DNA of 64,000 bases from Sphingomonas sp. SCN 67-18. GTDB lineage: Bacteria; Pseudomonadota; Alphaproteobacteria; Sphingomonadales; Sphingomonadaceae. Where the stretch lies: the NCBI RefSeq assembly GCF_001724715.1, contig NZ_MEFG01000017.1:74273-138272 (forward strand), read 5' to 3'. The notes under the pieces were generated by a model that did no database searches, had not been told where the DNA came from, and worked only from the letters and a program-made list of their open reading frames with translations. The translations under genes were made by a program, and so were the position numbers. Within the stretch, counting starts at the first letter, position 1; each line of letters starts with the position of its first letter. Of this stretch, positions 1-64,000 are shown in pieces.

Positions 1-1198
1 AATCCGCGCACAGCCGCCGCACCAGCCGCTGGGCGATCACCGCGCGCAGCGTCGATGCGAGCAGAAAAGGCTCCACCTTCATGTCGCGCATCCGCGTTAT
101 CGCGCCCACCGCATCGTTGGTGTGGACGGTAGACAGCACCAGATGCCCGGTCAGCGACGCCTGCACCGCGATTTCCGCCGTCTCCCGGTCGCGAATCTCG
201 CCGATCATCACCACGTCCGGGTCCTGCCGCAAAATGGCGCGCAGCCCGGCGGCGAAGCTCAACCCCACCTTGGCGTTCACCTGCGTCTGGCCCACGCCGT
301 CAATGGCATATTCCACCGGGTCCTCGACGGTCAGTATGTTCCGCCGCCCGTCGTTCAACAGCCGCAGCCCGCCATAAAGCGTCGTCGTCTTGCCGGATCC
401 GGTCGGCCCGGTGACGAGGATGATGCCATTTGGCTCCGCCAGCGCGTCGGTCAGCAGCGCGTGAACCGCCGGGTCCATGCCCAGCGCATCCAGCCCGATG
501 CCCGCATTGTCCTTGTCCAATATGCGCAGCACCACCCGCTCGCCCGCCCGGCTGGGCAGAGTGGAGGCGCGCACGTCGAGCAGCTTGCCGCCCAGCGTCA
601 GGCCGATCCGCCCGTCCTGCGGCACCCGCCGCTCGGCAATGTCCAGCCGCGCCATCACCTTGATCCGGCTGACCAGCACCGGCGCGACATGCGGCGGCAT
701 CCGCAGCGTCTCGCTCAACACCCCGTCGATCCGCATCCGCACCACCAGCCCGCTCTCATATGGCTCGATATGGATGTCGGACACGCCATGGCGCACCGCG
801 TCGGCGATGATGCCGTTGATCAGGCGGATGGCCGGCGCGTCGTCCGCCGAATCCAGCAGGTCGTCGGCGGTGGGCATGTCACCCGCGATCATCGCCAGAT
901 CATCGCCCAGCCCCAGCGATCCGGCGGCCATCGCGGCGGCCTGGCCGTCCATCGCATAGCCTTCGGAAAGCAGCCGGTCGAACGCCGCCGGGGCCACCCG
1001 GTCCACGGCCAGCGGCCCGCCCAGAAATCGCCGCGCCTCGACCAGCACCTGCGGGTCAGCGCCCTCGCGCAGCGCCAGCGCGAACCGCCCGTCCCGCTCG
1101 CCGAGCATCACGATGCCATGCCTGCGCGCAAAGCCATAGGGGATGGCGGGCGGCCGGACCGCCTCGTCCGGCCCCTCCGCCTCGCGCGCGGTCGTCAC
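1..1198 (-). CDS. gspE: Type II secretion ATPase GspE, 3' end beyond the window
   Basis: This is the cytoplasmic ATPase that powers the type II secretion pseudopilus. Translating the minus strand from the GTG at 1198 gives about 399 residues. They include an N-terminal GspE/PilB-type domain, a Walker A motif GPTGSGKTTT near residue 264, the Asp box and a Walker B-like MIGEIRDRETA. The frame leaves the window just as the RRLC of the expected zinc tetracysteine region begins, so the C-terminal quarter is missing only because of the window edge. The GTG start overlaps the gspD stop as GTGA, which indicates translational coupling. The family is certain. Telling GspE from PilB rests on the neighbouring gspD and gspC. 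Confidence 0.95.
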   Translation of the reverse strand, partial: MTTAREAEGPDEAVRPPAIPYGFARRHGIVMLGERDGRFALALREGADPQVLVEARRFLGGPLAVDRVAPAAFDRLLSEGYAMDGQAAAMAAGSLGLGDDLAMIAGDMPTADDLLDSADDAPAIRLINGIIADAVRHGVSDIHIEPYESGLVVRMRIDGVLSETLRMPPHVAPVLVSRIKVMARLDIAERRVPQDGRIGLTLGGKLLDVRASTLPSRAGERVVLRILDKDNAGIGLDALGMDPAVHALLTDALAEPNGIILVTGPTGSGKTTTLYGGLRLLNDGRRNILTVEDPVEYAIDGVGQTQVNAKVGLSFAAGLRAILRQDPDVVMIGEIRDRETAEIAVQASLTGHLVLSTVHTNDAVGAITRMRDMKVEPFLLASTLRAVIAQRLVRRLCAD

Positions 1199-3321
1199 GG
1201 CTGCGGCTCGCTGGGCGGCACGTCCACCGGCTTCACGGTGATGGTCGATCTGCGCACCTCGGGAACCACCATCTGCGGCGCGGCGGCGGGCGCGGCCTCG
1301 GGCGCGGGCAGCACGGGCGCCGCACCCATATAGTCACGGACAAGCTCGTCCAGGCTCGGCTCGCTGTCCGGGTGCTGCAGCAACTGCTGGTCGCGGACAT
1401 AGCCGTAGCGCCGCTCGGCCAGCTTGCGGGCATCCTCGGCGGTGCGCAGGATTGTGGGGCGGATGAACACCATCAGGTTGGTCTTCTGCCGCGCCCGCGC
1501 GCGGGACTGGAACAGCCGCCCGATCGCCGGAATATCGCCCAGCAGCGGGATCTTCTCGATGGTGCGCCGCTCATTGTCGTCCAGCAGCCCGCCCAGCGCG
1601 ATGATCTGGCCGTCATCCACCGTCACCGTCGTCTCTATCTCGCGCTTGTTGAGGATCAGCTCGCTATTGTCGTTGGAAACCGGCCCGGCGATGGAGCTTA
1701 CCTCCTGGCGCAGGAACAGCTTCACCGATCCGCCGGCGTTGATCTGCGGCTTCACCTCCAGCTGGATGCCGACATTCTGGCGCTGCACGGTGCGGAAGGC
1801 ATTGTCGAAATTGCCCGACAAGGCTTGCCCGGTGGTGATCGGGATTTCCTGCCCGACAAGGATTTTCGCTTCCTTGTTGTCGAGCGTGGTGATCGACGGG
1901 GTGGACAGGATGTTGGACTTGTTGTCGGACCGCACGGCGTTGATGATCGCGCCGAACACGCCATTGTCGCCGATCCGCGTGGCATAGCCGCCCAGCGCGC
2001 CGGATGCGGAGAGGATGGAATTGACCGCCGCCTGCGCCAGCGTGTCGCTGACCCCGTTGTTGGTGGTGGTCGTGGTGGTGTTGCCGTTCACCGTGGTCGT
2101 CGTGGTGTTCAGCTCGCGCGCGCCGATCGCCCCGGCAATGGTCAGGATGTTGGGTGCGACGTTGGAATAGTTGGTCGCCGCAAAGGGAATGCCGTCTCCG
2201 GCCAGCAAAAACTGCACGCCCAGCTTCTTCGCCGCCGTGTCGGATATCTCGACGATGATCGCCTCGACCAGCACCTGCTCGCGCCGCTGGTCGAGCTGGC
2301 GGACCACCTCGCCCAGCGTGCGCTGCACGTCGGCGCTGGCCGCGATGATGATCGCATTCGCCCCTTCATAACGGGTGACGATGGCGCCGTTGCGCCCCGG
2401 CGTGGCGACCATGGCGGCGGGCGGGGGCGCGGCCGGCGCATTGCCGCCCGCCGCCTGCGCGCCGGCGGGAGCCGCCGATTGCCCGGTCAGTTGCTGCAAC
2501 ACCGGCAGCATCATCTCGGCATCGGCATGTTGCAGCCAGATCACCCTGATCTCGGTGCCGCTCGCCGCCCGCTTGTCCAGGTCCTGCGCCACCTCCGCCA
2601 GCCGCGCCACGGTGGCGGCATCGCCACGCAGCGCGATGGAATTGGAACTGTCTATCGCCACCACGGACACCGTGCTCGCGGCGGGCGCGCCGCCCTGTCC
2701 GCCGCCCGCGCCCGCGCCGGCCAGCTGCTGGAGCGATTCCGCAATCTCGCGCGCGCCGGCATTGCGCAGCGCCACCACCCGCGTCGCCGCGCTGTCCTGA
2801 TCGATCCGGCGGATCACCTCGCGCACCCGGCGGACATTGTCGCCGAAATCGACGATCACCAGCGAATTGCCGGCCTTGTTCGCGGTCACGGATCCTTCGC
2901 GGCTCACCAGCGGCCGCACCGTCTCCGCCGCCGAAGTCGCGTCGATGGCGCGCAGCCGGAAAATCTCCGTCACCAGGCTGTTCTGCCCGGCCGCCCCGCC
3001 CACCCGGCTGGGCTGCGACGCCGCGCCGTCAATCGGCTGGACACGAAACGCGCCGCCCGCGGTCGGAATGGCGACCAGCCCGTTGGCGCGCAGCGTGGAA
3101 AGAAACACCTCAAAATATTCGGATCGGGACAATGGCCGGTCCGTCACGACAGACACCTTGCCCTGCACCCGCTGGTCGATGATGAAGCTGCGCCCCGTCA
3201 CCCGCGCCGCATCCTGGATGAAGGCGCGGATGTCCGCGTCGCGCACGTTCAGCGTCTGCTGCGCGCCGCCGGGCGCGGCCAACGCCAGCGCCAGCGCCAT
3301 GCCAAGGACCGCGCGCCTCAC
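1195..3321 (-). CDS. gspD: Type II secretion outer-membrane secretin GspD
   Basis: This is the outer-membrane secretin channel of the type II secretion system. The 708-residue protein has a Sec signal peptide (ALALALAAPGGAQ). It continues with an N0 domain beginning TLNVRDADIRAFIQDAARVT, then repeated N1-N3 modules with the usual INxADARxxA-like pattern, and a secretin domain ending around residue 640 (LGGLLDDNERRTIEKIPLLGDIP). A Thr/Asn-rich loop near residues 405-425 (runs of TTTT and NGNTTTT) lies in the secretin domain. The last 70 residues are Ala/Pro-rich and may form the S-domain or a pilotin-binding tail. Both ends overlap neighbours by 4 bp, so gspC-gspD-gspE is one transcription unit. 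Confidence 0.97.
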   Translation of the reverse strand: MRRAVLGMALALALAAPGGAQQTLNVRDADIRAFIQDAARVTGRSFIIDQRVQGKVSVVTDRPLSRSEYFEVFLSTLRANGLVAIPTAGGAFRVQPIDGAASQPSRVGGAAGQNSLVTEIFRLRAIDATSAAETVRPLVSREGSVTANKAGNSLVIVDFGDNVRRVREVIRRIDQDSAATRVVALRNAGAREIAESLQQLAGAGAGGGQGGAPAASTVSVVAIDSSNSIALRGDAATVARLAEVAQDLDKRAASGTEIRVIWLQHADAEMMLPVLQQLTGQSAAPAGAQAAGGNAPAAPPPAAMVATPGRNGAIVTRYEGANAIIIAASADVQRTLGEVVRQLDQRREQVLVEAIIVEISDTAAKKLGVQFLLAGDGIPFAATNYSNVAPNILTIAGAIGARELNTTTTTVNGNTTTTTTNNGVSDTLAQAAVNSILSASGALGGYATRIGDNGVFGAIINAVRSDNKSNILSTPSITTLDNKEAKILVGQEIPITTGQALSGNFDNAFRTVQRQNVGIQLEVKPQINAGGSVKLFLRQEVSSIAGPVSNDNSELILNKREIETTVTVDDGQIIALGGLLDDNERRTIEKIPLLGDIPAIGRLFQSRARARQKTNLMVFIRPTILRTAEDARKLAERRYGYVRDQQLLQHPDSEPSLDELVRDYMGAAPVLPAPEAAPAAAPQMVVPEVRRSTITVKPVDVPPSEPQP

Positions 3322-4172
3322 TGGCCGGCCACCCGGATCGCGATCGGCACGACGTCTGATCCGCGTTCCACGCTGACGCCGATATTGCCGCCGCCGGAAA
3401 GGCTCGCCGCAATCCGTTGCAGATCGTCCTCCGCCGTCACCGGCCGTCCGTTCACCGCGGTGATCACGTCGCCCTCGCGAAACCCGGCGACGCGGAAGGC
3501 CTCGCCCGATCCCTGCGCCCTGACGGTGAAGCCCGTCGTCCGCCCGCCCGCCATGCGCGGCATGAAGGCAATGCCGGACTGGATCTGCGCGGCGGTCAGC
3601 GCCGCGGCCCCGGCCGCCGGCGGCGCGGCGCCGTCCAGGCTGGCGTCCACCGCGCCGTCATTGGCGGGCGCGGGCGCCGCCGGCACCGGGCCGGACTGGT
3701 CGATGAACAGGGTTTCCTCCACGTCGCCGCGCAGGATGGTCGCGCTGTCAAATGCCACGGCTTTCAATGTCACCCCCGGAAGAATCGTGTCGCCGACCGC
3801 ATAGCTGGCCTGCACCATGTCGGGCCCGGCGATGATCGCCGATCCCCTGCCCGTCGCCTCGTTCATCCGCACGCCATATAGCGTCAGCGGCAAGGCCGTG
3901 ACCACCGCCGATCCATCCCCGCCCTGCAGCCGAAAAAAGGGATCGAAGCCGGTCAGCGCGGCCGCCCGCGCCTGCGCCGCGCCGCCCGGCGAATCGGCCC
4001 CGCCCCACACGCCCAGCGGCCCGATGGGCGTGACGACCGCCCAGAACAGCCGGGCGATCTGGACGGCCAGCGCCGCGAGAAGAATATATTGAACGATGGC
4101 ATAGCCATCCGCACGCGGTCGGCGACGCCAGAGCCGCCATGCACGCGGATCGAGAACCAGACGCATCGTCAA
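3318..4172 (-). CDS. gspC: Type II secretion inner-membrane protein GspC with PDZ domain
   Basis: This inner-membrane platform protein links GspD to the cytoplasmic complex. The 284-residue protein has one transmembrane helix at about residues 24-46 (AIVQYILLAALAVQIARLFW). A homology region follows (LTLYGVRMNEATGRGSAII), then an Ala/Pro-rich linker near 160-180 and a C-terminal PDZ domain from about 200 (VAGFREGDVITAVNGRPV). A second in-frame ATG lies two codons in, so the exact start is uncertain by 6 bp. It is the first gene of the gspCDE run, and its promoter must lie in 4173-4306, which it shares divergently with the oxygenase gene. Confidence 0.9.
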   Translation of the reverse strand: MTMRLVLDPRAWRLWRRRPRADGYAIVQYILLAALAVQIARLFWAVVTPIGPLGVWGGADSPGGAAQARAAALTGFDPFFRLQGGDGSAVVTALPLTLYGVRMNEATGRGSAIIAGPDMVQASYAVGDTILPGVTLKAVAFDSATILRGDVEETLFIDQSGPVPAAPAPANDGAVDASLDGAAPPAAGAAALTAAQIQSGIAFMPRMAGGRTTGFTVRAQGSGEAFRVAGFREGDVITAVNGRPVTAEDDLQRIAASLSGGGNIGVSVERGSDVVPIAIRVAGQ

Positions 4173-4306
4173 AACACCCCTACCGCGAGAACCGCTAGGA
4201 GCCGATTGTTACAATCCGGAGTCACTTTTGTGACGATAAAATTTCAACTCGATGAAATCCCGCTCCGCGCTTGACGGAGGCGGGAAGATTTGGCCACCAG
4301 ACCGGC
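4173..4306. promoter_or_regulatory. Divergent promoter region with two short dyads
   Basis: This 134-bp gap separates gspC (minus) from the oxygenase gene (plus). It is more AT-rich than its surroundings and holds two perfect dyads: GTCAC-TTTT-GTGAC at 4221-4234, and ATTTCA with TGAAAT at 4241-4258. Either could be an operator or simply a weak stem. No convincing -35/-10 pair or Pho box was found here. The call rests on position and symmetry only. Confidence 0.35.
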
Positions 4307-4939
4307 ATGAGCGAGATCGATAGCATAGTCACCCAGACCCTGTTGAGCCATGCCGGCGTGCAAAAAGTGCCCAGCCCGAAGCTGGACCTGTTCATCCGCC
4401 GCGCATTCCTGAACGCGGAGGAATGCGCCGGCATCGTCGCCCGCATCGACGCGCAGCGCAGACCCTCCACCGTCTCGGATTTCAACGGCGACACCGCCTT
4501 CCGCACCAGCGAGACCTGCGATCTCGACGGGGCCGATCCGCTCGTCTCCGCCGTCAACGACCGCATCATCGCGCTTACCGGGCTGGACACGCTGCATGGC
4601 GAGCCGATGCAGGGGCAACGCTATGCCGTCGGCCAGGAATTCAAGGCGCATACCGATTATTTCGAGCCGGACGGCGTCGATTACGACACTTATTGCAGCG
4701 TCGCCGGCCAGCGCACCTGGACGGTGATGATCTACCTGAACGAACCGGGCGCGGGCGGCGCCACCCGGTTCAAGGCCATCGACAAGATGGTCCAGCCCGA
4801 AACCGGCAAGCTGCTCGCGTGGAACAACCGCCGGCCCGACGACACGCCCAATCCCTCCACCCTGCATCACGGCATGAAGGTGCGGGCCGGCACCAAATAT
4901 GTCATCACCAAATGGTTCAGGGAACGCCGCTGGGGCTGA
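4307..4939 (+). CDS. 2-oxoglutarate/Fe(II) oxygenase, prolyl 4-hydroxylase-like
   Basis: This is a soluble dioxygenase of the prolyl 4-hydroxylase alpha-subunit family, predicted to hydroxylate a peptidyl residue using Fe(II), 2-oxoglutarate and O2. The iron ligands can be read as HTD (in FKAHTDYFEP) and a distal His (LHHGMKVRAGTKYVITKWFR). The following Lys in TKYVITKW is the usual 2-oxoglutarate contact. There is no signal peptide, so it acts in the cytoplasm. The ATG at 4307 gives 210 residues. An in-frame TTG at 4271 would add 12 residues, and the GGAGG at 4276 is far from either start. It sits opposite to and between gspC and the TonB receptor, ending 9 bp from the receptor's stop. Its substrate is unknown. 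Confidence 0.88.
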   Translation: MSEIDSIVTQTLLSHAGVQKVPSPKLDLFIRRAFLNAEECAGIVARIDAQRRPSTVSDFNGDTAFRTSETCDLDGADPLVSAVNDRIIALTGLDTLHGEPMQGQRYAVGQEFKAHTDYFEPDGVDYDTYCSVAGQRTWTVMIYLNEPGAGGATRFKAIDKMVQPETGKLLAWNNRRPDDTPNPSTLHHGMKVRAGTKYVITKWFRERRWG

Positions 4940-4948
4940 ACCCGCCGG

Positions 4949-7657
4949 TCAGAACTTGATGCTGGCGCCCAGCGAAAAGCTTGTCCCGACATTGTAGAGG
5001 TTGGTGTGGATGCGCCGGTTGGCGCCCTGCTGGAACTCGCGATAGCCGCGCCCGGTGATGTTGCGGACCTCGAACTTGATCTCCGCCTCGCCGCCGAACA
5101 GCGACACCCCCTCGCGCGCCACGAAATCGAGCCGCAGGCCGGGATCCTCCACGATATCGGGCTGCTGCACGTCGCCCTGGCGGGGGCCGCGGCTGGTCAC
5201 CCGCTTGCTCGCATAGGTGAGCATGAAGGTCTGCTGCGACAGCCTGTCCTCATCCTCCAGGCCGATCTGGACGTTGGCGATATGGTCCGACTGGCCGGTC
5301 AGCGGATCACCGTTGTTGAACAGCGAAGACGCCGCCAGCGTCGCCCCGAACGGATCGACCACCGTGTCACCGGCCCCCACCTTCAGTTCGGACTTGGAGT
5401 AGGTGTAGTTCGCCACCAGCACCAACCGCCGCGTCGTAAAGAAGGCCGCGTCGGAAACATTGCCCAGCGGGAAATATTTCAGCAGCTCCACCTCGCCGCC
5501 ATAAAGCCGGGCGGACGGCGCGTTCGCAAAGCTGGTCTGCAACTGCCCGCCGCCGGCAAGGAAGCCGAAAGCCTCGATGGGGTTGTCGATTTTCTTGTAG
5601 AAGCCCGCGACGGACAGGCGCTGGCCACGGTCGAAATAATATTCATAGCGCGCCTCGGCGTTGAACAGCTCGCTGTCGTTCAAATTCGGGTTGCCGAAGA
5701 ACTGCCGGTCGGATTCATAATCCTGGTAAAGCTGCAAGGCCATTTCGCGGAATTGCGGCCGCGCGATGGTCTTGGACGCGTGCAGGCGCAGCTGCATGTC
5801 CTCTGCGAAGTTCCAGGTCAGCGTCGCGGCGGGCAGCCAGTAATCGTTCGCCAGGCTGCGTCCGGTGAAGGGCGTGTCGCCGAACAGGTTGACCGGCGTC
5901 ACCGACTGGCTGGCATCCTCATAACGCACGCCCACCGATCCGCGCAGCAGCGGCACGATCTCGCCCTCCACCTGCGCATAGCCGCCATGCACGCGCAGCC
6001 CGGCCTTGTAAGCACCCGCGCCATTGGTGGCGTCGTTCGGCGTCACCTCGCGCAGCTGGATGTTGTAGGTGTAGATATTGTAATCGGACAGCAGATAGTC
6101 CGGCCGCTCCTGCGCCACCGCCAGGTTCAGCGCGCCGTCCGGGCGGAAGAACTGGAAATCCCGCCGCACGGAGGTGCGCCTGGTGTCGCCATAGCTGTAG
6201 CCCGCGCTGACCACGATCTCGCGGTCCGCCGGCACGTTCCACGCCAGGTCGATCGCGCCCGCATAGACATTCTCGTTCAGGTCGCTGAACGCAATGTCCG
6301 CGCTCTGCCCGCCGGCGCTCAGATTATTGACGTAATCCTGCGCCGTGCCCGCGTCGTAAACATAGCTGAAGCTGCGCTCATAGGGCGATTCCCGCTGCGA
6401 ATTGGCGTAGGTGCCGCGCAGGTTGACCCCCACGTCGCCGAACTTGAACTCGCCGACCAGTTGGGTGTCGATCAACTGCCGTTCGAACCAGTATGTCTTC
6501 TGCTTCAACACCGGCGGCGTGCCGAGGAAATCGGGGCTGTCGACCGGGTCCGCGCCCGGCACGTTGGTGTCGTATCCGGCGGAAAGCTGCGCCTGCTTCA
6601 ACGTGTCGCGGATATACAGGTTGGTCCAGCGGATCTTGTGGTCGCCAAATTCAGCGCCAAGGCCAAGCAGGCCGTTCACCACGATGCGGTTGTCGGTCGA
6701 TACGGTGCGGAAATCCTGGCCGATCGAATCCGCGCCGTTGGACACCTGCTGGCGCGCGTCCTTGGTGCGCCAGCTGTTGGAATATCCGGCGGCCGCGATC
6801 AGCCCCAGCCGCATGTCGCCCGCGTCGATCACCTTGCCGATGCTGAAATCGCCGGAGGCATTGGCCGGAATGTCGCCGTTGCGCTGCAACAGGCTGGTCG
6901 GCGCATTGACGAGGCTGGCGGTGAAGCCCTGGATCGTCCGGGTATCGAAGGTCTCGCCTTCGACGATGCGGTTGCCGCCCGCCATCGCCGCGCGCAAGGC
7001 GGAGGGAACGTCACGGGTGCCGTTGTCGAACCCGGTCCAGTCGGTGCGGCTGCCGAAATAGGTATAGCCCAGCTTGCCGGTCGTCTCGCTGTCCCCGCTC
7101 GCGCCAATGCCCACGGAAACGAAGGACTGGTCGGGAATGGCCTTGGTGATCAGGTCGATCACGCCGCCGCCGAATTCGCCGGGGTAACGGGCGGAATAGC
7201 TTTTCTGCACCACCGCCGATTCCAGGATGCTGGTCGGAAATATGTCCAGCGGCACCACCCGCTTCAGCGGCTCGGGCGACGGCAATGGCGATCCGTTGAG
7301 CAGCGCCAGCGAATAGCGGTCGCCAAGCCCGCGCACATACACATAGCCGCTGCCGACCACGCTCAGCCCGGTCACGCGCCCCAGCGCCCCGGCAATGTCC
7401 CCCTCGCCGGTCCGCGCGATCTCCCCGGCGGACAGCACGGACACCACTTCGGGCGTGGCGCGGATCGCATCGGGAATGTTCTTGCCGATCACGACGATGT
7501 CGGCGGCGTCATCCACGGCCGCGTCGGCGGCGTCGGCCGCATCGGCGGTCGCGGCGGCGGCGGTCAGCACCGGCGCGGCCGTCTGGGCCAGCGCGGCGGG
7601 CGAAACCAGCGCCGTGGAAATAAGGAGAACACCCCCCAGGGTGAGCGAATGCGTCAT
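4949..7657 (-). CDS. TonB-dependent outer-membrane receptor
   Basis: This is an outer-membrane beta-barrel that uses TonB energy to import, or possibly to act on, a specific ligand. The 902-residue protein has a signal peptide (LLISTALVSPAALAQ) and a short Ala/Asp repeat spacer. A TonB box-like DIVVIG follows, then a plug domain (RATPEVVSVLSAGEIARTGE, FGGGVIDLITKAIP). The long barrel ends in the aromatic C-terminus FSLGASIKF expected of BAM substrates. No STN domain is visible, so it is not a typical anti-sigma-coupled transducer. AGGGA lies at ribosome-binding distance. It lies 83 bp downstream of the lipoprotein gene on the same strand, so the two probably form an operon. The ligand is not identifiable. 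A phosphate-containing substrate is suggested only by context. Confidence 0.95.
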   Translation of the reverse strand: MTHSLTLGGVLLISTALVSPAALAQTAAPVLTAAAATADAADAADAAVDDAADIVVIGKNIPDAIRATPEVVSVLSAGEIARTGEGDIAGALGRVTGLSVVGSGYVYVRGLGDRYSLALLNGSPLPSPEPLKRVVPLDIFPTSILESAVVQKSYSARYPGEFGGGVIDLITKAIPDQSFVSVGIGASGDSETTGKLGYTYFGSRTDWTGFDNGTRDVPSALRAAMAGGNRIVEGETFDTRTIQGFTASLVNAPTSLLQRNGDIPANASGDFSIGKVIDAGDMRLGLIAAAGYSNSWRTKDARQQVSNGADSIGQDFRTVSTDNRIVVNGLLGLGAEFGDHKIRWTNLYIRDTLKQAQLSAGYDTNVPGADPVDSPDFLGTPPVLKQKTYWFERQLIDTQLVGEFKFGDVGVNLRGTYANSQRESPYERSFSYVYDAGTAQDYVNNLSAGGQSADIAFSDLNENVYAGAIDLAWNVPADREIVVSAGYSYGDTRRTSVRRDFQFFRPDGALNLAVAQERPDYLLSDYNIYTYNIQLREVTPNDATNGAGAYKAGLRVHGGYAQVEGEIVPLLRGSVGVRYEDASQSVTPVNLFGDTPFTGRSLANDYWLPAATLTWNFAEDMQLRLHASKTIARPQFREMALQLYQDYESDRQFFGNPNLNDSELFNAEARYEYYFDRGQRLSVAGFYKKIDNPIEAFGFLAGGGQLQTSFANAPSARLYGGEVELLKYFPLGNVSDAAFFTTRRLVLVANYTYSKSELKVGAGDTVVDPFGATLAASSLFNNGDPLTGQSDHIANVQIGLEDEDRLSQQTFMLTYASKRVTSRGPRQGDVQQPDIVEDPGLRLDFVAREGVSLFGGEAEIKFEVRNITGRGYREFQQGANRRIHTNLYNVGTSFSLGASIKF

Positions 7658-7689
7658 GACGGATCCCTGTTCATCGCTTGAATTATGAA

Positions 7690-7727
7690 GCGGCGGGGGC
7701 GTGGCGCGTCGCCGCCGCCCCCGCCGC
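7690..7727 (-). terminator. Strong intercistronic hairpin
   Basis: GCGGCGGGGGC (7690-7700) and GCCCCCGCCGC (7717-7727) form a perfect 11-bp GC-only stem with a 16-nt loop, between the lipoprotein stop and the TonB receptor start. On the minus strand no T-tract follows. It is therefore more likely a partial terminator or mRNA-stabilising element that lowers receptor expression relative to the lipoprotein than a full stop. Confidence 0.5.
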
Positions 7728-7740
7728 GATTGTCAGAGGA

Positions 7741-9273
7741 TCAGGCCCCAGCCGGCAGCGCCGTGCAGAGGTTGCCGCTGCCGAACGACACGTAGCTCGC
7801 GTCGCAGGTCCAGCCCCGATACCAGGTGTCGTTGGCGTCCCGCACCGCGCCGATATAGGTGGTCGGCACGAAGAAGGAGCTGAGCGTGGAGGCGTCGAAA
7901 GCCTGCACGGCCGTCTCGTTGGCGCCGTTCACGAACACGCCGGTCAGGGTCGACGTACCGGCGGCGACATTGTTGGTGCCGGCGTTGAAGATCGCCTGCA
8001 GCTGCGCACCGGTGATGTTGCCGTCGTCGTTGAACGGTCCGGCGGCGCAGGAGAAGAAGACAGATCGGAACACCGGCACGCCGGCCTCGTCCGTCCCCGC
8101 CGTCTGCACGGTCGCCGCGCCGTCGATGTCCAGGCAGTAACGCTGGCTGGTCACCACGCCGTTGACCAGCGTGTAATCGGTGCCGCCGCGCAGCAGGATG
8201 GCGTTGTCCACGCCCGCCACCGTGCTGCGGTGGACGAAGGTGAAGTTCGCCAGCCGGGTGTTCTGGCGCGGCGTCGCGTCCTCGTTGCCGTTCGAATCGG
8301 CCTCGATCATCGTGTCGCCGGAGCTTGCGCCACGCTGGACGGAGATGAGGAACTGGATGAAGCCCTTATAGCCGAAATCGGTGTCGAGGCCGTCATCGTC
8401 CGCGCCGCTGATCACCAGATGGCTCACATTCTGCCGGCCGCCGAAAAATTCCACGCCGTCGTCGGAACTGTTGTGGATCTGGAGATGGTCGATCACGGTG
8501 CCGCTGCCGACGCCGCCGGTGGTCAGGCCCTGCAGCTCGTTGCCGGGCGCGATGGCGAAACCGGAATAGCGGATCTGGACGTAACGCAGCGTGCCGCTGT
8601 TGTCGTTGGCGATCGCGCCGCCGTACAGCGCGTTGGTGGTGCCTTCCACCTGCTGCTGGCAGCCCGCGGTGCCGCCCACCGCGCCGGCAAGGCAGTCGCT
8701 GATCGGCGCACGGCCCAGCAGCACGACGCCGCCCCACAGGCCCTGGCTGTTGTCGGTCACCGTGCCCAGAATGTTGTTGCGCGCGGTGAAGACGATCGGG
8801 TTGGTGGGCGATCCTTCCGCATTCAGGCGCGAACCGCGGTTGACGATGAGGAAGTCATTGCCCTGCGAGGCGAAGATCACCACGCCGGGGTCGATGGTCA
8901 TGGTGACGGAGGTGCCACCGGCGGCAGCGCCGTCGCCGCCCACGTCAGTGCCCACGTCGACGCGGCCGGACAGGGAATAGAGCACGCCCGGAATGCGGGC
9001 CAGCGCCAGGTTGCTGTTGATGCGGCCGCTCAGCTGGCACACCCGGCGCTCGCCGTTGACGCTCTGGATGGTGCCCGCATTGGTGGTGCCCGCCGGGCAG
9101 TCGGCGGGAACGGTGACCGTCGGGGTCGGCGTCGGCCCGGGCGTGGGCGCGGGGGTCGGCGTGGGCGCCGGGACGACGATCACGCCCTCGCCGGGCGAAG
9201 CGACGTCATCCGCGCCGCAGGCGGCGAGCGGAAGGGCGGCGCTGATCAGGAAAAGCGTGCGAATGCGCGACAT
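7741..9273 (-). CDS. Large lipoprotein with Pro/Thr linker, probable surface or secreted protein
   Basis: The ATG at 9273 follows AGGGGA and opens a lipoprotein signal peptide with lipobox LPLAAC (Cys at about residue 19), giving 510 residues. A Pro/Thr-rich linker near residues 30-50 (PAPTPTPAPTPGPTPTPT) leads to a body rich in Gly, Asn, Val and Ile with repeating turns (GVVIFASQGNDFLIVNRG), suggestive of a right-handed beta-helix. Four or more Cys residues in the body could form disulfides. An upstream in-frame extension to 9468 is ignored because it would bury the signal peptide. Its place next to a TonB receptor and gsp genes resembles the Caulobacter elpS locus, whose lipoprotein is exported by type II secretion under phosphate starvation. 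Homology to ElpS itself is not established here. Confidence 0.85.
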   Translation of the reverse strand: MSRIRTLFLISAALPLAACGADDVASPGEGVIVVPAPTPTPAPTPGPTPTPTVTVPADCPAGTTNAGTIQSVNGERRVCQLSGRINSNLALARIPGVLYSLSGRVDVGTDVGGDGAAAGGTSVTMTIDPGVVIFASQGNDFLIVNRGSRLNAEGSPTNPIVFTARNNILGTVTDNSQGLWGGVVLLGRAPISDCLAGAVGGTAGCQQQVEGTTNALYGGAIANDNSGTLRYVQIRYSGFAIAPGNELQGLTTGGVGSGTVIDHLQIHNSSDDGVEFFGGRQNVSHLVISGADDDGLDTDFGYKGFIQFLISVQRGASSGDTMIEADSNGNEDATPRQNTRLANFTFVHRSTVAGVDNAILLRGGTDYTLVNGVVTSQRYCLDIDGAATVQTAGTDEAGVPVFRSVFFSCAAGPFNDDGNITGAQLQAIFNAGTNNVAAGTSTLTGVFVNGANETAVQAFDASTLSSFFVPTTYIGAVRDANDTWYRGWTCDASYVSFGSGNLCTALPAGA

Positions 9274-9361
9274 CGAGAAATCCCCTGTGAGATACTGGTT
9301 CTGCGCCCATGCCGTCCTTGGCCGAGCTGCGATCCCGCCACGGATGGCCGATGATGCTTTC

Positions 9362-9390
9362 GTGACTCGTCCATGACGGTTGCATGACAG
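9362..9390 (-). promoter_or_regulatory. Pho box: three PhoB half-sites in phase
   Basis: Read on the minus strand, half-sites CTGTCAT (9390-9384), CCGTCAT (9379-9373) and GAGTCAC (9368-9362) repeat at exact 11-bp steps. The PhoB consensus is CTGTCAT direct repeats with 4-bp spacers. The first half-site is perfect, the second differs by one base, and the third is weaker. The array ends 88 bp before the lipoprotein start codon. A fourth CTGTCAT on the plus strand at 9401 forms an inverted repeat with the first, so the divergent MATE gene might also be affected. Confidence 0.65.
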
Positions 9391-9436
9391 CGGCGACGCC
9401 CTGTCATTTCGCGCATCTTGCGCTACACGCATCGCC

Positions 9437-10822
9437 ATGGGCGGCATCGCACGGGAAAGCGCAGGCACGGGGCTATGGCGCGCGGAGGCGCGGGCGACGA
9501 TCGCGCTCGCCTATCCGCTGGTGCTCACCAACATCGCCCAGGCGCTCATCCACGCGACGGACGTGGTGATGCTCGGCCGGGTCGGCGCGCGGGCGCTGGC
9601 GGCCGGGGCGCTGGGCGTGAACCTGTTCAACGCCTGCCTCATCTTCGGCGTCGGGCTGATGACCGCATCCGCGCCGATGATCGCCAGCGAGCTGGGCCGC
9701 CGCAGCCATTCGGTGCGCGACGTGCGCCGGACGGTGCGCCAGTCGCTCTGGGCGGCGTCCGCCATCGCCGTCCCCTTCTGGCTGCTGCTGTGGCACGCGG
9801 AGGAGATTCTCCGCCTGTTCGGGCAGGATCCCGGGCTCTCAGCGGAGGCCGCCCGCTTCACCCGCGCGATGATGTGGGGGCTGCTTCCCTATTTCGGCTA
9901 TGTCGTGCTGCGCTCCTTCGTCGCCGCGCTGGAGCGGCCGGGCTGGGCGCTGGCGATCGGCGCCGGGGCGGTCGTGATGAACGCCATGGTCAATTATGTG
10001 CTGATCTTCGGCGGGCTGGGCATCCCCGCGCTCGGCCTGCTCGGCGCGGGCATCGGCAGCGCCTTCACCAATGTCATGATGTTCATCGGCATGGCGGTGG
10101 TCGTCGCGCGGCACCGCCTGTTCCGCCGCTACCATCTGTTCGGCAATTTCTGGCGGGCGGACTGGCCGCGCTTCGCCCAGGTGCTCCGGCTCGGCGTGCC
10201 GATCGCCGTCACCCTGGCGCTGGAAGTGACCATCTTCAACGCCGCCGTGTTCCTGATGGGGCTGATCGGCACGGCGGAGCTCGCCGCCCACGCCATCGCC
10301 ATCCAGATCGCGTCGCTCGCCTTCATGGTGCCGCTCGGCATCTCGCAGGCGGCGACGGTGCGGGTCGGGCTCGCCTACGGCCAGGGCGACCGCGCCGCCA
10401 TCGGCCGCGCGGGGTGGACCAGCTTCACGCTGGGCACCGGCTTCATGCTGTTCACCGCAACGCTGCTGCTGTTCTGGCCGCGCACGCTGGTCGGCCTGTT
10501 CATCGACCTCAACGATCCCGCCAACGCCCATGTCGCCGCGCTCGCCGTCTCCTTCCTCGCCGTCGCGGCGCTGTTCCAGATCGTCGACGGCGCGCAATCC
10601 GTCGGCGCCGGCATGCTGCGCGGCCTGCACGACACCACCCTGCCCATGGTCTATGCCGCCGTCGGCTATTGGGTGATCGGGCTTGGCGTCGGCGTGCTGC
10701 TCGGCTTCCACGCGGGCTGGGGCGGCGTCGGCATCTGGGTGGGGCTTGCCAGCGGCCTCGCCGTCGTCTCGGTGCTCATGGTCACGCGCTGGATGCGGCG
10801 TGAACGGCTGGGCCTCGCCTGA
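9437..10822 (+). CDS. MATE family multidrug/toxin efflux transporter
   Basis: This inner-membrane cation-coupled antiporter exports drugs or metabolites. The 461-residue product from the ATG at 9437 has twelve hydrophobic helices in two similar halves. The characteristic early motif is present (LAYPLVLTNIAQALIHATDV, VMLGRVG), as is the second-half equivalent (ELAAHAIAIQIASLAFMVPL). In-frame codons back to 9380 are not needed for the fold. It is divergent from the Pho-boxed lipoprotein gene and codirectional with dinB, 42 bp downstream. The substrate cannot be inferred. Confidence 0.9.
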   Translation: MGGIARESAGTGLWRAEARATIALAYPLVLTNIAQALIHATDVVMLGRVGARALAAGALGVNLFNACLIFGVGLMTASAPMIASELGRRSHSVRDVRRTVRQSLWAASAIAVPFWLLLWHAEEILRLFGQDPGLSAEAARFTRAMMWGLLPYFGYVVLRSFVAALERPGWALAIGAGAVVMNAMVNYVLIFGGLGIPALGLLGAGIGSAFTNVMMFIGMAVVVARHRLFRRYHLFGNFWRADWPRFAQVLRLGVPIAVTLALEVTIFNAAVFLMGLIGTAELAAHAIAIQIASLAFMVPLGISQAATVRVGLAYGQGDRAAIGRAGWTSFTLGTGFMLFTATLLLFWPRTLVGLFIDLNDPANAHVAALAVSFLAVAALFQIVDGAQSVGAGMLRGLHDTTLPMVYAAVGYWVIGLGVGVLLGFHAGWGGVGIWVGLASGLAVVSVLMVTRWMRRERLGLA

Positions 10823-10864
10823 TCCCGCTTTGCCAGCGCCTAAGCTGCGGATAAACAGGCAGAC

Positions 10865-11962
10865 GTGGACGCCCCGCCTGCCCCGCCTCTGCGCAAGATC
10901 ATCCATATCGACATGGACGCCTTCTACGCATCCGTTGAACAGCGGGACGATCCGGCGCTGCGCGGCAGGCCGCTGGCGGTGGGCTATGCCGGGCCGCGCG
11001 GCGTGGTGGCGGCGGCCAGCTACGAGGCGCGCCGGTTCGGCGTGCGGTCCGCCATGGCGTCGTCGACCGCGCGGCGCAAATGCCCGGAACTCATCTTCGT
11101 GCCGCCGCGCTTCGACGCCTATCGCGCCGTCTCGCGGCAAATCCACGCCATTTTCGCGGATTTCACCAGCCTCATCGAGCCGCTCTCGCTGGACGAAGCC
11201 TATCTCGACGTGACCGGGGCCGACTCGGCCACCGATGTCGCCACCCGCATCCGCGCCCGCATCCGCGCCGAAACCGGCCTCACCGCCTCGGCCGGCGTCT
11301 CCTATAATAAATTCCTCGCCAAGATCGCGTCGGACCAGAACAAGCCGGACGGCCTGTGCGTCGTAACCCCGCGCCAGGGGGCGGCCTTCGCCGCCGCCCT
11401 GCCCGTCGCCCGCTTCCACGGCGTCGGGCCGAAGACGGCGGCGCGCATGGCGCAGCTCGGCATCCATGACGGCGCCCAGCTGCGTGATTATGATCTCGCC
11501 GCCCTCCACCAGCATTTCGGCAAGGCCGCCGCATATTATCACGCCGCCGCGCATGGCCATGACGACCGGCCGGTCAGGCCGGACCGAGAGCATAAATCGA
11601 TCAGCGCTGAACGGACCTTCGATGTCGATCTTATCCGCCCGGCCGATCTCATCGCCGCGCTTGAGCCGATTGCCGATGCCGCATGGGTGCGGGTCGAACG
11701 CTCCGGGCTGCACGGCCGCACCGTCACGCTCAAGGTCAAATATGCCGATTTCTCGATCATGACCCGGTCGCGCAGCTTCGCCGCCCCGGTCGCGGACCTC
11801 CGCGCCTTTTCGGATGCCGGCGCGGCGCTGATGAACGCGCTCTGCCCGGTGCCGCGCGGGGTCAGGCTGCTCGGTCTCGGCCTGTCCGCCTTCCACCATC
11901 CGGCGCAGGACGGCGCGCGCCAGCTCGGGCTGGCGCTGCCGCCTGTCACTGAACGGACATGA
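10865..11962 (+). CDS. dinB: DNA polymerase IV
   Basis: This is a Y-family translesion polymerase. The 365-residue protein starts at a GTG and shows the catalytic motifs HIDMDAFYASVEQRD (first Asp pair) and PLSLDEAYLDVT (Asp-Glu pair). It has the usual palm, fingers, helix-hairpin-helix thumb (FHGVGPKTAARMAQLG) and little-finger domain. The C-terminal QLGLAL resembles a weak beta-clamp-binding motif. No GTTC-N7-GTTC LexA box was found in the 42-bp gap upstream, so SOS control is not supported locally. Confidence 0.95.
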   Translation: MDAPPAPPLRKIIHIDMDAFYASVEQRDDPALRGRPLAVGYAGPRGVVAAASYEARRFGVRSAMASSTARRKCPELIFVPPRFDAYRAVSRQIHAIFADFTSLIEPLSLDEAYLDVTGADSATDVATRIRARIRAETGLTASAGVSYNKFLAKIASDQNKPDGLCVVTPRQGAAFAAALPVARFHGVGPKTAARMAQLGIHDGAQLRDYDLAALHQHFGKAAAYYHAAAHGHDDRPVRPDREHKSISAERTFDVDLIRPADLIAALEPIADAAWVRVERSGLHGRTVTLKVKYADFSIMTRSRSFAAPVADLRAFSDAGAALMNALCPVPRGVRLLGLGLSAFHHPAQDGARQLGLALPPVTERT

Positions 11963-11982
11963 TCGAAATGCAGGGGAGCCTT

Positions 11983-13533
11983 ATGACCAATATCAGCAGA
12001 CGCGGCCTGATCGGCGGCATGGCGGCGGGCGTGCTCTGCGTTCCCGCGATCGGGCGGGCGCAGATGCTGTTCCGCGACTATCCCTTCCGCCTCGGCATCG
12101 CGGCGGGCGATCCCGCGCCGGACGGCTTCGTCATCTGGACCCGCCTCGCCCCCGATCCGCTCGAACCGCACGGCGGCATGCCCCTCGCCCCGGTGGAAGT
12201 GGAATGGCAGGTGGCAAGCGACGAGGCGATGCGCAACGTGGTGCAAAAGGGCACCGCCGTCGCCCGGCCGGAACTCGCCCACGCCGTCCATGTCGAACTC
12301 GCCGGGCTGCAGCCAGGCCGCCCCTATTGGTACCGTTTCTCGGTGGGCGGGGAACGCACCATGGTCGGCCGCGCCCGCACCGCACCCGCCGCAGGCGCGC
12401 CGCTCTCGGCCGCCCGCCTCGGCGTCGCCGGCTGCCAGCATTATGAAGACGGCCTCTACACCGCCTACCGCCATCTCGCAGCCGAGGAGGTGGATTTCGT
12501 CTATCATTATGGCGATTATCTCTACGAACGCCGCAGCTCCCCCGTGCCGATCGGCTGGGACGGCAGGCCCCGCCCCTTCGTACGCGCCTATATCGGCGGC
12601 GAATTGTACAGCCTCGACGATTATCGCCGCCGCTACGCCCAGACCAAGATGGATGCCGACCTCCAGGCCGCGCACGCATCGGCCGCATGGTTCACCACCT
12701 TCGACGACCATGAGGTGGAGAATAACTGGGTCGGCACCATCGACGAGAACGGCACCCCGCCGGAAATCTTCGCCCTGCGCCGCGCCGCCGCCTTCCAGGC
12801 CTATTATGAGCATATGCCCCTGCGCCGCGCGGCCTTCCCCGGCCCGGCGGGGATGCGGATCAACCGCCAGGCGACTTATGGGGACCTGCTCACCGTCAAC
12901 TTCCTCGACACCCGCCAGTACCGCAGCGACCAGCCCTGCGACGACGGCTTCAAGCCCGATTGCCCCGGCATCGTCGATCCGCGCGCCACCGTGCTCGGCG
13001 ACGCGCAGGAAAAGTGGCTGGACGCCAGTCTGCGCGCCGACAAGGCCCGCTGGACGCTCATCGCCCAGCAGGTGATGATGATGCGGCTTGACCGGCGCAC
13101 CGGCGACGAGCCCCAGCCCATCCGCAACATCGACAGCTGGGCCGCCTATGCCGCCCCGCGCGAGCGCATGGTGGATCGGCTGCGCGGGCGGAACAATGTG
13201 GTGGTGGTCACCGGCGACGAGCATCAGAATTTCGCCGGAGAACTGCGCCGGTGGGACGGCGGTGGCGATCCCGTGGCGGTGGAATTCGTCTCCACCTCGA
13301 TCAGCTCGGGCGGCAGCGGCCAAGACAAGCGCGCTAATGCCGACCGCATCATGGCCCGCAACCCGGAACTGAAATTCTCAAACGATCAGCGCGGCTATCT
13401 GGTCTGCGATGTCGCGCCGGACCTGTGGCAAACCCATTTCCGCGTCGTCGACAAGGTGCACGAGCCGGGTGGCCAGCTCTCCACCCGCGCTACCTTGTCG
13501 GTGGAACGGGGCAAAGCGGCCATCGTCAGCTGA
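11983..13533 (+). CDS. phoD: Alkaline phosphatase D family, Tat-exported
   Basis: This is a periplasmic or secreted phosphodiesterase/phosphomonoesterase that releases inorganic phosphate. The 516-residue protein begins at the ATG at 11983, 4 nt after AGGGGAG. A twin-arginine signal (ISRRGLIGGMAAGV) follows. Metal-ligand motifs of the PhoD fold can be seen: VAGCQHYEDG, YHYGDYLYE, TTFDDHEVENNW and VTGDEHQNF. An alternative ATG at 11959 overlaps the dinB stop but has no ribosome-binding site. With the Pho-boxed lipoprotein nearby it suggests local clustering of phosphate functions, but a solid Pho box directly upstream was not found. Confidence 0.93.
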   Translation: MTNISRRGLIGGMAAGVLCVPAIGRAQMLFRDYPFRLGIAAGDPAPDGFVIWTRLAPDPLEPHGGMPLAPVEVEWQVASDEAMRNVVQKGTAVARPELAHAVHVELAGLQPGRPYWYRFSVGGERTMVGRARTAPAAGAPLSAARLGVAGCQHYEDGLYTAYRHLAAEEVDFVYHYGDYLYERRSSPVPIGWDGRPRPFVRAYIGGELYSLDDYRRRYAQTKMDADLQAAHASAAWFTTFDDHEVENNWVGTIDENGTPPEIFALRRAAAFQAYYEHMPLRRAAFPGPAGMRINRQATYGDLLTVNFLDTRQYRSDQPCDDGFKPDCPGIVDPRATVLGDAQEKWLDASLRADKARWTLIAQQVMMMRLDRRTGDEPQPIRNIDSWAAYAAPRERMVDRLRGRNNVVVVTGDEHQNFAGELRRWDGGGDPVAVEFVSTSISSGGSGQDKRANADRIMARNPELKFSNDQRGYLVCDVAPDLWQTHFRVVDKVHEPGGQLSTRATLSVERGKAAIVS

Positions 13534-13573
13534 TCCCCGGCCATGCTATCGTCCGGCGATTAGGAGACTCGCC

Positions 13574-14350
13574 ATGAAATCATTGTCCATCCTCGCGGTG
13601 CTGCTCGCTTCGGCCCTGCCCGCCACGGCCGCCGTCGCGCAGCACGAATCCGGCCACCACGCCGCCTCCCAGTCAGACGTCATCGCCGCCGCCATCGCCG
13701 ATCCCAACCGCCCGGCGGCGGACCGGGACCGAGACGCGCTCCGCCACCCGGGCGATCTGCTCGCCTTCACGGGCATCAAGCCCGGCGATGCGGTGATCGA
13801 TGTCTGGCCGGGCGGCGGTTACTGGACCCGGCTGTTCTCCGCCGCGGTCGGCCCGAAAGGCTCGGTGACGGCCTATGTCCCGGCGGAAATCGTCAATTTC
13901 GGCAGCAAGCCGCTCGACGTCGCCCGTGCCTTCGCGGCGGAACCGGGCCGGGGCAACGTCACGGTGGTCAGCGATCCGCTGGCCGATCCCGCACCCCCCG
14001 CCATCGCCGACATCATCTGGACGTCGCAAAACTATCACGACCTCCATAACATCAAGGATGCGGACGTTGCCGCCTTCAACCGCGAGGTGTTCCGCGCGCT
14101 GCGCCCCGGCGGTGTCTATATCGTCATCGATCACGCCGCGCCCGCCGGATCGGGTGTCAAGAACACGGCCGATCTCCACCGCATAGACCCGGAAACTGTG
14201 AAGGCGGAGGCAAAGGCCGCCGGCTTCGTGCTGGAAAGCGAAGGCAAGATGCTCGCCAACCCGGCGGACCCGCACGACATCAAGGTGTTCGACCCCGCGA
14301 TTCGCGGCAAGACGGACCAGTTCGTGTTCAAGTTCCGCAAGCCGAAGTGA
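13574..14350 (+). CDS. Class I SAM methyltransferase-like protein with signal peptide
   Basis: The 258-residue product has a clear Sec signal (SILAVLLASALPATAAVAQ), a His-rich mature start (HESGHHAAS) and a Rossmann methyltransferase domain. Motif I reads VIDVWPGGGYWTRLF, and a later motif reads IADIIWTSQNYHDLHN. Export of a SAM-dependent enzyme is odd because SAM is cytoplasmic. The signal could be a membrane tether, or the protein may have lost catalysis. TAGGAG precedes the ATG. The next gene follows by 1 bp, so the two are probably cotranscribed. Family membership is likely, but the substrate is unknown. Confidence 0.8.
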   Translation: MKSLSILAVLLASALPATAAVAQHESGHHAASQSDVIAAAIADPNRPAADRDRDALRHPGDLLAFTGIKPGDAVIDVWPGGGYWTRLFSAAVGPKGSVTAYVPAEIVNFGSKPLDVARAFAAEPGRGNVTVVSDPLADPAPPAIADIIWTSQNYHDLHNIKDADVAAFNREVFRALRPGGVYIVIDHAAPAGSGVKNTADLHRIDPETVKAEAKAAGFVLESEGKMLANPADPHDIKVFDPAIRGKTDQFVFKFRKPK

Positions 14351-14351
14351 C

Positions 14352-14531
14352 ATGGCGGAAGGGTTTGAACGCCATCGCCAGCCCTGGACGTCCGACGAGG
14401 TCCAGAAACTCCATCGGCTGGCGAAAAAGGGGATGCCGCTGAAAGCCATCGCCAAGGCGCTGACGCGCAGCGAGGAATCGGTGAAGATCCGGGCCAAGGC
14501 GGACGGGCTGGGGATCGCGAAGCTGCGTTGA
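14352..14531 (+). CDS. Small SANT/Myb-like helix-turn-helix protein, 59 aa
   Basis: A complete 59-codon frame runs from the ATG at 14352 to the TGA at 14531. It contains PWTSDEVQKLHRLAKKGM and then PLKAIAKALTRSEESVKIRA. The spaced Trp, hydrophobic helices and basic third helix resemble a single SANT/Myb-type or GcrA-like DNA-binding unit. It starts 1 bp after the methyltransferase stop. It is probably a small regulator or nucleoid-associated protein. No function is assigned. Confidence 0.72.
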   Translation: MAEGFERHRQPWTSDEVQKLHRLAKKGMPLKAIAKALTRSEESVKIRAKADGLGIAKLR

Positions 14532-14603
14532 AAAAAGATCGCGCGGGACGCGCCGCGCGGCCTCGTTTATGGTCGCCCCCTCGACACCTGCCAGGGGGCG
14601 GCC

Positions 14604-15371
14604 ATGACGATGTTGATCGGACGGATCGGTTTTGCGATTGCGGCGCCGCTGCTGCTGCTGGGGTGCCTGCTCACCCCCGGCAAGTTCGTCTCCACGCTCA
14701 GCATCAATGCAGATCGCAGCTTCAGCTTCACCTACCGGGGTGAAGTCTATGCCAATGATATGGAAGACGGCATCGGCGGCCTTGGCAACGGTGGCGACAG
14801 CATCGGCGAAGGCGATGAAAATGGCGACGCCGAACCCGCCTCCGAAACCCAGGCCAGCTTCTCCAACACCGCGATGCAGGCCGACGCCGCGCCCGCAAGG
14901 CCGGAGGACAAGAAACGCGCCACCGAGGCCAAGCGCCGCGCCATGGCGGAAGCGTTGTCGAAGGAAGCGGGCTACCGCTCCGTCTCCTATGTGGGCGATG
15001 GGAAATTCCTCATCGATTACGCCATTTCCGGCGTGCTGACCCACAGCTTCCTCTACCCGTTCAACGTCGATGCGGAAATCGCCCTGCCCTTCCTGGTGGT
15101 GGAGGTCCGCGCCAATGACAGCGTGCGCGTCCGCGCGCCCGGCTTCGCCAATGATTCCGATTCCAAATCCATGCCCGGCAAGCCGGACATGGCGAGCAAG
15201 CTGGACGGGGTGTTCACGCTCGATACCAATGCGGAGATCGTCAGCCAGAATAATGAGGACGGCGCCACCGTTGTCGGCGGCCGCAAGACGATCCGCTGGC
15301 GCGCCACCCCGCTGACCAAGGACGCGCCCAGCGCGGTGCTGAAGCTCGCACCACGCGCCGCCACGCCGTGA
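14604..15371 (+). CDS. Hypothetical lipoprotein
   Basis: The 255-residue protein has a hydrophobic start and lipobox-like LLLLGC (Cys at about residue 20), so it is likely a membrane lipoprotein. After a beta-rich opening (STLSINADRSFSFTYRGEVY), a Gly/Asp/Glu-rich stretch leads to an Ala/Lys/Arg-rich helix near residues 90-120. A beta-rich C-terminal half follows (RKTIRWRATPL). AGGGGGCGG lies just ahead of the ATG. I do not recognise a named family. Its stop codon abuts the palindrome at 15371. Confidence 0.75.
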   Translation: MTMLIGRIGFAIAAPLLLLGCLLTPGKFVSTLSINADRSFSFTYRGEVYANDMEDGIGGLGNGGDSIGEGDENGDAEPASETQASFSNTAMQADAAPARPEDKKRATEAKRRAMAEALSKEAGYRSVSYVGDGKFLIDYAISGVLTHSFLYPFNVDAEIALPFLVVEVRANDSVRVRAPGFANDSDSKSMPGKPDMASKLDGVFTLDTNAEIVSQNNEDGATVVGGRKTIRWRATPLTKDAPSAVLKLAPRAATP

Positions 15372-15389
15372 TTGCGTAAATTACGCAAT
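15371..15389. promoter_or_regulatory. 19-bp perfect palindrome, candidate activator site
   Basis: ATTGCGTAAATTACGCAAT is a perfect 9-bp inverted repeat around one central A. The one-base gap rules out an RNA hairpin with a normal loop, so a dimeric protein operator is more likely. Its centre lies about 105 bp upstream of the -24 element of the sigma-54-like promoter at 15485, which is a usual enhancer distance. Its core CGTAAATTACG recurs at 30748. Confidence 0.5.
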
Positions 15390-15484
15390 TAAATCAATAC
15401 CATCGTCGATATCATTGACAGGCGATGCGCTGACGGCCACGCGCCCGCCGCCGCGCGCGGCCTCAACCCTATGTTGCTGAATAA

Positions 15485-15499
15485 TGGCATAAAGATTGC
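15485..15499 (+). promoter_or_regulatory. Sigma-54 (RpoN) -24/-12 promoter for the PEP-CTERM gene
   Basis: TGGCATAAAGATTGC matches the RpoN consensus (TGGCACG-N4-TTGC) at the invariant GG and GC with exact spacing, keeping TGGCA and TTGC. It would start transcription near 15511, about 57 nt before the ATG. In several PEP-CTERM-bearing bacteria such genes are controlled by the PrsK/PrsR system with RpoN promoters, which supports this reading. Confidence 0.6.
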
Positions 15500-15567
15500 G
15501 ATTGCGGTTGCCGATACTCCTCCGCACGCAAGCCCCGGCCTGCCTGCGCAACGACGGAACGGAACCC

Positions 15568-16347
15568 ATGCGCATCTTCACCGCCCTTGCGGGCGCCCTC
15601 ATCCTCTCCACCGCCATCCCGGCCGCGGCGTCCACCGTCCCCGGCAGCGCGATCACCACCGGCCCGCAATATCAGACCAGCGTCCACTACCGCTTCGGCG
15701 CGAACCCATCGAGCGTGGGCGGCTTCGGCGGCTCCTATTGGGACGTCGCGGGCAGCGGATCCTTTTTCCAGGTCTGCGCGGAATTGTTCGATCATGATGG
15801 CGTCGCCCCCTCCTACACCGTCACCGGCGGCATCACCTCGTTCGGGGATTTCAGGGACGCGCAGCTGACCGCGCTCTTCTCCAACGCCTATCCGCTGCTG
15901 GACGGCGCGGTCACCGCCTATGTCGCCGCCAATGGCGATCTCAGCTATAATCCGGCGCTGGCGGCCCAATGGAACAGCATCGGCGCCTATTCGCTGGCGC
16001 TGCAGACGCTGACCTGGAGCATCGTGGAGAATAATCAGGCGGTGATCGCGCCTGCGGACAGCAGCACCGTGTTCGGCATCATGAATGACGGGCTGGGCGA
16101 CCCGGAGGCGACCGGCTACATCCTCGGCTGGGCAGCGAACATCAACAGCGGCCTGTGGGTACCGAACGGCAATGTCAGCCTGTTCCAGGCCGTCTCGTCC
16201 GACAGCGCGATCCAGAACCGCTACTGGATGACCATGGCCGCCCCGGTGCCGGAACCGGCAAGCTGGGCGATGATGCTCTTCGGCATGGCGGTGGTGGGCG
16301 GCGCGCTGCGGCATCGCCACCGCCCCGCGCGCCGCGCCGCCGCCTGA
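15568..16347 (+). CDS. PEP-CTERM (PEPxxWA) sorting-domain exported protein
   Basis: This 259-residue exported protein is a likely exosortase substrate for envelope anchoring or processing. It has a Sec signal peptide (IFTALAGALILSTAIPAAAS) and a Gly/Ser/Asn-rich body. The C-terminal tripartite signal is VPEPASWAMMLFGMAVVGG followed by an Arg-rich tail (RHRHRPARR), as in the PEPxxWA class. Two Cys are not prominent in the body, and no enzymatic domain is recognised. The start is the ATG at 15568; codons upstream to 15496 would cover the promoter. Such proteins are usually tied to exopolysaccharide or biofilm matrix. The exosortase is not in this window. Confidence 0.9.
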   Translation: MRIFTALAGALILSTAIPAAASTVPGSAITTGPQYQTSVHYRFGANPSSVGGFGGSYWDVAGSGSFFQVCAELFDHDGVAPSYTVTGGITSFGDFRDAQLTALFSNAYPLLDGAVTAYVAANGDLSYNPALAAQWNSIGAYSLALQTLTWSIVENNQAVIAPADSSTVFGIMNDGLGDPEATGYILGWAANINSGLWVPNGNVSLFQAVSSDSAIQNRYWMTMAAPVPEPASWAMMLFGMAVVGGALRHRHRPARRAAA

Positions 16348-16366
16348 CGGAACGGGCGGGCCTGCC

Positions 16367-16392
16367 CCGCCGCCGCGCGCATGGGGCGGCGG
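16367..16392. terminator. GC-rich hairpin between convergent genes
   Basis: CCGCCGCC (16367-16374) pairs with GGCGGCGG (16385-16392) around a 10-nt loop in the 64-bp gap between the convergent PEP-CTERM and gdhA genes. There is no clear T-run on either side. Its position suggests a bidirectional terminator, but simple GC bias could also produce it. Confidence 0.35.
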
Positions 16393-16411
16393 CGCGGGCC
16401 GGCCCTGCCGG

Positions 16412-17755
16412 TCAGATCACGCCCTGCATCAGCATGGCGTCGGCCACCTTGACGAAACCGGCGATGTTCGCGCCGTCGACATAGCTCACGCTGCCGTCCT
16501 CGCGGGTGCCGTGCTGCAGGCAGGTGGCATGGATGCTGCGCATGATCTCGAGCAGGCGGGCGTCCACCTCCTCGCGCGGCCATGACAGGCGCATGGCGTT
16601 CTGGCTCATTTCCAGCCCGGACGTCGCAACGCCCCCGGCATTGCTGGCCTTGCCCGGGCCGAACAGCACATGATGCTCCTCGAACAGCTCCACCGCGCCC
16701 GCGGTGGACGGCATGTTCGCGCCTTCCGCCACGCAGACCACGCCGTTGGCGATCATCTGCCGGGCGTCGTCGGTGTCGATCTCGTTCTGGGTCGCGCACG
16801 GCAGCGCCACGTCGGCGGGCACCTGCCACGGCTTGATGCCCGGCTCGAAACGCAGGCCGGTGCGCGCCGCGAAATCACCGACGCGGCCATATTGATGGTT
16901 CTTCACTTCCATCAACTCGGCCAGCTTTTCCGGGGTGAAGCCGCCTTCATCGATCACCGTCCCGCTCGAATCCGACGCGGTGATGACGATCGCGCCCAGC
17001 TCCATCGCCTTCTCGATCGCATATTGGGCGACGTTGCCGGACCCGGATACGCTCACCCGCAGCCCTTCGAGAGACCGGCCGCTGTGCAGCAGCATTTCCT
17101 GCGCGAAATAGACGGTGCCATATCCGGTCGCCTCCGGCCGGATCAGCGAGCCGCCAAAGCTCAGCCCCTTGCCGGTGAAGACGCAGTCGGACCGGTTGGT
17201 CAGCTTCTTCATCATGCCGGCCATGAAGCCCACTTCGCGGGCGCCGACGCCAATGTCGCCCGCCGGCACGTCTGTGTCCGATCCGATGTGGCGGTGCAGT
17301 TCGGAAATGAAGGCCTGGCAGAAACGCATCACCTCGCCGGGGCTCTTGCCCTTGGGGTCGAAATCGCTGCCGCCCTTGCCGCCGCCCATCGGCAGCGTGG
17401 TCAACGCGTTCTTGAAGGTCTGCTCGAACGCCAGGAACTTAAGCACCGACAGCGTCACCGACGGGTGGAAGCGCATGCCGCCCTTATACGGGCCGATGGC
17501 GGAACTATGCTGGATGCGGTAGCCCCGGTTGACCCGGGTGTCGCCCCGGTCGTCCACCCATGACACGCGGAAGATGATCGCCCGCTCCGGCTCGACCAGC
17601 CGCTGGATGAGGGCCTGTTCGCGGTATCGCGGATTGCGTTCGATGAAGGGCCAGATGCTGCCCATCACCTCTGTCACGGCTTGCAGGAATTCCGGTTGTC
17701 CCGGGTTTTGGAGGGCGACGTTATCAAGGCAATCCTGCAGGCTCTGAAATCGCAT
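16412..17755 (-). CDS. gdhA: NADP-type glutamate dehydrogenase
   Basis: This cytoplasmic enzyme interconverts 2-oxoglutarate plus ammonia and glutamate. The 447-residue length and motifs fit the hexameric small GDH family: RGYRIQHSSAIGPYKGGMRFH, the catalytic-lysine region LPMGGGKGGSDFDPKGKS, VPAGDIGVGAREVG, and the nucleotide-binding SGSGNVAQYAIEKA. NADP preference is inferred from overall similarity to the 445-450 residue biosynthetic class. It is monocistronic, with convergent transcription at its 3' end and a 225-bp upstream gap. Confidence 0.96.
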   Translation of the reverse strand: MRFQSLQDCLDNVALQNPGQPEFLQAVTEVMGSIWPFIERNPRYREQALIQRLVEPERAIIFRVSWVDDRGDTRVNRGYRIQHSSAIGPYKGGMRFHPSVTLSVLKFLAFEQTFKNALTTLPMGGGKGGSDFDPKGKSPGEVMRFCQAFISELHRHIGSDTDVPAGDIGVGAREVGFMAGMMKKLTNRSDCVFTGKGLSFGGSLIRPEATGYGTVYFAQEMLLHSGRSLEGLRVSVSGSGNVAQYAIEKAMELGAIVITASDSSGTVIDEGGFTPEKLAELMEVKNHQYGRVGDFAARTGLRFEPGIKPWQVPADVALPCATQNEIDTDDARQMIANGVVCVAEGANMPSTAGAVELFEEHHVLFGPGKASNAGGVATSGLEMSQNAMRLSWPREEVDARLLEIMRSIHATCLQHGTREDGSVSYVDGANIAGFVKVADAMLMQGVI

Positions 17756-17980
17756 TCACGCACTCCCCGTTCTTCGCTGGCGCTCGTTAAGCGGCCAAAG
17801 CGGCGTGAAGCAAGGTCAAAGCCGTCGAAAATCGGCGCGCGCATATGGCCCGCACGCCATGGCGCGTGGCCCGATCCCACTAAAATACTCATTTAGCTGA
17901 CGAAACGAGCGGCCGGGCCTCAACCCGCGCCGCTCGCCACATCATGTCGCAAAGACGGATTTTTTCGAAATATTCCGTTC

Positions 17981-18649
17981 TTATTTCGCGCCGGAAGACG
18001 GCGTTACCACCATCACCGGAGTCGGGGCCAGCGCCGGCTCGGCGAAATTGACGTCGACGTCCTCGTCGATGAACGCGTTGACCGGCGATCCCAGCGGAAT
18101 CTTGGCGCTGGTGCCGGTGGTGAAGAAGCCCGCGACCGGCACGAGCGCGACGGCGGCGACGACGCCCGCCGTGCCGGTGACGCCCTTGTCGTCCAGCTGG
18201 CCGGACAGGCGGATCTGGCGGCCATAGGCGCGGACATACAGCACCCGTGCGTTGATCCGCCCGGATTTGCCCCACATCCCCTTGTTGCGCACGTCGGTGA
18301 CTTCACCCTGCGCCGGGCTGCCGACGGGGATGATCACCCTGCCGTTCAGCTCGACCGGCTCGGCTACCTCAAGCTGAAACCGCTGCCCCACCCGCAGCTT
18401 CTTGCCCTCGGTGGTCAGCGGCTCGCTGGTCTTCAGCGCAATATGCGTCCCGGCCCGCACCACTCCGGTCGCCGGCGTCCCCAGCGAAACGGCAGCGGAC
18501 GCCGGGGCAGCCGTCTCCACGGCGGCCGCAGGTGCAGCAGGCGCTGCGGCGGGATCGGCCGGCGCCGCAACGTCCGCGGACTGGGCCAGTGCCGGAATCG
18601 ACGTCACGGCAAGCAACGCCGCGCCAAGCGCGGAAAATCGAATGTTCAT
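17981..18649 (-). CDS. Secreted protein of unknown function
   Basis: The start at 18649 (MNIRFSALGAALLAVT) gives 222 residues with a Sec signal peptide ending at PALAQ and GGGGGG upstream. A 35-residue Ala/Pro-rich spacer follows. A beta-rich domain then begins near residue 55 (GVVRAGTHIALKTSEPL, VGQRFQLEVAEPVEL). A Gly/Ala-rich hydrophobic patch (GVVAAVALVPVAGFF) may contact or cross a membrane. In-frame codons upstream to 18685 lack a signal peptide arrangement and are excluded. No family is recognised. It is likely a periplasmic or envelope protein. Confidence 0.72.
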   Translation of the reverse strand: MNIRFSALGAALLAVTSIPALAQSADVAAPADPAAAPAAPAAAVETAAPASAAVSLGTPATGVVRAGTHIALKTSEPLTTEGKKLRVGQRFQLEVAEPVELNGRVIIPVGSPAQGEVTDVRNKGMWGKSGRINARVLYVRAYGRQIRLSGQLDDKGVTGTAGVVAAVALVPVAGFFTTGTSAKIPLGSPVNAFIDEDVDVNFAEPALAPTPVMVVTPSSGAK

Positions 18650-19093
18650 GGAACCCCCCGTTGGCCTGGATTGGCCATCAGGCACTTTAGTGTTCCAATT
18701 TATCCAGTTATGTCAAAAGCATAGAATTGATAAACATGTGCAATAAATTTGCCGTCCCGCTCACAGATGCCCGACGCCGCCGCGACGCAATCGCTGGAAC
18801 CGCACCTCAACAGCCGCAAGCCGCCGAACGCCCAACGCACCGCGACCCGCCCACGCAAGCCCAGCATCCAAGCCCCGTTCACGCAAACCCACTTAAAAAA
18901 TGCTCATCCACGCACGCCCACGCACAGGGGCACGCCCGTCCCCGCAGACCCATCCACTATAGTCCGCCCATGCGTCCTGTTTACACGGATCCACGCTCAT
19001 AAAGCCCGCCCATGCATCTATGCTCGGGCAGGAACACGTGTGCCAACGGTCCCACGCTCACACAGCGCGCGCCGGCCTCGCCCTTACGAACCC
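18650..19093. other. 444-bp region with no convincing gene
   Basis: The first 110 bp are AT-richer and probably hold the promoter of the secreted-protein gene on the minus strand. The remainder, to about 19080, is a low-complexity mosaic of CCCACGC/CCATGC-like units. Open frames exist on the plus strand, but they have Pro/Arg/His-rich, biased composition and no ribosome-binding sites. No RNA gene was recognised. Confidence 0.5.
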
Positions 19094-19228
19094 TTATTTC
19101 GCGCCGTCAGCGGTCTTGGAAACGGTCTTGCCCACCGAGGATACGTCGCGGCCCATGCCGGAAATGGTGTTGCACGCGGACAGCGCAATCATCGACGCCA
19201 GGCAGGCGATGGCAGTGAGTTTTCTCAT
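19094..19228 (-). CDS. Entericidin-family small lipoprotein, 44 aa
   Basis: A 44-codon frame from the ATG at 19228 encodes MRKLTAIACLASMIALSAC, then NTISGMGRDVSSVGKTV and a short basic end. The lipobox LSAC, the NT(I/V)xGxGxDV motif and the tiny size are typical of the entericidin A/B family, membrane lipoproteins linked in E. coli to stationary-phase lysis control. GGCGG precedes the start. It stands alone, rather than as an ecnA-ecnB pair, just downstream of tRNA-Val on the same strand. Confidence 0.88.
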   Translation of the reverse strand: MRKLTAIACLASMIALSACNTISGMGRDVSSVGKTVSKTADGAK

Positions 19229-19309
19229 GCCGCCATGCTATCGGCGGCCCCAAGCGCTGGCAAGTTGAATGGCGCCGGCGCGGATCGCGCCCTTCAAACC
19301 GGCAAGGCG

Positions 19310-19384
19310 TGGTGGGCGCGGTAGGGATTGAACCTACGACCCCACCCGTGTGAAGGGTGTGCTCTACCACTGAGCTACGCGCCC
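19310..19384 (-). tRNA. tRNA-Val (CAC)
   Basis: The minus strand folds as a tRNA. The acceptor arms are GGGCGCG and CGCGCCC, the D-arm is GCTCAGTGGTAGAGC, and the anticodon stem CACCC/GGGTG closes the 7-nt loop TTCACAC. Anticodon CAC reads GTG. The T-loop is GTTCAATCC. Discriminator A is followed by an encoded CCA at 19312-19310. Confidence 0.97.
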
Positions 19385-19539
19385 ACACCTTGCCGGCGTC
19401 CGGCGGAAAACCGCCGTGCGAGCGGACGGCCCCGCTTTCGCTGCTTAACAGAAGGGCGGCGCTTTCGCGGCCGCCCTCCCGTGTGCCGGTGGAATAGGCA
19501 TCCACCAGCCGGATGTCCAGATCATATGGATCACATTTA

Positions 19540-19559
19540 TTCGGCGCGAGCACGCCGAA
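19540..19559 (-). terminator. Hairpin downstream of hupB
   Basis: TTCGGCG and CGCCGAA form a perfect 7-bp stem with a 6-nt loop beginning 8 bp after the hupB stop. On the minus strand it is followed by TAAATGTG, only weakly U-rich. The position favours a transcription terminator for hupB. Confidence 0.5.
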
Positions 19560-19566
19560 GCATGGA

Positions 19567-19839
19567 TCAGTTGACCGCGTCCTTCAGGCCCTTGCCGGCC
19601 TTGAACTTCGGCTGGGTCGACGCCTTGATGGTCATCGGCTCGCCGGTGCGCGGGTTGCGGCCGGTGGAGGCCTTGCGCTTCGAAACGGAGAAGGTGCCAA
19701 AGCCGACCAGGCGCACTTCGTCGCCCTTCTTCAGCGCACCCGAGATCGCGTCGAAAACAGCTTCGACGGCCTTGCTTGCGTCGCCCTTGCTCAGGCCCGA
19801 TGCGTCAGCGACCGATCCGATAAGCTCTTGCTTGTTCAT
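19567..19839 (-). CDS. hupB: HU family nucleoid DNA-binding protein
   Basis: This 90-residue dimeric architectural DNA-binding protein is of standard HU length. It carries the signature GFGTFSVSKRKASTGRNPRTGE, with the DNA-intercalating Pro within RNPRTGEPM, and the N-terminal NKQELIGSVADASGLSK helix pair. AAGGGGG precedes the ATG. As in many proteobacteria it lies next to lon, and it is transcribed from its own 152-bp upstream gap. Whether it is HU-beta or a sole HU cannot be decided. Confidence 0.96.
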   Translation of the reverse strand: MNKQELIGSVADASGLSKGDASKAVEAVFDAISGALKKGDEVRLVGFGTFSVSKRKASTGRNPRTGEPMTIKASTQPKFKAGKGLKDAVN

Positions 19840-19991
19840 GCCCAGGGAACCCCCTTTGTCTAAACTCTGTGGTTGGAATCACGGCATTTGCCGGCGGGCA
19901 GTAAGGCGAAGCATCGGCGTCCTGTCAAAGGGAAACCGCCGATGATCGACCTTTTCCGGCTATTTTACGCCCACAAAGCGTAGGTTTGCGA

Positions 19992-22397
<2,406 letters not shown>

Positions 22398-22516
22398 CAA
22401 AGCTCCATGGCGAGCGAAAGCAGGCTCTCTGCCGACGGTTATATGATCATGGCCCGCGCCGACATCAATGGCCGTATGGGATCATGCCCGCGCGCCGCCG
22501 CCGCGCGGGGGCCGGA

Positions 22517-23056
22517 TCAGTGCCGGTGCTGGCTCATCCGGTCGACATAGGCGATGCCGATGGCGGATGCGATGAAGGCCATGTGGATGATGGTCTGCCA
22601 CATCACCCCGGTCTCGGTCACCCGGCCGGTGGGCGTGCCGATCGCGCCCGCCTCGATGAAGGTGCGCAACAGGTGGATCGACGAAATGCCGATGATCGCC
22701 ATTGCCAGCTTCACCTTCAGCACGCCCGCATTGACGTGGCTCAGCCATTCCGGCTGGTCCGGATGGCCCTGCAGGTTCAGGCGCGAAACGAAGGTCTCGT
22801 AACCGCCGACGATCACCATCACCAGCAGGTTGGAAATCATCACCACGTCGATCAGCCCCAGCACGACCAGCATGATCTGCTGTTCCGTCGCACCCCAGCT
22901 ATGGGTGACCAGATGCCACAATTCCTTCAGGAACAGCGCGACATAGACCAGCTGGGCCGCGATCAGGCCAACATAAAGCGGAAGCTGCAGCCACCGGGAA
23001 CTGAAGATCAGCATGGGCAGCGGACGCAGGCGTATCGGCTCGCGAGGGTCGCTCAT
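22517..23056 (-). CDS. UPF0114/YqhA family membrane protein
   Basis: This 179-residue inner-membrane protein has four hydrophobic segments (WLQLPLYVGLIAAQLVYVALF; IMLVVLGLIDVVMISNLLVMVIVGGYE; KVKLAMAIIGISSIHLL; a final helix). It has the family's GGYETFVSRL and LSHVNAGVLKVKL signatures. The start at 23056 (MSDPREP) is preferred over frames running into clpX. It lies 34 bp downstream of clpX. The function of the family is not established. Confidence 0.85.
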   Translation of the reverse strand: MSDPREPIRLRPLPMLIFSSRWLQLPLYVGLIAAQLVYVALFLKELWHLVTHSWGATEQQIMLVVLGLIDVVMISNLLVMVIVGGYETFVSRLNLQGHPDQPEWLSHVNAGVLKVKLAMAIIGISSIHLLRTFIEAGAIGTPTGRVTETGVMWQTIIHMAFIASAIGIAYVDRMSQHRH

Positions 23057-23090
23057 CACGGTCTTTTCTGTTGGCTGTGGGGAAAGCGGA

Positions 23091-24356
<1,266 letters not shown>

Positions 24357-24462
24357 CAAAAATTCCTTCGGCCGTTGCTCTGGCCATGGTTCTTGCGGGC
24401 ATCCTAACCCGGCATGTTTCTATCCGACAATGGCGAATATTTGGTTCCGCCCGGCCGAATCG

Positions 24463-25113
24463 TCACGCCGCCGGGGCAGCCGGCTCCTCGGTCGGGGTCG
24501 GGCGCTTGTCGTAAACCTCGTCCAGCAGCCCGAACGCCTTGGCTTCGTCGGCGGACAGGAACTTGTCGCGGTCCATCGCCTTTTCGATCTCTTCCAGCGA
24601 CTTGCCGGTATATTTGGCGTAGAGTTCGTTCATCCGGTGCCGGATGCGCAGGATCTCCTTGGCCTGGATCTCGATGTCAGACGCCATGCCCTGCGCGCCG
24701 CCCGAGGGCTGGTGGATCATGATCCGCGCATTGGTCAGCGCCATCCGCATCCCCGGCTCGCCCGCCGCCAGCAGGAAACTGCCCATCGACGCCGCCTGGC
24801 CGATGCACACCGTGCCGACGCGCGGCCGGATGTACTGCATGGTGTCGTGGATCGCCATGCCCGCCGTCACCACCCCGCCCGGCGAGTTGATGTACATGTA
24901 GATGTCCTTCTTCGGATTTTCCGATTCCAGGAACAGCAGCTGGGCGGTGATGAGCGACGCCATCCCGTCCTCGACCCCGCCGGTGACGAAGATGATGCGC
25001 TCGCGCAGCAGGCGCGAGAAGATGTCGAACGAGCGTTCACCGCGGGTCGACTGCTCGATGACGATGGGAACGAGCGCGTCGTGGATCTGGCCGTTTACGA
25101 ACGGATTGTTCAT
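24463..25113 (-). CDS. clpP: ATP-dependent Clp protease proteolytic subunit ClpP
   Basis: The 216-residue tetradecameric serine protease keeps the catalytic Ser in [11 protein letters not shown], His in [13 protein letters not shown] and the Asp further on in the C-terminal part. Its start ([17 protein letters not shown]) is typical of alphaproteobacterial ClpP. The Thr/Pro/Glu/Ala-rich C-terminus ([11 protein letters not shown]) is a few residues longer than the E. coli protein. It lies between the glycosyltransferase and clpX on the minus strand. Confidence 0.97.
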
Positions 25114-25178
25114 GGGGATCGAATGTCCTTGGTTGGAGCCTCTTGCCGCCCCCTACATCGGGGGAAAGGCGGGCCGCT

Positions 25179-26153
25179 TCAAGCCCCTCGATCGCCGGGG
25201 GCCGGGAATGAAAGATAGGCAAGCCGCCGCACCTCGCGCCGCCCGCGCACCACCGTGTCGAGGATCAGCCCGCAAAACCCGTTCAAAAAAGCGAGAATGA
25301 TCAACCCCATCACCAAAACAGCCGTAGGCAATCTCGGCACAAGACCGGTGTGAAGATAGGTAAGAATCAGTGGTGCGGCGAGAATGAGAGCGAACAACGC
25401 CACTACCACACCGATCACACCGAAGAATAGGATCGGTTTTTCAACGCGGAACAGGGTTATAATAGTGTGAAGTATTCGCCAGCCGTCGCGATAGGTCGAT
25501 AATTTCGATATCGAACCTTCGGGCCTGGCACCATAAGCGGTAATTTTCTCGGAAACCGGCATCCGCAGTTCCAGCGCGTGGACGCTGATCTCCGTCTCGA
25601 TCTCGAACCCCTCGGACAGCACCGGGAAGCTCTTCACAAATCGTCGCGAAAATACCCTGTATCCCGATAGAATATCGCTGAAACTCCGCCCGAACAGGCG
25701 CGCCAATATGCCGGTGAGCAGGCGGTTGCCCCACACATGGCCGCGCCGATACGCCGCCTCGACTTCGGATTGCCGGGCGCCGACAACCATGTCGAGCCGA
25801 TCCGTCAGCAGTTGCGCCACCATGGCAGGGGCCGCAGACGCGTCATAGGTCGCGTCGCCGTCAGCCATGACATAGACGTCCGCCTCCACATCGGCGAACA
25901 TACGGCGGACCACATTGCCTTTGCCCTGCATCCTTTCGGACCGGACGATCGCGCCGGCAGCGGCGGCAACCTTCACCGTGCCGTCGCTGCTGTTATTATC
26001 ATATACGTAGATCGCCGCGCCCGGCAGCACCGCCCGAAAAGCGGCAATCGTCTGGCCGATCGCCGCTTCCTCATTATAGCAGGGTAGCAGCACCGCAACC
26101 CTTGCACTCGCCGCGATATCGGCGGTGCTCAACAGTTCCGGCGCCGCGTGCAA
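25179..26153 (-). CDS. Family 2 glycosyltransferase with C-terminal membrane helices
   Basis: This 324-residue enzyme has a GT-A domain (VAVLLPCYNEEAAIGQTI; a DxD-like VMADGDATYD; ILSGYRVFSRRFVKSFP) and two C-terminal transmembrane helices (PILFFGVIGVVVALFALIL; AVLVMGLIILAFLNGF). This resembles polyprenol-phosphate sugar transferases such as GtrB/ArnC. The TTG at 26153 follows AGGACAGGG and lies 11 bp after the tig stop. A longer in-frame reading would overlap tig with an Arg-rich, tig-antiframe-like sequence and is rejected. Codon use is less GC-biased than its neighbours, which hints at a different history. It probably primes an envelope polysaccharide or modifies a lipid. Confidence 0.85.
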   Translation of the reverse strand: MHAAPELLSTADIAASARVAVLLPCYNEEAAIGQTIAAFRAVLPGAAIYVYDNNSSDGTVKVAAAAGAIVRSERMQGKGNVVRRMFADVEADVYVMADGDATYDASAAPAMVAQLLTDRLDMVVGARQSEVEAAYRRGHVWGNRLLTGILARLFGRSFSDILSGYRVFSRRFVKSFPVLSEGFEIETEISVHALELRMPVSEKITAYGARPEGSISKLSTYRDGWRILHTIITLFRVEKPILFFGVIGVVVALFALILAAPLILTYLHTGLVPRLPTAVLVMGLIILAFLNGFCGLILDTVVRGRREVRRLAYLSFPAPGDRGA

Positions 26154-26163
26154 AGCCCTGTCC

Positions 26164-27717
26164 TCAGGCTTTCTTCGCCGCCGGTTTCTTGGCAGCCGGC
26201 TTCTTCTCCACCGCAGGCTTGTCGTCGCTCGCGTCGGCCTTCTTTGCAGCGGCCTTCTTGGCGGGCTTTTCAGCCGGTTCCGCGGCCTTTTCCTGCGCGG
26301 CGGCCTTCTTCGCCGCCGGCTTCTTGGCCTTCGGCTTTTCATGAGCATGGTCGTGGCCGCAGCCCGGACCGTGGACATGGCCGCCGTCATCCTCGGCCTC
26401 GATCTCGGCCTGGATTTCCTCGCGGCTCACCGCGCGCTCGCTGATTTCCGCCTTGCCGAACAGGAAATCGACCACCTTGTCTTCATAAAGCGGCGCACGA
26501 AGCTGCGCCGCCGCCATCGGCTCCTGACGCAGATACTGGACGAAACGCTCGCGATCCTCCGGCTTATACTGCTGGGCGGCCTGTGCGATGAGGCGGTTCA
26601 TTTCCTGCTGGCTGACTTCGACGCCGTTCGCCTGGCCGATTTCGGACAGCAGCAGGCCCAGCCTGACGCGCCGTTCCGCAATCGCGCGATAATCGTCGCG
26701 GTCCGCTTCCATTTCCTTCAGCGCGGCGGCGGGGTCTTCTTCATGGCTCGCTTCATGTTCCAGTTGATGCCAGATCTGCTGGAACTCGGCCTCGACCATC
26801 GACGGGGGGACCTCGAAATCATGGGAGGCGGCCAGCTGGTCGAGCAGCTTGCGCTTCATGTGGGTGCGGGTCAGCCCGTTATGTTCCTGCTCGATCTGGC
26901 CGCGCAGCAGCTCGCGCAGCTTGTCGATGCCTTCCAGGCCCAGCGACTTGGCGAAATCGTCGTCCGCCTTGGTTTCCTTCGGCGTCTTCACCTCGGTGAT
27001 GACGAGATCGAAGGTCGCGGCTTTGCCCTTCAGATGCTCGGCATTGTAATTTTCCGGGAAGGTGACGTTGATCGTCTTCTCGTCATTTGCCTTCACGCCG
27101 ACGAGCTGGTCCTCGAAACCCGGGATAAGCTGGCCGCTGCCGATTTCCACCGACATGCCCTCGCCCGTGCCGCCCTCGAACGCCACGCCGTCGACCTTGC
27201 CGACGAAATCCATGACGACGAGATCGCCGGTGGCTGCCTTGTGGGTCGCCTTGGCGGCCTCGAAGCTCTTGTTCTGCGATGCGATCTTGTTCACCGCCTC
27301 GTCCACCGCGGCATCGTCGACGGCAACCGTCAGCCGTTCCAGCTTCAGGCCCTCGATCGACGGCGCGGGCACGTCCGGCAGGACTTCCAGCGTCACCTTG
27401 ATCTCGGCATCCTTGCCGGGTTCATAGCCTTCGTTCAGCTCGACCGTCGGCTGCATGGCGGGGCGCAGCTTGTTGTCGGCCAGCAGCTTCTGGACGCCTT
27501 CCTGAACGGAATTGTCCAGCGCCTGCTGCTCGAGCGCGGGGCCGTGCATCTTGCGGACCAGATTGGCCGGCACCTTGCCGGGGCGGAAGCCGGGCATCTT
27601 GATCTGCGGCGCAACCGTCTTCAGCTCCCGATCGACGCGCGCGTCGATGTCCTTGCGGGTGATGGTGAGGGTGTAGGCGCGCTTCAGGCCTTCGTTCAAC
27701 GTCTCGACAGTCTGCAT
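26164..27717 (-). CDS. tig: Trigger factor, ribosome-associated chaperone and PPIase
   Basis: The first 440 residues match trigger factor: a ribosome-binding start (QTVETLNEGLKRAYTLTI with GFRPGKVPANLVRK), an FKBP-type domain (GDLVVMDFVGKVDG) and a helical C-domain. Residues 441-517 form an unusual tail. A His/Gly cluster (GGHVHGPGCGHDHAHE) is followed by Lys/Ala repeats (PKAKKPAAKKAAA and others). The tail could bind metal and nucleic acid or ribosome. Trigger factors of this group often have a Lys/Ala tail, but the His cluster is notable. The start is the ATG at 27717. No frameshift is seen. Confidence 0.95.
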   Translation of the reverse strand: MQTVETLNEGLKRAYTLTITRKDIDARVDRELKTVAPQIKMPGFRPGKVPANLVRKMHGPALEQQALDNSVQEGVQKLLADNKLRPAMQPTVELNEGYEPGKDAEIKVTLEVLPDVPAPSIEGLKLERLTVAVDDAAVDEAVNKIASQNKSFEAAKATHKAATGDLVVMDFVGKVDGVAFEGGTGEGMSVEIGSGQLIPGFEDQLVGVKANDEKTINVTFPENYNAEHLKGKAATFDLVITEVKTPKETKADDDFAKSLGLEGIDKLRELLRGQIEQEHNGLTRTHMKRKLLDQLAASHDFEVPPSMVEAEFQQIWHQLEHEASHEEDPAAALKEMEADRDDYRAIAERRVRLGLLLSEIGQANGVEVSQQEMNRLIAQAAQQYKPEDRERFVQYLRQEPMAAAQLRAPLYEDKVVDFLFGKAEISERAVSREEIQAEIEAEDDGGHVHGPGCGHDHAHEKPKAKKPAAKKAAAQEKAAEPAEKPAKKAAAKKADASDDKPAVEKKPAAKKPAAKKA

Positions 27718-27780
27718 CTCGTCTCACATGCCTTCATGCTGGAATTTGCTTGGCGAAGCACCCCGGGGGAGCGACGAAGC

Positions 27781-27865
27781 TGGTGCGGGCGAAGGGACTC
27801 GAACCCCCACATCTTGCGATACCAGAACCTAAATCTGGCGCGTCTACCAGTTCCGCCACGCCCGC
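27781..27865 (-). tRNA. tRNA-Leu (TAG)
   Basis: The minus strand gives acceptor arms GCGGGCG and CGCCCGC, a D-arm and an anticodon stem CCAGA/TCTGG around loop TTTAGGT. Anticodon TAG reads CTA. The long variable arm is typical of tRNA-Leu, and the T-loop is GTTCGAGTC. Discriminator A and CCA are encoded at 27784-27781. Length is 85 nt. Confidence 0.97.
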
Positions 27866-28009
27866 TTCAGGACCGCCGGTCGGCGGCGTCTATAACAGGC
27901 GGACGGCCAAGGGCAAGGCGGATCGGATATTTGCGCCCTCCCACGCGCCGGAATTCGGCATCCGCGCGCGAAAACGGCCGCTGGCCCGCCCCGGCCTGAG
28001 CGCCGGCGA

Positions 28010-29485
28010 TCAGCCCAGCGCCTTTTTGAGCAGATCGTTGACCACGCCGGGATTGGCCTTGCCGGCCATCGCCTTCATCGTCTGGCCGACGAAAAAGCCG
28101 AACAGCTTGTCCTTGCCGCCGCGATATTCGGCCACCTTGTCGGCATTGGCCGCCATCACGCCCGCAATCGCCGCCTCGATGGCGCCGGTGTCGCTGGTCT
28201 GCTTCAGGCCCTTTTCCTCGACGATCTTCCCGGGGTCGTCGCCGGTTTCGAGCATGATCTCGAACACCTGCTTGGCAAGCGTGCCGGACAGCGTGCCGTC
28301 CGCCACCAGGCCGAGCAGTTCCGCGCCCTGCCGGGGGCTGACCGGGCTGTCCTCTATGTCGCGGCCGAGCCGGTTCAACGCGCCGAACAGGTCCGACGTG
28401 ACCCAGTTGGACGCCGCCTTCGCCATTTCCGCCGGTTTGCCGGTTTCGGCGAGCAGCGCCTCAAACCAGCGCGCAGCCTCGACATCGGCGGTCAGCACGG
28501 CGGCGTTATAGGCGGAAAGACCCAGTTCCCCCGCATAACGCGCGCGCTTGGCATCCGGCAGTTCGGGCAGGCTGGCCCGGCAATCCGCCAGAAATTCCTC
28601 GCTCAATTCCAGCGGCAACAGGTCGGGATCGGGGAAATAGCGATAGTCGTGCGCGTCCTCCTTGGAACGCATCGAGCGCGTCTCGCCCCGGTCCGGGTCG
28701 AAAAGGCGGGTTTCCTGGACGATCTTGCCGCCGCTTTCCAGCACGTCGACCTGCCGGCTCGCCTCATATTCGATGGCCGCCATCACGAAGCGCACCGAAT
28801 TGACGTTCTTCGTTTCGGTCCGCGTGCCGAATTCCTCGCCCGGCCGCCGCACGCTGACATTGACGTCGGCGCGCATCGATCCCTGTTCCATATTGCCGTC
28901 GCACGAACCGACATAGCGCAGGATCGAGCGCAATTTCTTGACATAAGCCCCCGCCTCCGCCGGCGAACGCATGTCCGGGCGCGACACGATTTCCATCAGC
29001 GCGACGCCGGAGCGGTTGAGGTCGACATAGCTGCTGGTCGGGTGCTGATCGTGCATCAGCTTGCCGGCATCCTGCTCGATATGGATGCGCTCGATGCCGA
29101 TCGTCTTGTGAACGCCCTCGGCCGGCTCGATCTCGATCCGCCCTTCCCCCACGATCGGGTGGTAAAGCTGGGAAATCTGATAGCCCTGCGGCAGATCCGC
29201 ATAGAAATAATTCTTGCGGTCGAACCGGGACCAGGCGTTGATCTGCGCTTCGATGGCCATGCCGGTGCGGACCGCCTGGCGGACGCATTCGGCATTGGGC
29301 ACCGGCAACATGCCGGGCATCGCGGCGTCGACCAAAGAAACCTGGCTGTTCGGTTCCGCCCCGAAGGCGGTGGCCGCGCCGGAAAAAAGCTTGGCGTTGG
29401 ACGTGATCTGGGCGTGGACCTCAAGGCCGATCACGACCTCCCATTCACCGGTTGCGCCCTGGATGCGATAAGTGCTGTCGGTCAT
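28010..29485 (-). CDS. gatB: Aspartyl/glutamyl-tRNA amidotransferase subunit B
   Basis: This subunit of GatCAB binds tRNA and phosphorylates the misacylated Glu or Asp before amidation. The 491-residue protein has the start [22 protein letters not shown], the signature [19 protein letters not shown] and the C-terminal YqeY-like tail ([18 protein letters not shown]). It is complete. The other two subunits, gatC and gatA, lie upstream but are separated from it by an acyltransferase gene, so gatB may depend on its own promoter or read-through. Confidence 0.97.
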
Positions 29486-29536
29486 GCGCCGTTCCTAGCG
29501 TTCGCGTCCGCCGCTGCAAGCCTTGAAAGCGCAAAA

Positions 29537-30706
29537 TCAATAGGCGGTCGCCTTCGCCTTGCCTTTGGACGCAGCCGGGGCGGCCCACCGGCCCTGCATC
29601 ACCCATTTGCGCGCAAGGCGACGGCCGGGCGTCTCGACATAGCGGTAAGTGAGCCAGGACGCGCCGACCAGCATCGCCATCATCAGCAATGTCAGCATGT
29701 CCGATCCGATGCCGGGCACCACCAGCCTTTCGCTCCCGGCGGCATCGCGCACCATGTAGGTCCGGCCATTCAGCTGCCCCAGCCATTGCACCAGATCCAT
29801 GAAGCGCCCCTGGACGACGGCGTGGAGCAGGTAGATGGAATAGGACAGGGTTCCGACCATCAGCAGCGGCCGCCACTGCAAGGCGCGGGAGAGCAGACCG
29901 TCGCCGACCGCGAAGACGAAGATCGTCGCGGCGAACAGGATCGGCGCAAGCAGGGTGAGCGGACCGGACGGGCCGAGCGTGGCAAAGGCCAGCACCAGAA
30001 GCGTCATGGCGAATTGCGCCTGCGTGGCATCCCTTCCGCCGAACCGGACAGTGCGGCTGCCGACAAAGGCATGGAGCAGCACGCCCAGCGAAAAACCATA
30101 GAGGCAGCGGACAAAGCCGAACTGATAGGTGGTATCGAGCCAGCCGGGCGACGCCAGCGCCAGCCAGAGCAGCGCGCCGCTGCCGATGATCGCGAAGAGC
30201 GGCACCGCGGACCGCCGGAAAATGCCGACAAGCAAGGCGAAGACCATATAGGCCATCATTTCCGCGCCGATGCTCCATGACGGGCCGTTCCAGCCCAGTC
30301 CGTCCGACAGGCCGACCGCGTTGACGAGCCCGACGGCGGCAAGCAGCCCCCCGACGCCATGGCCGTCCGAAAATGCCTCCCGCCCCGCAAAGCCGCCGGC
30401 CACGCCGCTGGCAAGCACCAGCTCCATGACGAGAAGCAGCGCCAGAATGAAGATGTGCAGCGGGTAGATGCGGCCAACCCGCAGCGCCAGAAAGCGCCAC
30501 CCCGAAAACCCGTCCGCCAGCCGATCGAAATAGGCGGAGGCGATCACGAACCCGCTGAGCACGAAAAAGAAATCGACGAACATCCAGCCATGCCTGACCA
30601 GCGGGAAATTGGTGATGCCGCCAACGGTGTGGAAATGGAAAAGCGCGACGATGCAGGCGCAGATGCCGCGCATGCTGTCCAAGGCATCGTAACGCCGCAT
30701 CCCCAT
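29537..30706 (-). CDS. Acyltransferase 3 family (OafA/OatA-like) membrane protein
   Basis: This integral-membrane O-acyltransferase has about ten hydrophobic helices in 389 residues. Diagnostic pieces are LDSMRGICACIVALFHFH, with the family's Arg and catalytic His, and FVDFFFVLSGFVIASAY. It probably acetylates or succinylates an envelope sugar or polysaccharide. The first codon is ATG at 30706, with another ATG two codons later. It is wedged between gatA and gatB, and AT-rich palindromic DNA lies immediately upstream. Confidence 0.9.
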   Translation of the reverse strand: MGMRRYDALDSMRGICACIVALFHFHTVGGITNFPLVRHGWMFVDFFFVLSGFVIASAYFDRLADGFSGWRFLALRVGRIYPLHIFILALLLVMELVLASGVAGGFAGREAFSDGHGVGGLLAAVGLVNAVGLSDGLGWNGPSWSIGAEMMAYMVFALLVGIFRRSAVPLFAIIGSGALLWLALASPGWLDTTYQFGFVRCLYGFSLGVLLHAFVGSRTVRFGGRDATQAQFAMTLLVLAFATLGPSGPLTLLAPILFAATIFVFAVGDGLLSRALQWRPLLMVGTLSYSIYLLHAVVQGRFMDLVQWLGQLNGRTYMVRDAAGSERLVVPGIGSDMLTLLMMAMLVGASWLTYRYVETPGRRLARKWVMQGRWAAPAASKGKAKATAY

Positions 30707-30747
30707 GCGCGTTCATTCCCCATCGTTCGAGCCGATGGAGAGTTTCA

Positions 30748-30787
30748 CGTAAATTACGTAATTTCAATAAATTACGGAAACTTCCGT
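30748..30787. promoter_or_regulatory. AT-rich palindrome cluster upstream of the acyltransferase
   Basis: Within 40 bp lie CGTAAATTACG (30748-30758), a perfect 14-bp palindrome AAATTACGTAATTT (30751-30764), a second AAATTACG at 30769, and a dyad ACGGAA-AC-TTCCGT (30774-30787). The region stands out from the GC-rich surroundings and lies about 45-80 bp upstream of the acyltransferase start. It shares the 11-bp core with the palindrome at 15371, suggesting a common regulator. Confidence 0.45.
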
Positions 30788-30796
30788 CCTATAATT

Positions 30797-32278
30797 CTAC
30801 CACCAGACGGCAGGCCGTGCGGAAAAGCCGGCGCGCTGCTCTATGGCAAGACCGGCATTCAGCACGGATTGTTCATCCAGCGCGCGCCCGATCACCTGAA
30901 GCCCGAGCGGCAGGCCCTGCCCGTCCAGCCCGCCGGGCACGGACATGGCCGGCAGGCCCGCGAGCGACGACGGCACGGTGAAAACGTCGTTCAGATACAT
31001 GGCGATGGGGTCTGCGCTCTTTTCACCCAGCGCGAAGGCGGCGGAGGGCGCGGTGGGCGCGAGCAGCAGGTCGCACTGTTCCCACGCGCGGTCGAAATCG
31101 CGGGCGATGAGCGCGCGGACCTTTTGCGCCTGCGTGTAATAAGCGTCGTAGAAGCCCGCGGACAGCACATAGGTGCCGATCATGATCCGCCGCTTCACTT
31201 CCGGGCCGAAACCGGCCGCGCGGGTGGCGGCGTACATGTCCTGCAACCCGGCGCCGTCCGGCAGATCGCGCAGGCCGAAGCGCACGCCGTCATAGCGGGC
31301 GAGATTGGAAGACGCCTCGGCGGGCGCGATGATGTAGTACGCTGGCAGCGCGTAGCGGGTGTGCGGCAGCGAGACGTCGACGATTTCCGCGCCCGCGTCG
31401 CGCAGCCATTCCACACCCTGCTTCCAGAGCGCGTCGATTTCCGCCGGCATGTTGTCCACCCGATATTCACGGGGGATGCCGACGCGCTTGCCCCGCAGAT
31501 CCGCAGACAAACCCGCCTCCCATGCCGGAACCGGCAGGTCCAGCGAGGTGGCGTCGCGCGCGTCGAAACCGGCCATCGCCTCCAGCATGATCGCGCAATC
31601 GCGCACGTCGCGCGCCATCGGCCCCGCCTGGTCGAGCGAGCTGGCGAAGGCGATGGTGCCCCAGCGCGAGCAGCGGCCGTAAGTGGGCTTGATGCCGCTG
31701 ATTCCGGTGAAGGCGGCGGGCTGGCGGATCGACCCGCCGGTATCCGTGCCGGTCGCGGCCGGGCAAAGCCGGGCGGAGACGGCGGACGAGCTGCCCCCGG
31801 ACGAACCGCCGGGCGCCAGCGGGGCATTGCCGCCATCATTGCGCCGCCAGGGGGAAATGACGTTGCCGAACGCGCTGGTCTCGTTCGACGATCCCATCGC
31901 GAACTGGTCCATGTTGAGCTTGCCCAGCATGCCCGCGCCGGCGGCGAACAGATTGGCGGACACGGCGGATTCATATGTGGGGGTGAAGCCGCCCAGGATC
32001 GCGCTCGCCGCCGTCGTCTCCACGCCTTTCGTGCAGAACAGGTCCTTCATGCCGATCGGCACGCCGGAAAGCGGCTTCAACGCCTTGTCGGCGCGCGCCT
32101 TGTCCGCGGCATCGGCGGCGGCAAGGGCGTGATCCGGCGTTTCCACCAGAAAGGCGTTCAGCGCCTTGGCCCTGGCCACCGCGTCGATGAAGGCGGTCGC
32201 CACTTCGCGGGCGGTGAAATCACCGTCGCGAACGCCGTCGCGAAGGGCGGCGACGCCCAGATCAGTCAGCGCGGTCAT
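30797..32278 (-). CDS. gatA: Aspartyl/glutamyl-tRNA amidotransferase subunit A
   Basis: This amidase of GatCAB releases ammonia from glutamine. The 493-residue protein has the Ser-cisSer-Lys catalytic surroundings: [10 protein letters not shown] for the Lys, and [13 protein letters not shown] together with [15 protein letters not shown] for the two serines. The gatC stop and gatA start overlap as TAATG, so they are coupled. It is complete. The stop at 30797 is followed by the AT-rich palindrome region rather than directly by gatB. Confidence 0.97.
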
Positions 32279-32565
32279 TATTCGATCACCTTGGGTACGG
32301 CGAAAAAGCCGTGTTCGGCCTGCGGCGCGTTGGCGAGCACCTGATCGCGGATATTGCCGTCGTCGATCACATCGGCGCGCAGGCGCAGCCGGTTGGCGAT
32401 CACCGCCGTCATCGGCGCGACATCGCTGGTGTCGACCTCTCCCAGCTGCTCAATCCAGCCGAGGATATTGTTGAATTCTGGCGCCATTGCCTCGGCTTCG
32501 GCATCGCTGATCGCGATCCGGGCCAGGCTGGCGATCCGGCGGACGGTGTTGACATCGACTGACAT
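32278..32565 (-). CDS. gatC: Aspartyl/glutamyl-tRNA amidotransferase subunit C
   Basis: This 95-residue small subunit stabilises GatA. The start at 32565 ([20 protein letters not shown]) is typical; in-frame codons back to 32601 would add an unlikely Arg-rich piece. The conserved [10 protein letters not shown] near the middle supports the assignment. Translation couples to gatA through a TAATG overlap. Confidence 0.95.
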
Positions 32566-32610
32566 GACCGCGCGGCTAGCACCCGGCCACCGGCGCTTCA
32601 AGCGGAGAGA

Positions 32611-34350
32611 CTAGTCGAACACCGCCCCGGCCGGCTTGCCGTCGATAAAAACCTGCCTGCGGGTGACCGGGCGGATATCGATCCGGCCCGCTGCGATGGC
32701 TTCGCCGAGCGCCTTGGCATCAAACGCCTTGCCCGAGGCGGGAACGGCCGGGCCGTCCTCCGGCATTTTCCACGCGCCCTTGGCATCCAGCCTGGTCACA
32801 GCGACGATCGGCCCGCAATCGGAACAGCTCTGGACGACCAGCACGGCACTGTGTTCGCCGGGGTGGTAGAGCAGGCGGGCGGTCCGGGCATTTTCGGGCA
32901 ATTGCCAACCGAAGGATTCGAGAAGGCCTTCCGGCAACGGAACGGGCCGTGGGAGGACGATGACGCTCTTTCGCGCCCTGTCGGCCTTGCGGCTTGTTTC
33001 CGCCATGCCGGCCAGGTGCCAGCGATTGTCGGCCTTCAGCGCCTTCGCCGCAGCCATGCGGACTGGAGGCGTGCCGGTTTTCGCCAGATCGCGCACCGCC
33101 GCCTTGCCCGGGCCGCCGAATTCGAAGGCCAGCGCTGCCCAGTCGATCTTGTCCGCCGGGATGGCGCCGCGCTTGATGCGCGCCACCTGATCGCGGGTGG
33201 ACAGGGCGTTGAAGCTGATCAGCGGCGTCGAAAGGATGAGGGCGACACCGCACAGCCCAAAGGCCAGCAGCAGATTGGCCGGGCGTACCGCCGCGGCCCA
33301 GTCCAATCGGCGGCGGGCCAGCGCCCACCAATAGGCGGCGCCATAGGCGATGGCGATGGCGACAAAGACGACCGCCCACAGCCGGTCCGGCGTCAGTCCA
33401 TATTGGCCGATCCGCGCGCCGGTGGAGACGGCGGCGATGATCGCGAAGGGCAGCATCGCCACGGCCAGCGCGATGGCGCCGAATCGCAGCGGCGCGAACC
33501 GGCTTTCCTCCTCATCGCTGTTGCCGATCACCGCGTTGGCGAGAATCAGCGCGCCGATGACGCAGCCGAGCAGGATCGGCGTGGTCGATTTCGTCGCTTC
33601 CCAGAGCGGCGTCAGCCCGGTGAAGATCAGGCTGACGAGGAAGATCAGCAGGCCAGCCCCCAGCACCGGGGCAAGCACCGCCAGCACGGAGACGACCACC
33701 CGCTGCAACATGCCGACGATCCGGTCCCGCTCACGAAACAGGCCGATGGCCGCGCCGAACGCGGCGCCCGCCAGCATCCAGCCGAACCATCCCTGGCGCA
33801 GCAGGTTGCTGAGCAGCCTGATGCCGATCAGGTCGAACAGCGCGGACAGCAGATAGGCAAGCGCGAAGACGATGCCGACGAAAACCATGCCGGCGCACCA
33901 GATGACCACATTGGTCCAGGCATGGCCGTGAACCGCGACATAGGGAAAGCGGCGCCCGCCCTCGTCCCGCGCGGCCTGGAACAGGGGCGCGGCGATGCCG
34001 ACTGCGAGTGCGATGCAGACCGCCCGCCACCCCCCGCCCGCGCTCCAGTTTTCCGGCGAACCGTTCCAGTAGGTGACGAGCGCGACGACTGCGGCGGTGC
34101 AAAAGGAAAAGATCAACGCCCAGCGCCAGCGGATCCGTTCCAGCGTGAAGGCGGTGAGCGTGCCGGCCGCGCCGACAAAGGCCGTCGCCGCCAGCGCAAG
34201 ATCGCCCGGCTTGTCGCTGTCGGTCAGGAAATGGATCAACAGGAATTTGAACCACAAGAGATGGATCAACAGGCCGGCGAACGCGCCCAGGGCCGCCATG
34301 AGCCAAGGCCGCATCGCCCAGTCGTCCCGGTCCATCTCTTTCACGGACAT
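32611..34350 (-). CDS. DUF4153 domain membrane protein
   Basis: This 579-residue inner-membrane protein has about 10-11 predicted helices in its first 370 residues (LMAALGAFAGLLIHLLWF; ALIFSFCTAAVVALVTYW; and others). A soluble C-terminal domain of about 200 residues follows. The layout and the start (DDWAMRPWLMAALGAFAG) match DUF4153 proteins of sphingomonads. The soluble part begins near FNALSTRDQVARIKRG. GGAG precedes the ATG at 34350. It lies downstream of gatC on the opposite promoter side and is divergent from the DUF3089 gene. Its function is unknown. Confidence 0.8.
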   Translation of the reverse strand: MSVKEMDRDDWAMRPWLMAALGAFAGLLIHLLWFKFLLIHFLTDSDKPGDLALAATAFVGAAGTLTAFTLERIRWRWALIFSFCTAAVVALVTYWNGSPENWSAGGGWRAVCIALAVGIAAPLFQAARDEGGRRFPYVAVHGHAWTNVVIWCAGMVFVGIVFALAYLLSALFDLIGIRLLSNLLRQGWFGWMLAGAAFGAAIGLFRERDRIVGMLQRVVVSVLAVLAPVLGAGLLIFLVSLIFTGLTPLWEATKSTTPILLGCVIGALILANAVIGNSDEEESRFAPLRFGAIALAVAMLPFAIIAAVSTGARIGQYGLTPDRLWAVVFVAIAIAYGAAYWWALARRRLDWAAAVRPANLLLAFGLCGVALILSTPLISFNALSTRDQVARIKRGAIPADKIDWAALAFEFGGPGKAAVRDLAKTGTPPVRMAAAKALKADNRWHLAGMAETSRKADRARKSVIVLPRPVPLPEGLLESFGWQLPENARTARLLYHPGEHSAVLVVQSCSDCGPIVAVTRLDAKGAWKMPEDGPAVPASGKAFDAKALGEAIAAGRIDIRPVTRRQVFIDGKPAGAVFD

Positions 34351-34484
34351 ATTATTTTCTCCCCGCCTGCCTGCCGCAGACTATGCCGAATCGGCCGCGT
34401 GACAAGCGGGGTAGATTGCGCGATCCCCCCTATGCCCGCTAGGCACGCGCAAAAGCCTGCGCCGCACCGTTGGAGTCCCCCCAC

Positions 34485-35597
34485 TTGGCCCGCAAATTTC
34501 TCTACATCGTCGCGACGCTGATCGTGCTCGTGCTTGTTGCCGCCTTTGCCTACCGGCTGTTCGGCGACCGGCTGATCCGCGCCGCCATGGTGCCCACGGC
34601 GGAATTCAGCCCGCAGGCCCCGGTGAAGATCGATGCCTATGCCGACCCGGCCATGTGGTTCTCGCAGCCCGGCAAGGGCGCGGACGACCCCGCCCGCTGG
34701 ACCCCGGACGGCTACCAGCCGACGGACGCGCCCGCGGCGGAGGTCTTCTTCATCCACCCGACATCCTATCTCAACCGGGCGGCGTGGAACGCGCCGCTGG
34801 ACGATCAGGATGCCAATGAGCGCGCGCAGCTCTTCATTCGCGGCCAGGCGAGCGCCTTCAACGGCGTCGGGTCGGTCTGGGCGCCGCGATACCGGCAGGC
34901 GACGTTCGGCGCCTTCCTGACCACGCAGGACAATGCCGCGAAGGCGCTGGACCTCGCCTATCGGGATGTGCTGGCGGCGTTCGACCGCTTCGTCGCCGAA
35001 ATACCGGCGGACCGGCCGATCATCCTTGCCGGGCACAGCCAGGGATCGCTCCACCTCACCCATTTGCTGCGCGACCGCATCGCCGGCAAGCCGATCGCCC
35101 GGCGCATCGTCGCGGCCTATGTGGTCGGCTGGCCGATCTCGCTTTCGACCGATCTTGCCGCGCTTGGCCTGCCCGCCTGCGCGGCGCCGGAGCAGACCGG
35201 CTGCATCCTGTCATGGCAGAGCTTCGGCGAGCCTGCCGATCCTTCCCAGGTGACCGATACCTATGACGAAACCATCGGCTTCGACGGCCAGCCGCGGCGG
35301 GGCAGCGCATTCCTGTGCACCAATCCGTTGACCGGCACCGCAAATGGCACGGCCGACGCGGCCGCCAATCGGGGCACGCTGTTCCAGAGCGCGGACCTGA
35401 AAAGCGCGACCATCGCGGCCGGGCGCGTGCCCGCGCGTTGCGACGAGCGCGGCTTCCTGCTGATCGGGCCGCCGCCTGAAGGGTTGGACAGCTATGTGCT
35501 GCCCGGCAACAACTATCATGTGTTCGACTACAGCCTGTTCTGGGCGAATATCCGCGCCGATGCGGAGCGGCGGATGAAAGCCTACCGGCCGCAATGA
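34485..35597 (+). CDS. DUF3089 alpha/beta-hydrolase-like protein
   Basis: This 370-residue protein starts with an N-terminal membrane anchor ([20 protein letters not shown]). The hydrolase domain carries the nucleophile elbow GHSQGS (about residue 180) and the DUF3089 signatures [11 protein letters not shown] and [10 protein letters not shown] near the C-terminus. The TTG at 34485 with GGAGT upstream is preferred over a TTG at 34470. The active site probably faces the periplasm. It overlaps ruvX by 4 bp (ATGA), so the two are cotranscribed. The substrate is unknown. Confidence 0.82.
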
Positions 35598-36055
35598 TCA
35601 CGCTTTCCGCCCCTGATTTCCGCGCTGCCCTGCCCGGCGGCGGCCGATTGATCGGGCTGGACCTCGGCACGAAGACGATCGGCACCGCGCTGTGCGACGC
35701 GGGCTGGAGCTTCGCCAGCCCGGCCGGCACCATCCGCCGCACGAAATTTACGGCGGACAAGGCCGCGCTCGTCCGGCTGATCGCGGCGGAGCGCGTGGCC
35801 GGCATCGTGCTTGGCCTGCCGCTCAACCTGGACGGCAGCGAATCGCCGCGCAGCCAGTCCACCCGCGCCTTCGCCCGCAACATCGCAGATCTGGCCCTGC
35901 CGCTGCTGTTATGGGACGAACGCTGGTCCACCCAGGCGGTGGAGCGGATGATGATAGACGCCGACATCAGCCGGGCGAAGCGCGCCGAGCGGGTCGATAC
36001 GCTGGCCGCCGCGCACATATTGCAGGGCGCCATCGACGCGCTGGCAATGGGCTAG
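35594..36055 (+). CDS. ruvX: Holliday junction resolvase-like protein RuvX/YqgF
   Basis: This RNase H-fold nuclease is implicated in 16S rRNA 5'-end maturation and/or junction resolution. The 153-residue length is normal. The motifs [15 protein letters not shown] (first acidic residue), [26 protein letters not shown] and the final Asp/Ala helix ([12 protein letters not shown]) are all present. The start is the ATG at 35594, within the preceding stop. Confidence 0.93.
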
Positions 36056-36059
36056 ACGG

Positions 36060-36557
36060 TCATCCCGCGTAGAATGCGGGATGGTAGACCACGTCCCCCC
36101 GCGGCGTCTCATCAGTGAAACGCAGCATCTGGAAATATTCGGCAGGGGCGTCCGCAAAGCGCAGCGCCGGATCGCTGGCGAAGCCGAAACGGCCATAATA
36201 AGCGGGATCGCCAAGCACCACGCATCCGCCCGCACCGAGCGCCTGGAGCCGCTTCAACCCCGCCTCGACCAGCGCATGGCCGATGCCGCGCCGCCGGCTG
36301 GCGGGCGATACGGCGACGGGGCCGAGCCCGAACCAGTCGCATTTCTCGCCGTCGATCAGCACCGGGGAAAAGGCGGCGTGCCCGGCCAGCGCGCCATCCG
36401 CCATGGCGACCAGCGACAGCGTCAGCGCGTCGTCCGCCCTCAGCGCATCGACGATCGCGCCCTCGGTGCCGCTGGCATGAGGGGCGGCAAGGAACGCTTC
36501 CGTCACCAGAGCGTGAATGGCGGCGATTTCGCCCGGTCTTTCGTCTCGGATGATCAT
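36060..36557 (-). CDS. GNAT family N-acetyltransferase
   Basis: This 165-residue acetyl-CoA-dependent transferase has the pyrophosphate-binding loop in PVAVSPASRRRGIGHALVEAGL and a YhbS-like ending (FYGRFGFASDP, PAFYAG). GAGAGG precedes the ATG at 36557; an upstream in-frame reading to 36608 is rejected. It converges with ruvX, leaving a 4-bp gap. The acetyl acceptor is unknown. Confidence 0.88.
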   Translation of the reverse strand: MIIRDERPGEIAAIHALVTEAFLAAPHASGTEGAIVDALRADDALTLSLVAMADGALAGHAAFSPVLIDGEKCDWFGLGPVAVSPASRRRGIGHALVEAGLKRLQALGAGGCVVLGDPAYYGRFGFASDPALRFADAPAEYFQMLRFTDETPRGDVVYHPAFYAG

Positions 36558-36646
36558 GTTCACCTCTCTACGCCGGACCGCATCGGTGGAAAACCGGATT
36601 CCATCCACTTGAGCTTGCGCCCGGCACGGTCTAAGCGCGGCTTTTA

Positions 36647-37636
36647 ATGTCCACCGTGAAGACCAGCACCGCCAGCGCCCTTTCCGGCGCAGAGGCGTTC
36701 CCCCATCGCCACCTCACCGGCATTGCGGGGCTCCAGCCGCACGAGATCAGCTTTCTCCTCGACGAGGCGGAACAATGGGTCGACCTGAACCGCAAGGCGT
36801 CCAAGCATGACGACCGCCTGGCCGGGCTGACCCTGATCAACGCGTTCTTCGAAAATTCCACCCGCACGCTGCTGTCCTTCGAGATCGCCGGCAAGCGGCT
36901 GGGGGCCGACACGGTGAACATGCACGCCGCCCAGTCCAGCATCAAGAAGGGCGAAACGCTGATCGACACGGCGGTGACGCTGAACGCGATGCGCGCCGAC
37001 ATGATCGTCATCCGCCACGCCAGTTCCGGCGCGGTGCAGCTGATCGCCGACAAGGTGGACTGCCCGGTGCTGAATGCGGGCGACGGCCGCCACGAACACC
37101 CCACCCAGGCGCTGCTCGACGCGCTCACCATCCGCCGCCGCAAGGGCAGCATTGCGGGGTTGAAGGTGGTGATCTGCGGCGACGTGCTGCACAGCCGGGT
37201 GGCGCGCTCCAACATCCTGGCGCTGACCGCGCTGGCCGCCGACGTGCGCATCGTCGCGCCGCCGACGCTGATGCCGCCCGACATAGAGCGGATGGGGGTG
37301 ACCAGCTTCACCGATTTCGACGAAGGCATAGCGGGGGCGGACGTGGTGATGATGCTGCGCCTGCAAAGCGAGCGGATGGGCGGCGGCTTCATCCCCAGCC
37401 TGCGGGAATATCGCGCCTTTTGGGGTCTGACGCCGGAGCGCCTCTCACGCGCCGCGCCCGACGCGCTGGTGATGCACCCCGGGCCGATGAACCGGGGCGT
37501 GGAGATAGACAGCGTTGTGGCCGACGATCCATCGCGATCCGCGATCACGGAACAGGTGGAAATGGGGGTTGCGGTGCGCATGGCCTGCCTTGACGTGCTG
37601 ACCCGGCGGCGGCGGGGAGTGCCGGGATGGGCGTGA
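36647..37636 (+). CDS. pyrB: Aspartate carbamoyltransferase catalytic subunit
   Basis: This is the second step of pyrimidine synthesis: carbamoyl phosphate plus aspartate gives carbamoyl aspartate. The 329-residue protein has the carbamoyl phosphate motif [13 protein letters not shown], the HAS segment (IVIRHASSG) and the aspartate-binding [10 protein letters not shown]. It overlaps pyrX by 10 bp, the arrangement seen in the Pseudomonas pyrBC' complex, where the two products assemble together. No regulatory PyrI gene is adjacent. Confidence 0.97.
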
Positions 37637-38850
37637 TCGCGATCCTGAACGGCCGGCTGGCCAGCCCCGGCGAGAACGCGGCGCAGGGCGGCGTGCTGAT
37701 CCGCGATGAGCGGATTGCGGCGACGGGCGCGTTCGACATTCCAACAGGTGCGGAGAGGATCGACGCGCGCGGCGCGCTGATCGCCCCTGCAATCGTCGAC
37801 CTTGGCGCATTTGCGGTCGACCCCGCCGCGTGCCGCGCGGGCGGCATCGCCCATGTCGCGTTGATGCCGGGCGGGTCTTCCGCGCTCGACGAGCCGGGCC
37901 TGATCCAGCGCGCCGCGGCGATGGGCACGGCCAGCATCACCGTCCATCCCGTCGCCGCCGCGACACGCGGATCGGCGGGATCCGAAATCTCCGAAATGGG
38001 CCTGATGCGGCTTGCCGGCGCGCGGGCCGTTTCCACCGGGCGGCAGTGGATCGCCGATTCAGGCGTGATGCACCGCGCGCTTGCTTATGCGGGCGGGCAC
38101 GGCCTCACCCTCATCGCCCATGCCGAGGATGGCGGGCTGACCGCGTCCGCCGCCGCCACCGCGGGCGAAACCGCGACCCGGCTGGGCCTGCCCTCCGCCC
38201 CCGCCACGGCCGAGGCGATCGCCATCGCGCGCGATCTGATGCTCGCCGCCGATGCCGGCGCGGCCATCCATTTCCGCCAGGTGACGACCGCCGCCGGCTT
38301 CGACCTCATCCGTGCTGCGAAACGGCGTGGGCAGCCGGTCAGCTGCGGCATCACCCCGGCGCATCTCTTCCTGTCCGACATCGCGCTCAGCGATTTCCGC
38401 ACCTTCGCGCACCTCTCGCCGCCGCTGCGCAGCGAGGCGGATCGTCAGGCCGCGCTCGCCGCCGTGGCGGACGGCACGATCGACGTGATCGCATCCGGCC
38501 ACGACCCGCGCGGGCCGGAGGACAAGCGCCTGCCCTTTGCCGATTCAGCCCCCGGCATGGCGGGGGCGGAAACGCTGCTGGCGCTGGCATTGGGGCTGGT
38601 GCGCGACGAGATCGTCACGCCAGCCGGCCTGTTTGCGCTGCTGGCCGCCAACCCGGCCCGCATTCTCGGCATCGATGCCGGTACGCTGGCCATCGACGCG
38701 CCCGCCGACATCATCCTGGTGGATGAAGGCGCGCCGTGGAAGATCGACACGGACAAGATGGTCGCCGCCGCCGGCAATACGCCGTTCGACGGCTTGCCGG
38801 TGCAAGGCAGGCTGCGGCACATGATCAGGGGCGGCCAGCCCCTCGACTGA
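37627..38850 (+). CDS. pyrX: Dihydroorotase-like protein lacking metal-binding residues (PyrX type)
   Basis: The 407-residue protein has the amidohydrolase barrel of dihydroorotase, but the expected DxHxH metal motif reads VDLGAFAVD and the later DHAP motif reads GHDPRG. It should not catalyse the dihydroorotase reaction. In Pseudomonas and other bacteria such inactive PyrC' partners are required for assembly of the class A aspartate carbamoyltransferase, which fits its 10-bp overlap with pyrB. A genuine PyrC should be encoded elsewhere. Confidence 0.9.
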
Positions 38851-38883
38851 CCGCCCCCGAGCGGATTTCGATAGAGTGGAGCG

Positions 38884-40374
38884 TCAGCGCGAGGCGAGCT
38901 GGGTCGACACCTTGCGCTGGGCCCATTGCAGCGGCGCGTCGCCCGCTACAGCGCGGACGAAGCAGGCCCCGCCCCGCGCCTTGATGCGGCCGCACACCGC
39001 CGTCGCGTCCGCCCGGTTTGCGAAACCCGCGATCGACAGGCGGTGCAGCGTGCCATCGCGCGTCGCGGACAGATAGGTCGCGCTGGACGGGGTATAGCCG
39101 GCAATCTCGCCAAAGCGGCTGGATACCGTCTTCCACGCCGTCTCGACCCGTTCGGCGCTGGAATAAGCGCCAAGCTGGACGACGAAATTGCCGCCGGTCG
39201 CCGGAACGGAGAAGTTCGCCTGCTGGAAGCGGGCGGCAGGCGCCGCAACCCGCATCGGCGTGGCGGCGGCGCGGATCATCGGGGCGTGGCCGGTCACGTC
39301 CGGCTGGCGCGGCGATGCGGCTTTGGCCACCTGCTGCTGGACCGGCGCGCGCGCGACGCGCGGCAGTGGCTGGACGATTTCCTTGCGCGGGCCGAACTGG
39401 ACGCCGCTGCCCGTCGCGAACTCGATGGGGAAATCGACGGGCGCGGCGGCCGGGGCGGCGACGGGCGCCTGCGTCGGTGCGGCCGCGACGCGCGGCGCGT
39501 GGACGATTGCCGGCGCGGGGGCCGGCGCCTGGATGGCGACAAGGGGTGCGGCAGCCGAGGCCTGCGGGGCGGGCGGCACGATGACGGGCGCGGCGGCCGC
39601 ATAGGCCTGGCCGGACGGCAGGGGCGCCAGCGCCAGCCGGGTCGGCTGGCCCGGGTCCATGGCCGGCGTCACGCCAAGCAGCGAAGCGACCTGATCGGAC
39701 GCCGCGGACGGGCGGGCAAAGCGCGCCCAGTCCATGATCCGCTGCGACACGAGGGCCGGCGCGACATCGTAGGAGGCGAGCAGCTTGGCTTCGTTCCAGC
39801 GCCCCGACAGCGCGTAGGACAGCGCCAGATTCTGGCGGACGCGCGCGTCGCCGCCGGTGGCGCGAACGGTCGCTTCGAGCAGCTGCACGGCGCCCTGTGG
39901 GTCACCGGCCAGCGCCAGCGCGAGGCCGCGATCGGCCGGTGAAATCACCGCCTGATGCGTGTCGATGGTCTCGCGGGCCAGCGCAGCCTTGCCCTGTGCG
40001 ATCTGGGCAAGCGCAAGGCTGACCGCCGCGCGCGCCTGACCGGCATCGAGCGACAGCGCATCCGCGAACGTCGTTTCCGCCGAAGCGAAGCGCCCCGCCG
40101 CCAGATAGGACCGGCCAAGCAGGGTGCGGTAAGCGGCATAGCGGGGCATCGCGTCCACGGCCATTTCGGCCTGCGCCACGGCGGTCGCGCTGTCCTTCTT
40201 GGTCAGCGCGCGCTCCGCCTTGTCGGCGGCCTTCGCGGCGAACCTGGAGACCTGGGCGGTATCGGAAGCGTTTGCCGACCGCGCCTCGATGCTGGAGGTC
40301 ATGCAACCCACCATCGTGGCGCCGAGCAGAAGCGACGAGGCCGCGATCCTGACCATGGTTGAGGTGTTCATCAT
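38884..40374 (-). CDS. TPR and SPOR domain lipoprotein
   Basis: This 496-residue envelope lipoprotein starts with a signal peptide and lipobox LGATMVGC (Cys near residue 23). About 200 residues of helical tetratricopeptide-like repeats follow (AERALTKKDSATAVAQAE; YLAAGRFASAETTFADAL). An extended Ala/Pro/Val-rich linker leads to a C-terminal SPOR domain (NFVVQLGAYSSAERVETAWK). SPOR domains bind denuded septal peptidoglycan, so it may act at the division site or pole. GGAG lies 8 nt before the ATG at 40374. It is the third gene after parA and the RHH gene, separated by 22 bp. Confidence 0.85.
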   Translation of the reverse strand: MMNTSTMVRIAASSLLLGATMVGCMTSSIEARSANASDTAQVSRFAAKAADKAERALTKKDSATAVAQAEMAVDAMPRYAAYRTLLGRSYLAAGRFASAETTFADALSLDAGQARAAVSLALAQIAQGKAALARETIDTHQAVISPADRGLALALAGDPQGAVQLLEATVRATGGDARVRQNLALSYALSGRWNEAKLLASYDVAPALVSQRIMDWARFARPSAASDQVASLLGVTPAMDPGQPTRLALAPLPSGQAYAAAAPVIVPPAPQASAAAPLVAIQAPAPAPAIVHAPRVAAAPTQAPVAAPAAAPVDFPIEFATGSGVQFGPRKEIVQPLPRVARAPVQQQVAKAASPRQPDVTGHAPMIRAAATPMRVAAPAARFQQANFSVPATGGNFVVQLGAYSSAERVETAWKTVSSRFGEIAGYTPSSATYLSATRDGTLHRLSIAGFANRADATAVCGRIKARGGACFVRAVAGDAPLQWAQRKVSTQLASR

Positions 40375-40396
40375 CGTCGGCACTCCGTTGACTGCC

Positions 40397-40966
40397 TCAG
40401 CCGGCCTTGCGGGCCGGCACGCGATCGGCGAGGTCGTCGATCGCCGGGATGGTCTGAAGGAACAGATCCAGCGCCTCCGTCACCAGCTGCTGGGCGGAGC
40501 GGTTGCCCACCGCGCAGGCGAGCCTGAGCTTCAGATGCCGTTCCGGATCCAGCCGCAGCGTGAAGGCGGCCTTGGTCTTGCGCTCCACCGGCAGCGCGGC
40601 AGGCACATGGTCGAGCGCCTGGCGCTTGACCGGCCGCGTCTTTCCGTTGGCGGGCTTGGTGGCCAGCAGAGGCGTCGTCGGCTCGTCGTCAGCGGGCGAA
40701 CCCAGTTCCTCGGCCAGCTGTTCGCGCTGGACGATGACCGGGGGCAACCCCGTGGGGATCGGCTCGCCGGGCACCGGCGCCAGCTCCATCTGCGGACGGC
40801 CCGGTTCGAACCCCATATCGTTCCAGCCGAGATCGTCCTGCCCGCCGCTCATCCCGCCGAAGCCGGAAAAGCCGGAAAATCCCTGCGGGCGCATGGCCGG
40901 CTTCGCCTGTCCCTTGCGGGCCAGCAGGCCGGACGAAAGCGATGCGAAAGGTTTGGCTTCTGCCAT
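40397..40966 (-). CDS. Probable ribbon-helix-helix partner of ParA
   Basis: From the ATG at 40966 the product has 189 residues. The first 100 are Gly/Pro-rich and probably disordered (GFSGFSGFGGMSGG). The last 60 resemble a ribbon-helix-helix fold: a strand FTLRLDPERHLKLRL, then helices through GNRSAQQLVTEALDLFL. The order parA-RHH with 14 bp between is like parF-parG systems, in which an RHH protein with a flexible tail stimulates the ATPase. An upstream open frame inside parA is ignored. DNA binding is an inference. Confidence 0.7.
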   Translation of the reverse strand: MAEAKPFASLSSGLLARKGQAKPAMRPQGFSGFSGFGGMSGGQDDLGWNDMGFEPGRPQMELAPVPGEPIPTGLPPVIVQREQLAEELGSPADDEPTTPLLATKPANGKTRPVKRQALDHVPAALPVERKTKAAFTLRLDPERHLKLRLACAVGNRSAQQLVTEALDLFLQTIPAIDDLADRVPARKAG

Positions 40967-40980
40967 GTTCCGCTTCCCCT

Positions 40981-41700
40981 TCACTGGCCGACAACGCGAC
41001 GGCCGAAGCCGCCGCCCATCGGGCGGCCGGCGGCGGACAGCTGGGCCATGCCCGGTGCGCTGAACACGGTGCGGCGGAAATTCTTTTCCAGCCGATCGGA
41101 GATGTAGGTCCACAGGTCGATCACCTCGGCGGCGGAACGGCCCTTGGGATCGACTTCCATGACGGTGCGCCCGTCGATCATCGACGCGGCGTAATCGGTG
41201 CGGTGGTGCAGCGTCACCGGGGCCACCGTGCCATGCTGCGAAAGCGCGACGGCGGCTTCGGATGTGATCTTCGCCTTGGGCGTCGCCGCGTTGACCACGA
41301 AGATCAGCGGCTTGCCGGCCCGGTCGCACAGATCGACCGTCGCGCCCACGGCGCGCAGATCGTGCGGGCTGGGGCGGGTCGGGATGACGATGAGTTCCGC
41401 CACCTGGATCACGCTCTGGATCGCCATGGTGATCGCCGGGGGCGTGTCGATGACGGCAAGCTTGAAACCCTGCTGCCGCAGCATCTCGAGGTCCGCCGCC
41501 AGCCGCGCCACGGTGGTTTGCGCAAATGCCGGATATTCGGCTTCCCGTTCGTTCCACCAATCGGCCAGAGAGCCCTGGGGATCAATGTCGATAAGCACGA
41601 CCGGGCCCGCGCCCGCTCGCTGGGCCTGCACGGCGAGATGCCCGGACAAGGTGGTCTTGCCGGACCCGCCTTTCTGCGATGCCATCGCTAAAACGCGCAT
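40981..41700 (-). CDS. ParA family ATPase, orphan
   Basis: This 239-residue deviant Walker A ATPase has the motif MASQKGGSGKTTLSGH with signature Lys, switch I VLIDIDPQGSLADW and Walker B-like LAVIDTPPA. It is like ParA/MinD proteins that position plasmids, chromosomes, carboxysomes or chemotaxis arrays. It is not next to parB, gidA or the chromosomal partition locus, so it is likely a dedicated positioning protein. A CtrA-like motif lies in the upstream region at 41752-41766. The cargo is unknown; the downstream SPOR lipoprotein points to the cell envelope. Confidence 0.9.
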   Translation of the reverse strand: MRVLAMASQKGGSGKTTLSGHLAVQAQRAGAGPVVLIDIDPQGSLADWWNEREAEYPAFAQTTVARLAADLEMLRQQGFKLAVIDTPPAITMAIQSVIQVAELIVIPTRPSPHDLRAVGATVDLCDRAGKPLIFVVNAATPKAKITSEAAVALSQHGTVAPVTLHHRTDYAASMIDGRTVMEVDPKGRSAAEVIDLWTYISDRLEKNFRRTVFSAPGMAQLSAAGRPMGGGFGRRVVGQ

Positions 41701-42122
41701 GTTTTCCCCTTTGGGTGACCATCGTTCACCGCCGCAGTGCCATGCGTGTCGCTAAAATCCGGTTAATATCTCCGGTCCGGCATGGCGGGGCCTCCGGCGC
41801 GCCGCCGGGGATCCGGCACCCCCGCCACGGTGCGGACCGCCGCGAGAGCGGGTATCGACCTATAGAAATCGATTAAGATATATGAATTTCAAGGCTATTC
41901 TTTATCTGTGTAATATAATTTCACGTATTTTAATGATTAGGGATGAACATCATGCCCATCATGGCACATAGATGACATATATATTCTACATGGCAAATCA
42001 AATCGTTATCAAATCGCAACGAAAAAGATATTGCGGTTTTTAGCGCTTTCCGTAAGGGAAATTCGCCGATTCCCGCGCGGGCGGGGCTGGCGTTGGGCAA
42101 TTGATTATACTGTCGAGGCGAG
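41701..42122. promoter_or_regulatory. 422-bp divergent intergenic region, AT-rich in its second half
   Basis: The parA side contains TTAA-N7-TTAG at 41752-41766 on the minus strand, close to the CtrA consensus TTAA-N7-TTAA and about 50-65 bp upstream of parA. From 41860 to 42020 the DNA is clearly AT-rich compared with its neighbours. A 67-codon minus-strand frame there has unlikely composition. No toxin gene, RNA or clear repeat was found. Confidence 0.5.
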
Positions 42123-42407
42123 ATGTTACACACCGGCTCTACGCAATCAATTCAACGAGAATTCGACGATCACGAAGAAATAATTGTAAATTATTTGGAT
42201 TCTTCGTTTGAAACGGGCGACCCCGCGATCATCCGCCACACCCTGTTCCAGATCGCGCGCGCGCACGGCATGAGCGAGCTGGCCCGCGATACCGGCATGG
42301 CGCGCGAGGCGCTTTACCGGGCGCTGGGCGAAAACGGCAACCCGACGCTGAACACTTTGCTGAAAGTCGCCCATGCCCTCGGCGTGCGGCTGGCCATCAA
42401 GGGCTGA
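42123..42407 (+). CDS. HigA-like addiction-module antidote, no visible toxin
   Basis: This 94-residue protein matches the putative addiction-module antidote family (Cro/CI-type helix-turn-helix). Its features are DSSFETGDPAIIRHTLFQIA, HGMSELARDTGMAREALY for the HTH, and NPTLNTLLKVAHALGVRL. GAGGCGAG precedes the ATG. The usual RelE-like toxin gene, normally immediately upstream, is absent from the 422-bp AT-rich gap. It is therefore an orphan antitoxin or has become a plain transcription regulator. The first 35 codons are AT-rich, unlike the rest. Confidence 0.82.
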   Translation: MLHTGSTQSIQREFDDHEEIIVNYLDSSFETGDPAIIRHTLFQIARAHGMSELARDTGMAREALYRALGENGNPTLNTLLKVAHALGVRLAIKG

Positions 42408-42516
42408 ACACCCCGCGCCCGCCGATTCCGCCGGATCGGATGGTCTGACTAATGCAACATTAACAATGACTGCCTATAGCTTCCGGTCGATTATTCATCG
42501 GGAAGAGTGGGTGGAC

Positions 42517-43383
42517 ATGACGTTGCGGGCCGTTTTCCTGACGCTGGCCATGACATTGCCGGGCTGGACATCCGCCCCGGCGCTGGCCGATGTCCGCGCC
42601 GGCGTGGAGGCGTGGGAGAATGGCGACTATCAGCACGCAATAGAGCAATGGCGTGATCCGGCCGAAAAAGGTGACGCCAGCGCGCAGTTCAACCTGGCCC
42701 AGGCCTATCGCCTGGGGCGCGGCGTGCCGGTGGATATGAAGGCGGCCGAGCAATGGTATCGCAAGGCGGCCTTGCAGGGCCACGCCGACGCCGAGGATAA
42801 TTACGGGCTGGCGCTGTTCCTGAACGGCAAGCAGCGCGAGGCCATGCCGTGGATCCGCAAGGCCGCCGCGCGCGGCGAGCCCCGCGCGCTCTATGTGCTG
42901 GGCACCGCCAGCTTCAACGGCGATCTGGCGGAAAAAGACTGGCCGCGCGCCTATGCCCTGCTGTCCCGCGCGTCGGCGCTGGGCATTTCGCAGGCCACCG
43001 CCAGCCTGGCCCAGGTCGACCGCTTCCTCTCCCCCGAGCAAAGGCAGCGTGGCCTTGCCCTCGCCCGCGAGGCCGAGATCGCGCCGGAACGCCAGGCCAT
43101 GCCGGCCGCGCTGAAGGCGCCCGCAGCGCCATTCAAGCCCGTGCTCAACGCCAAATCGTGGCGGGTCCAGCTTGGCGCGTTCAGCACCGAAGCGAATGCC
43201 CGCACCCTTTGGGGCCGCTTGTCGGCGCGCAATGCCGAGCTGAAACCGCTTGAGCCCTATCTGATGAAATCGAGCGGCCTGACCCGGCTTCAGGCCGGGC
43301 CGGTTGCGGGCAAGGCGGCCGCCGACGCGCTGTGCGCGGCGCTCGCCAGGGGCGGCAACGCCTGCATTCCCGTCGCGCCCTAA
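42517..43383 (+). CDS. SEL1-repeat and SPOR domain secreted protein
   Basis: This 288-residue protein from the ATG at 42517 has a Sec signal (AVFLTLAMTLPGWTSAPALA). SEL1-like repeats follow (GDASAQFNLAQAYRLGRGVPVD; AEQWYRKAALQGHADAEDNYG), then a linker and a C-terminal SPOR domain (WRVQLGAFSTEANARTLWGR) ending in CIPVAP. It probably binds peptidoglycan in the periplasm. GGAAGAG is the ribosome-binding site. An upstream start at 42466 is possible. The stop overlaps the serB stop by 4 bp on the other strand. Confidence 0.85.
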   Translation: MTLRAVFLTLAMTLPGWTSAPALADVRAGVEAWENGDYQHAIEQWRDPAEKGDASAQFNLAQAYRLGRGVPVDMKAAEQWYRKAALQGHADAEDNYGLALFLNGKQREAMPWIRKAAARGEPRALYVLGTASFNGDLAEKDWPRAYALLSRASALGISQATASLAQVDRFLSPEQRQRGLALAREAEIAPERQAMPAALKAPAAPFKPVLNAKSWRVQLGAFSTEANARTLWGRLSARNAELKPLEPYLMKSSGLTRLQAGPVAGKAAADALCAALARGGNACIPVAP

Positions 43384-44261
43384 TCCAGCACCCAATCCCG
43401 CCGGGCGATGCCCTGCGCGTAAAGCAGTGAATGAAGATCGCCATGGTCGATCCGCGCCCCAGCCGCCGCCGCCGTCGCCGGCTTGGCATGATAGGCGACG
43501 CCCAGCCCCGCCGCCTGGATCATCGGGATATCATTGGCGCCGTCACCCACGGCCAGCGCCTGACCCGCCGTCAGCCCGTGCGCGGCGATGGCCGCGTCCA
43601 GTTCTATCCGCTTGCGGTCTGAACCGACAATCGGCCGGCCGACCGTTCCATCCAGCCTGCCGTCCGTCAGGCCAAGCCGGTTGGAGACCGCCCGGTCGAA
43701 GCCGATTTCCGCTGCGACACGGTCTGCGAAATGGGTGAAACCGCCCGACACCAGCACCGCATGGCCGCCGCGCGCGCGCATTGTGCGGACCAGCGGCTTC
43801 GCGCCGGGCATGATCCGCACCCGTTCCTCATAGCAGCGATCGAGCACCGCCGCCTCAAGCCCCGCCAGCAGCGCCACGCGCCCGGTGAGCGCGCCCTCAA
43901 AATCGATTTCGCCGCGCATCGCCCGTTCGGTCACTGCGGAAATCTCGGCGCGCAGCCCCGCATAATCGGCCAGTTCGTCGATGCATTCGACGGTGATCAT
44001 GGTCGAATCCATGTCCGCGATCAGCAATTGCTTCTCACGCCCTTGCTCCGCCTGCACCACCGCGTCCACGGCAGGAAAGGCGCCTTCGAGCTCAGCCCGG
44101 GCCGCGGCGGGATCGGCAGCGAATGTCAGGTCGGCCGCCGCGTCCGCGTCGATCCAGCGCCAATCGCCCGGCGCGCAGCCCGCCGCCGCCAGCCGGTCGC
44201 GCCCCGCTGAAATATCGCCCCCATCGAGCCGATCGGCTGCTATCAGCGTGGCGATGAACAT
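43380..44261 (-). CDS. serB: Phosphoserine phosphatase
   Basis: This HAD-family enzyme performs the last step of serine synthesis. The product has 293 residues from the ATG at 44261 ([13 protein letters not shown]). The N-terminal regulatory-like part is followed by the catalytic domain with nucleophile motif [23 protein letters not shown] (Ser motif II) and [11 protein letters not shown] (motif IV). Its start codon overlaps that of miaA on the opposite strand (CATG at 44259-44262). Confidence 0.95.
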
Positions 44262-45216
44262 GACGCACTCCCTGGATCGGCCACCCCCGCGGCCCGCGGT
44301 CGCGCTTATTGCGGGACCGACGGCCAGCGGCAAGTCCGCTCTGGCGATGCGGCTGGCGGCGCGCACGCCGGCGACGATCATCAATGCGGATTCCGCGCAG
44401 GTTTATGCAGACCTCCGCGTCCTTTCCGCCCGCCCGGACGCGCACGATATCGCGGCGGTGCCGCACCGGCTGTTCGGCCATGTCGACGGCGCCGAGGCCT
44501 GTTCGGCCGCGGCATGGGCGGTGGACGCGATCCGCGAGATCGACGTGGCGCATGGCGAGGGCCGGTTGCCCATCGTCGTCGGCGGCACGGGCCTCTATAT
44601 CCGCACGCTGCTCGACGGCATTGCGCCCGTCCCCGATATTGACGCCGCCGTGCGCGCCGCCGTGCGCGCCCTGCCCGTCTCAGATGCCCATGCCGCGCTG
44701 ACCCGGGAAGACCCCGCCGCCGCCGCTCGGCTGGCCCCCGCCGACATCAGCCGGGTGGCGCGCGCGCTGGAAGTGGTGCGCTCCACCGGCCGCCCGCTCG
44801 CCGCGTGGCAGGCCGAGACGGCGGGCGGCATCGGCGGGCGCATCCGCCTAGTCCCGCAACTGCTGCTGCCGCCGCGCGAATGGCTGTTCGCCCGCTGCGA
44901 CGCGCGTTTCGACATCATGCTGGAAACCGGCGCCATCGAGGAGGTCGCACGGCTGATGGAGCGTGGGCTGGACCCCGCCCTGCCGGTGATGCGCGCCATC
45001 GGGGTCCGCGAGATCGCCGGATGGCTGGGCGGGCGGTGGTCGCGCGACGACGCCGTGGCCGCCGCCAGACTGGCGACGCGGCGCTATGGCAAGCGCCAGT
45101 TCACCTGGTTTTCCCACCAGCCGCCGCCGCACTGGCCGCGCATTCACACGCAATTGAATAACGATGAATTGGATAATTTGGTAATAAAATTATGTGAAAT
45201 GGCGTTGACACTATAG
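44260..45216 (+). CDS. miaA: tRNA dimethylallyltransferase
   Basis: This enzyme adds the dimethylallyl group to A37 of UNN-reading tRNAs. The 318-residue product has the P-loop [15 protein letters not shown], the substrate motif [25 protein letters not shown] and the zinc-like/tRNA insertion region ([22 protein letters not shown]). The ATG at 44260 leaves no upstream leader outside serB; an ATG at 44254 is the alternative. The AT-rich last 25 codons run into the ilv promoter region. Confidence 0.95.
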
Positions 45217-45233
45217 TTTTCTACAGCTAGCCC
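45205..45233 (+). promoter_or_regulatory. Candidate ilv operon promoter
   Basis: TTGACA at 45205-45210 is a perfect -35 hexamer, placed at the end of miaA in AT-rich DNA. A plausible -10 sits 17 bp on (TAGCCC), which is weak. Transcription would begin about 50 nt before the ilvB ATG. No leader peptide rich in Leu/Ile/Val was found. Confidence 0.3.
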
Positions 45234-45288
45234 CCGCTTGCGCCATTCTATATTGCGGCGCAGCAGAGCATATACGGAAAGGCAGGTC

Positions 45289-47036
45289 ATGGGAACGGAA
45301 CGGAGCGGCGCCGACATATTGATCGAGGCATTGGTCGATTGCGGCGTCGAGGTCGTGTTCGGCTATCCCGGCGGGGCGGTGCTGCCGATCTATGACGCCA
45401 TCTTCAAGCAGAACCGGATCCGCCATATCCTGGTGCGGCACGAGCAGGCGGCGACGCACGCGGCCGAAGGCTATGCCCGCTCCACGGGCAAGCCCGGCGT
45501 CGTGCTCGTCACCTCAGGACCCGGCGCGACCAACGCCGTCACCGGCATCACCGATGCGCTGATGGATTCCATTCCCATGGTGGTCATCACCGGCCAGGTG
45601 CCGACGGCGCTGATCGGCACGGATGCGTTCCAGGAAGCCGACACCATCGGCATAACCCGGCACTGCACCAAACATAATTATCTGGTGAAGGACCCCGCGC
45701 GGTTGGGGAATATCGTCCATGAGGCGTTTCATATTGCCACGTCCGGGCGGCCCGGCCCGGTGGTCATCGATATTCCCAAGGACGTTCAGGTCGCCACCGC
45801 GCGCTATGCCAAGCCAGGGGCGATCCAGCACAAGACCTATCGTCCGCAGGTGAAGGCCGCGCCCGAGCTGCTCGAAAGCGTCGTCGAGATGCTGGCGGCG
45901 GCGGAACGGCCGATCCTCTACACCGGCGGCGGCGTCATCAATTCCGGCCCCGGCGCCAGCATGATGCTGCGCGAGCTGGTGCGGATCACCGGCGCGCCGG
46001 TCACGTCGACGCTGATGGGGCTGGGCGCTTTTCCTTCGCGGGCGCCGGAATGGCTGGGCATGCTGGGCATGCACGGCACTTACGAGGCCAATATGGCGAT
46101 GAACCGGGCGGACCTGATCCTCTGCCTCGGCGCGCGCTTCGACGACCGGGTGACCGGGCGGCTGGACGCTTTTTCGCCCCATTCCAAAAAGATCCACATC
46201 GATATCGACCGCAGTTCGATCAACAAGAATGTCCGGGTCGACCTGCCCGTGGTCGCGGACGTCGGCCGGGCGATGGAAGATATCGTGCGGATCTGGAAGG
46301 CGCGGCAGCACGCCAAGCCGAAACTGAGCGGCTGGTGGCGGCAGATCGACGAATGGCGGGGCAAGAAGTGCCTCGAATTCCCGCTGTCGAAAACCGAGAT
46401 CATGCCGCAGCAGGCCATCCAGGCGCTGTGGCAGGCGACCCACGCCCGCGACCCGATCATCACCACCGAGGTCGGCCAGCACCAGATGTGGGCGGCCCAG
46501 CATTTCGGCTTCGAAGGGCCGAACAAGTGGCTCACCTCCGGCGGGCTGGGCACGATGGGCTATGGCCTGCCCGCCGCGATCGGCGCGCAGATCGGCAACC
46601 CCAATGCGCTGGTCATCGACATTGCCGGCGAGGCGTCGATCCAGATGAACATTCAGGAACTGGCCACGGCGACGCAATATCGCCTGCCGGTGAAGCTGTT
46701 CATCCTCAACAACCAGTATATGGGCATGGTCCGGCAATGGCAGGAACTGACATATTCCAGCCGTTATGCAGAGAGTTACAGCGACTCCCTGCCAGATTTT
46801 GAGAAGCTGGCCGAAGCCTATGGCTGGACCGGCATCAGGATCGACAAGCCGGAGGATCTGGAGGCCGGCGTCGCCCGGATGATCGACACGCCCGGCCCGG
46901 TGCTGGTCGATTGCCATGTCGCGCAGATGGCCAATTGCTTCCCGATGATCCCGTCCGGCGCGGCCCACACCGACATGATTCTGCAGGCAAATGAAGTGTC
47001 CGGGGAAATGGACGACGAAGCGAAGGCGCTGGTCTG

Positions 47037-47037
<1 letters not shown>
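45289..47037 (+). CDS. ilvB: Acetolactate synthase large subunit
   Basis: This ThDP-dependent enzyme is the first common step of valine/leucine and isoleucine synthesis. The 582-residue protein from the ATG at 45289 has the active-site Glu region [14 protein letters not shown] and [14 protein letters not shown]. The FAD-fold middle domain carries [18 protein letters not shown]. The ThDP motif region shows [19 protein letters not shown] (GDG-like) and ending [17 protein letters not shown] precedes the start. It overlaps ilvH by 1 bp. Confidence 0.96.
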
Positions 47038-48639
<1,602 letters not shown>

Positions 48640-48647
48640 ACGGCGGC

Positions 48648-48676
48648 GGGCGGGCGCCTTTTCACGGCGTCCGCCC
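48648..48676 (+). terminator. Hairpin after ilvC
   Basis: GGGCGGGCGCC (48648-48658) and GGCGTCCGCCC (48666-48676) form an 11-bp stem with one G-U pair and a 7-nt loop, beginning 9 bp after the ilvC stop. A true T-run is missing, so termination may be partial or Rho-assisted. Confidence 0.5.
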
Positions 48677-48713
48677 TCGCTTCCTGCGGCAAGGCGGATT
48701 ATCGGGCTTTGCC

Positions 48714-50039
48714 ATGACCCATCAGATTCACATCATCGGCGGCGGACTGGCCGGATCGGAAGCCGCCTGGCAACTGGCCCGCGCGGGCGTGCGCGTGCGC
48801 CTGTCCGAAATGCGGGGGGTTGAATCCACCGCCGCGCACCAGGGCGACGATTTCGCCGAGCTGGTCTGCTCCAACAGCTTTCGTTCCGACGATGCCGAGC
48901 GCAACGCCGTGGGCTTGCTGCACGCCGAGATGCGGGCGCTGGATTCGCTCATCATGGCGCAGGCGGAAATCCACAAGGTGCCCGCCGGATCCGCGCTGGC
49001 GGTGGACCGCGACGGGTTTTCGCGGGGCGTGACCGATGCGCTGACCGCCCACCCCAATATCGAGGTCGCGCGCGAGCGCGTCGACGCCCTGCCCCCGCCC
49101 GGCGGCGCGCCGGTGATTGTCGCCACCGGGCCGTTGACCGCCGCGCGGCTGGCGGAATCGATCGGCGCGGCGACAGGATCGGACGCGCTGGCCTTTTTCG
49201 ACGCCATCGCCCCTATCGTGCACCGCGACAGCATCGACATGTCTATCGCCTGGTTCCAGTCCCGCTGGAACAAGGGGGACGGCAAGGATTATATCAACTG
49301 CCCGCTGGACAAGGAGCAGTATCTCGCCTTCCACCGGGGCCTGATCGACGGGGAAAAGGGCGAATTCAAGGAGTGGGAGCGCGACACCCCCTATTTCGAA
49401 GGCTGCATGCCCATTGAAGTGATGGCGGAGCGCGGGGTGGAGACGCTGCGCTACGGCCCGATGAAGCCGGTGGGTCTGGACGATCCGCGCACCGGGCGCT
49501 GGCCCTATGCCGCCGTGCAGCTGAGGCAGGATAATGCGCTTGGCACGCTGTGGAACATCGTCGGCTTCCAGACCAAGCTGAAACATGCCGAACAGGTGCG
49601 CCTGTTCCGCACCATTCCCGGCCTTGAAAATGCGGAATTTGCGCGGCTGGGCGGTTTGCACCGGAATACTTTCATCAACTCCCCCCGGTTGCTGGACGCG
49701 CAGTTGCGCTTGAAAAGCGCGCCGCATGTCCGCTTTGCGGGGCAGATCACCGGATGCGAAGGCTATGTCGAATCATCGGCGATCGGCCTCATCGCGGCCC
49801 GGTTCGCGGCGGCGGAACTGGCCGGGCGGGTGCTGGAGCCGCCGCCCTCGACCACCGCGATCGGCGCGCTGCTGGGCCACATCACGGGCGGCGCGGATGC
49901 CGACAGCTATCAGCCGATGAACGTGAATTTCGGCCTGTTCCCGCCGCTGACCGAACGCGCGAAAAAGGCCGACCGCAAGGGCATGATGACCGCGCGCGCC
50001 CGCGCGGACTTGCAGCAGTGGATTGAAGCGACGGCCTGA
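48714..50039 (+). CDS. trmFO: tRNA (uracil-5-)-methyltransferase TrmFO, folate/FAD-dependent
   Basis: This enzyme forms ribothymidine at position 54 using methylenetetrahydrofolate and FAD. The 441-residue protein has the N-terminal dinucleotide loop [16 protein letters not shown] and the signatures CSNSFRSDD and [14 protein letters not shown]. The Cys-bearing [12 protein letters not shown] and the [11 protein letters not shown] ending are also present. The start at 48714 ([11 protein letters not shown]) is typical. The stop abuts the EF-hand gene's stop on the opposite strand. Confidence 0.96.
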
Positions 50040-50498
50040 TCAGCCGTCTTCATCCGCCGGGCGCGGCGGCGGGCAATCGCGGCGCGCAGGCGTCTTGCGG
50101 ACCGCCCTGGTGGTTTGGAATTCGGCCCGGTCGAGCGCGGCGGATTTGTCCCGATCCGCCGTTGCGAACTTGCCGGTCGTTTTTGCCGCCCATTCCTCAA
50201 AGCTCAATCGGCCGTCGCCATTGCTGTCCAGCTTCGCATAGGCCTTGCGGCGGCTGGCGAGATATTCTTCACGCGTGATGCGCCCGTCACGATCCTTGTC
50301 ATAACGGTCGAACCGCTTTTCCTCGCGCGTGCGATCAGTGGCGCGGGGCGGATCCGCCAGCGCATCGCCCTCCGCAGGCGGGCCGGCGGCGGGCGCGGCA
50401 GCGATGGCGCGCACCCCCTCGGCCCGGTCGCTCCAAAGGAAAAAGCCCGCCGCAACCAGCAGCAGCGCCGCCGCGACACCGGCGAGAAACCGCGCCAT
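50040..50498 (-). CDS. EF-hand calcium-binding protein with N-terminal membrane anchor
   Basis: This 152-residue protein from the ATG at 50498 has an N-terminal hydrophobic segment (FLAGVAAALLLVAAGFFLW), probably an uncleaved anchor. The periplasmic part contains three EF-hand-like loops: DKDRDGRITREE, DSNGDGRLSFEE and DRDKSAALDRAE. The first two are canonical; the third is degenerate at position 5. It may be a calcium sensor or buffer in the periplasm. Its partner is unknown. The gene converges with trmFO with no gap. Confidence 0.85.
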   Translation of the reverse strand: MARFLAGVAAALLLVAAGFFLWSDRAEGVRAIAAAPAAGPPAEGDALADPPRATDRTREEKRFDRYDKDRDGRITREEYLASRRKAYAKLDSNGDGRLSFEEWAAKTTGKFATADRDKSAALDRAEFQTTRAVRKTPARRDCPPPRPADEDG

Positions 50499-50560
50499 AT
50501 CCAAACCCCCTCGGCCAGTCCGGGGTTCAGGCTATTCCTTTTTCCATGAACCGCAAAGGC

Positions 50561-51253
50561 TTACCTCCCGGTGACGCGATGCGCGACGGCGCGGAGCAGC
50601 CGCGCGGGAGACCCGAGCCGGCGGGGCTTGCCCAGCCCCGCCGCCACATCGCGCCGCGCCAGCACCGTCAGCAGGCCAAGGGCACGCAAGCGGCCCGGCC
50701 AGCGGCGCGGCGCGTTCGACAGCGCAACGCCCGCCGCGTCCAGCGCCGCCTGCGCCGTCGCCCTGTCCGAACAGTGGAAGGCGAGATCCGCCAGCGCCCA
50801 GCCGCGTCCGGCCGCGCATATTTCTCCGGTCGGCGCCTCACCGGCCATGCGCGTGGCGGCATCGAACGCCGCCGCGCCCCTGCCCTGCGCATAGGCATCC
50901 AGCTGGCCGGGACCGAGGGGGAATGGCTCGATCAGCATCTCCCATCCCTCGACCAGCGGCAGCAGGGCGGCGGGCGTGAGATGGTAGCGCGGCAGGGTAG
51001 CCGCCATGGCCCGCAGCAGCGGCTCCGCCGGCGGGGGCGCGGTATTCAGCGCCGCCATGGCGCCATGCCACCATGTCAGGCGCATCTGGCCGATCATCGG
51101 CTCCGTCGTCGAGCGAACGATGTCGCCCAGCCTTTCATCCAGCGACCACAGCAGCGCCATCCCGTCGCGCGCCCGGGCCGGCGCATAAGCGAGGGCCAGC
51201 CTGCGCTCAGGATCGGCCAGCGCCGCGGCCCCAAGGTCAATTTCGTTCCTCAT
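50561..51253 (-). CDS. Squalene/phytoene synthase superfamily protein (NDUFAF6-like)
   Basis: This 230-residue helical protein resembles the squalene/phytoene synthase fold: TEPMIGQMRLTWWHGAM, with the Arg-x-x-Trp-Trp segment, and later AGRGWALADLAFH. The two Asp-rich metal motifs of active synthases are not visible, which is typical of the NDUFAF6 branch linked to complex I assembly rather than terpene synthesis. The start is either the ATG at 51253 or a GTG at 51265; neither has a good ribosome-binding site. It is divergent from the tad operon. Confidence 0.75.
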   Translation of the reverse strand: MRNEIDLGAAALADPERRLALAYAPARARDGMALLWSLDERLGDIVRSTTEPMIGQMRLTWWHGAMAALNTAPPPAEPLLRAMAATLPRYHLTPAALLPLVEGWEMLIEPFPLGPGQLDAYAQGRGAAAFDAATRMAGEAPTGEICAAGRGWALADLAFHCSDRATAQAALDAAGVALSNAPRRWPGRLRALGLLTVLARRDVAAGLGKPRRLGSPARLLRAVAHRVTGR

Positions 51254-51343
51254 CGGGACAGACACGCAACCAAAAATGGAAAATGCGCCATTAACCCTCT
51301 CGTTTCAGCAGGGATTAGCTGTGTTCTGGTAGAGGAGCGCAGC

Positions 51344-51367
51344 ATGAACCACTCTTGCGCCCGCTAG
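51344..51367 (+). CDS. Seven-codon leader frame upstream of tadG
   Basis: ATG at 51344 with an excellent AGGAG 6 nt upstream opens the frame MNHSCAR and stops at 51367, 10 bp before the tadG start. A better ribosome-binding site for the leader than for tadG suggests translational coupling or ribosome loading. A CtrA-like TTAACC occurs at 51291. Whether the peptide is made is unknown. Confidence 0.35.
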   Translation: MNHSCAR

Positions 51368-51377
51368 GACAGGCTGA

Positions 51378-53330
51378 ATGACGGATAAATCGACGAAGCC
51401 GGAAACGCGCAAGCGTTCATTGGCCGCGCTGCTCGCCGATACGACGGGCAACACCATCGCCATCATGGCCGCCTCCCTGTTGCCGTTGACGGCAATGGCG
51501 GGCTCGGCGATCGACATGAGCCGCCTCTATGTCGCAAAGGTCCGCCTGCAGCAAGCCTGTGACGCCGGCGCCCTGGCGGGCCGCCGCTTCATGGTCGACA
51601 ATACGCTGGACGAAAATTCCCGCGAACAGGCGACGAAATTCTTCAACTTCAACTTCCCTGAAGGCTGGTTCCGCACGACGTCGGTCAGCTTCGAGCCGAC
51701 GCTGAATGCGCAAGGGCAGGTGGAGGCGGTGGCGCGCGCCACCGTGCCGATGGTCATCATGCAGGCATTCGGCAAAGATCCGGTGCCGCTTTCGGTGAAT
51801 TGCGAGGCGAAGTTCGAATTGTCGAACACGGATGTGATGTTCGTGCTCGATACAACCGGATCGATGAACTGCGCCGCCGCAGATACCGAAGCGAGCTGCA
51901 GCAACAACGGCAATGTCGAGAAGAGCAATGCGCGCATCAAGGCGCTGCGCACCGCGGTGATCAGCTTCTACGATACCATCGAGGGCACCGTCGACAGCAC
52001 GGCGCGCCTGCGGTTCGGATTCATGCCATATTCGACCAGCGTCAATGTCGGAAAACTGCTGCCGTCGGCATATCTGGTTGACGATTGGACCTACCAGTCG
52101 CGCGTCGCCAATTACACGACTTACGACTATACGGATTCCAGCGGCACGACCTCCTGGCAGACCTATCCTTCCGGCACGCTGTCTCAGTCCAACTGCCTGA
52201 GATATATGAACAATACCGGATCCTATGCGACCGACACCAAAAGTGGTGGTCCGCCGCCGACGACGGAAACCTATTACACATTCCCGAGCGACGGCGAGGC
52301 CACGGCTGGCGGCGCCAATGGCGAATGGGGATGGAGCGGCGCGCCGACGACGTCCGGAAGCAACCGCAGCTGCCGGCGGAAGCGCACGGAAACCGTGCGC
52401 ACCTATAGCGGCCGCTTCCGCTTCACGGACTGGACCTACAAGCCGGTGCAATATGATGTCCGCAACTATAAGGCGGGATCAAACGTCACGCTGGCCAACA
52501 GCAACAACGGCACCGTCGCGACATCCGGGAGCTATAATGCGCAGCAACTCGCCACGGCCGGATCGGGTGTAAGCACCATATCCTCGAGCTGGTCGGGCTG
52601 CATCGAGGAACGGGACACCAATCCGCAGGCTACCTTCGCCACGGTGCCGAGCGACGCCTATGACCTCGATCTGGACAGCAAGCCGGATACGACGACCAAG
52701 ACCCGCTGGCGCCCGCAATGGGACGACCTGCTGTTCGACCGCAGCGGCACCGCCGAACAGACAACGTCGACTACCCGCACGGCCCAGAGCGCGTCCTGCC
52801 CGAAGGAGGCGCGCAGGCTTGCCGCTATGACGAAGTCCGAAGTCCAGACCTATGTGGATGCGTCGACCTTCAAGGCCACCGGCAACACCTATCACGATGT
52901 CGGGATGATCTGGGGCGCGCGATTCCTGTCGCCGACCGGCATCTTCTCCGCCGACAACGCCTCGGCGCCGAACGGCAAGCCGATCAGCCGGCACATCATC
53001 TTCATGACCGACGGCGCCATGAAACCCGGAACAACCACCTACAGCCTCTACGCCTATGAAAAACTGGATCGCCGGGTCAGTGGCAGCGCCAACACACCGA
53101 CTGACTCTGACCTGAAGAGCCGCCACAACGAGCGTTTTGTCGCCATGTGCAAGGCGGCGCGCGCAATGAACATCACCATCTGGGTCGTCGCCTATGCCCA
53201 GACGATGACGGACGAGCTGGAGAAATGTGCGGACCCGGGCAAGGCATTCTACGCCTCCAATGACGCGGATCTGAAGGCGCGATTCCAGGCCATCGCCTCC
53301 CAGATCGCCGAGCTGAGGCTGTCGAAATGA
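51378..53330 (+). CDS. TadG-like protein with von Willebrand A domain
   Basis: This 650-residue pilus-assembly-associated membrane protein has an N-terminal transmembrane segment (TGNTIAIMAASLLPLTAMAGS) in the Tad-like leader context. A von Willebrand A-type domain follows, with the MIDAS-like LDTTGSMN at residue 158 and a later IFMTDGAM. Between them lies a long Tyr/Ser/Thr-rich insert of about 250 residues. It would be displayed in the periplasm or at the surface and may bind ligands through metal. It overlaps tadE by 4 bp. Genes for the pilin, CpaF and TadB/C are not in this window. Confidence 0.88.
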   Translation: MTDKSTKPETRKRSLAALLADTTGNTIAIMAASLLPLTAMAGSAIDMSRLYVAKVRLQQACDAGALAGRRFMVDNTLDENSREQATKFFNFNFPEGWFRTTSVSFEPTLNAQGQVEAVARATVPMVIMQAFGKDPVPLSVNCEAKFELSNTDVMFVLDTTGSMNCAAADTEASCSNNGNVEKSNARIKALRTAVISFYDTIEGTVDSTARLRFGFMPYSTSVNVGKLLPSAYLVDDWTYQSRVANYTTYDYTDSSGTTSWQTYPSGTLSQSNCLRYMNNTGSYATDTKSGGPPPTTETYYTFPSDGEATAGGANGEWGWSGAPTTSGSNRSCRRKRTETVRTYSGRFRFTDWTYKPVQYDVRNYKAGSNVTLANSNNGTVATSGSYNAQQLATAGSGVSTISSSWSGCIEERDTNPQATFATVPSDAYDLDLDSKPDTTTKTRWRPQWDDLLFDRSGTAEQTTSTTRTAQSASCPKEARRLAAMTKSEVQTYVDASTFKATGNTYHDVGMIWGARFLSPTGIFSADNASAPNGKPISRHIIFMTDGAMKPGTTTYSLYAYEKLDRRVSGSANTPTDSDLKSRHNERFVAMCKAARAMNITIWVVAYAQTMTDELEKCADPGKAFYASNDADLKARFQAIASQIAELRLSK

Positions 53331-53929
53331 GCCGGGCGCAGACCATATTCCCGCAGCTGCGGAGCGATAAGCGGGGTGCAACAGCCATCGAGTTCGGCGT
53401 GGTGGCGCCGGTGCTGATCCTCACGCTGCTGGGGCTGAGCGATCTCGGCTACCGCGTTTATGCCCAGTCCATTCTCGATGGCGCGATGCAGAAATCAGGG
53501 CGCGATTCGACGCTGGAAACCAACGTCACCACCGATGCGGGGGCGGAGCTGGATGCGCAGGTCGCCAAGGCGGTGCGCACCATCGCGCCCAATGCGACGT
53601 TCGAGACATCGCGCAAATCCTATGCCGAATTCGGACGGATCCGGCGCGAGGACTATCCCGACGCCAACGGCAACGGCGTGCGCGACGTGGGCGAATGCTT
53701 CGAGGATCTGAACGGCAACGGCAAGCAGGACGACGACCCCGGCAAGGTCGGCCAGGGCGGCGCGGATGACGTGGTCGTCTACGACGTCACGGTCACCTAT
53801 CCGCGCCTGTTTCCGCTCGGCAAGATCATGGGCTGGCCAGCCAAGCAGGTGATCAAGGGCCGCACGATCCTGAAGAACCAGCCCTATAACTCGCAGAATA
53901 TCCCGCCCATCAAGGTGATCTGCACATGA
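53327..53929 (+). CDS. TadE-like pseudopilin with calcium-binding-like insert
   Basis: This 200-residue protein has the TadE-type N-terminal helix with the Glu before the hydrophobic stretch (RGATAIEFGVVAPVLILTLLG). The middle, residues 112-138, contains two DxNxNG loops (PDANGNGVRDVGE and EDLNGNGKQDDD) like thrombospondin type-3 or dockerin calcium sites. The C-terminal part is beta-rich (VYDVTVTYPRLFP). It overlaps both neighbours by 4 bp. It is probably a minor pilin whose stability depends on calcium. Confidence 0.82.
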   Translation: MSRAQTIFPQLRSDKRGATAIEFGVVAPVLILTLLGLSDLGYRVYAQSILDGAMQKSGRDSTLETNVTTDAGAELDAQVAKAVRTIAPNATFETSRKSYAEFGRIRREDYPDANGNGVRDVGECFEDLNGNGKQDDDPGKVGQGGADDVVVYDVTVTYPRLFPLGKIMGWPAKQVIKGRTILKNQPYNSQNIPPIKVICT

Positions 53930-54606
53930 TCCGCGCTCTCACCCTGCCCAGGGCGCTCGGGCGATTTTCCGGGCGGCTGCGCCGCGATCGGAGCGGGCTG
54001 GCGCTGATCGAATTCGCCTTCACCATGCCCATCGTCTTCACGATCGGCATGTACGGCGTTGAAGTGGGCAACCTTGCCCTCGCCAATATGCGGATCAGCC
54101 AGATCGCGCTCACCCTGGCGGACAATGCGTCGCGCGTGGGTGAATCCAGCGCGCTGTCGCTCAAGCAGCTGCGTGAGGCCGACCTCAACGACATTCTGCA
54201 GGGCGCGCGGCTGCAATCGGAATCCTACGAGGTGACCAAACGCGGGCGCATCACCTTGTCCAGCCTCCAGCGCAATGCGGACGGCGGGCAGTGGATCATG
54301 TGGCAGCGCTGCCTGGGCGTGAAGCCCTATGACACCAGCTATGGCAAGGAAGGCGACGGCGCGGTCGGCAAGCCCGTCATCACCGGCATGGGCCCGGCCG
54401 GCAAGCAGGTGACGGCGCCGCCCGATTCCGCGGTGATCTTCGTCGAGATCCAATATGATTATAAGCCGGTCATCGGCCAGTGGCTGGTGGGCAACAAGCG
54501 CATCGCCTACACGGCCGCGTTCATCGTCCGCGACAAGCGCGACCTGACCAAAATCTACGACACCTCGGCTGCGACCGCCCAGACCTGCGACAAGCACACG
54601 GCCTGA
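53926..54606 (+). CDS. Second TadE-like pseudopilin
   Basis: This 226-residue protein has the N-terminal GLALIEFAFTMPIVFTIGMYG helix with Glu at the pilin-like position, and a globular C-terminal domain (VIFVEIQYDYKPVIG). It probably partners the preceding TadE in a minor pilus-tip or surface complex with TadG. It overlaps the previous stop as ATGA. A Cys near the C-terminus and another in the middle may pair. The operon stops here, with convergent pdhB. Confidence 0.82.
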   Translation: MIRALTLPRALGRFSGRLRRDRSGLALIEFAFTMPIVFTIGMYGVEVGNLALANMRISQIALTLADNASRVGESSALSLKQLREADLNDILQGARLQSESYEVTKRGRITLSSLQRNADGGQWIMWQRCLGVKPYDTSYGKEGDGAVGKPVITGMGPAGKQVTAPPDSAVIFVEIQYDYKPVIGQWLVGNKRIAYTAAFIVRDKRDLTKIYDTSAATAQTCDKHTA

Positions 54607-54635
54607 GCGGCACAGCAGCCATCAACGTCCAATAG

Positions 54636-55988
54636 TCAGCGGTAACAGACCTTCCTGACCGCCGCGACCACGCGGGCCGCGTCGATCAGCGCCGCCTTTT
54701 CGAGATTTGCGGCATAGGGCAACGGCACGTCCTCGTTGGTCACGCGGAGCACCGGGGCGTCGAGATCGTCAAACCCGTCTTCCATCGCGATGGCGGCGAT
54801 TTCGCTGGCGATCGAGCAGACCGGCCAGCCTTCCTCGACGACGACGAGGCGGTTGGTCTTCTTCAGGCTTTCCAGCACCGCGCCGCGATCAAGCGGGCGC
54901 AGCGTGCGCAAATCGATCACCTCCGCGTCGATGCCTTCGCCGGCCAGCGTCTCTGCCGCGTCCAGCGCCAGGCCGACGCCGATGGAATAGCTGACGATGG
55001 TGACGTCCTTGCCCTGCCGCATCGTCCGCGCCTTGCCGATGGGCAGCACATAATCGTCGACGTCCGGCACATCGAAGCTGCGCCCGTAGAGCAGTTCGTT
55101 TTCGAGGAAGACGACCGGATCCTCGCTGCGGATCGCCGCTTTCAACAAGCCCTTGGCGTCCGCCGCGTCATAGGGCGAGATGACGATGAGGCCCGGCACG
55201 GCCGCATACCAGGGCGCATAATTCTGGCTGTGCTGCGCGCCGACCCGCGACGCCGCCCCGTTGGGCCCGCGAAACACGATGGGGCAGCGCATCTGGCCGC
55301 CAGACATGTAATTGGTCTTGGCGGCGGAATTGATGATGTGGTCGATGGCCTGCATGGCGAAGTTGAACGTCATGAATTCGACGATGGGGCGCAGGCCGCC
55401 CATCGCAGCACCGGTGCCGACGCCGGCAAAGCCATATTCGGTGATCGGCGTGTCGATGACGCGCTTGTTCCCGAATTCCTCGAGCAGGCCCTGAGTGACC
55501 TTGTAGGCGCCCTGATATTCGGCGACTTCCTCACCCATCACGAAGATGCGGTCATCCGCCCGCATTTCCTCCGCCATCGCGTCGCGCAGCGCATCGCGAA
55601 CAGTGACCCGCTGCATCGCCGTGCCCGCGGGCACCTCCGGCGTGGCGGCGGGCGCCGGTTCGGCTGCCTTCGGGGCGGCGGCGGGAGCAGGAGCAGGAAC
55701 CGCCTCGACCGGTTTCGGCGCGGCGGCGGGCGGCGCGGCCTCTTCCCCCTCGCCCGTGATCGTCGCGATGACGGTGCCGACCTTGACCCCGTCAGTCCCC
55801 TCGGCGACCAGGATCTGCGAGATCACGCCTTCATCGACAGCCTCGAATTCCATCGTGGCCTTGTCCGTCTCGATCTCGGCCAGGATATCGCCGGATTTGA
55901 CGCTGTCGCCTTCCTTGACCAGCCATTTGGCGAGCGTGCCTTCCTCCATCGTCGGAGAAAGCGCCGGCATCTTCAATTCAATCGCCAT
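54636..55988 (-). CDS. pdhB: Pyruvate dehydrogenase E1 beta subunit with N-terminal lipoyl domain
   Basis: This is the beta half of E1 of the pyruvate dehydrogenase complex. Residues 1-80 form a lipoyl domain ([19 protein letters not shown]; lipoylated Lys in [11 protein letters not shown]). An Ala/Pro linker follows, then the transketolase-like E1 beta ([17 protein letters not shown]) and its C-terminal domain. A lipoyl domain on E1 beta is characteristic of alphaproteobacteria. It starts 1 bp inside the pdhA stop (TGATG). E2 and E3 are not in this window. Confidence 0.96.
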
Positions 55989-57049
55989 CAGTAACGCCCC
56001 ACCAGCACATCGGTATAAAGTTCAGCGGCATCCGGTTCCGGCGAGCTTTCCCCGAAATCGGCGGCCTCGCTGACGATCCGGCGGATCTCCTTGTCGATAT
56101 CCTTCAGCGCATCCTCGCCGACGCCCAGTTTTTCCAGCTCACGCTTGGCGGCCTCGATGGGATCGGATTTGTCGCGCACCGCCTGCACCTCGTCGCGCGA
56201 GCGGTATTTGGCGGGATCGGACATGGAATGGCCGCGATAGCGATAGGTCTTCAGTTCCAGCAGCACCGGGCCCTTGCCCGCGCGCACCCATTCCAGCGCC
56301 GTGGTCGCCGCGCCGCGCACCGCCAGCACGTCCATGCCGTCGACCTGAAGGCCGGGGATACGGAAGCTCTCACCGCGCCGATAGAGCTGGTCCTCGGCCG
56401 ACGAGCGGTTGACGCTGGTGCCCATGGCATATTGGTTGTTTTCGATGACGAAGATGATCGGCAGCTTCCACAGCTCTGCCATGTTGAAGCTTTCGTACAC
56501 CTGGCCCTGATTGGCGGCACCATCGCCGAAATAAGCGAGGCAGACGCCGCCATCGCCCTTATATTTGTGCGAGAAGCCCAGCCCGGTGCCCAGCGACACC
56601 TGCGCGCCGACGATGCCGTGGCCGCCATAGAATTTATGATCGACCGAGAACATGTGCATCGAACCGCCCTTGCCGCGCGAAATGCCGGCGGCCCGGCCGG
56701 TAAGCTCAGCCATGATGACCTTGGGATCGATGCCGTAGGCGAGCATGTGGCCATGGTCGCGATAGCCGGTGATGACGCTGTCCTTGCCCGGCTCCAGCGC
56801 CGACTGGAGACCCACGGCGACCGCTTCCTGACCGATATAGAGGTGGCAGAAACCGCCGATCAGACCGAGGCCGTAAAGCTGCCCGGCCTTTTCCTCGAAC
56901 CGGCGGATCAGCAGCATCTGGCGATAATATTCGAGCAGTTCGGCCTTGTCGGCGGGGTGGCGCTTGGGCTCCGGCGGGCGTTCCCGGTTGGGAATCGCCT
57001 GCGGCGCCGCCGCCTGCTTTGCCGGTTTCGAAGTCGATGCTCTGGCCAA
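55988..57049 (-). CDS. pdhA: Pyruvate dehydrogenase E1 alpha subunit
   Basis: This ThDP-binding E1 alpha subunit has the motif [20 protein letters not shown] ending at the ENNQYAMGT loop, and the phosphorylation-loop-like [12 protein letters not shown]. An unstructured Ala/Pro/Lys start precedes the catalytic core ([19 protein letters not shown]). The TTG at 57049 with AAGGGCTGG upstream gives 353 residues. A TTG at 57148 overlapping ftsB would add 33 atypical residues. Cotranscription with ftsB upstream is likely. Confidence 0.93.
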
Positions 57050-57144
57050 GTCCAGCCCTTCCCGTTTCGCCTGATATTGTCCTGGATGCCTATAGGCCGC
57101 GAGCGCCGCCATCCGCAACGTCGCTGTCGCCGATTCAACCCCGT

Positions 57145-57456
57145 TCAATCGAGGGGGATGATGACCTCGTCCGGGTGGGCAAGGCCCATCTGCTTGCGGA
57201 TCAGCTCATCCACCATGTCCGGATTCGCCTTCTTGGGATCCAGCAGGGCCACGCGGTTGGCGATCACGGCGCGCTGCGCCTCGACCTTCTTCAGCTCCAC
57301 CTGCCGCTTTTGCAGGGTGCGATGATAATCGCCCCACGCAAGCACGCCATTCGGCCCGACCAGCGCATAACCCCCGAAAAAGGCGATGACGAGCATCGCC
57401 AGCGCGGGCGCGGCGGCGGAAACGAGCAGCGAGCGAAGCTTGCGTGTTTGCGTCAT
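57145..57456 (-). CDS. ftsB: Cell-division protein FtsB/DivIC family
   Basis: This 103-residue bitopic division protein has a short cytoplasmic start, a transmembrane helix (APALAMLVIAFFGGYALVG) and a predicted coiled coil (LQKRQVELKKVEAQRAVIANRVALL). A C-terminal DMVDELIRKQMGLAHPDE matches the septum-formation initiator signature. Its position between eno and pdhA is the usual alphaproteobacterial arrangement. Confidence 0.93.
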   Translation of the reverse strand: MTQTRKLRSLLVSAAAPALAMLVIAFFGGYALVGPNGVLAWGDYHRTLQKRQVELKKVEAQRAVIANRVALLDPKKANPDMVDELIRKQMGLAHPDEVIIPLD

Positions 57457-57487
57457 TTCCGCCTTGAATCACATGCAAGGCGGGGAT

Positions 57488-59588
<2,101 letters not shown>

Positions 59589-59604
59589 TCGACTGGAGCG
59601 GGGC

Positions 59605-59964
59605 TTGGCCGAGGAGCAACTTCCCGGGAAGGATGATGTCAGCATCGCCGACCTGCTGGTCAGGCTGGTCGACGAGACGGACGATTTCGTCCGGGCCGAA
59701 CTTGGGCTGTTCCGCGCCCAGGCGCTGCGCCGGCTGACCCGATCGCGCGGGGCGCTAGCGATGGCGCTGATCGGCATCGTCATCGTCCAGGCATCCGTCA
59801 TCGCCCTGCTGGTGGGGCTGATCTTTGCGCTTGCCCCCCATGTCGGCCCGCTGGCGGCGACGCTGATCGTGCTGGCCGTTGCGCTCGGCATTGCCGGCAT
59901 GTTGATCGCCACCGCGTGGCGGCAGATCCGCGAGGCGTTTCTGCCCGAGGAGCCGGACGCATGA
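59605..59964 (+). CDS. Holin-X/YqjE-like phage holin family membrane protein
   Basis: This 119-residue protein has an amphipathic start (SIADLLVRLVDETDDFVRAELGLF) and two transmembrane helices (ALAMALIGIVIVQASVIALLV; LAATLIVLAVALGIAGMLIA). This fits the YqjE-like 'phage holin' family. It is not evidence of a phage here. The TTG at 59605 follows GGAGCGGGG. It overlaps the next gene by 4 bp. Confidence 0.82.
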   Translation: MAEEQLPGKDDVSIADLLVRLVDETDDFVRAELGLFRAQALRRLTRSRGALAMALIGIVIVQASVIALLVGLIFALAPHVGPLAATLIVLAVALGIAGMLIATAWRQIREAFLPEEPDA

Positions 59965-60332
59965 GCATGTCGGACGACGAGCTGCGCCGCGCCCGTGCCC
60001 GCTCCGCCGCGGCGCGGGAAACGCTGACCCGAACGATCGTAGAAATCCAGCACCGGCTGAGCCCGCGCGTGCTGATGGAAGAGGCCGGGCAGGAACTGCG
60101 TGAAAAGGCGGTCGATCTGTTCGACCAGGGCATCGCGCAGGCGCGGGCGCGCCCGGGCGTGGTCGCCGCCATCGGCGCGGCGCTTTTGGCCTATCTGCTG
60201 CGCGGTCCCATTTTCCGCGCGATCTGGGGTCTGATCACCCAAAATGGCGAAACCGAACCGGACGAGCAGGCGTTGACGGCGCGAGCGATCAGCCGCGCCG
60301 CCGCTCGGCCGCCAGAGCATGAGGAGCTTTGA
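59961..60332 (+). CDS. DUF3618 domain protein
   Basis: This 123-residue protein has the DUF3618 block (ARSAAARETLTRTIVEIQ and RLSPRVLMEEAGQEL). A helix of moderate hydrophobicity (PGVVAAIGAALLAYLLRGPIF) then anchors it in the membrane. Start ATG at 59961 overlaps the holin-like stop (ATGA). It belongs to the cluster of small membrane-associated proteins. The function is unknown. Confidence 0.82.
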   Translation: MSMSDDELRRARARSAAARETLTRTIVEIQHRLSPRVLMEEAGQELREKAVDLFDQGIAQARARPGVVAAIGAALLAYLLRGPIFRAIWGLITQNGETEPDEQALTARAISRAAARPPEHEEL

Positions 60333-60333
60333 A

Positions 60334-60921
60334 ATGACGAACGATCTTGGCGAGAGCGCACGGCGCGCGGCCGAACGGGCCGGCGAGAAGCTGGAAGAGG
60401 CGAAAACGCAGGTTTATCACGGCGCGGCGGTGGCGAAGGACGCCGTCGGCTCCGCCTATACCACCGCCCGCACCAAGGCCGACGAGGCGATTGCCGCCAC
60501 GCGCACCAAAGCCAATTCCACCTACCGCGCCACCCGTTCCGGCGCGGCCCGCATCTCCCGACAAGCAGCGGACGGTGTGGAGCACAACCCGCTGGCGGTG
60601 ATGATCGGCGGTGCGGCGCTGGGCGCGCTGATCGGCGTTCTCCTGCCCCGCAGCGAGCGCGAGACCAAGGCGCTGGGCAGCCTTGGCCGAAAGGTCAACA
60701 GCACCGCCCGCGCCGCCGCCGAGGCGGCGAAAAAGGCTGGCAAGCAGCAGATGGATTCGCTGGGCCTGAACAAGCGCGCCGCCCAGGATCAGGTCGCCAG
60801 CCTAGTCGACAAGGCGCTGAGCGCGGCCGGAACCGCCGGCACCGCCGCCGCAAAGTCGGTCCGCACCCGCAAGCCGGCGACAAGATCGACAGGCAAGCCT
60901 TCAACAAAGCAGAAGGGCTGA
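60334..60921 (+). CDS. YqjD/DUF883-like membrane-anchored protein
   Basis: This 195-residue Ala/Lys-rich helical protein has a long predicted coiled-coil start (ESARRAAERAGEKLEEAKTQ). A hydrophobic anchor (NPLAVMIGGAALGALIGVLL) with the PxxxxMIGGAALGxLIG pattern of YqjD/ElaB proteins follows, and then a Lys-rich tail. GAGGAG lies 7 nt before the ATG at 60334. It is the last gene of the cluster. Confidence 0.82.
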   Translation: MTNDLGESARRAAERAGEKLEEAKTQVYHGAAVAKDAVGSAYTTARTKADEAIAATRTKANSTYRATRSGAARISRQAADGVEHNPLAVMIGGAALGALIGVLLPRSERETKALGSLGRKVNSTARAAAEAAKKAGKQQMDSLGLNKRAAQDQVASLVDKALSAAGTAGTAAAKSVRTRKPATRSTGKPSTKQKG

Positions 60922-60993
60922 GCTTGCGGATCGGCGCGGCGCGCTGATAGAGGGGCCGCTTTCCGCCCGTAGCGTTCGAGTGAAGGTCTGTTG

Positions 60994-61221
60994 ATGAGCA
61001 AATTGCATCTGGTGTTTGGCGGGCGGGTCGAAGACCCTCAGACGCTGGACTTTCGCGATCTGAACACGATCGACATCGTCGGCGTGTTCCCAGATTACAA
61101 AAGCGCCGAGGAAGCCTGGCGGTCAGCCGCCCAGCGCACCGTGGACGATGCCGAGATGAAATATGTGGTGGTCCACCTCCACCGCCTGCTCCAGCCCGAT
61201 CTGATCGCGCGGGCGCAGTAA
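60994..61221 (+). CDS. DUF4170 domain protein
   Basis: This 75-residue soluble protein includes KLHLVFGGRVEDPQTLDF and YKSAEEAWRSAAQRTVD, then VVVHLHRLL. This matches the DUF4170 family common in alphaproteobacteria. The start is the ATG at 60994 rather than a TTG one codon earlier. No function is known. It converges with the rhomboid gene 15 bp away. Confidence 0.85.
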   Translation: MSKLHLVFGGRVEDPQTLDFRDLNTIDIVGVFPDYKSAEEAWRSAAQRTVDDAEMKYVVVHLHRLLQPDLIARAQ

Positions 61222-61236
61222 CGCCCCCCTCCCCGC

Positions 61237-61869
61237 TCAGGCTGAGCGGTATCGCCAGAGCAGCATCGGCCGGGCGAGGACCAGCCCGGCCAGGAAACCG
61301 CCGATATGGGCGGCGATAGCAACCCGCGTCATCGTGCCGAAGGTGGCAAGGCCCATCAATATCTGGACGACGATCCACGCCGCCGCCAGCCACACTACCC
61401 GCACGACGAAGGGCGAGAAGGGGCCGATGGCCTTTACCTTCTGCTGGCTGAACAGCACAGCATAGGCGCCGACGATGGCCGATATCGCCCCGCTGGCGCC
61501 GATCATCGGCACCACGCTGGCGGGTTCCGGCAGATATTGGGCGAAAGCGGAGGCGAACGCGCCGAGGATGTAGAGCAGCGCCAGCATCAGCGGGCCGATG
61601 GCGCTTTCCACAAAACGGCCGCAGAACAGCAGCATCAGCATGTTGAAGCCGAGATGCAGCAGATTAGCGTGGAGCAGCGTGGCGGTGAACGGCGTCAGCC
61701 ACATCGGCACGCCGTCCGCCAGCCGGATGAGGCCGGCGAAACGGGCGGGGATGAACCCGCCCATCACCGCCGCCTGGTCGCTCCACCCCGCCAGCGCGAG
61801 CACCGCCCAGACGGCGGCAGTGACGCCGACGATCCACTGTGTCAGCCGTCCTGGCGGCAACTGCACCAC
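61237..61869 (-). CDS. Rhomboid family intramembrane serine protease
   Basis: This 210-residue inner-membrane protease has six hydrophobic segments. It carries the catalytic Ser in IGASGAISAIVG, the catalytic His in AAHIGGFLAGLVL and the HANLLHLGFNMLMLL motif of helix 2. The start is one of tandem GTG codons at 61869. It lies 2 bp after the greA stop, so the two are cotranscribed. The substrate is unknown. Confidence 0.9.
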   Translation of the reverse strand: MVQLPPGRLTQWIVGVTAAVWAVLALAGWSDQAAVMGGFIPARFAGLIRLADGVPMWLTPFTATLLHANLLHLGFNMLMLLFCGRFVESAIGPLMLALLYILGAFASAFAQYLPEPASVVPMIGASGAISAIVGAYAVLFSQQKVKAIGPFSPFVVRVVWLAAAWIVVQILMGLATFGTMTRVAIAAHIGGFLAGLVLARPMLLWRYRSA

Positions 61870-61871
61870 GT

Positions 61872-62351
61872 TTAGATGAATTCGATCTTCGACACGACGT
61901 AATAGCGATCGCCCGAAGGCACCGTCACCTCGACCTCGTCATCGACGCTGCGGCCGATGAGCGCACGGCCCAGCGGCGAATTATAGGAGATCCGCCCGGA
62001 TTTGGCGTCCGCTTCCGTCTGGCCGACGATCTGGTAGGTGACGGGCGCGTCATTTTCGTCGAGCAGCGTCACCGTGGCGCCGAACACCACCTTGTCGCCC
62101 GACAGTGTCGTCGGATCGATCACCTGGGCGCGGCTCAGCCGGTCCTCGAGATCGCTGATCGAGGCCTCGATCTGCCCCTGCCGTTCCTTGGCCGCGTGAT
62201 ATTCGGCATTTTCGGACAGGTCGCCATGCGCGCGCGCTTCCTCGATCGCCGCGATCACCTCCGGGCGCTCGACGGTTTTCAGGCGATGGAGATCCTCGCT
62301 GATCTTCCTGTGCCCTTCGGCCAGCATCGGCATCTTTTCGACGGTCGCCAT
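61872..62351 (-). CDS. greA: Transcript cleavage factor GreA
   Basis: This 159-residue RNA polymerase-associated factor rescues backtracked complexes. The N-terminal coiled coil has the acidic tip ([20 protein letters not shown]), and the C-terminal FKBP-like domain shows [18 protein letters not shown]. It lies downstream of carB and upstream of the rhomboid gene, the common alphaproteobacterial order. Confidence 0.97.
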
Positions 62352-62432
62352 TCCACTCCACCCTTCGTCAAAAACTCTGGTTGGGCCGGCTCCCTGTGTG
62401 GATCCGCCCCGCTCGCAAACAAAATTTCGGGA

Positions 62433-64000
<1,568 letters not shown>

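Follow-up and report, generated by a model that had tools for sequence, protein, structure and literature searches.

Evidence for a PhoB-type operator before an ElpS-like lipoprotein gene of Sphingomonas, one of two in a conserved locus of the phosphate-starvation kind

Which regulator controls the ElpS-like lipoprotein gene of Sphingomonas sp. SCN 67-18, and does its control extend to the TonB-dependent receptor and type II secretion genes that lie close to it? In the 64-kb stretch of DNA analysed here (the window), plus-strand positions 9362-9390 read gtgactcgtccatgacggttgcatgacag, which on the minus strand gives CTGTCAT gcaa CCGTCAT ggac GAGTCAC in exact 11-bp steps, 88 bp before the ATG of the lipoprotein gene (9273, minus strand). 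The Pho box consensus is CTGTCAT with an 11-bp repeat. An original prediction made from the sequence alone had described these three half-sites with their phasing and their distance from the lipoprotein gene, and all of this is confirmed in the sequence; the array, however, has four half-sites in phase rather than three, a degenerate GCATCAT at 9357-9351 having been overlooked. At least two CTGTCAT-like direct repeats in 11-bp steps and directed toward the gene, the arrangement by which PhoB-dependent promoters are recognised, are present. The features of this region are the following:

9384..9390, minus strand: Pho half-site 1, CTGTCAT, its GTCAT 46 bp before the -10-like position
9373..9379, minus strand: Pho half-site 2, CCGTCAT, 35 bp before the -10-like position
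9362..9368, minus strand: Pho half-site 3, GAGTCAC, 24 bp before the -10-like position
9351..9357, minus strand: Pho half-site 4, degenerate, GCATCAT, in the 11-bp phase and 13 bp before the -10-like position
9338..9342, minus strand: -10-like position, CGTGG (3/5 letters of CCTAG), placed from the ladder distances of relatives and the local sequence
7741..9273, minus strand: ElpS-like lipoprotein, 510 aa, with lipobox LAAC, Pro-Thr linker and predicted beta-helix

Half-site 3 fits CTGTCAY at five of seven positions and half-site 4 at four of seven, and one might see in the array a set of chance matches to a loose consensus. The two-half-site 18-bp consensus CTGTCATNNNNCTGTCAT, with up to three mismatches allowed, has 137 matches in the whole genome against 35 for a reversed-pattern control; the elpS array is one of two matches with a single mismatch, and one other genome site has none. 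For the three-half-site core GTCAY-N6-GTCAY-N6-GTCAY, with at most one mismatch, the 3.22-Mb genome holds four matches and the control pattern 0. Three of the four are exact, namely the elpS array, the pstS promoter and an antisense site beside a ribosomal-protein-S20-like gene (gene identities around these matches were read by eye), and the fourth is the elpS array one register on, with one mismatch, through which half-site 4 enters (matrix score 18.0). The matrix, 29 bp long, was trained on 23 pstS sites only, from the genome itself and from 22 loci; pstS was sought in the genomes of 22 of the 36 elpS loci described below and was present in 21 of the 22. Of the training sites 22 score at least 20, and that of L105 is weak, with 9.5. 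The elpS triple scores 26.8, whereas the background, 798,880 positions on the two strands of a 400-kb sample of the same genome, has a maximum of 22.8 and no position that reaches 26.8 (0/798,880); the same holds for dinucleotide shuffles of the 250 bp upstream of elpS (0/1000). Enrichment over random DNA, the check proposed with the original prediction, is thus found both in the whole-genome pattern searches and in the 400-kb matrix sample, and the claim survives it.

A PhoB protein is encoded in the same genome: among 31 matches to TIGR02154, a single protein exceeds the curated cut-off (333.1 bits versus 296.2). Its gene is the last of a cluster that also codes for a histidine kinase, a PBP_like_2 protein, two permeases, an ABC ATPase and PhoU; as far as gene content tells, this is the phoR-pstSCAB-phoU-phoB cluster. 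The identity of pstS is based on its PBP_like_2 match (E 1.9e-46), the neighbouring genes and its place in the operon, and a search of the genome with TIGR00975 (PstS) gave no match. The sequence of the pstS promoter is TTGTCAT caaa GAGTCAC ggta ACGTCAC; the elpS array shares its motif with this classical PhoB target, in the same genome and in the same clade. The claimed match to the PhoB-binding pattern is borne out by the recurrence of this motif, which precedes pstS both in this genome and in relatives and is found upstream of the orthologues of elpS and gspC as well. An operator of this kind could nevertheless be read by a different OmpR/PhoB-family regulator that recognises GTCAY/GTAAY half-sites at 11-bp steps, of which a ChvI-type envelope-stress regulator is an example: the genome encodes 12 Trans_reg_C proteins, i.e. 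11 besides PhoB, and GTAAC variants are present among the half-sites of relatives. Against it, a matrix from the promoters of pstS alone scores the elpS and gspC regions, and the homologous Caulobacter locus responds to phosphate and its type II secretion system (T2SS) to PhoB, according to the accessible parts of PMC2996285 and PMC11208175, respectively. We regard such a regulator as unlikely.

When named genomes were scanned, relatives of the lipoprotein turned up at 36 loci, of which 35 belong to named sphingomonads or erythrobacters and one to an unplaced alphaproteobacterial MAG. With the genome studied here counted, a relative occurs in 11 of 385 genomes drawn evenly from the class and in 34 of 59 close relatives. 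Within the 250 bp upstream of elpS, the pstS-trained matrix reaches p<=0.05 in 35/36 regions and p<=0.01 in 31/36, counts that are not independent trials because the sequences are kin. The 36 regions are those of 35 loci and the window, searched on both strands with 1000 dinucleotide shuffles each; L019, whose upstream region is cut off, was left out, and L043 was kept with an uncertain start. L037 fails (p 0.099), and L015, L016, L032 and L040 are marginal (0.015-0.045). The best match lies on the opposite strand in five of the 36 (L009, L021, L022, L023 and L030), where some of the signal may belong to a gene further upstream. A second draw, tested with 500 shuffles, gave p<=0.05 in 32/34 and p<=0.01 in 19/34, though the two draws are not independent, the second repeating at least four sequences of the first (L148, L155, L159 and L162). 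It covered 34 of 42 loci, with the window, three short N-terminal matches, one second domain and three sequences starting past residue 55 omitted; L135 and L144 fail, the latter kept though its start is misplaced. Compared with the rest of its own locus, the elpS upstream region is the top 250-bp segment in 23/35 cases and within the best five in 35/35, and the region upstream of the receptor gene, taken as a negative control, passes in 0/37 (300 shuffles). The boxes of relatives vary in distance from the start and in half-site number. Given the rarity in the genome, the empty background sample, the conservation and the clean negative control, the probability that the array is a product of chance appears close to nil.

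A further question is which gene the array serves, since it lies within an intergenic region shared with a divergent MATE exporter gene; this gene, dinB and phoD lie upstream of elpS. The site could belong to MATE, or to MATE-dinB-phoD, rather than to the lipoprotein: CTGTCAT occurs also on the plus strand at 9402-9408, and phoD is a phosphatase gene. The half-sites point to the lipoprotein, however, their distances to the -10-like position of that strand are those of the ladder, and the box stays with elpS in relatives although MATE is found in one of their 36 loci and phoD in two; we hold this assignment to be very improbable. The neighbour counts across the 36 loci, which end about 6 kb downstream or earlier and in a few cases are cut short upstream, are 36/36 for the receptor, 17/36 for gspC downstream, 1 for MATE, 1 for dinB and 2 for phoD.

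The nearby phoD had been proposed as part of the same module. With phoD near in only 2/36 loci, a few of them cut short upstream, its position is not conserved and is best regarded as incidental, and we have rejected it as a member. At the phoD reading frame, the pair CTGTCAC tgaa CGGACAT begins 16 bp ahead of the first ATG, with which it overlaps; the three-half-site matrix (score at least 9) has nothing there among its 20 best matches listed.

The arrays show a preferred spacing to a second element. When GTMAY cores are paired with C[CT]TA[GC] elements in the upstream regions of elpS, gspC and pstS, the distances cluster at 13, 24, 35, 46, 57 and 68, and 62 of 83 pairs of half-site and CCTAG-like element have the same phase of 11, as do 20 of 35 in the second draw. 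As the element is present in 24/36 elpS and 10/18 gspC regions but in only 5/23 pstS regions, it is chiefly the elpS and gspC regions that account for this 13+11n ladder. We take the CCTAG-like element to be a probable -10 region. A strict spacing requirement for PhoB-activated promoters is mentioned in the accessible text of PMC10294691, and the spacing of the ladder agrees with it; like the E. coli pho boxes treated there, which are strictly spaced to the promoter core, the arrays are tandem direct repeats before probable phosphate-starvation genes, with a spacing to the putative promoter core that is mostly in one phase. Unlike the E. coli boxes, the ladders are longer here (four half-sites, and five at gspC) and a CCTAG-like element stands at the presumed -10 position. 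The elpS half-sites of the window stand 46, 35, 24 and 13 from the matching position, the last being the commonest distance in relatives, but the element itself is degenerate there, CGTGG and not the CCTAG found before gspC, so the elpS promoter of this strain may be weaker or more activator-dependent. A sigma-70 promoter scan of 7500-9700 found none, a result that is uninformative for an activator-dependent promoter.

A second array stands before gspC. It holds the second and third best matches of the matrix in the window, and it had been overlooked in the original prediction:

4208..4258, minus strand: Pho-type array before gspC, ATTTCAT, TTGAAAT, TCGTCAC, GTGACTC and TTGTAAC in 11-bp steps, matrix scores 20.7 and 19.3
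4195..4199, minus strand: -10-like CCTAG, 8 bp past the last gspC half-site, with the same spacing in relatives
3318..4166, minus strand: gspC, first gene of the type II secretion cluster (T2SSC E 4.8e-18), with its ATG at 4166
1195..3321, minus strand: gspD secretin (TIGR02517, over cut-off)

Among relatives with gspC downstream of the receptor, the window included, the region before gspC reaches p<=0.05 in 15/18 and p<=0.01 in 13/18; L020, L021 and L032 fail, and five weak gspC matches upstream of elpS (L015, L022, L030, L034 and L044) were omitted. The gsp genes had been assigned to a phosphate module because they are adjacent. The array and its conservation support this as well, and with them the case for export as part of the proposed module is far better than it was from adjacency.

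The remaining features of the locus are the following:

7655..7743, minus strand: intercistronic region with a GC-rich hairpin without U tract (-46.8 kcal/mol, z -4.5), not listed as terminator-like
4949..7657, minus strand: TonB-dependent receptor (plug and barrel, by profile match), presumed second gene of the operon, elpS-adjacent in 36/36 loci
4271..4939, plus strand (opposite to elpS): 2OG-Fe oxygenase

The lipoprotein reading frame is that of a 575-aa frame (7741..9468) minus its first 65 codons, which places the ATG at 9273. The receptor is adjacent to it in every locus and has no box of its own (0/37), which fits the operon that had been considered likely, and elpS and the receptor gene are probably co-transcribed. 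The hairpin between them could attenuate or stabilise the transcript rather than end it. The pair resembles those of the SusCD type, in which a lipoprotein gene adjoins the gene of an outer-membrane TonB transporter, as it does in all 36 loci here; SusD has a helical fold, whereas the lipoprotein of the window is a predicted beta-helix. The oxygenase is collagen-type prolyl 4-hydroxylase-like (nearest solved relative 3itq, E 6.3e-17), and such a gene lies directly downstream of the receptor in 13 of the 36 loci of relatives and at another place of the locus in two. Its product possibly modifies the Pro-Thr linker of the lipoprotein; long linkers occur also in loci where no prolyl-4-hydroxylase gene was seen.

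The locus is of a kind that has been described in Caulobacter crescentus. There, according to the accessible text of PMC2996285, ElpS (cc0170) is a surface lipoprotein produced under phosphate starvation and released in a T2SS-dependent manner, and its gene adjoins the TonB receptor gene cc0171 and gspC-N, an order kept in Sphingomonas alaskensis. ElpS overproduction raises the phosphatase activity of the supernatant, and purified ElpS is without such activity (same source). The window has the same set, a lipobox lipoprotein with an adjacent TonB-dependent receptor and adjacent type II secretion genes, and it is this gene order, together with the statement on S. alaskensis, that links its lipoprotein to Cc0170 (PMC2996285, in the parts available). 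Unlike the order given in that text, the window has the prolyl-4-hydroxylase-like gene between receptor and gspC. Unlike its account of the locus, we find conserved Pho ladders before elpS and gspC: in its accessible text PMC2996285 describes no Pho box and mentions PhoB once, in the introduction. The same text calls the cc0171 receptor gene constitutive (data not shown there) and T2SS production constitutive as well, with gspE and gspL up 1.7-fold in poor medium; a constitutive receptor gene speaks against a strict operon. In the accessible part of PMC11208175, the PhoB regulon of Caulobacter includes the T2SS and several TonB receptors, and elpS itself is not named as a PhoB target. Among the open-access titles and abstract openings covered, none deals with a Pho box upstream of elpS or of gsp genes in a sphingomonad, and a Caulobacter box may well be published. 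As far as the literature searched goes, the new elements are the geometry of the ladder, its conservation among sphingomonads, the array before gspC and the predicted fold.

We conclude that the array before elpS is very probably the operator of a PhoB-activated promoter, with the elpS-receptor pair and the gsp genes under PhoB; motif, phasing and conservation give good support to a PhoB-type operator, with a second one in the same conserved locus, which is of a known phosphate-starvation kind. Under phosphate limitation, the PhoR-type kinase would phosphorylate PhoB, dimers of which would occupy the tandem 11-bp half-sites CTGTCAT, CCGTCAT, GAGTCAC and GCATCAT, the last ending 8 bp short of the -10 position. 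Bound PhoB would then recruit RNA polymerase, giving transcription of elpS and, by read-through, of the TonB-dependent receptor gene, and a second PhoB-type promoter with five half-sites would drive the gsp operon for type II secretion. From these genes would come a beta-helical lipoprotein at the surface, its cognate outer-membrane transporter beside it and an export machine for phosphate-scavenging enzymes. Such an arrangement offers a reason, at the level of the DNA, why the elpS-receptor-T2SS locus responds to phosphate, and a clade-specific Pho matrix combined with the geometry (13+11n from a CCTAG-like element) could serve to map the phosphate regulon of the sphingomonads, which are environmental bacteria.

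What the lipoprotein itself may do can be approached through its predicted structure. Its N-terminal signal ends in LAAC, with C19 invariant in 29 sequences, and Pfam and NCBIfam gave no match at E 0.001. The structural model (mean pLDDT 88.2) aligns in VIA-align with pectate lyases, alginate epimerases and phage tailspikes, with Z up to 22.2, rmsd 3.5 and 277 and 281 residues aligned, matches that speak for the fold class only and that we take to be of the right-handed parallel beta-helix class, which is the fold predicted for the lipoprotein. Foldseek with the same model gave no match at E<=0.001, and the lipoprotein profile has three weak matches among solved structures (best E 0.22). No phosphatase is among the best 50 structural matches of VIA-align or Foldseek, which proves nothing by itself; the beta-helix prediction agrees with ElpS not being a phosphatase, and the predicted fold would speak for surface binding or polymer handling instead. 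Two invariant acidic clusters, D271, D272 and E275, and D293, D294 and D297, lie 22 residues apart, about one rung of a beta-helix, and suggest a metal or substrate site. A fuller scheme, which we put forward as a speculation with little probability, is that beta-helical ElpS partners the receptor, captures a phosphate-bearing polymer or a metal-phosphate complex through this acidic ladder and hands it over, that the hydroxylase modifies the Pro-Thr linker, and that module and secretion machine are switched together by the two PhoB ladders. In more distant relatives (L138, L166-L171), the ElpS domain occurs twice in tandem in one frame of about 910-980 codons.

The genome has a second lipoprotein-receptor pair (L172, contig C14 of G000, 2148-6449 and 8153-11466), in which the lipoprotein is 75-76% identical and the receptor 61%. 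It lies about 1.7 kb from genes for a PBP_like_2 (PstS-like) protein, an arsH-like protein (FMN_red) and an arsenite-permease-like protein (SBF), the ars names being assigned by eye, and is possibly an arsenate/phosphate island; the box upstream of it is weak (p 0.022).

A few other sites of the genome carry related motifs. The exact three-half-site match on the strand opposite the ribosomal-protein-S20-like gene (L106 1499-1527, contig C15) has a matrix score of 17.1. The only perfect CTGTCATNNNNCTGTCAT of the genome stands 23 bp before a ParA-like ATPase gene (L053 1501-1518, contig C24); the three-half-site matrix gives this perfect CTGTCATCATCCTGTCAT a score of only 13.7. Within the window, the next best match outside the two arrays (41961-41989, minus strand, matrix 14.7) falls in an AT-rich stretch. 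At the L063 locus no three-half-site match was found, and the best matrix score is 3.3; there, CTGTCTTGTTCCCGTCAT stands at 1501-1518 (contig C43), 22 bp before an AMP nucleosidase gene. In E. coli, amn is PhoB-controlled.
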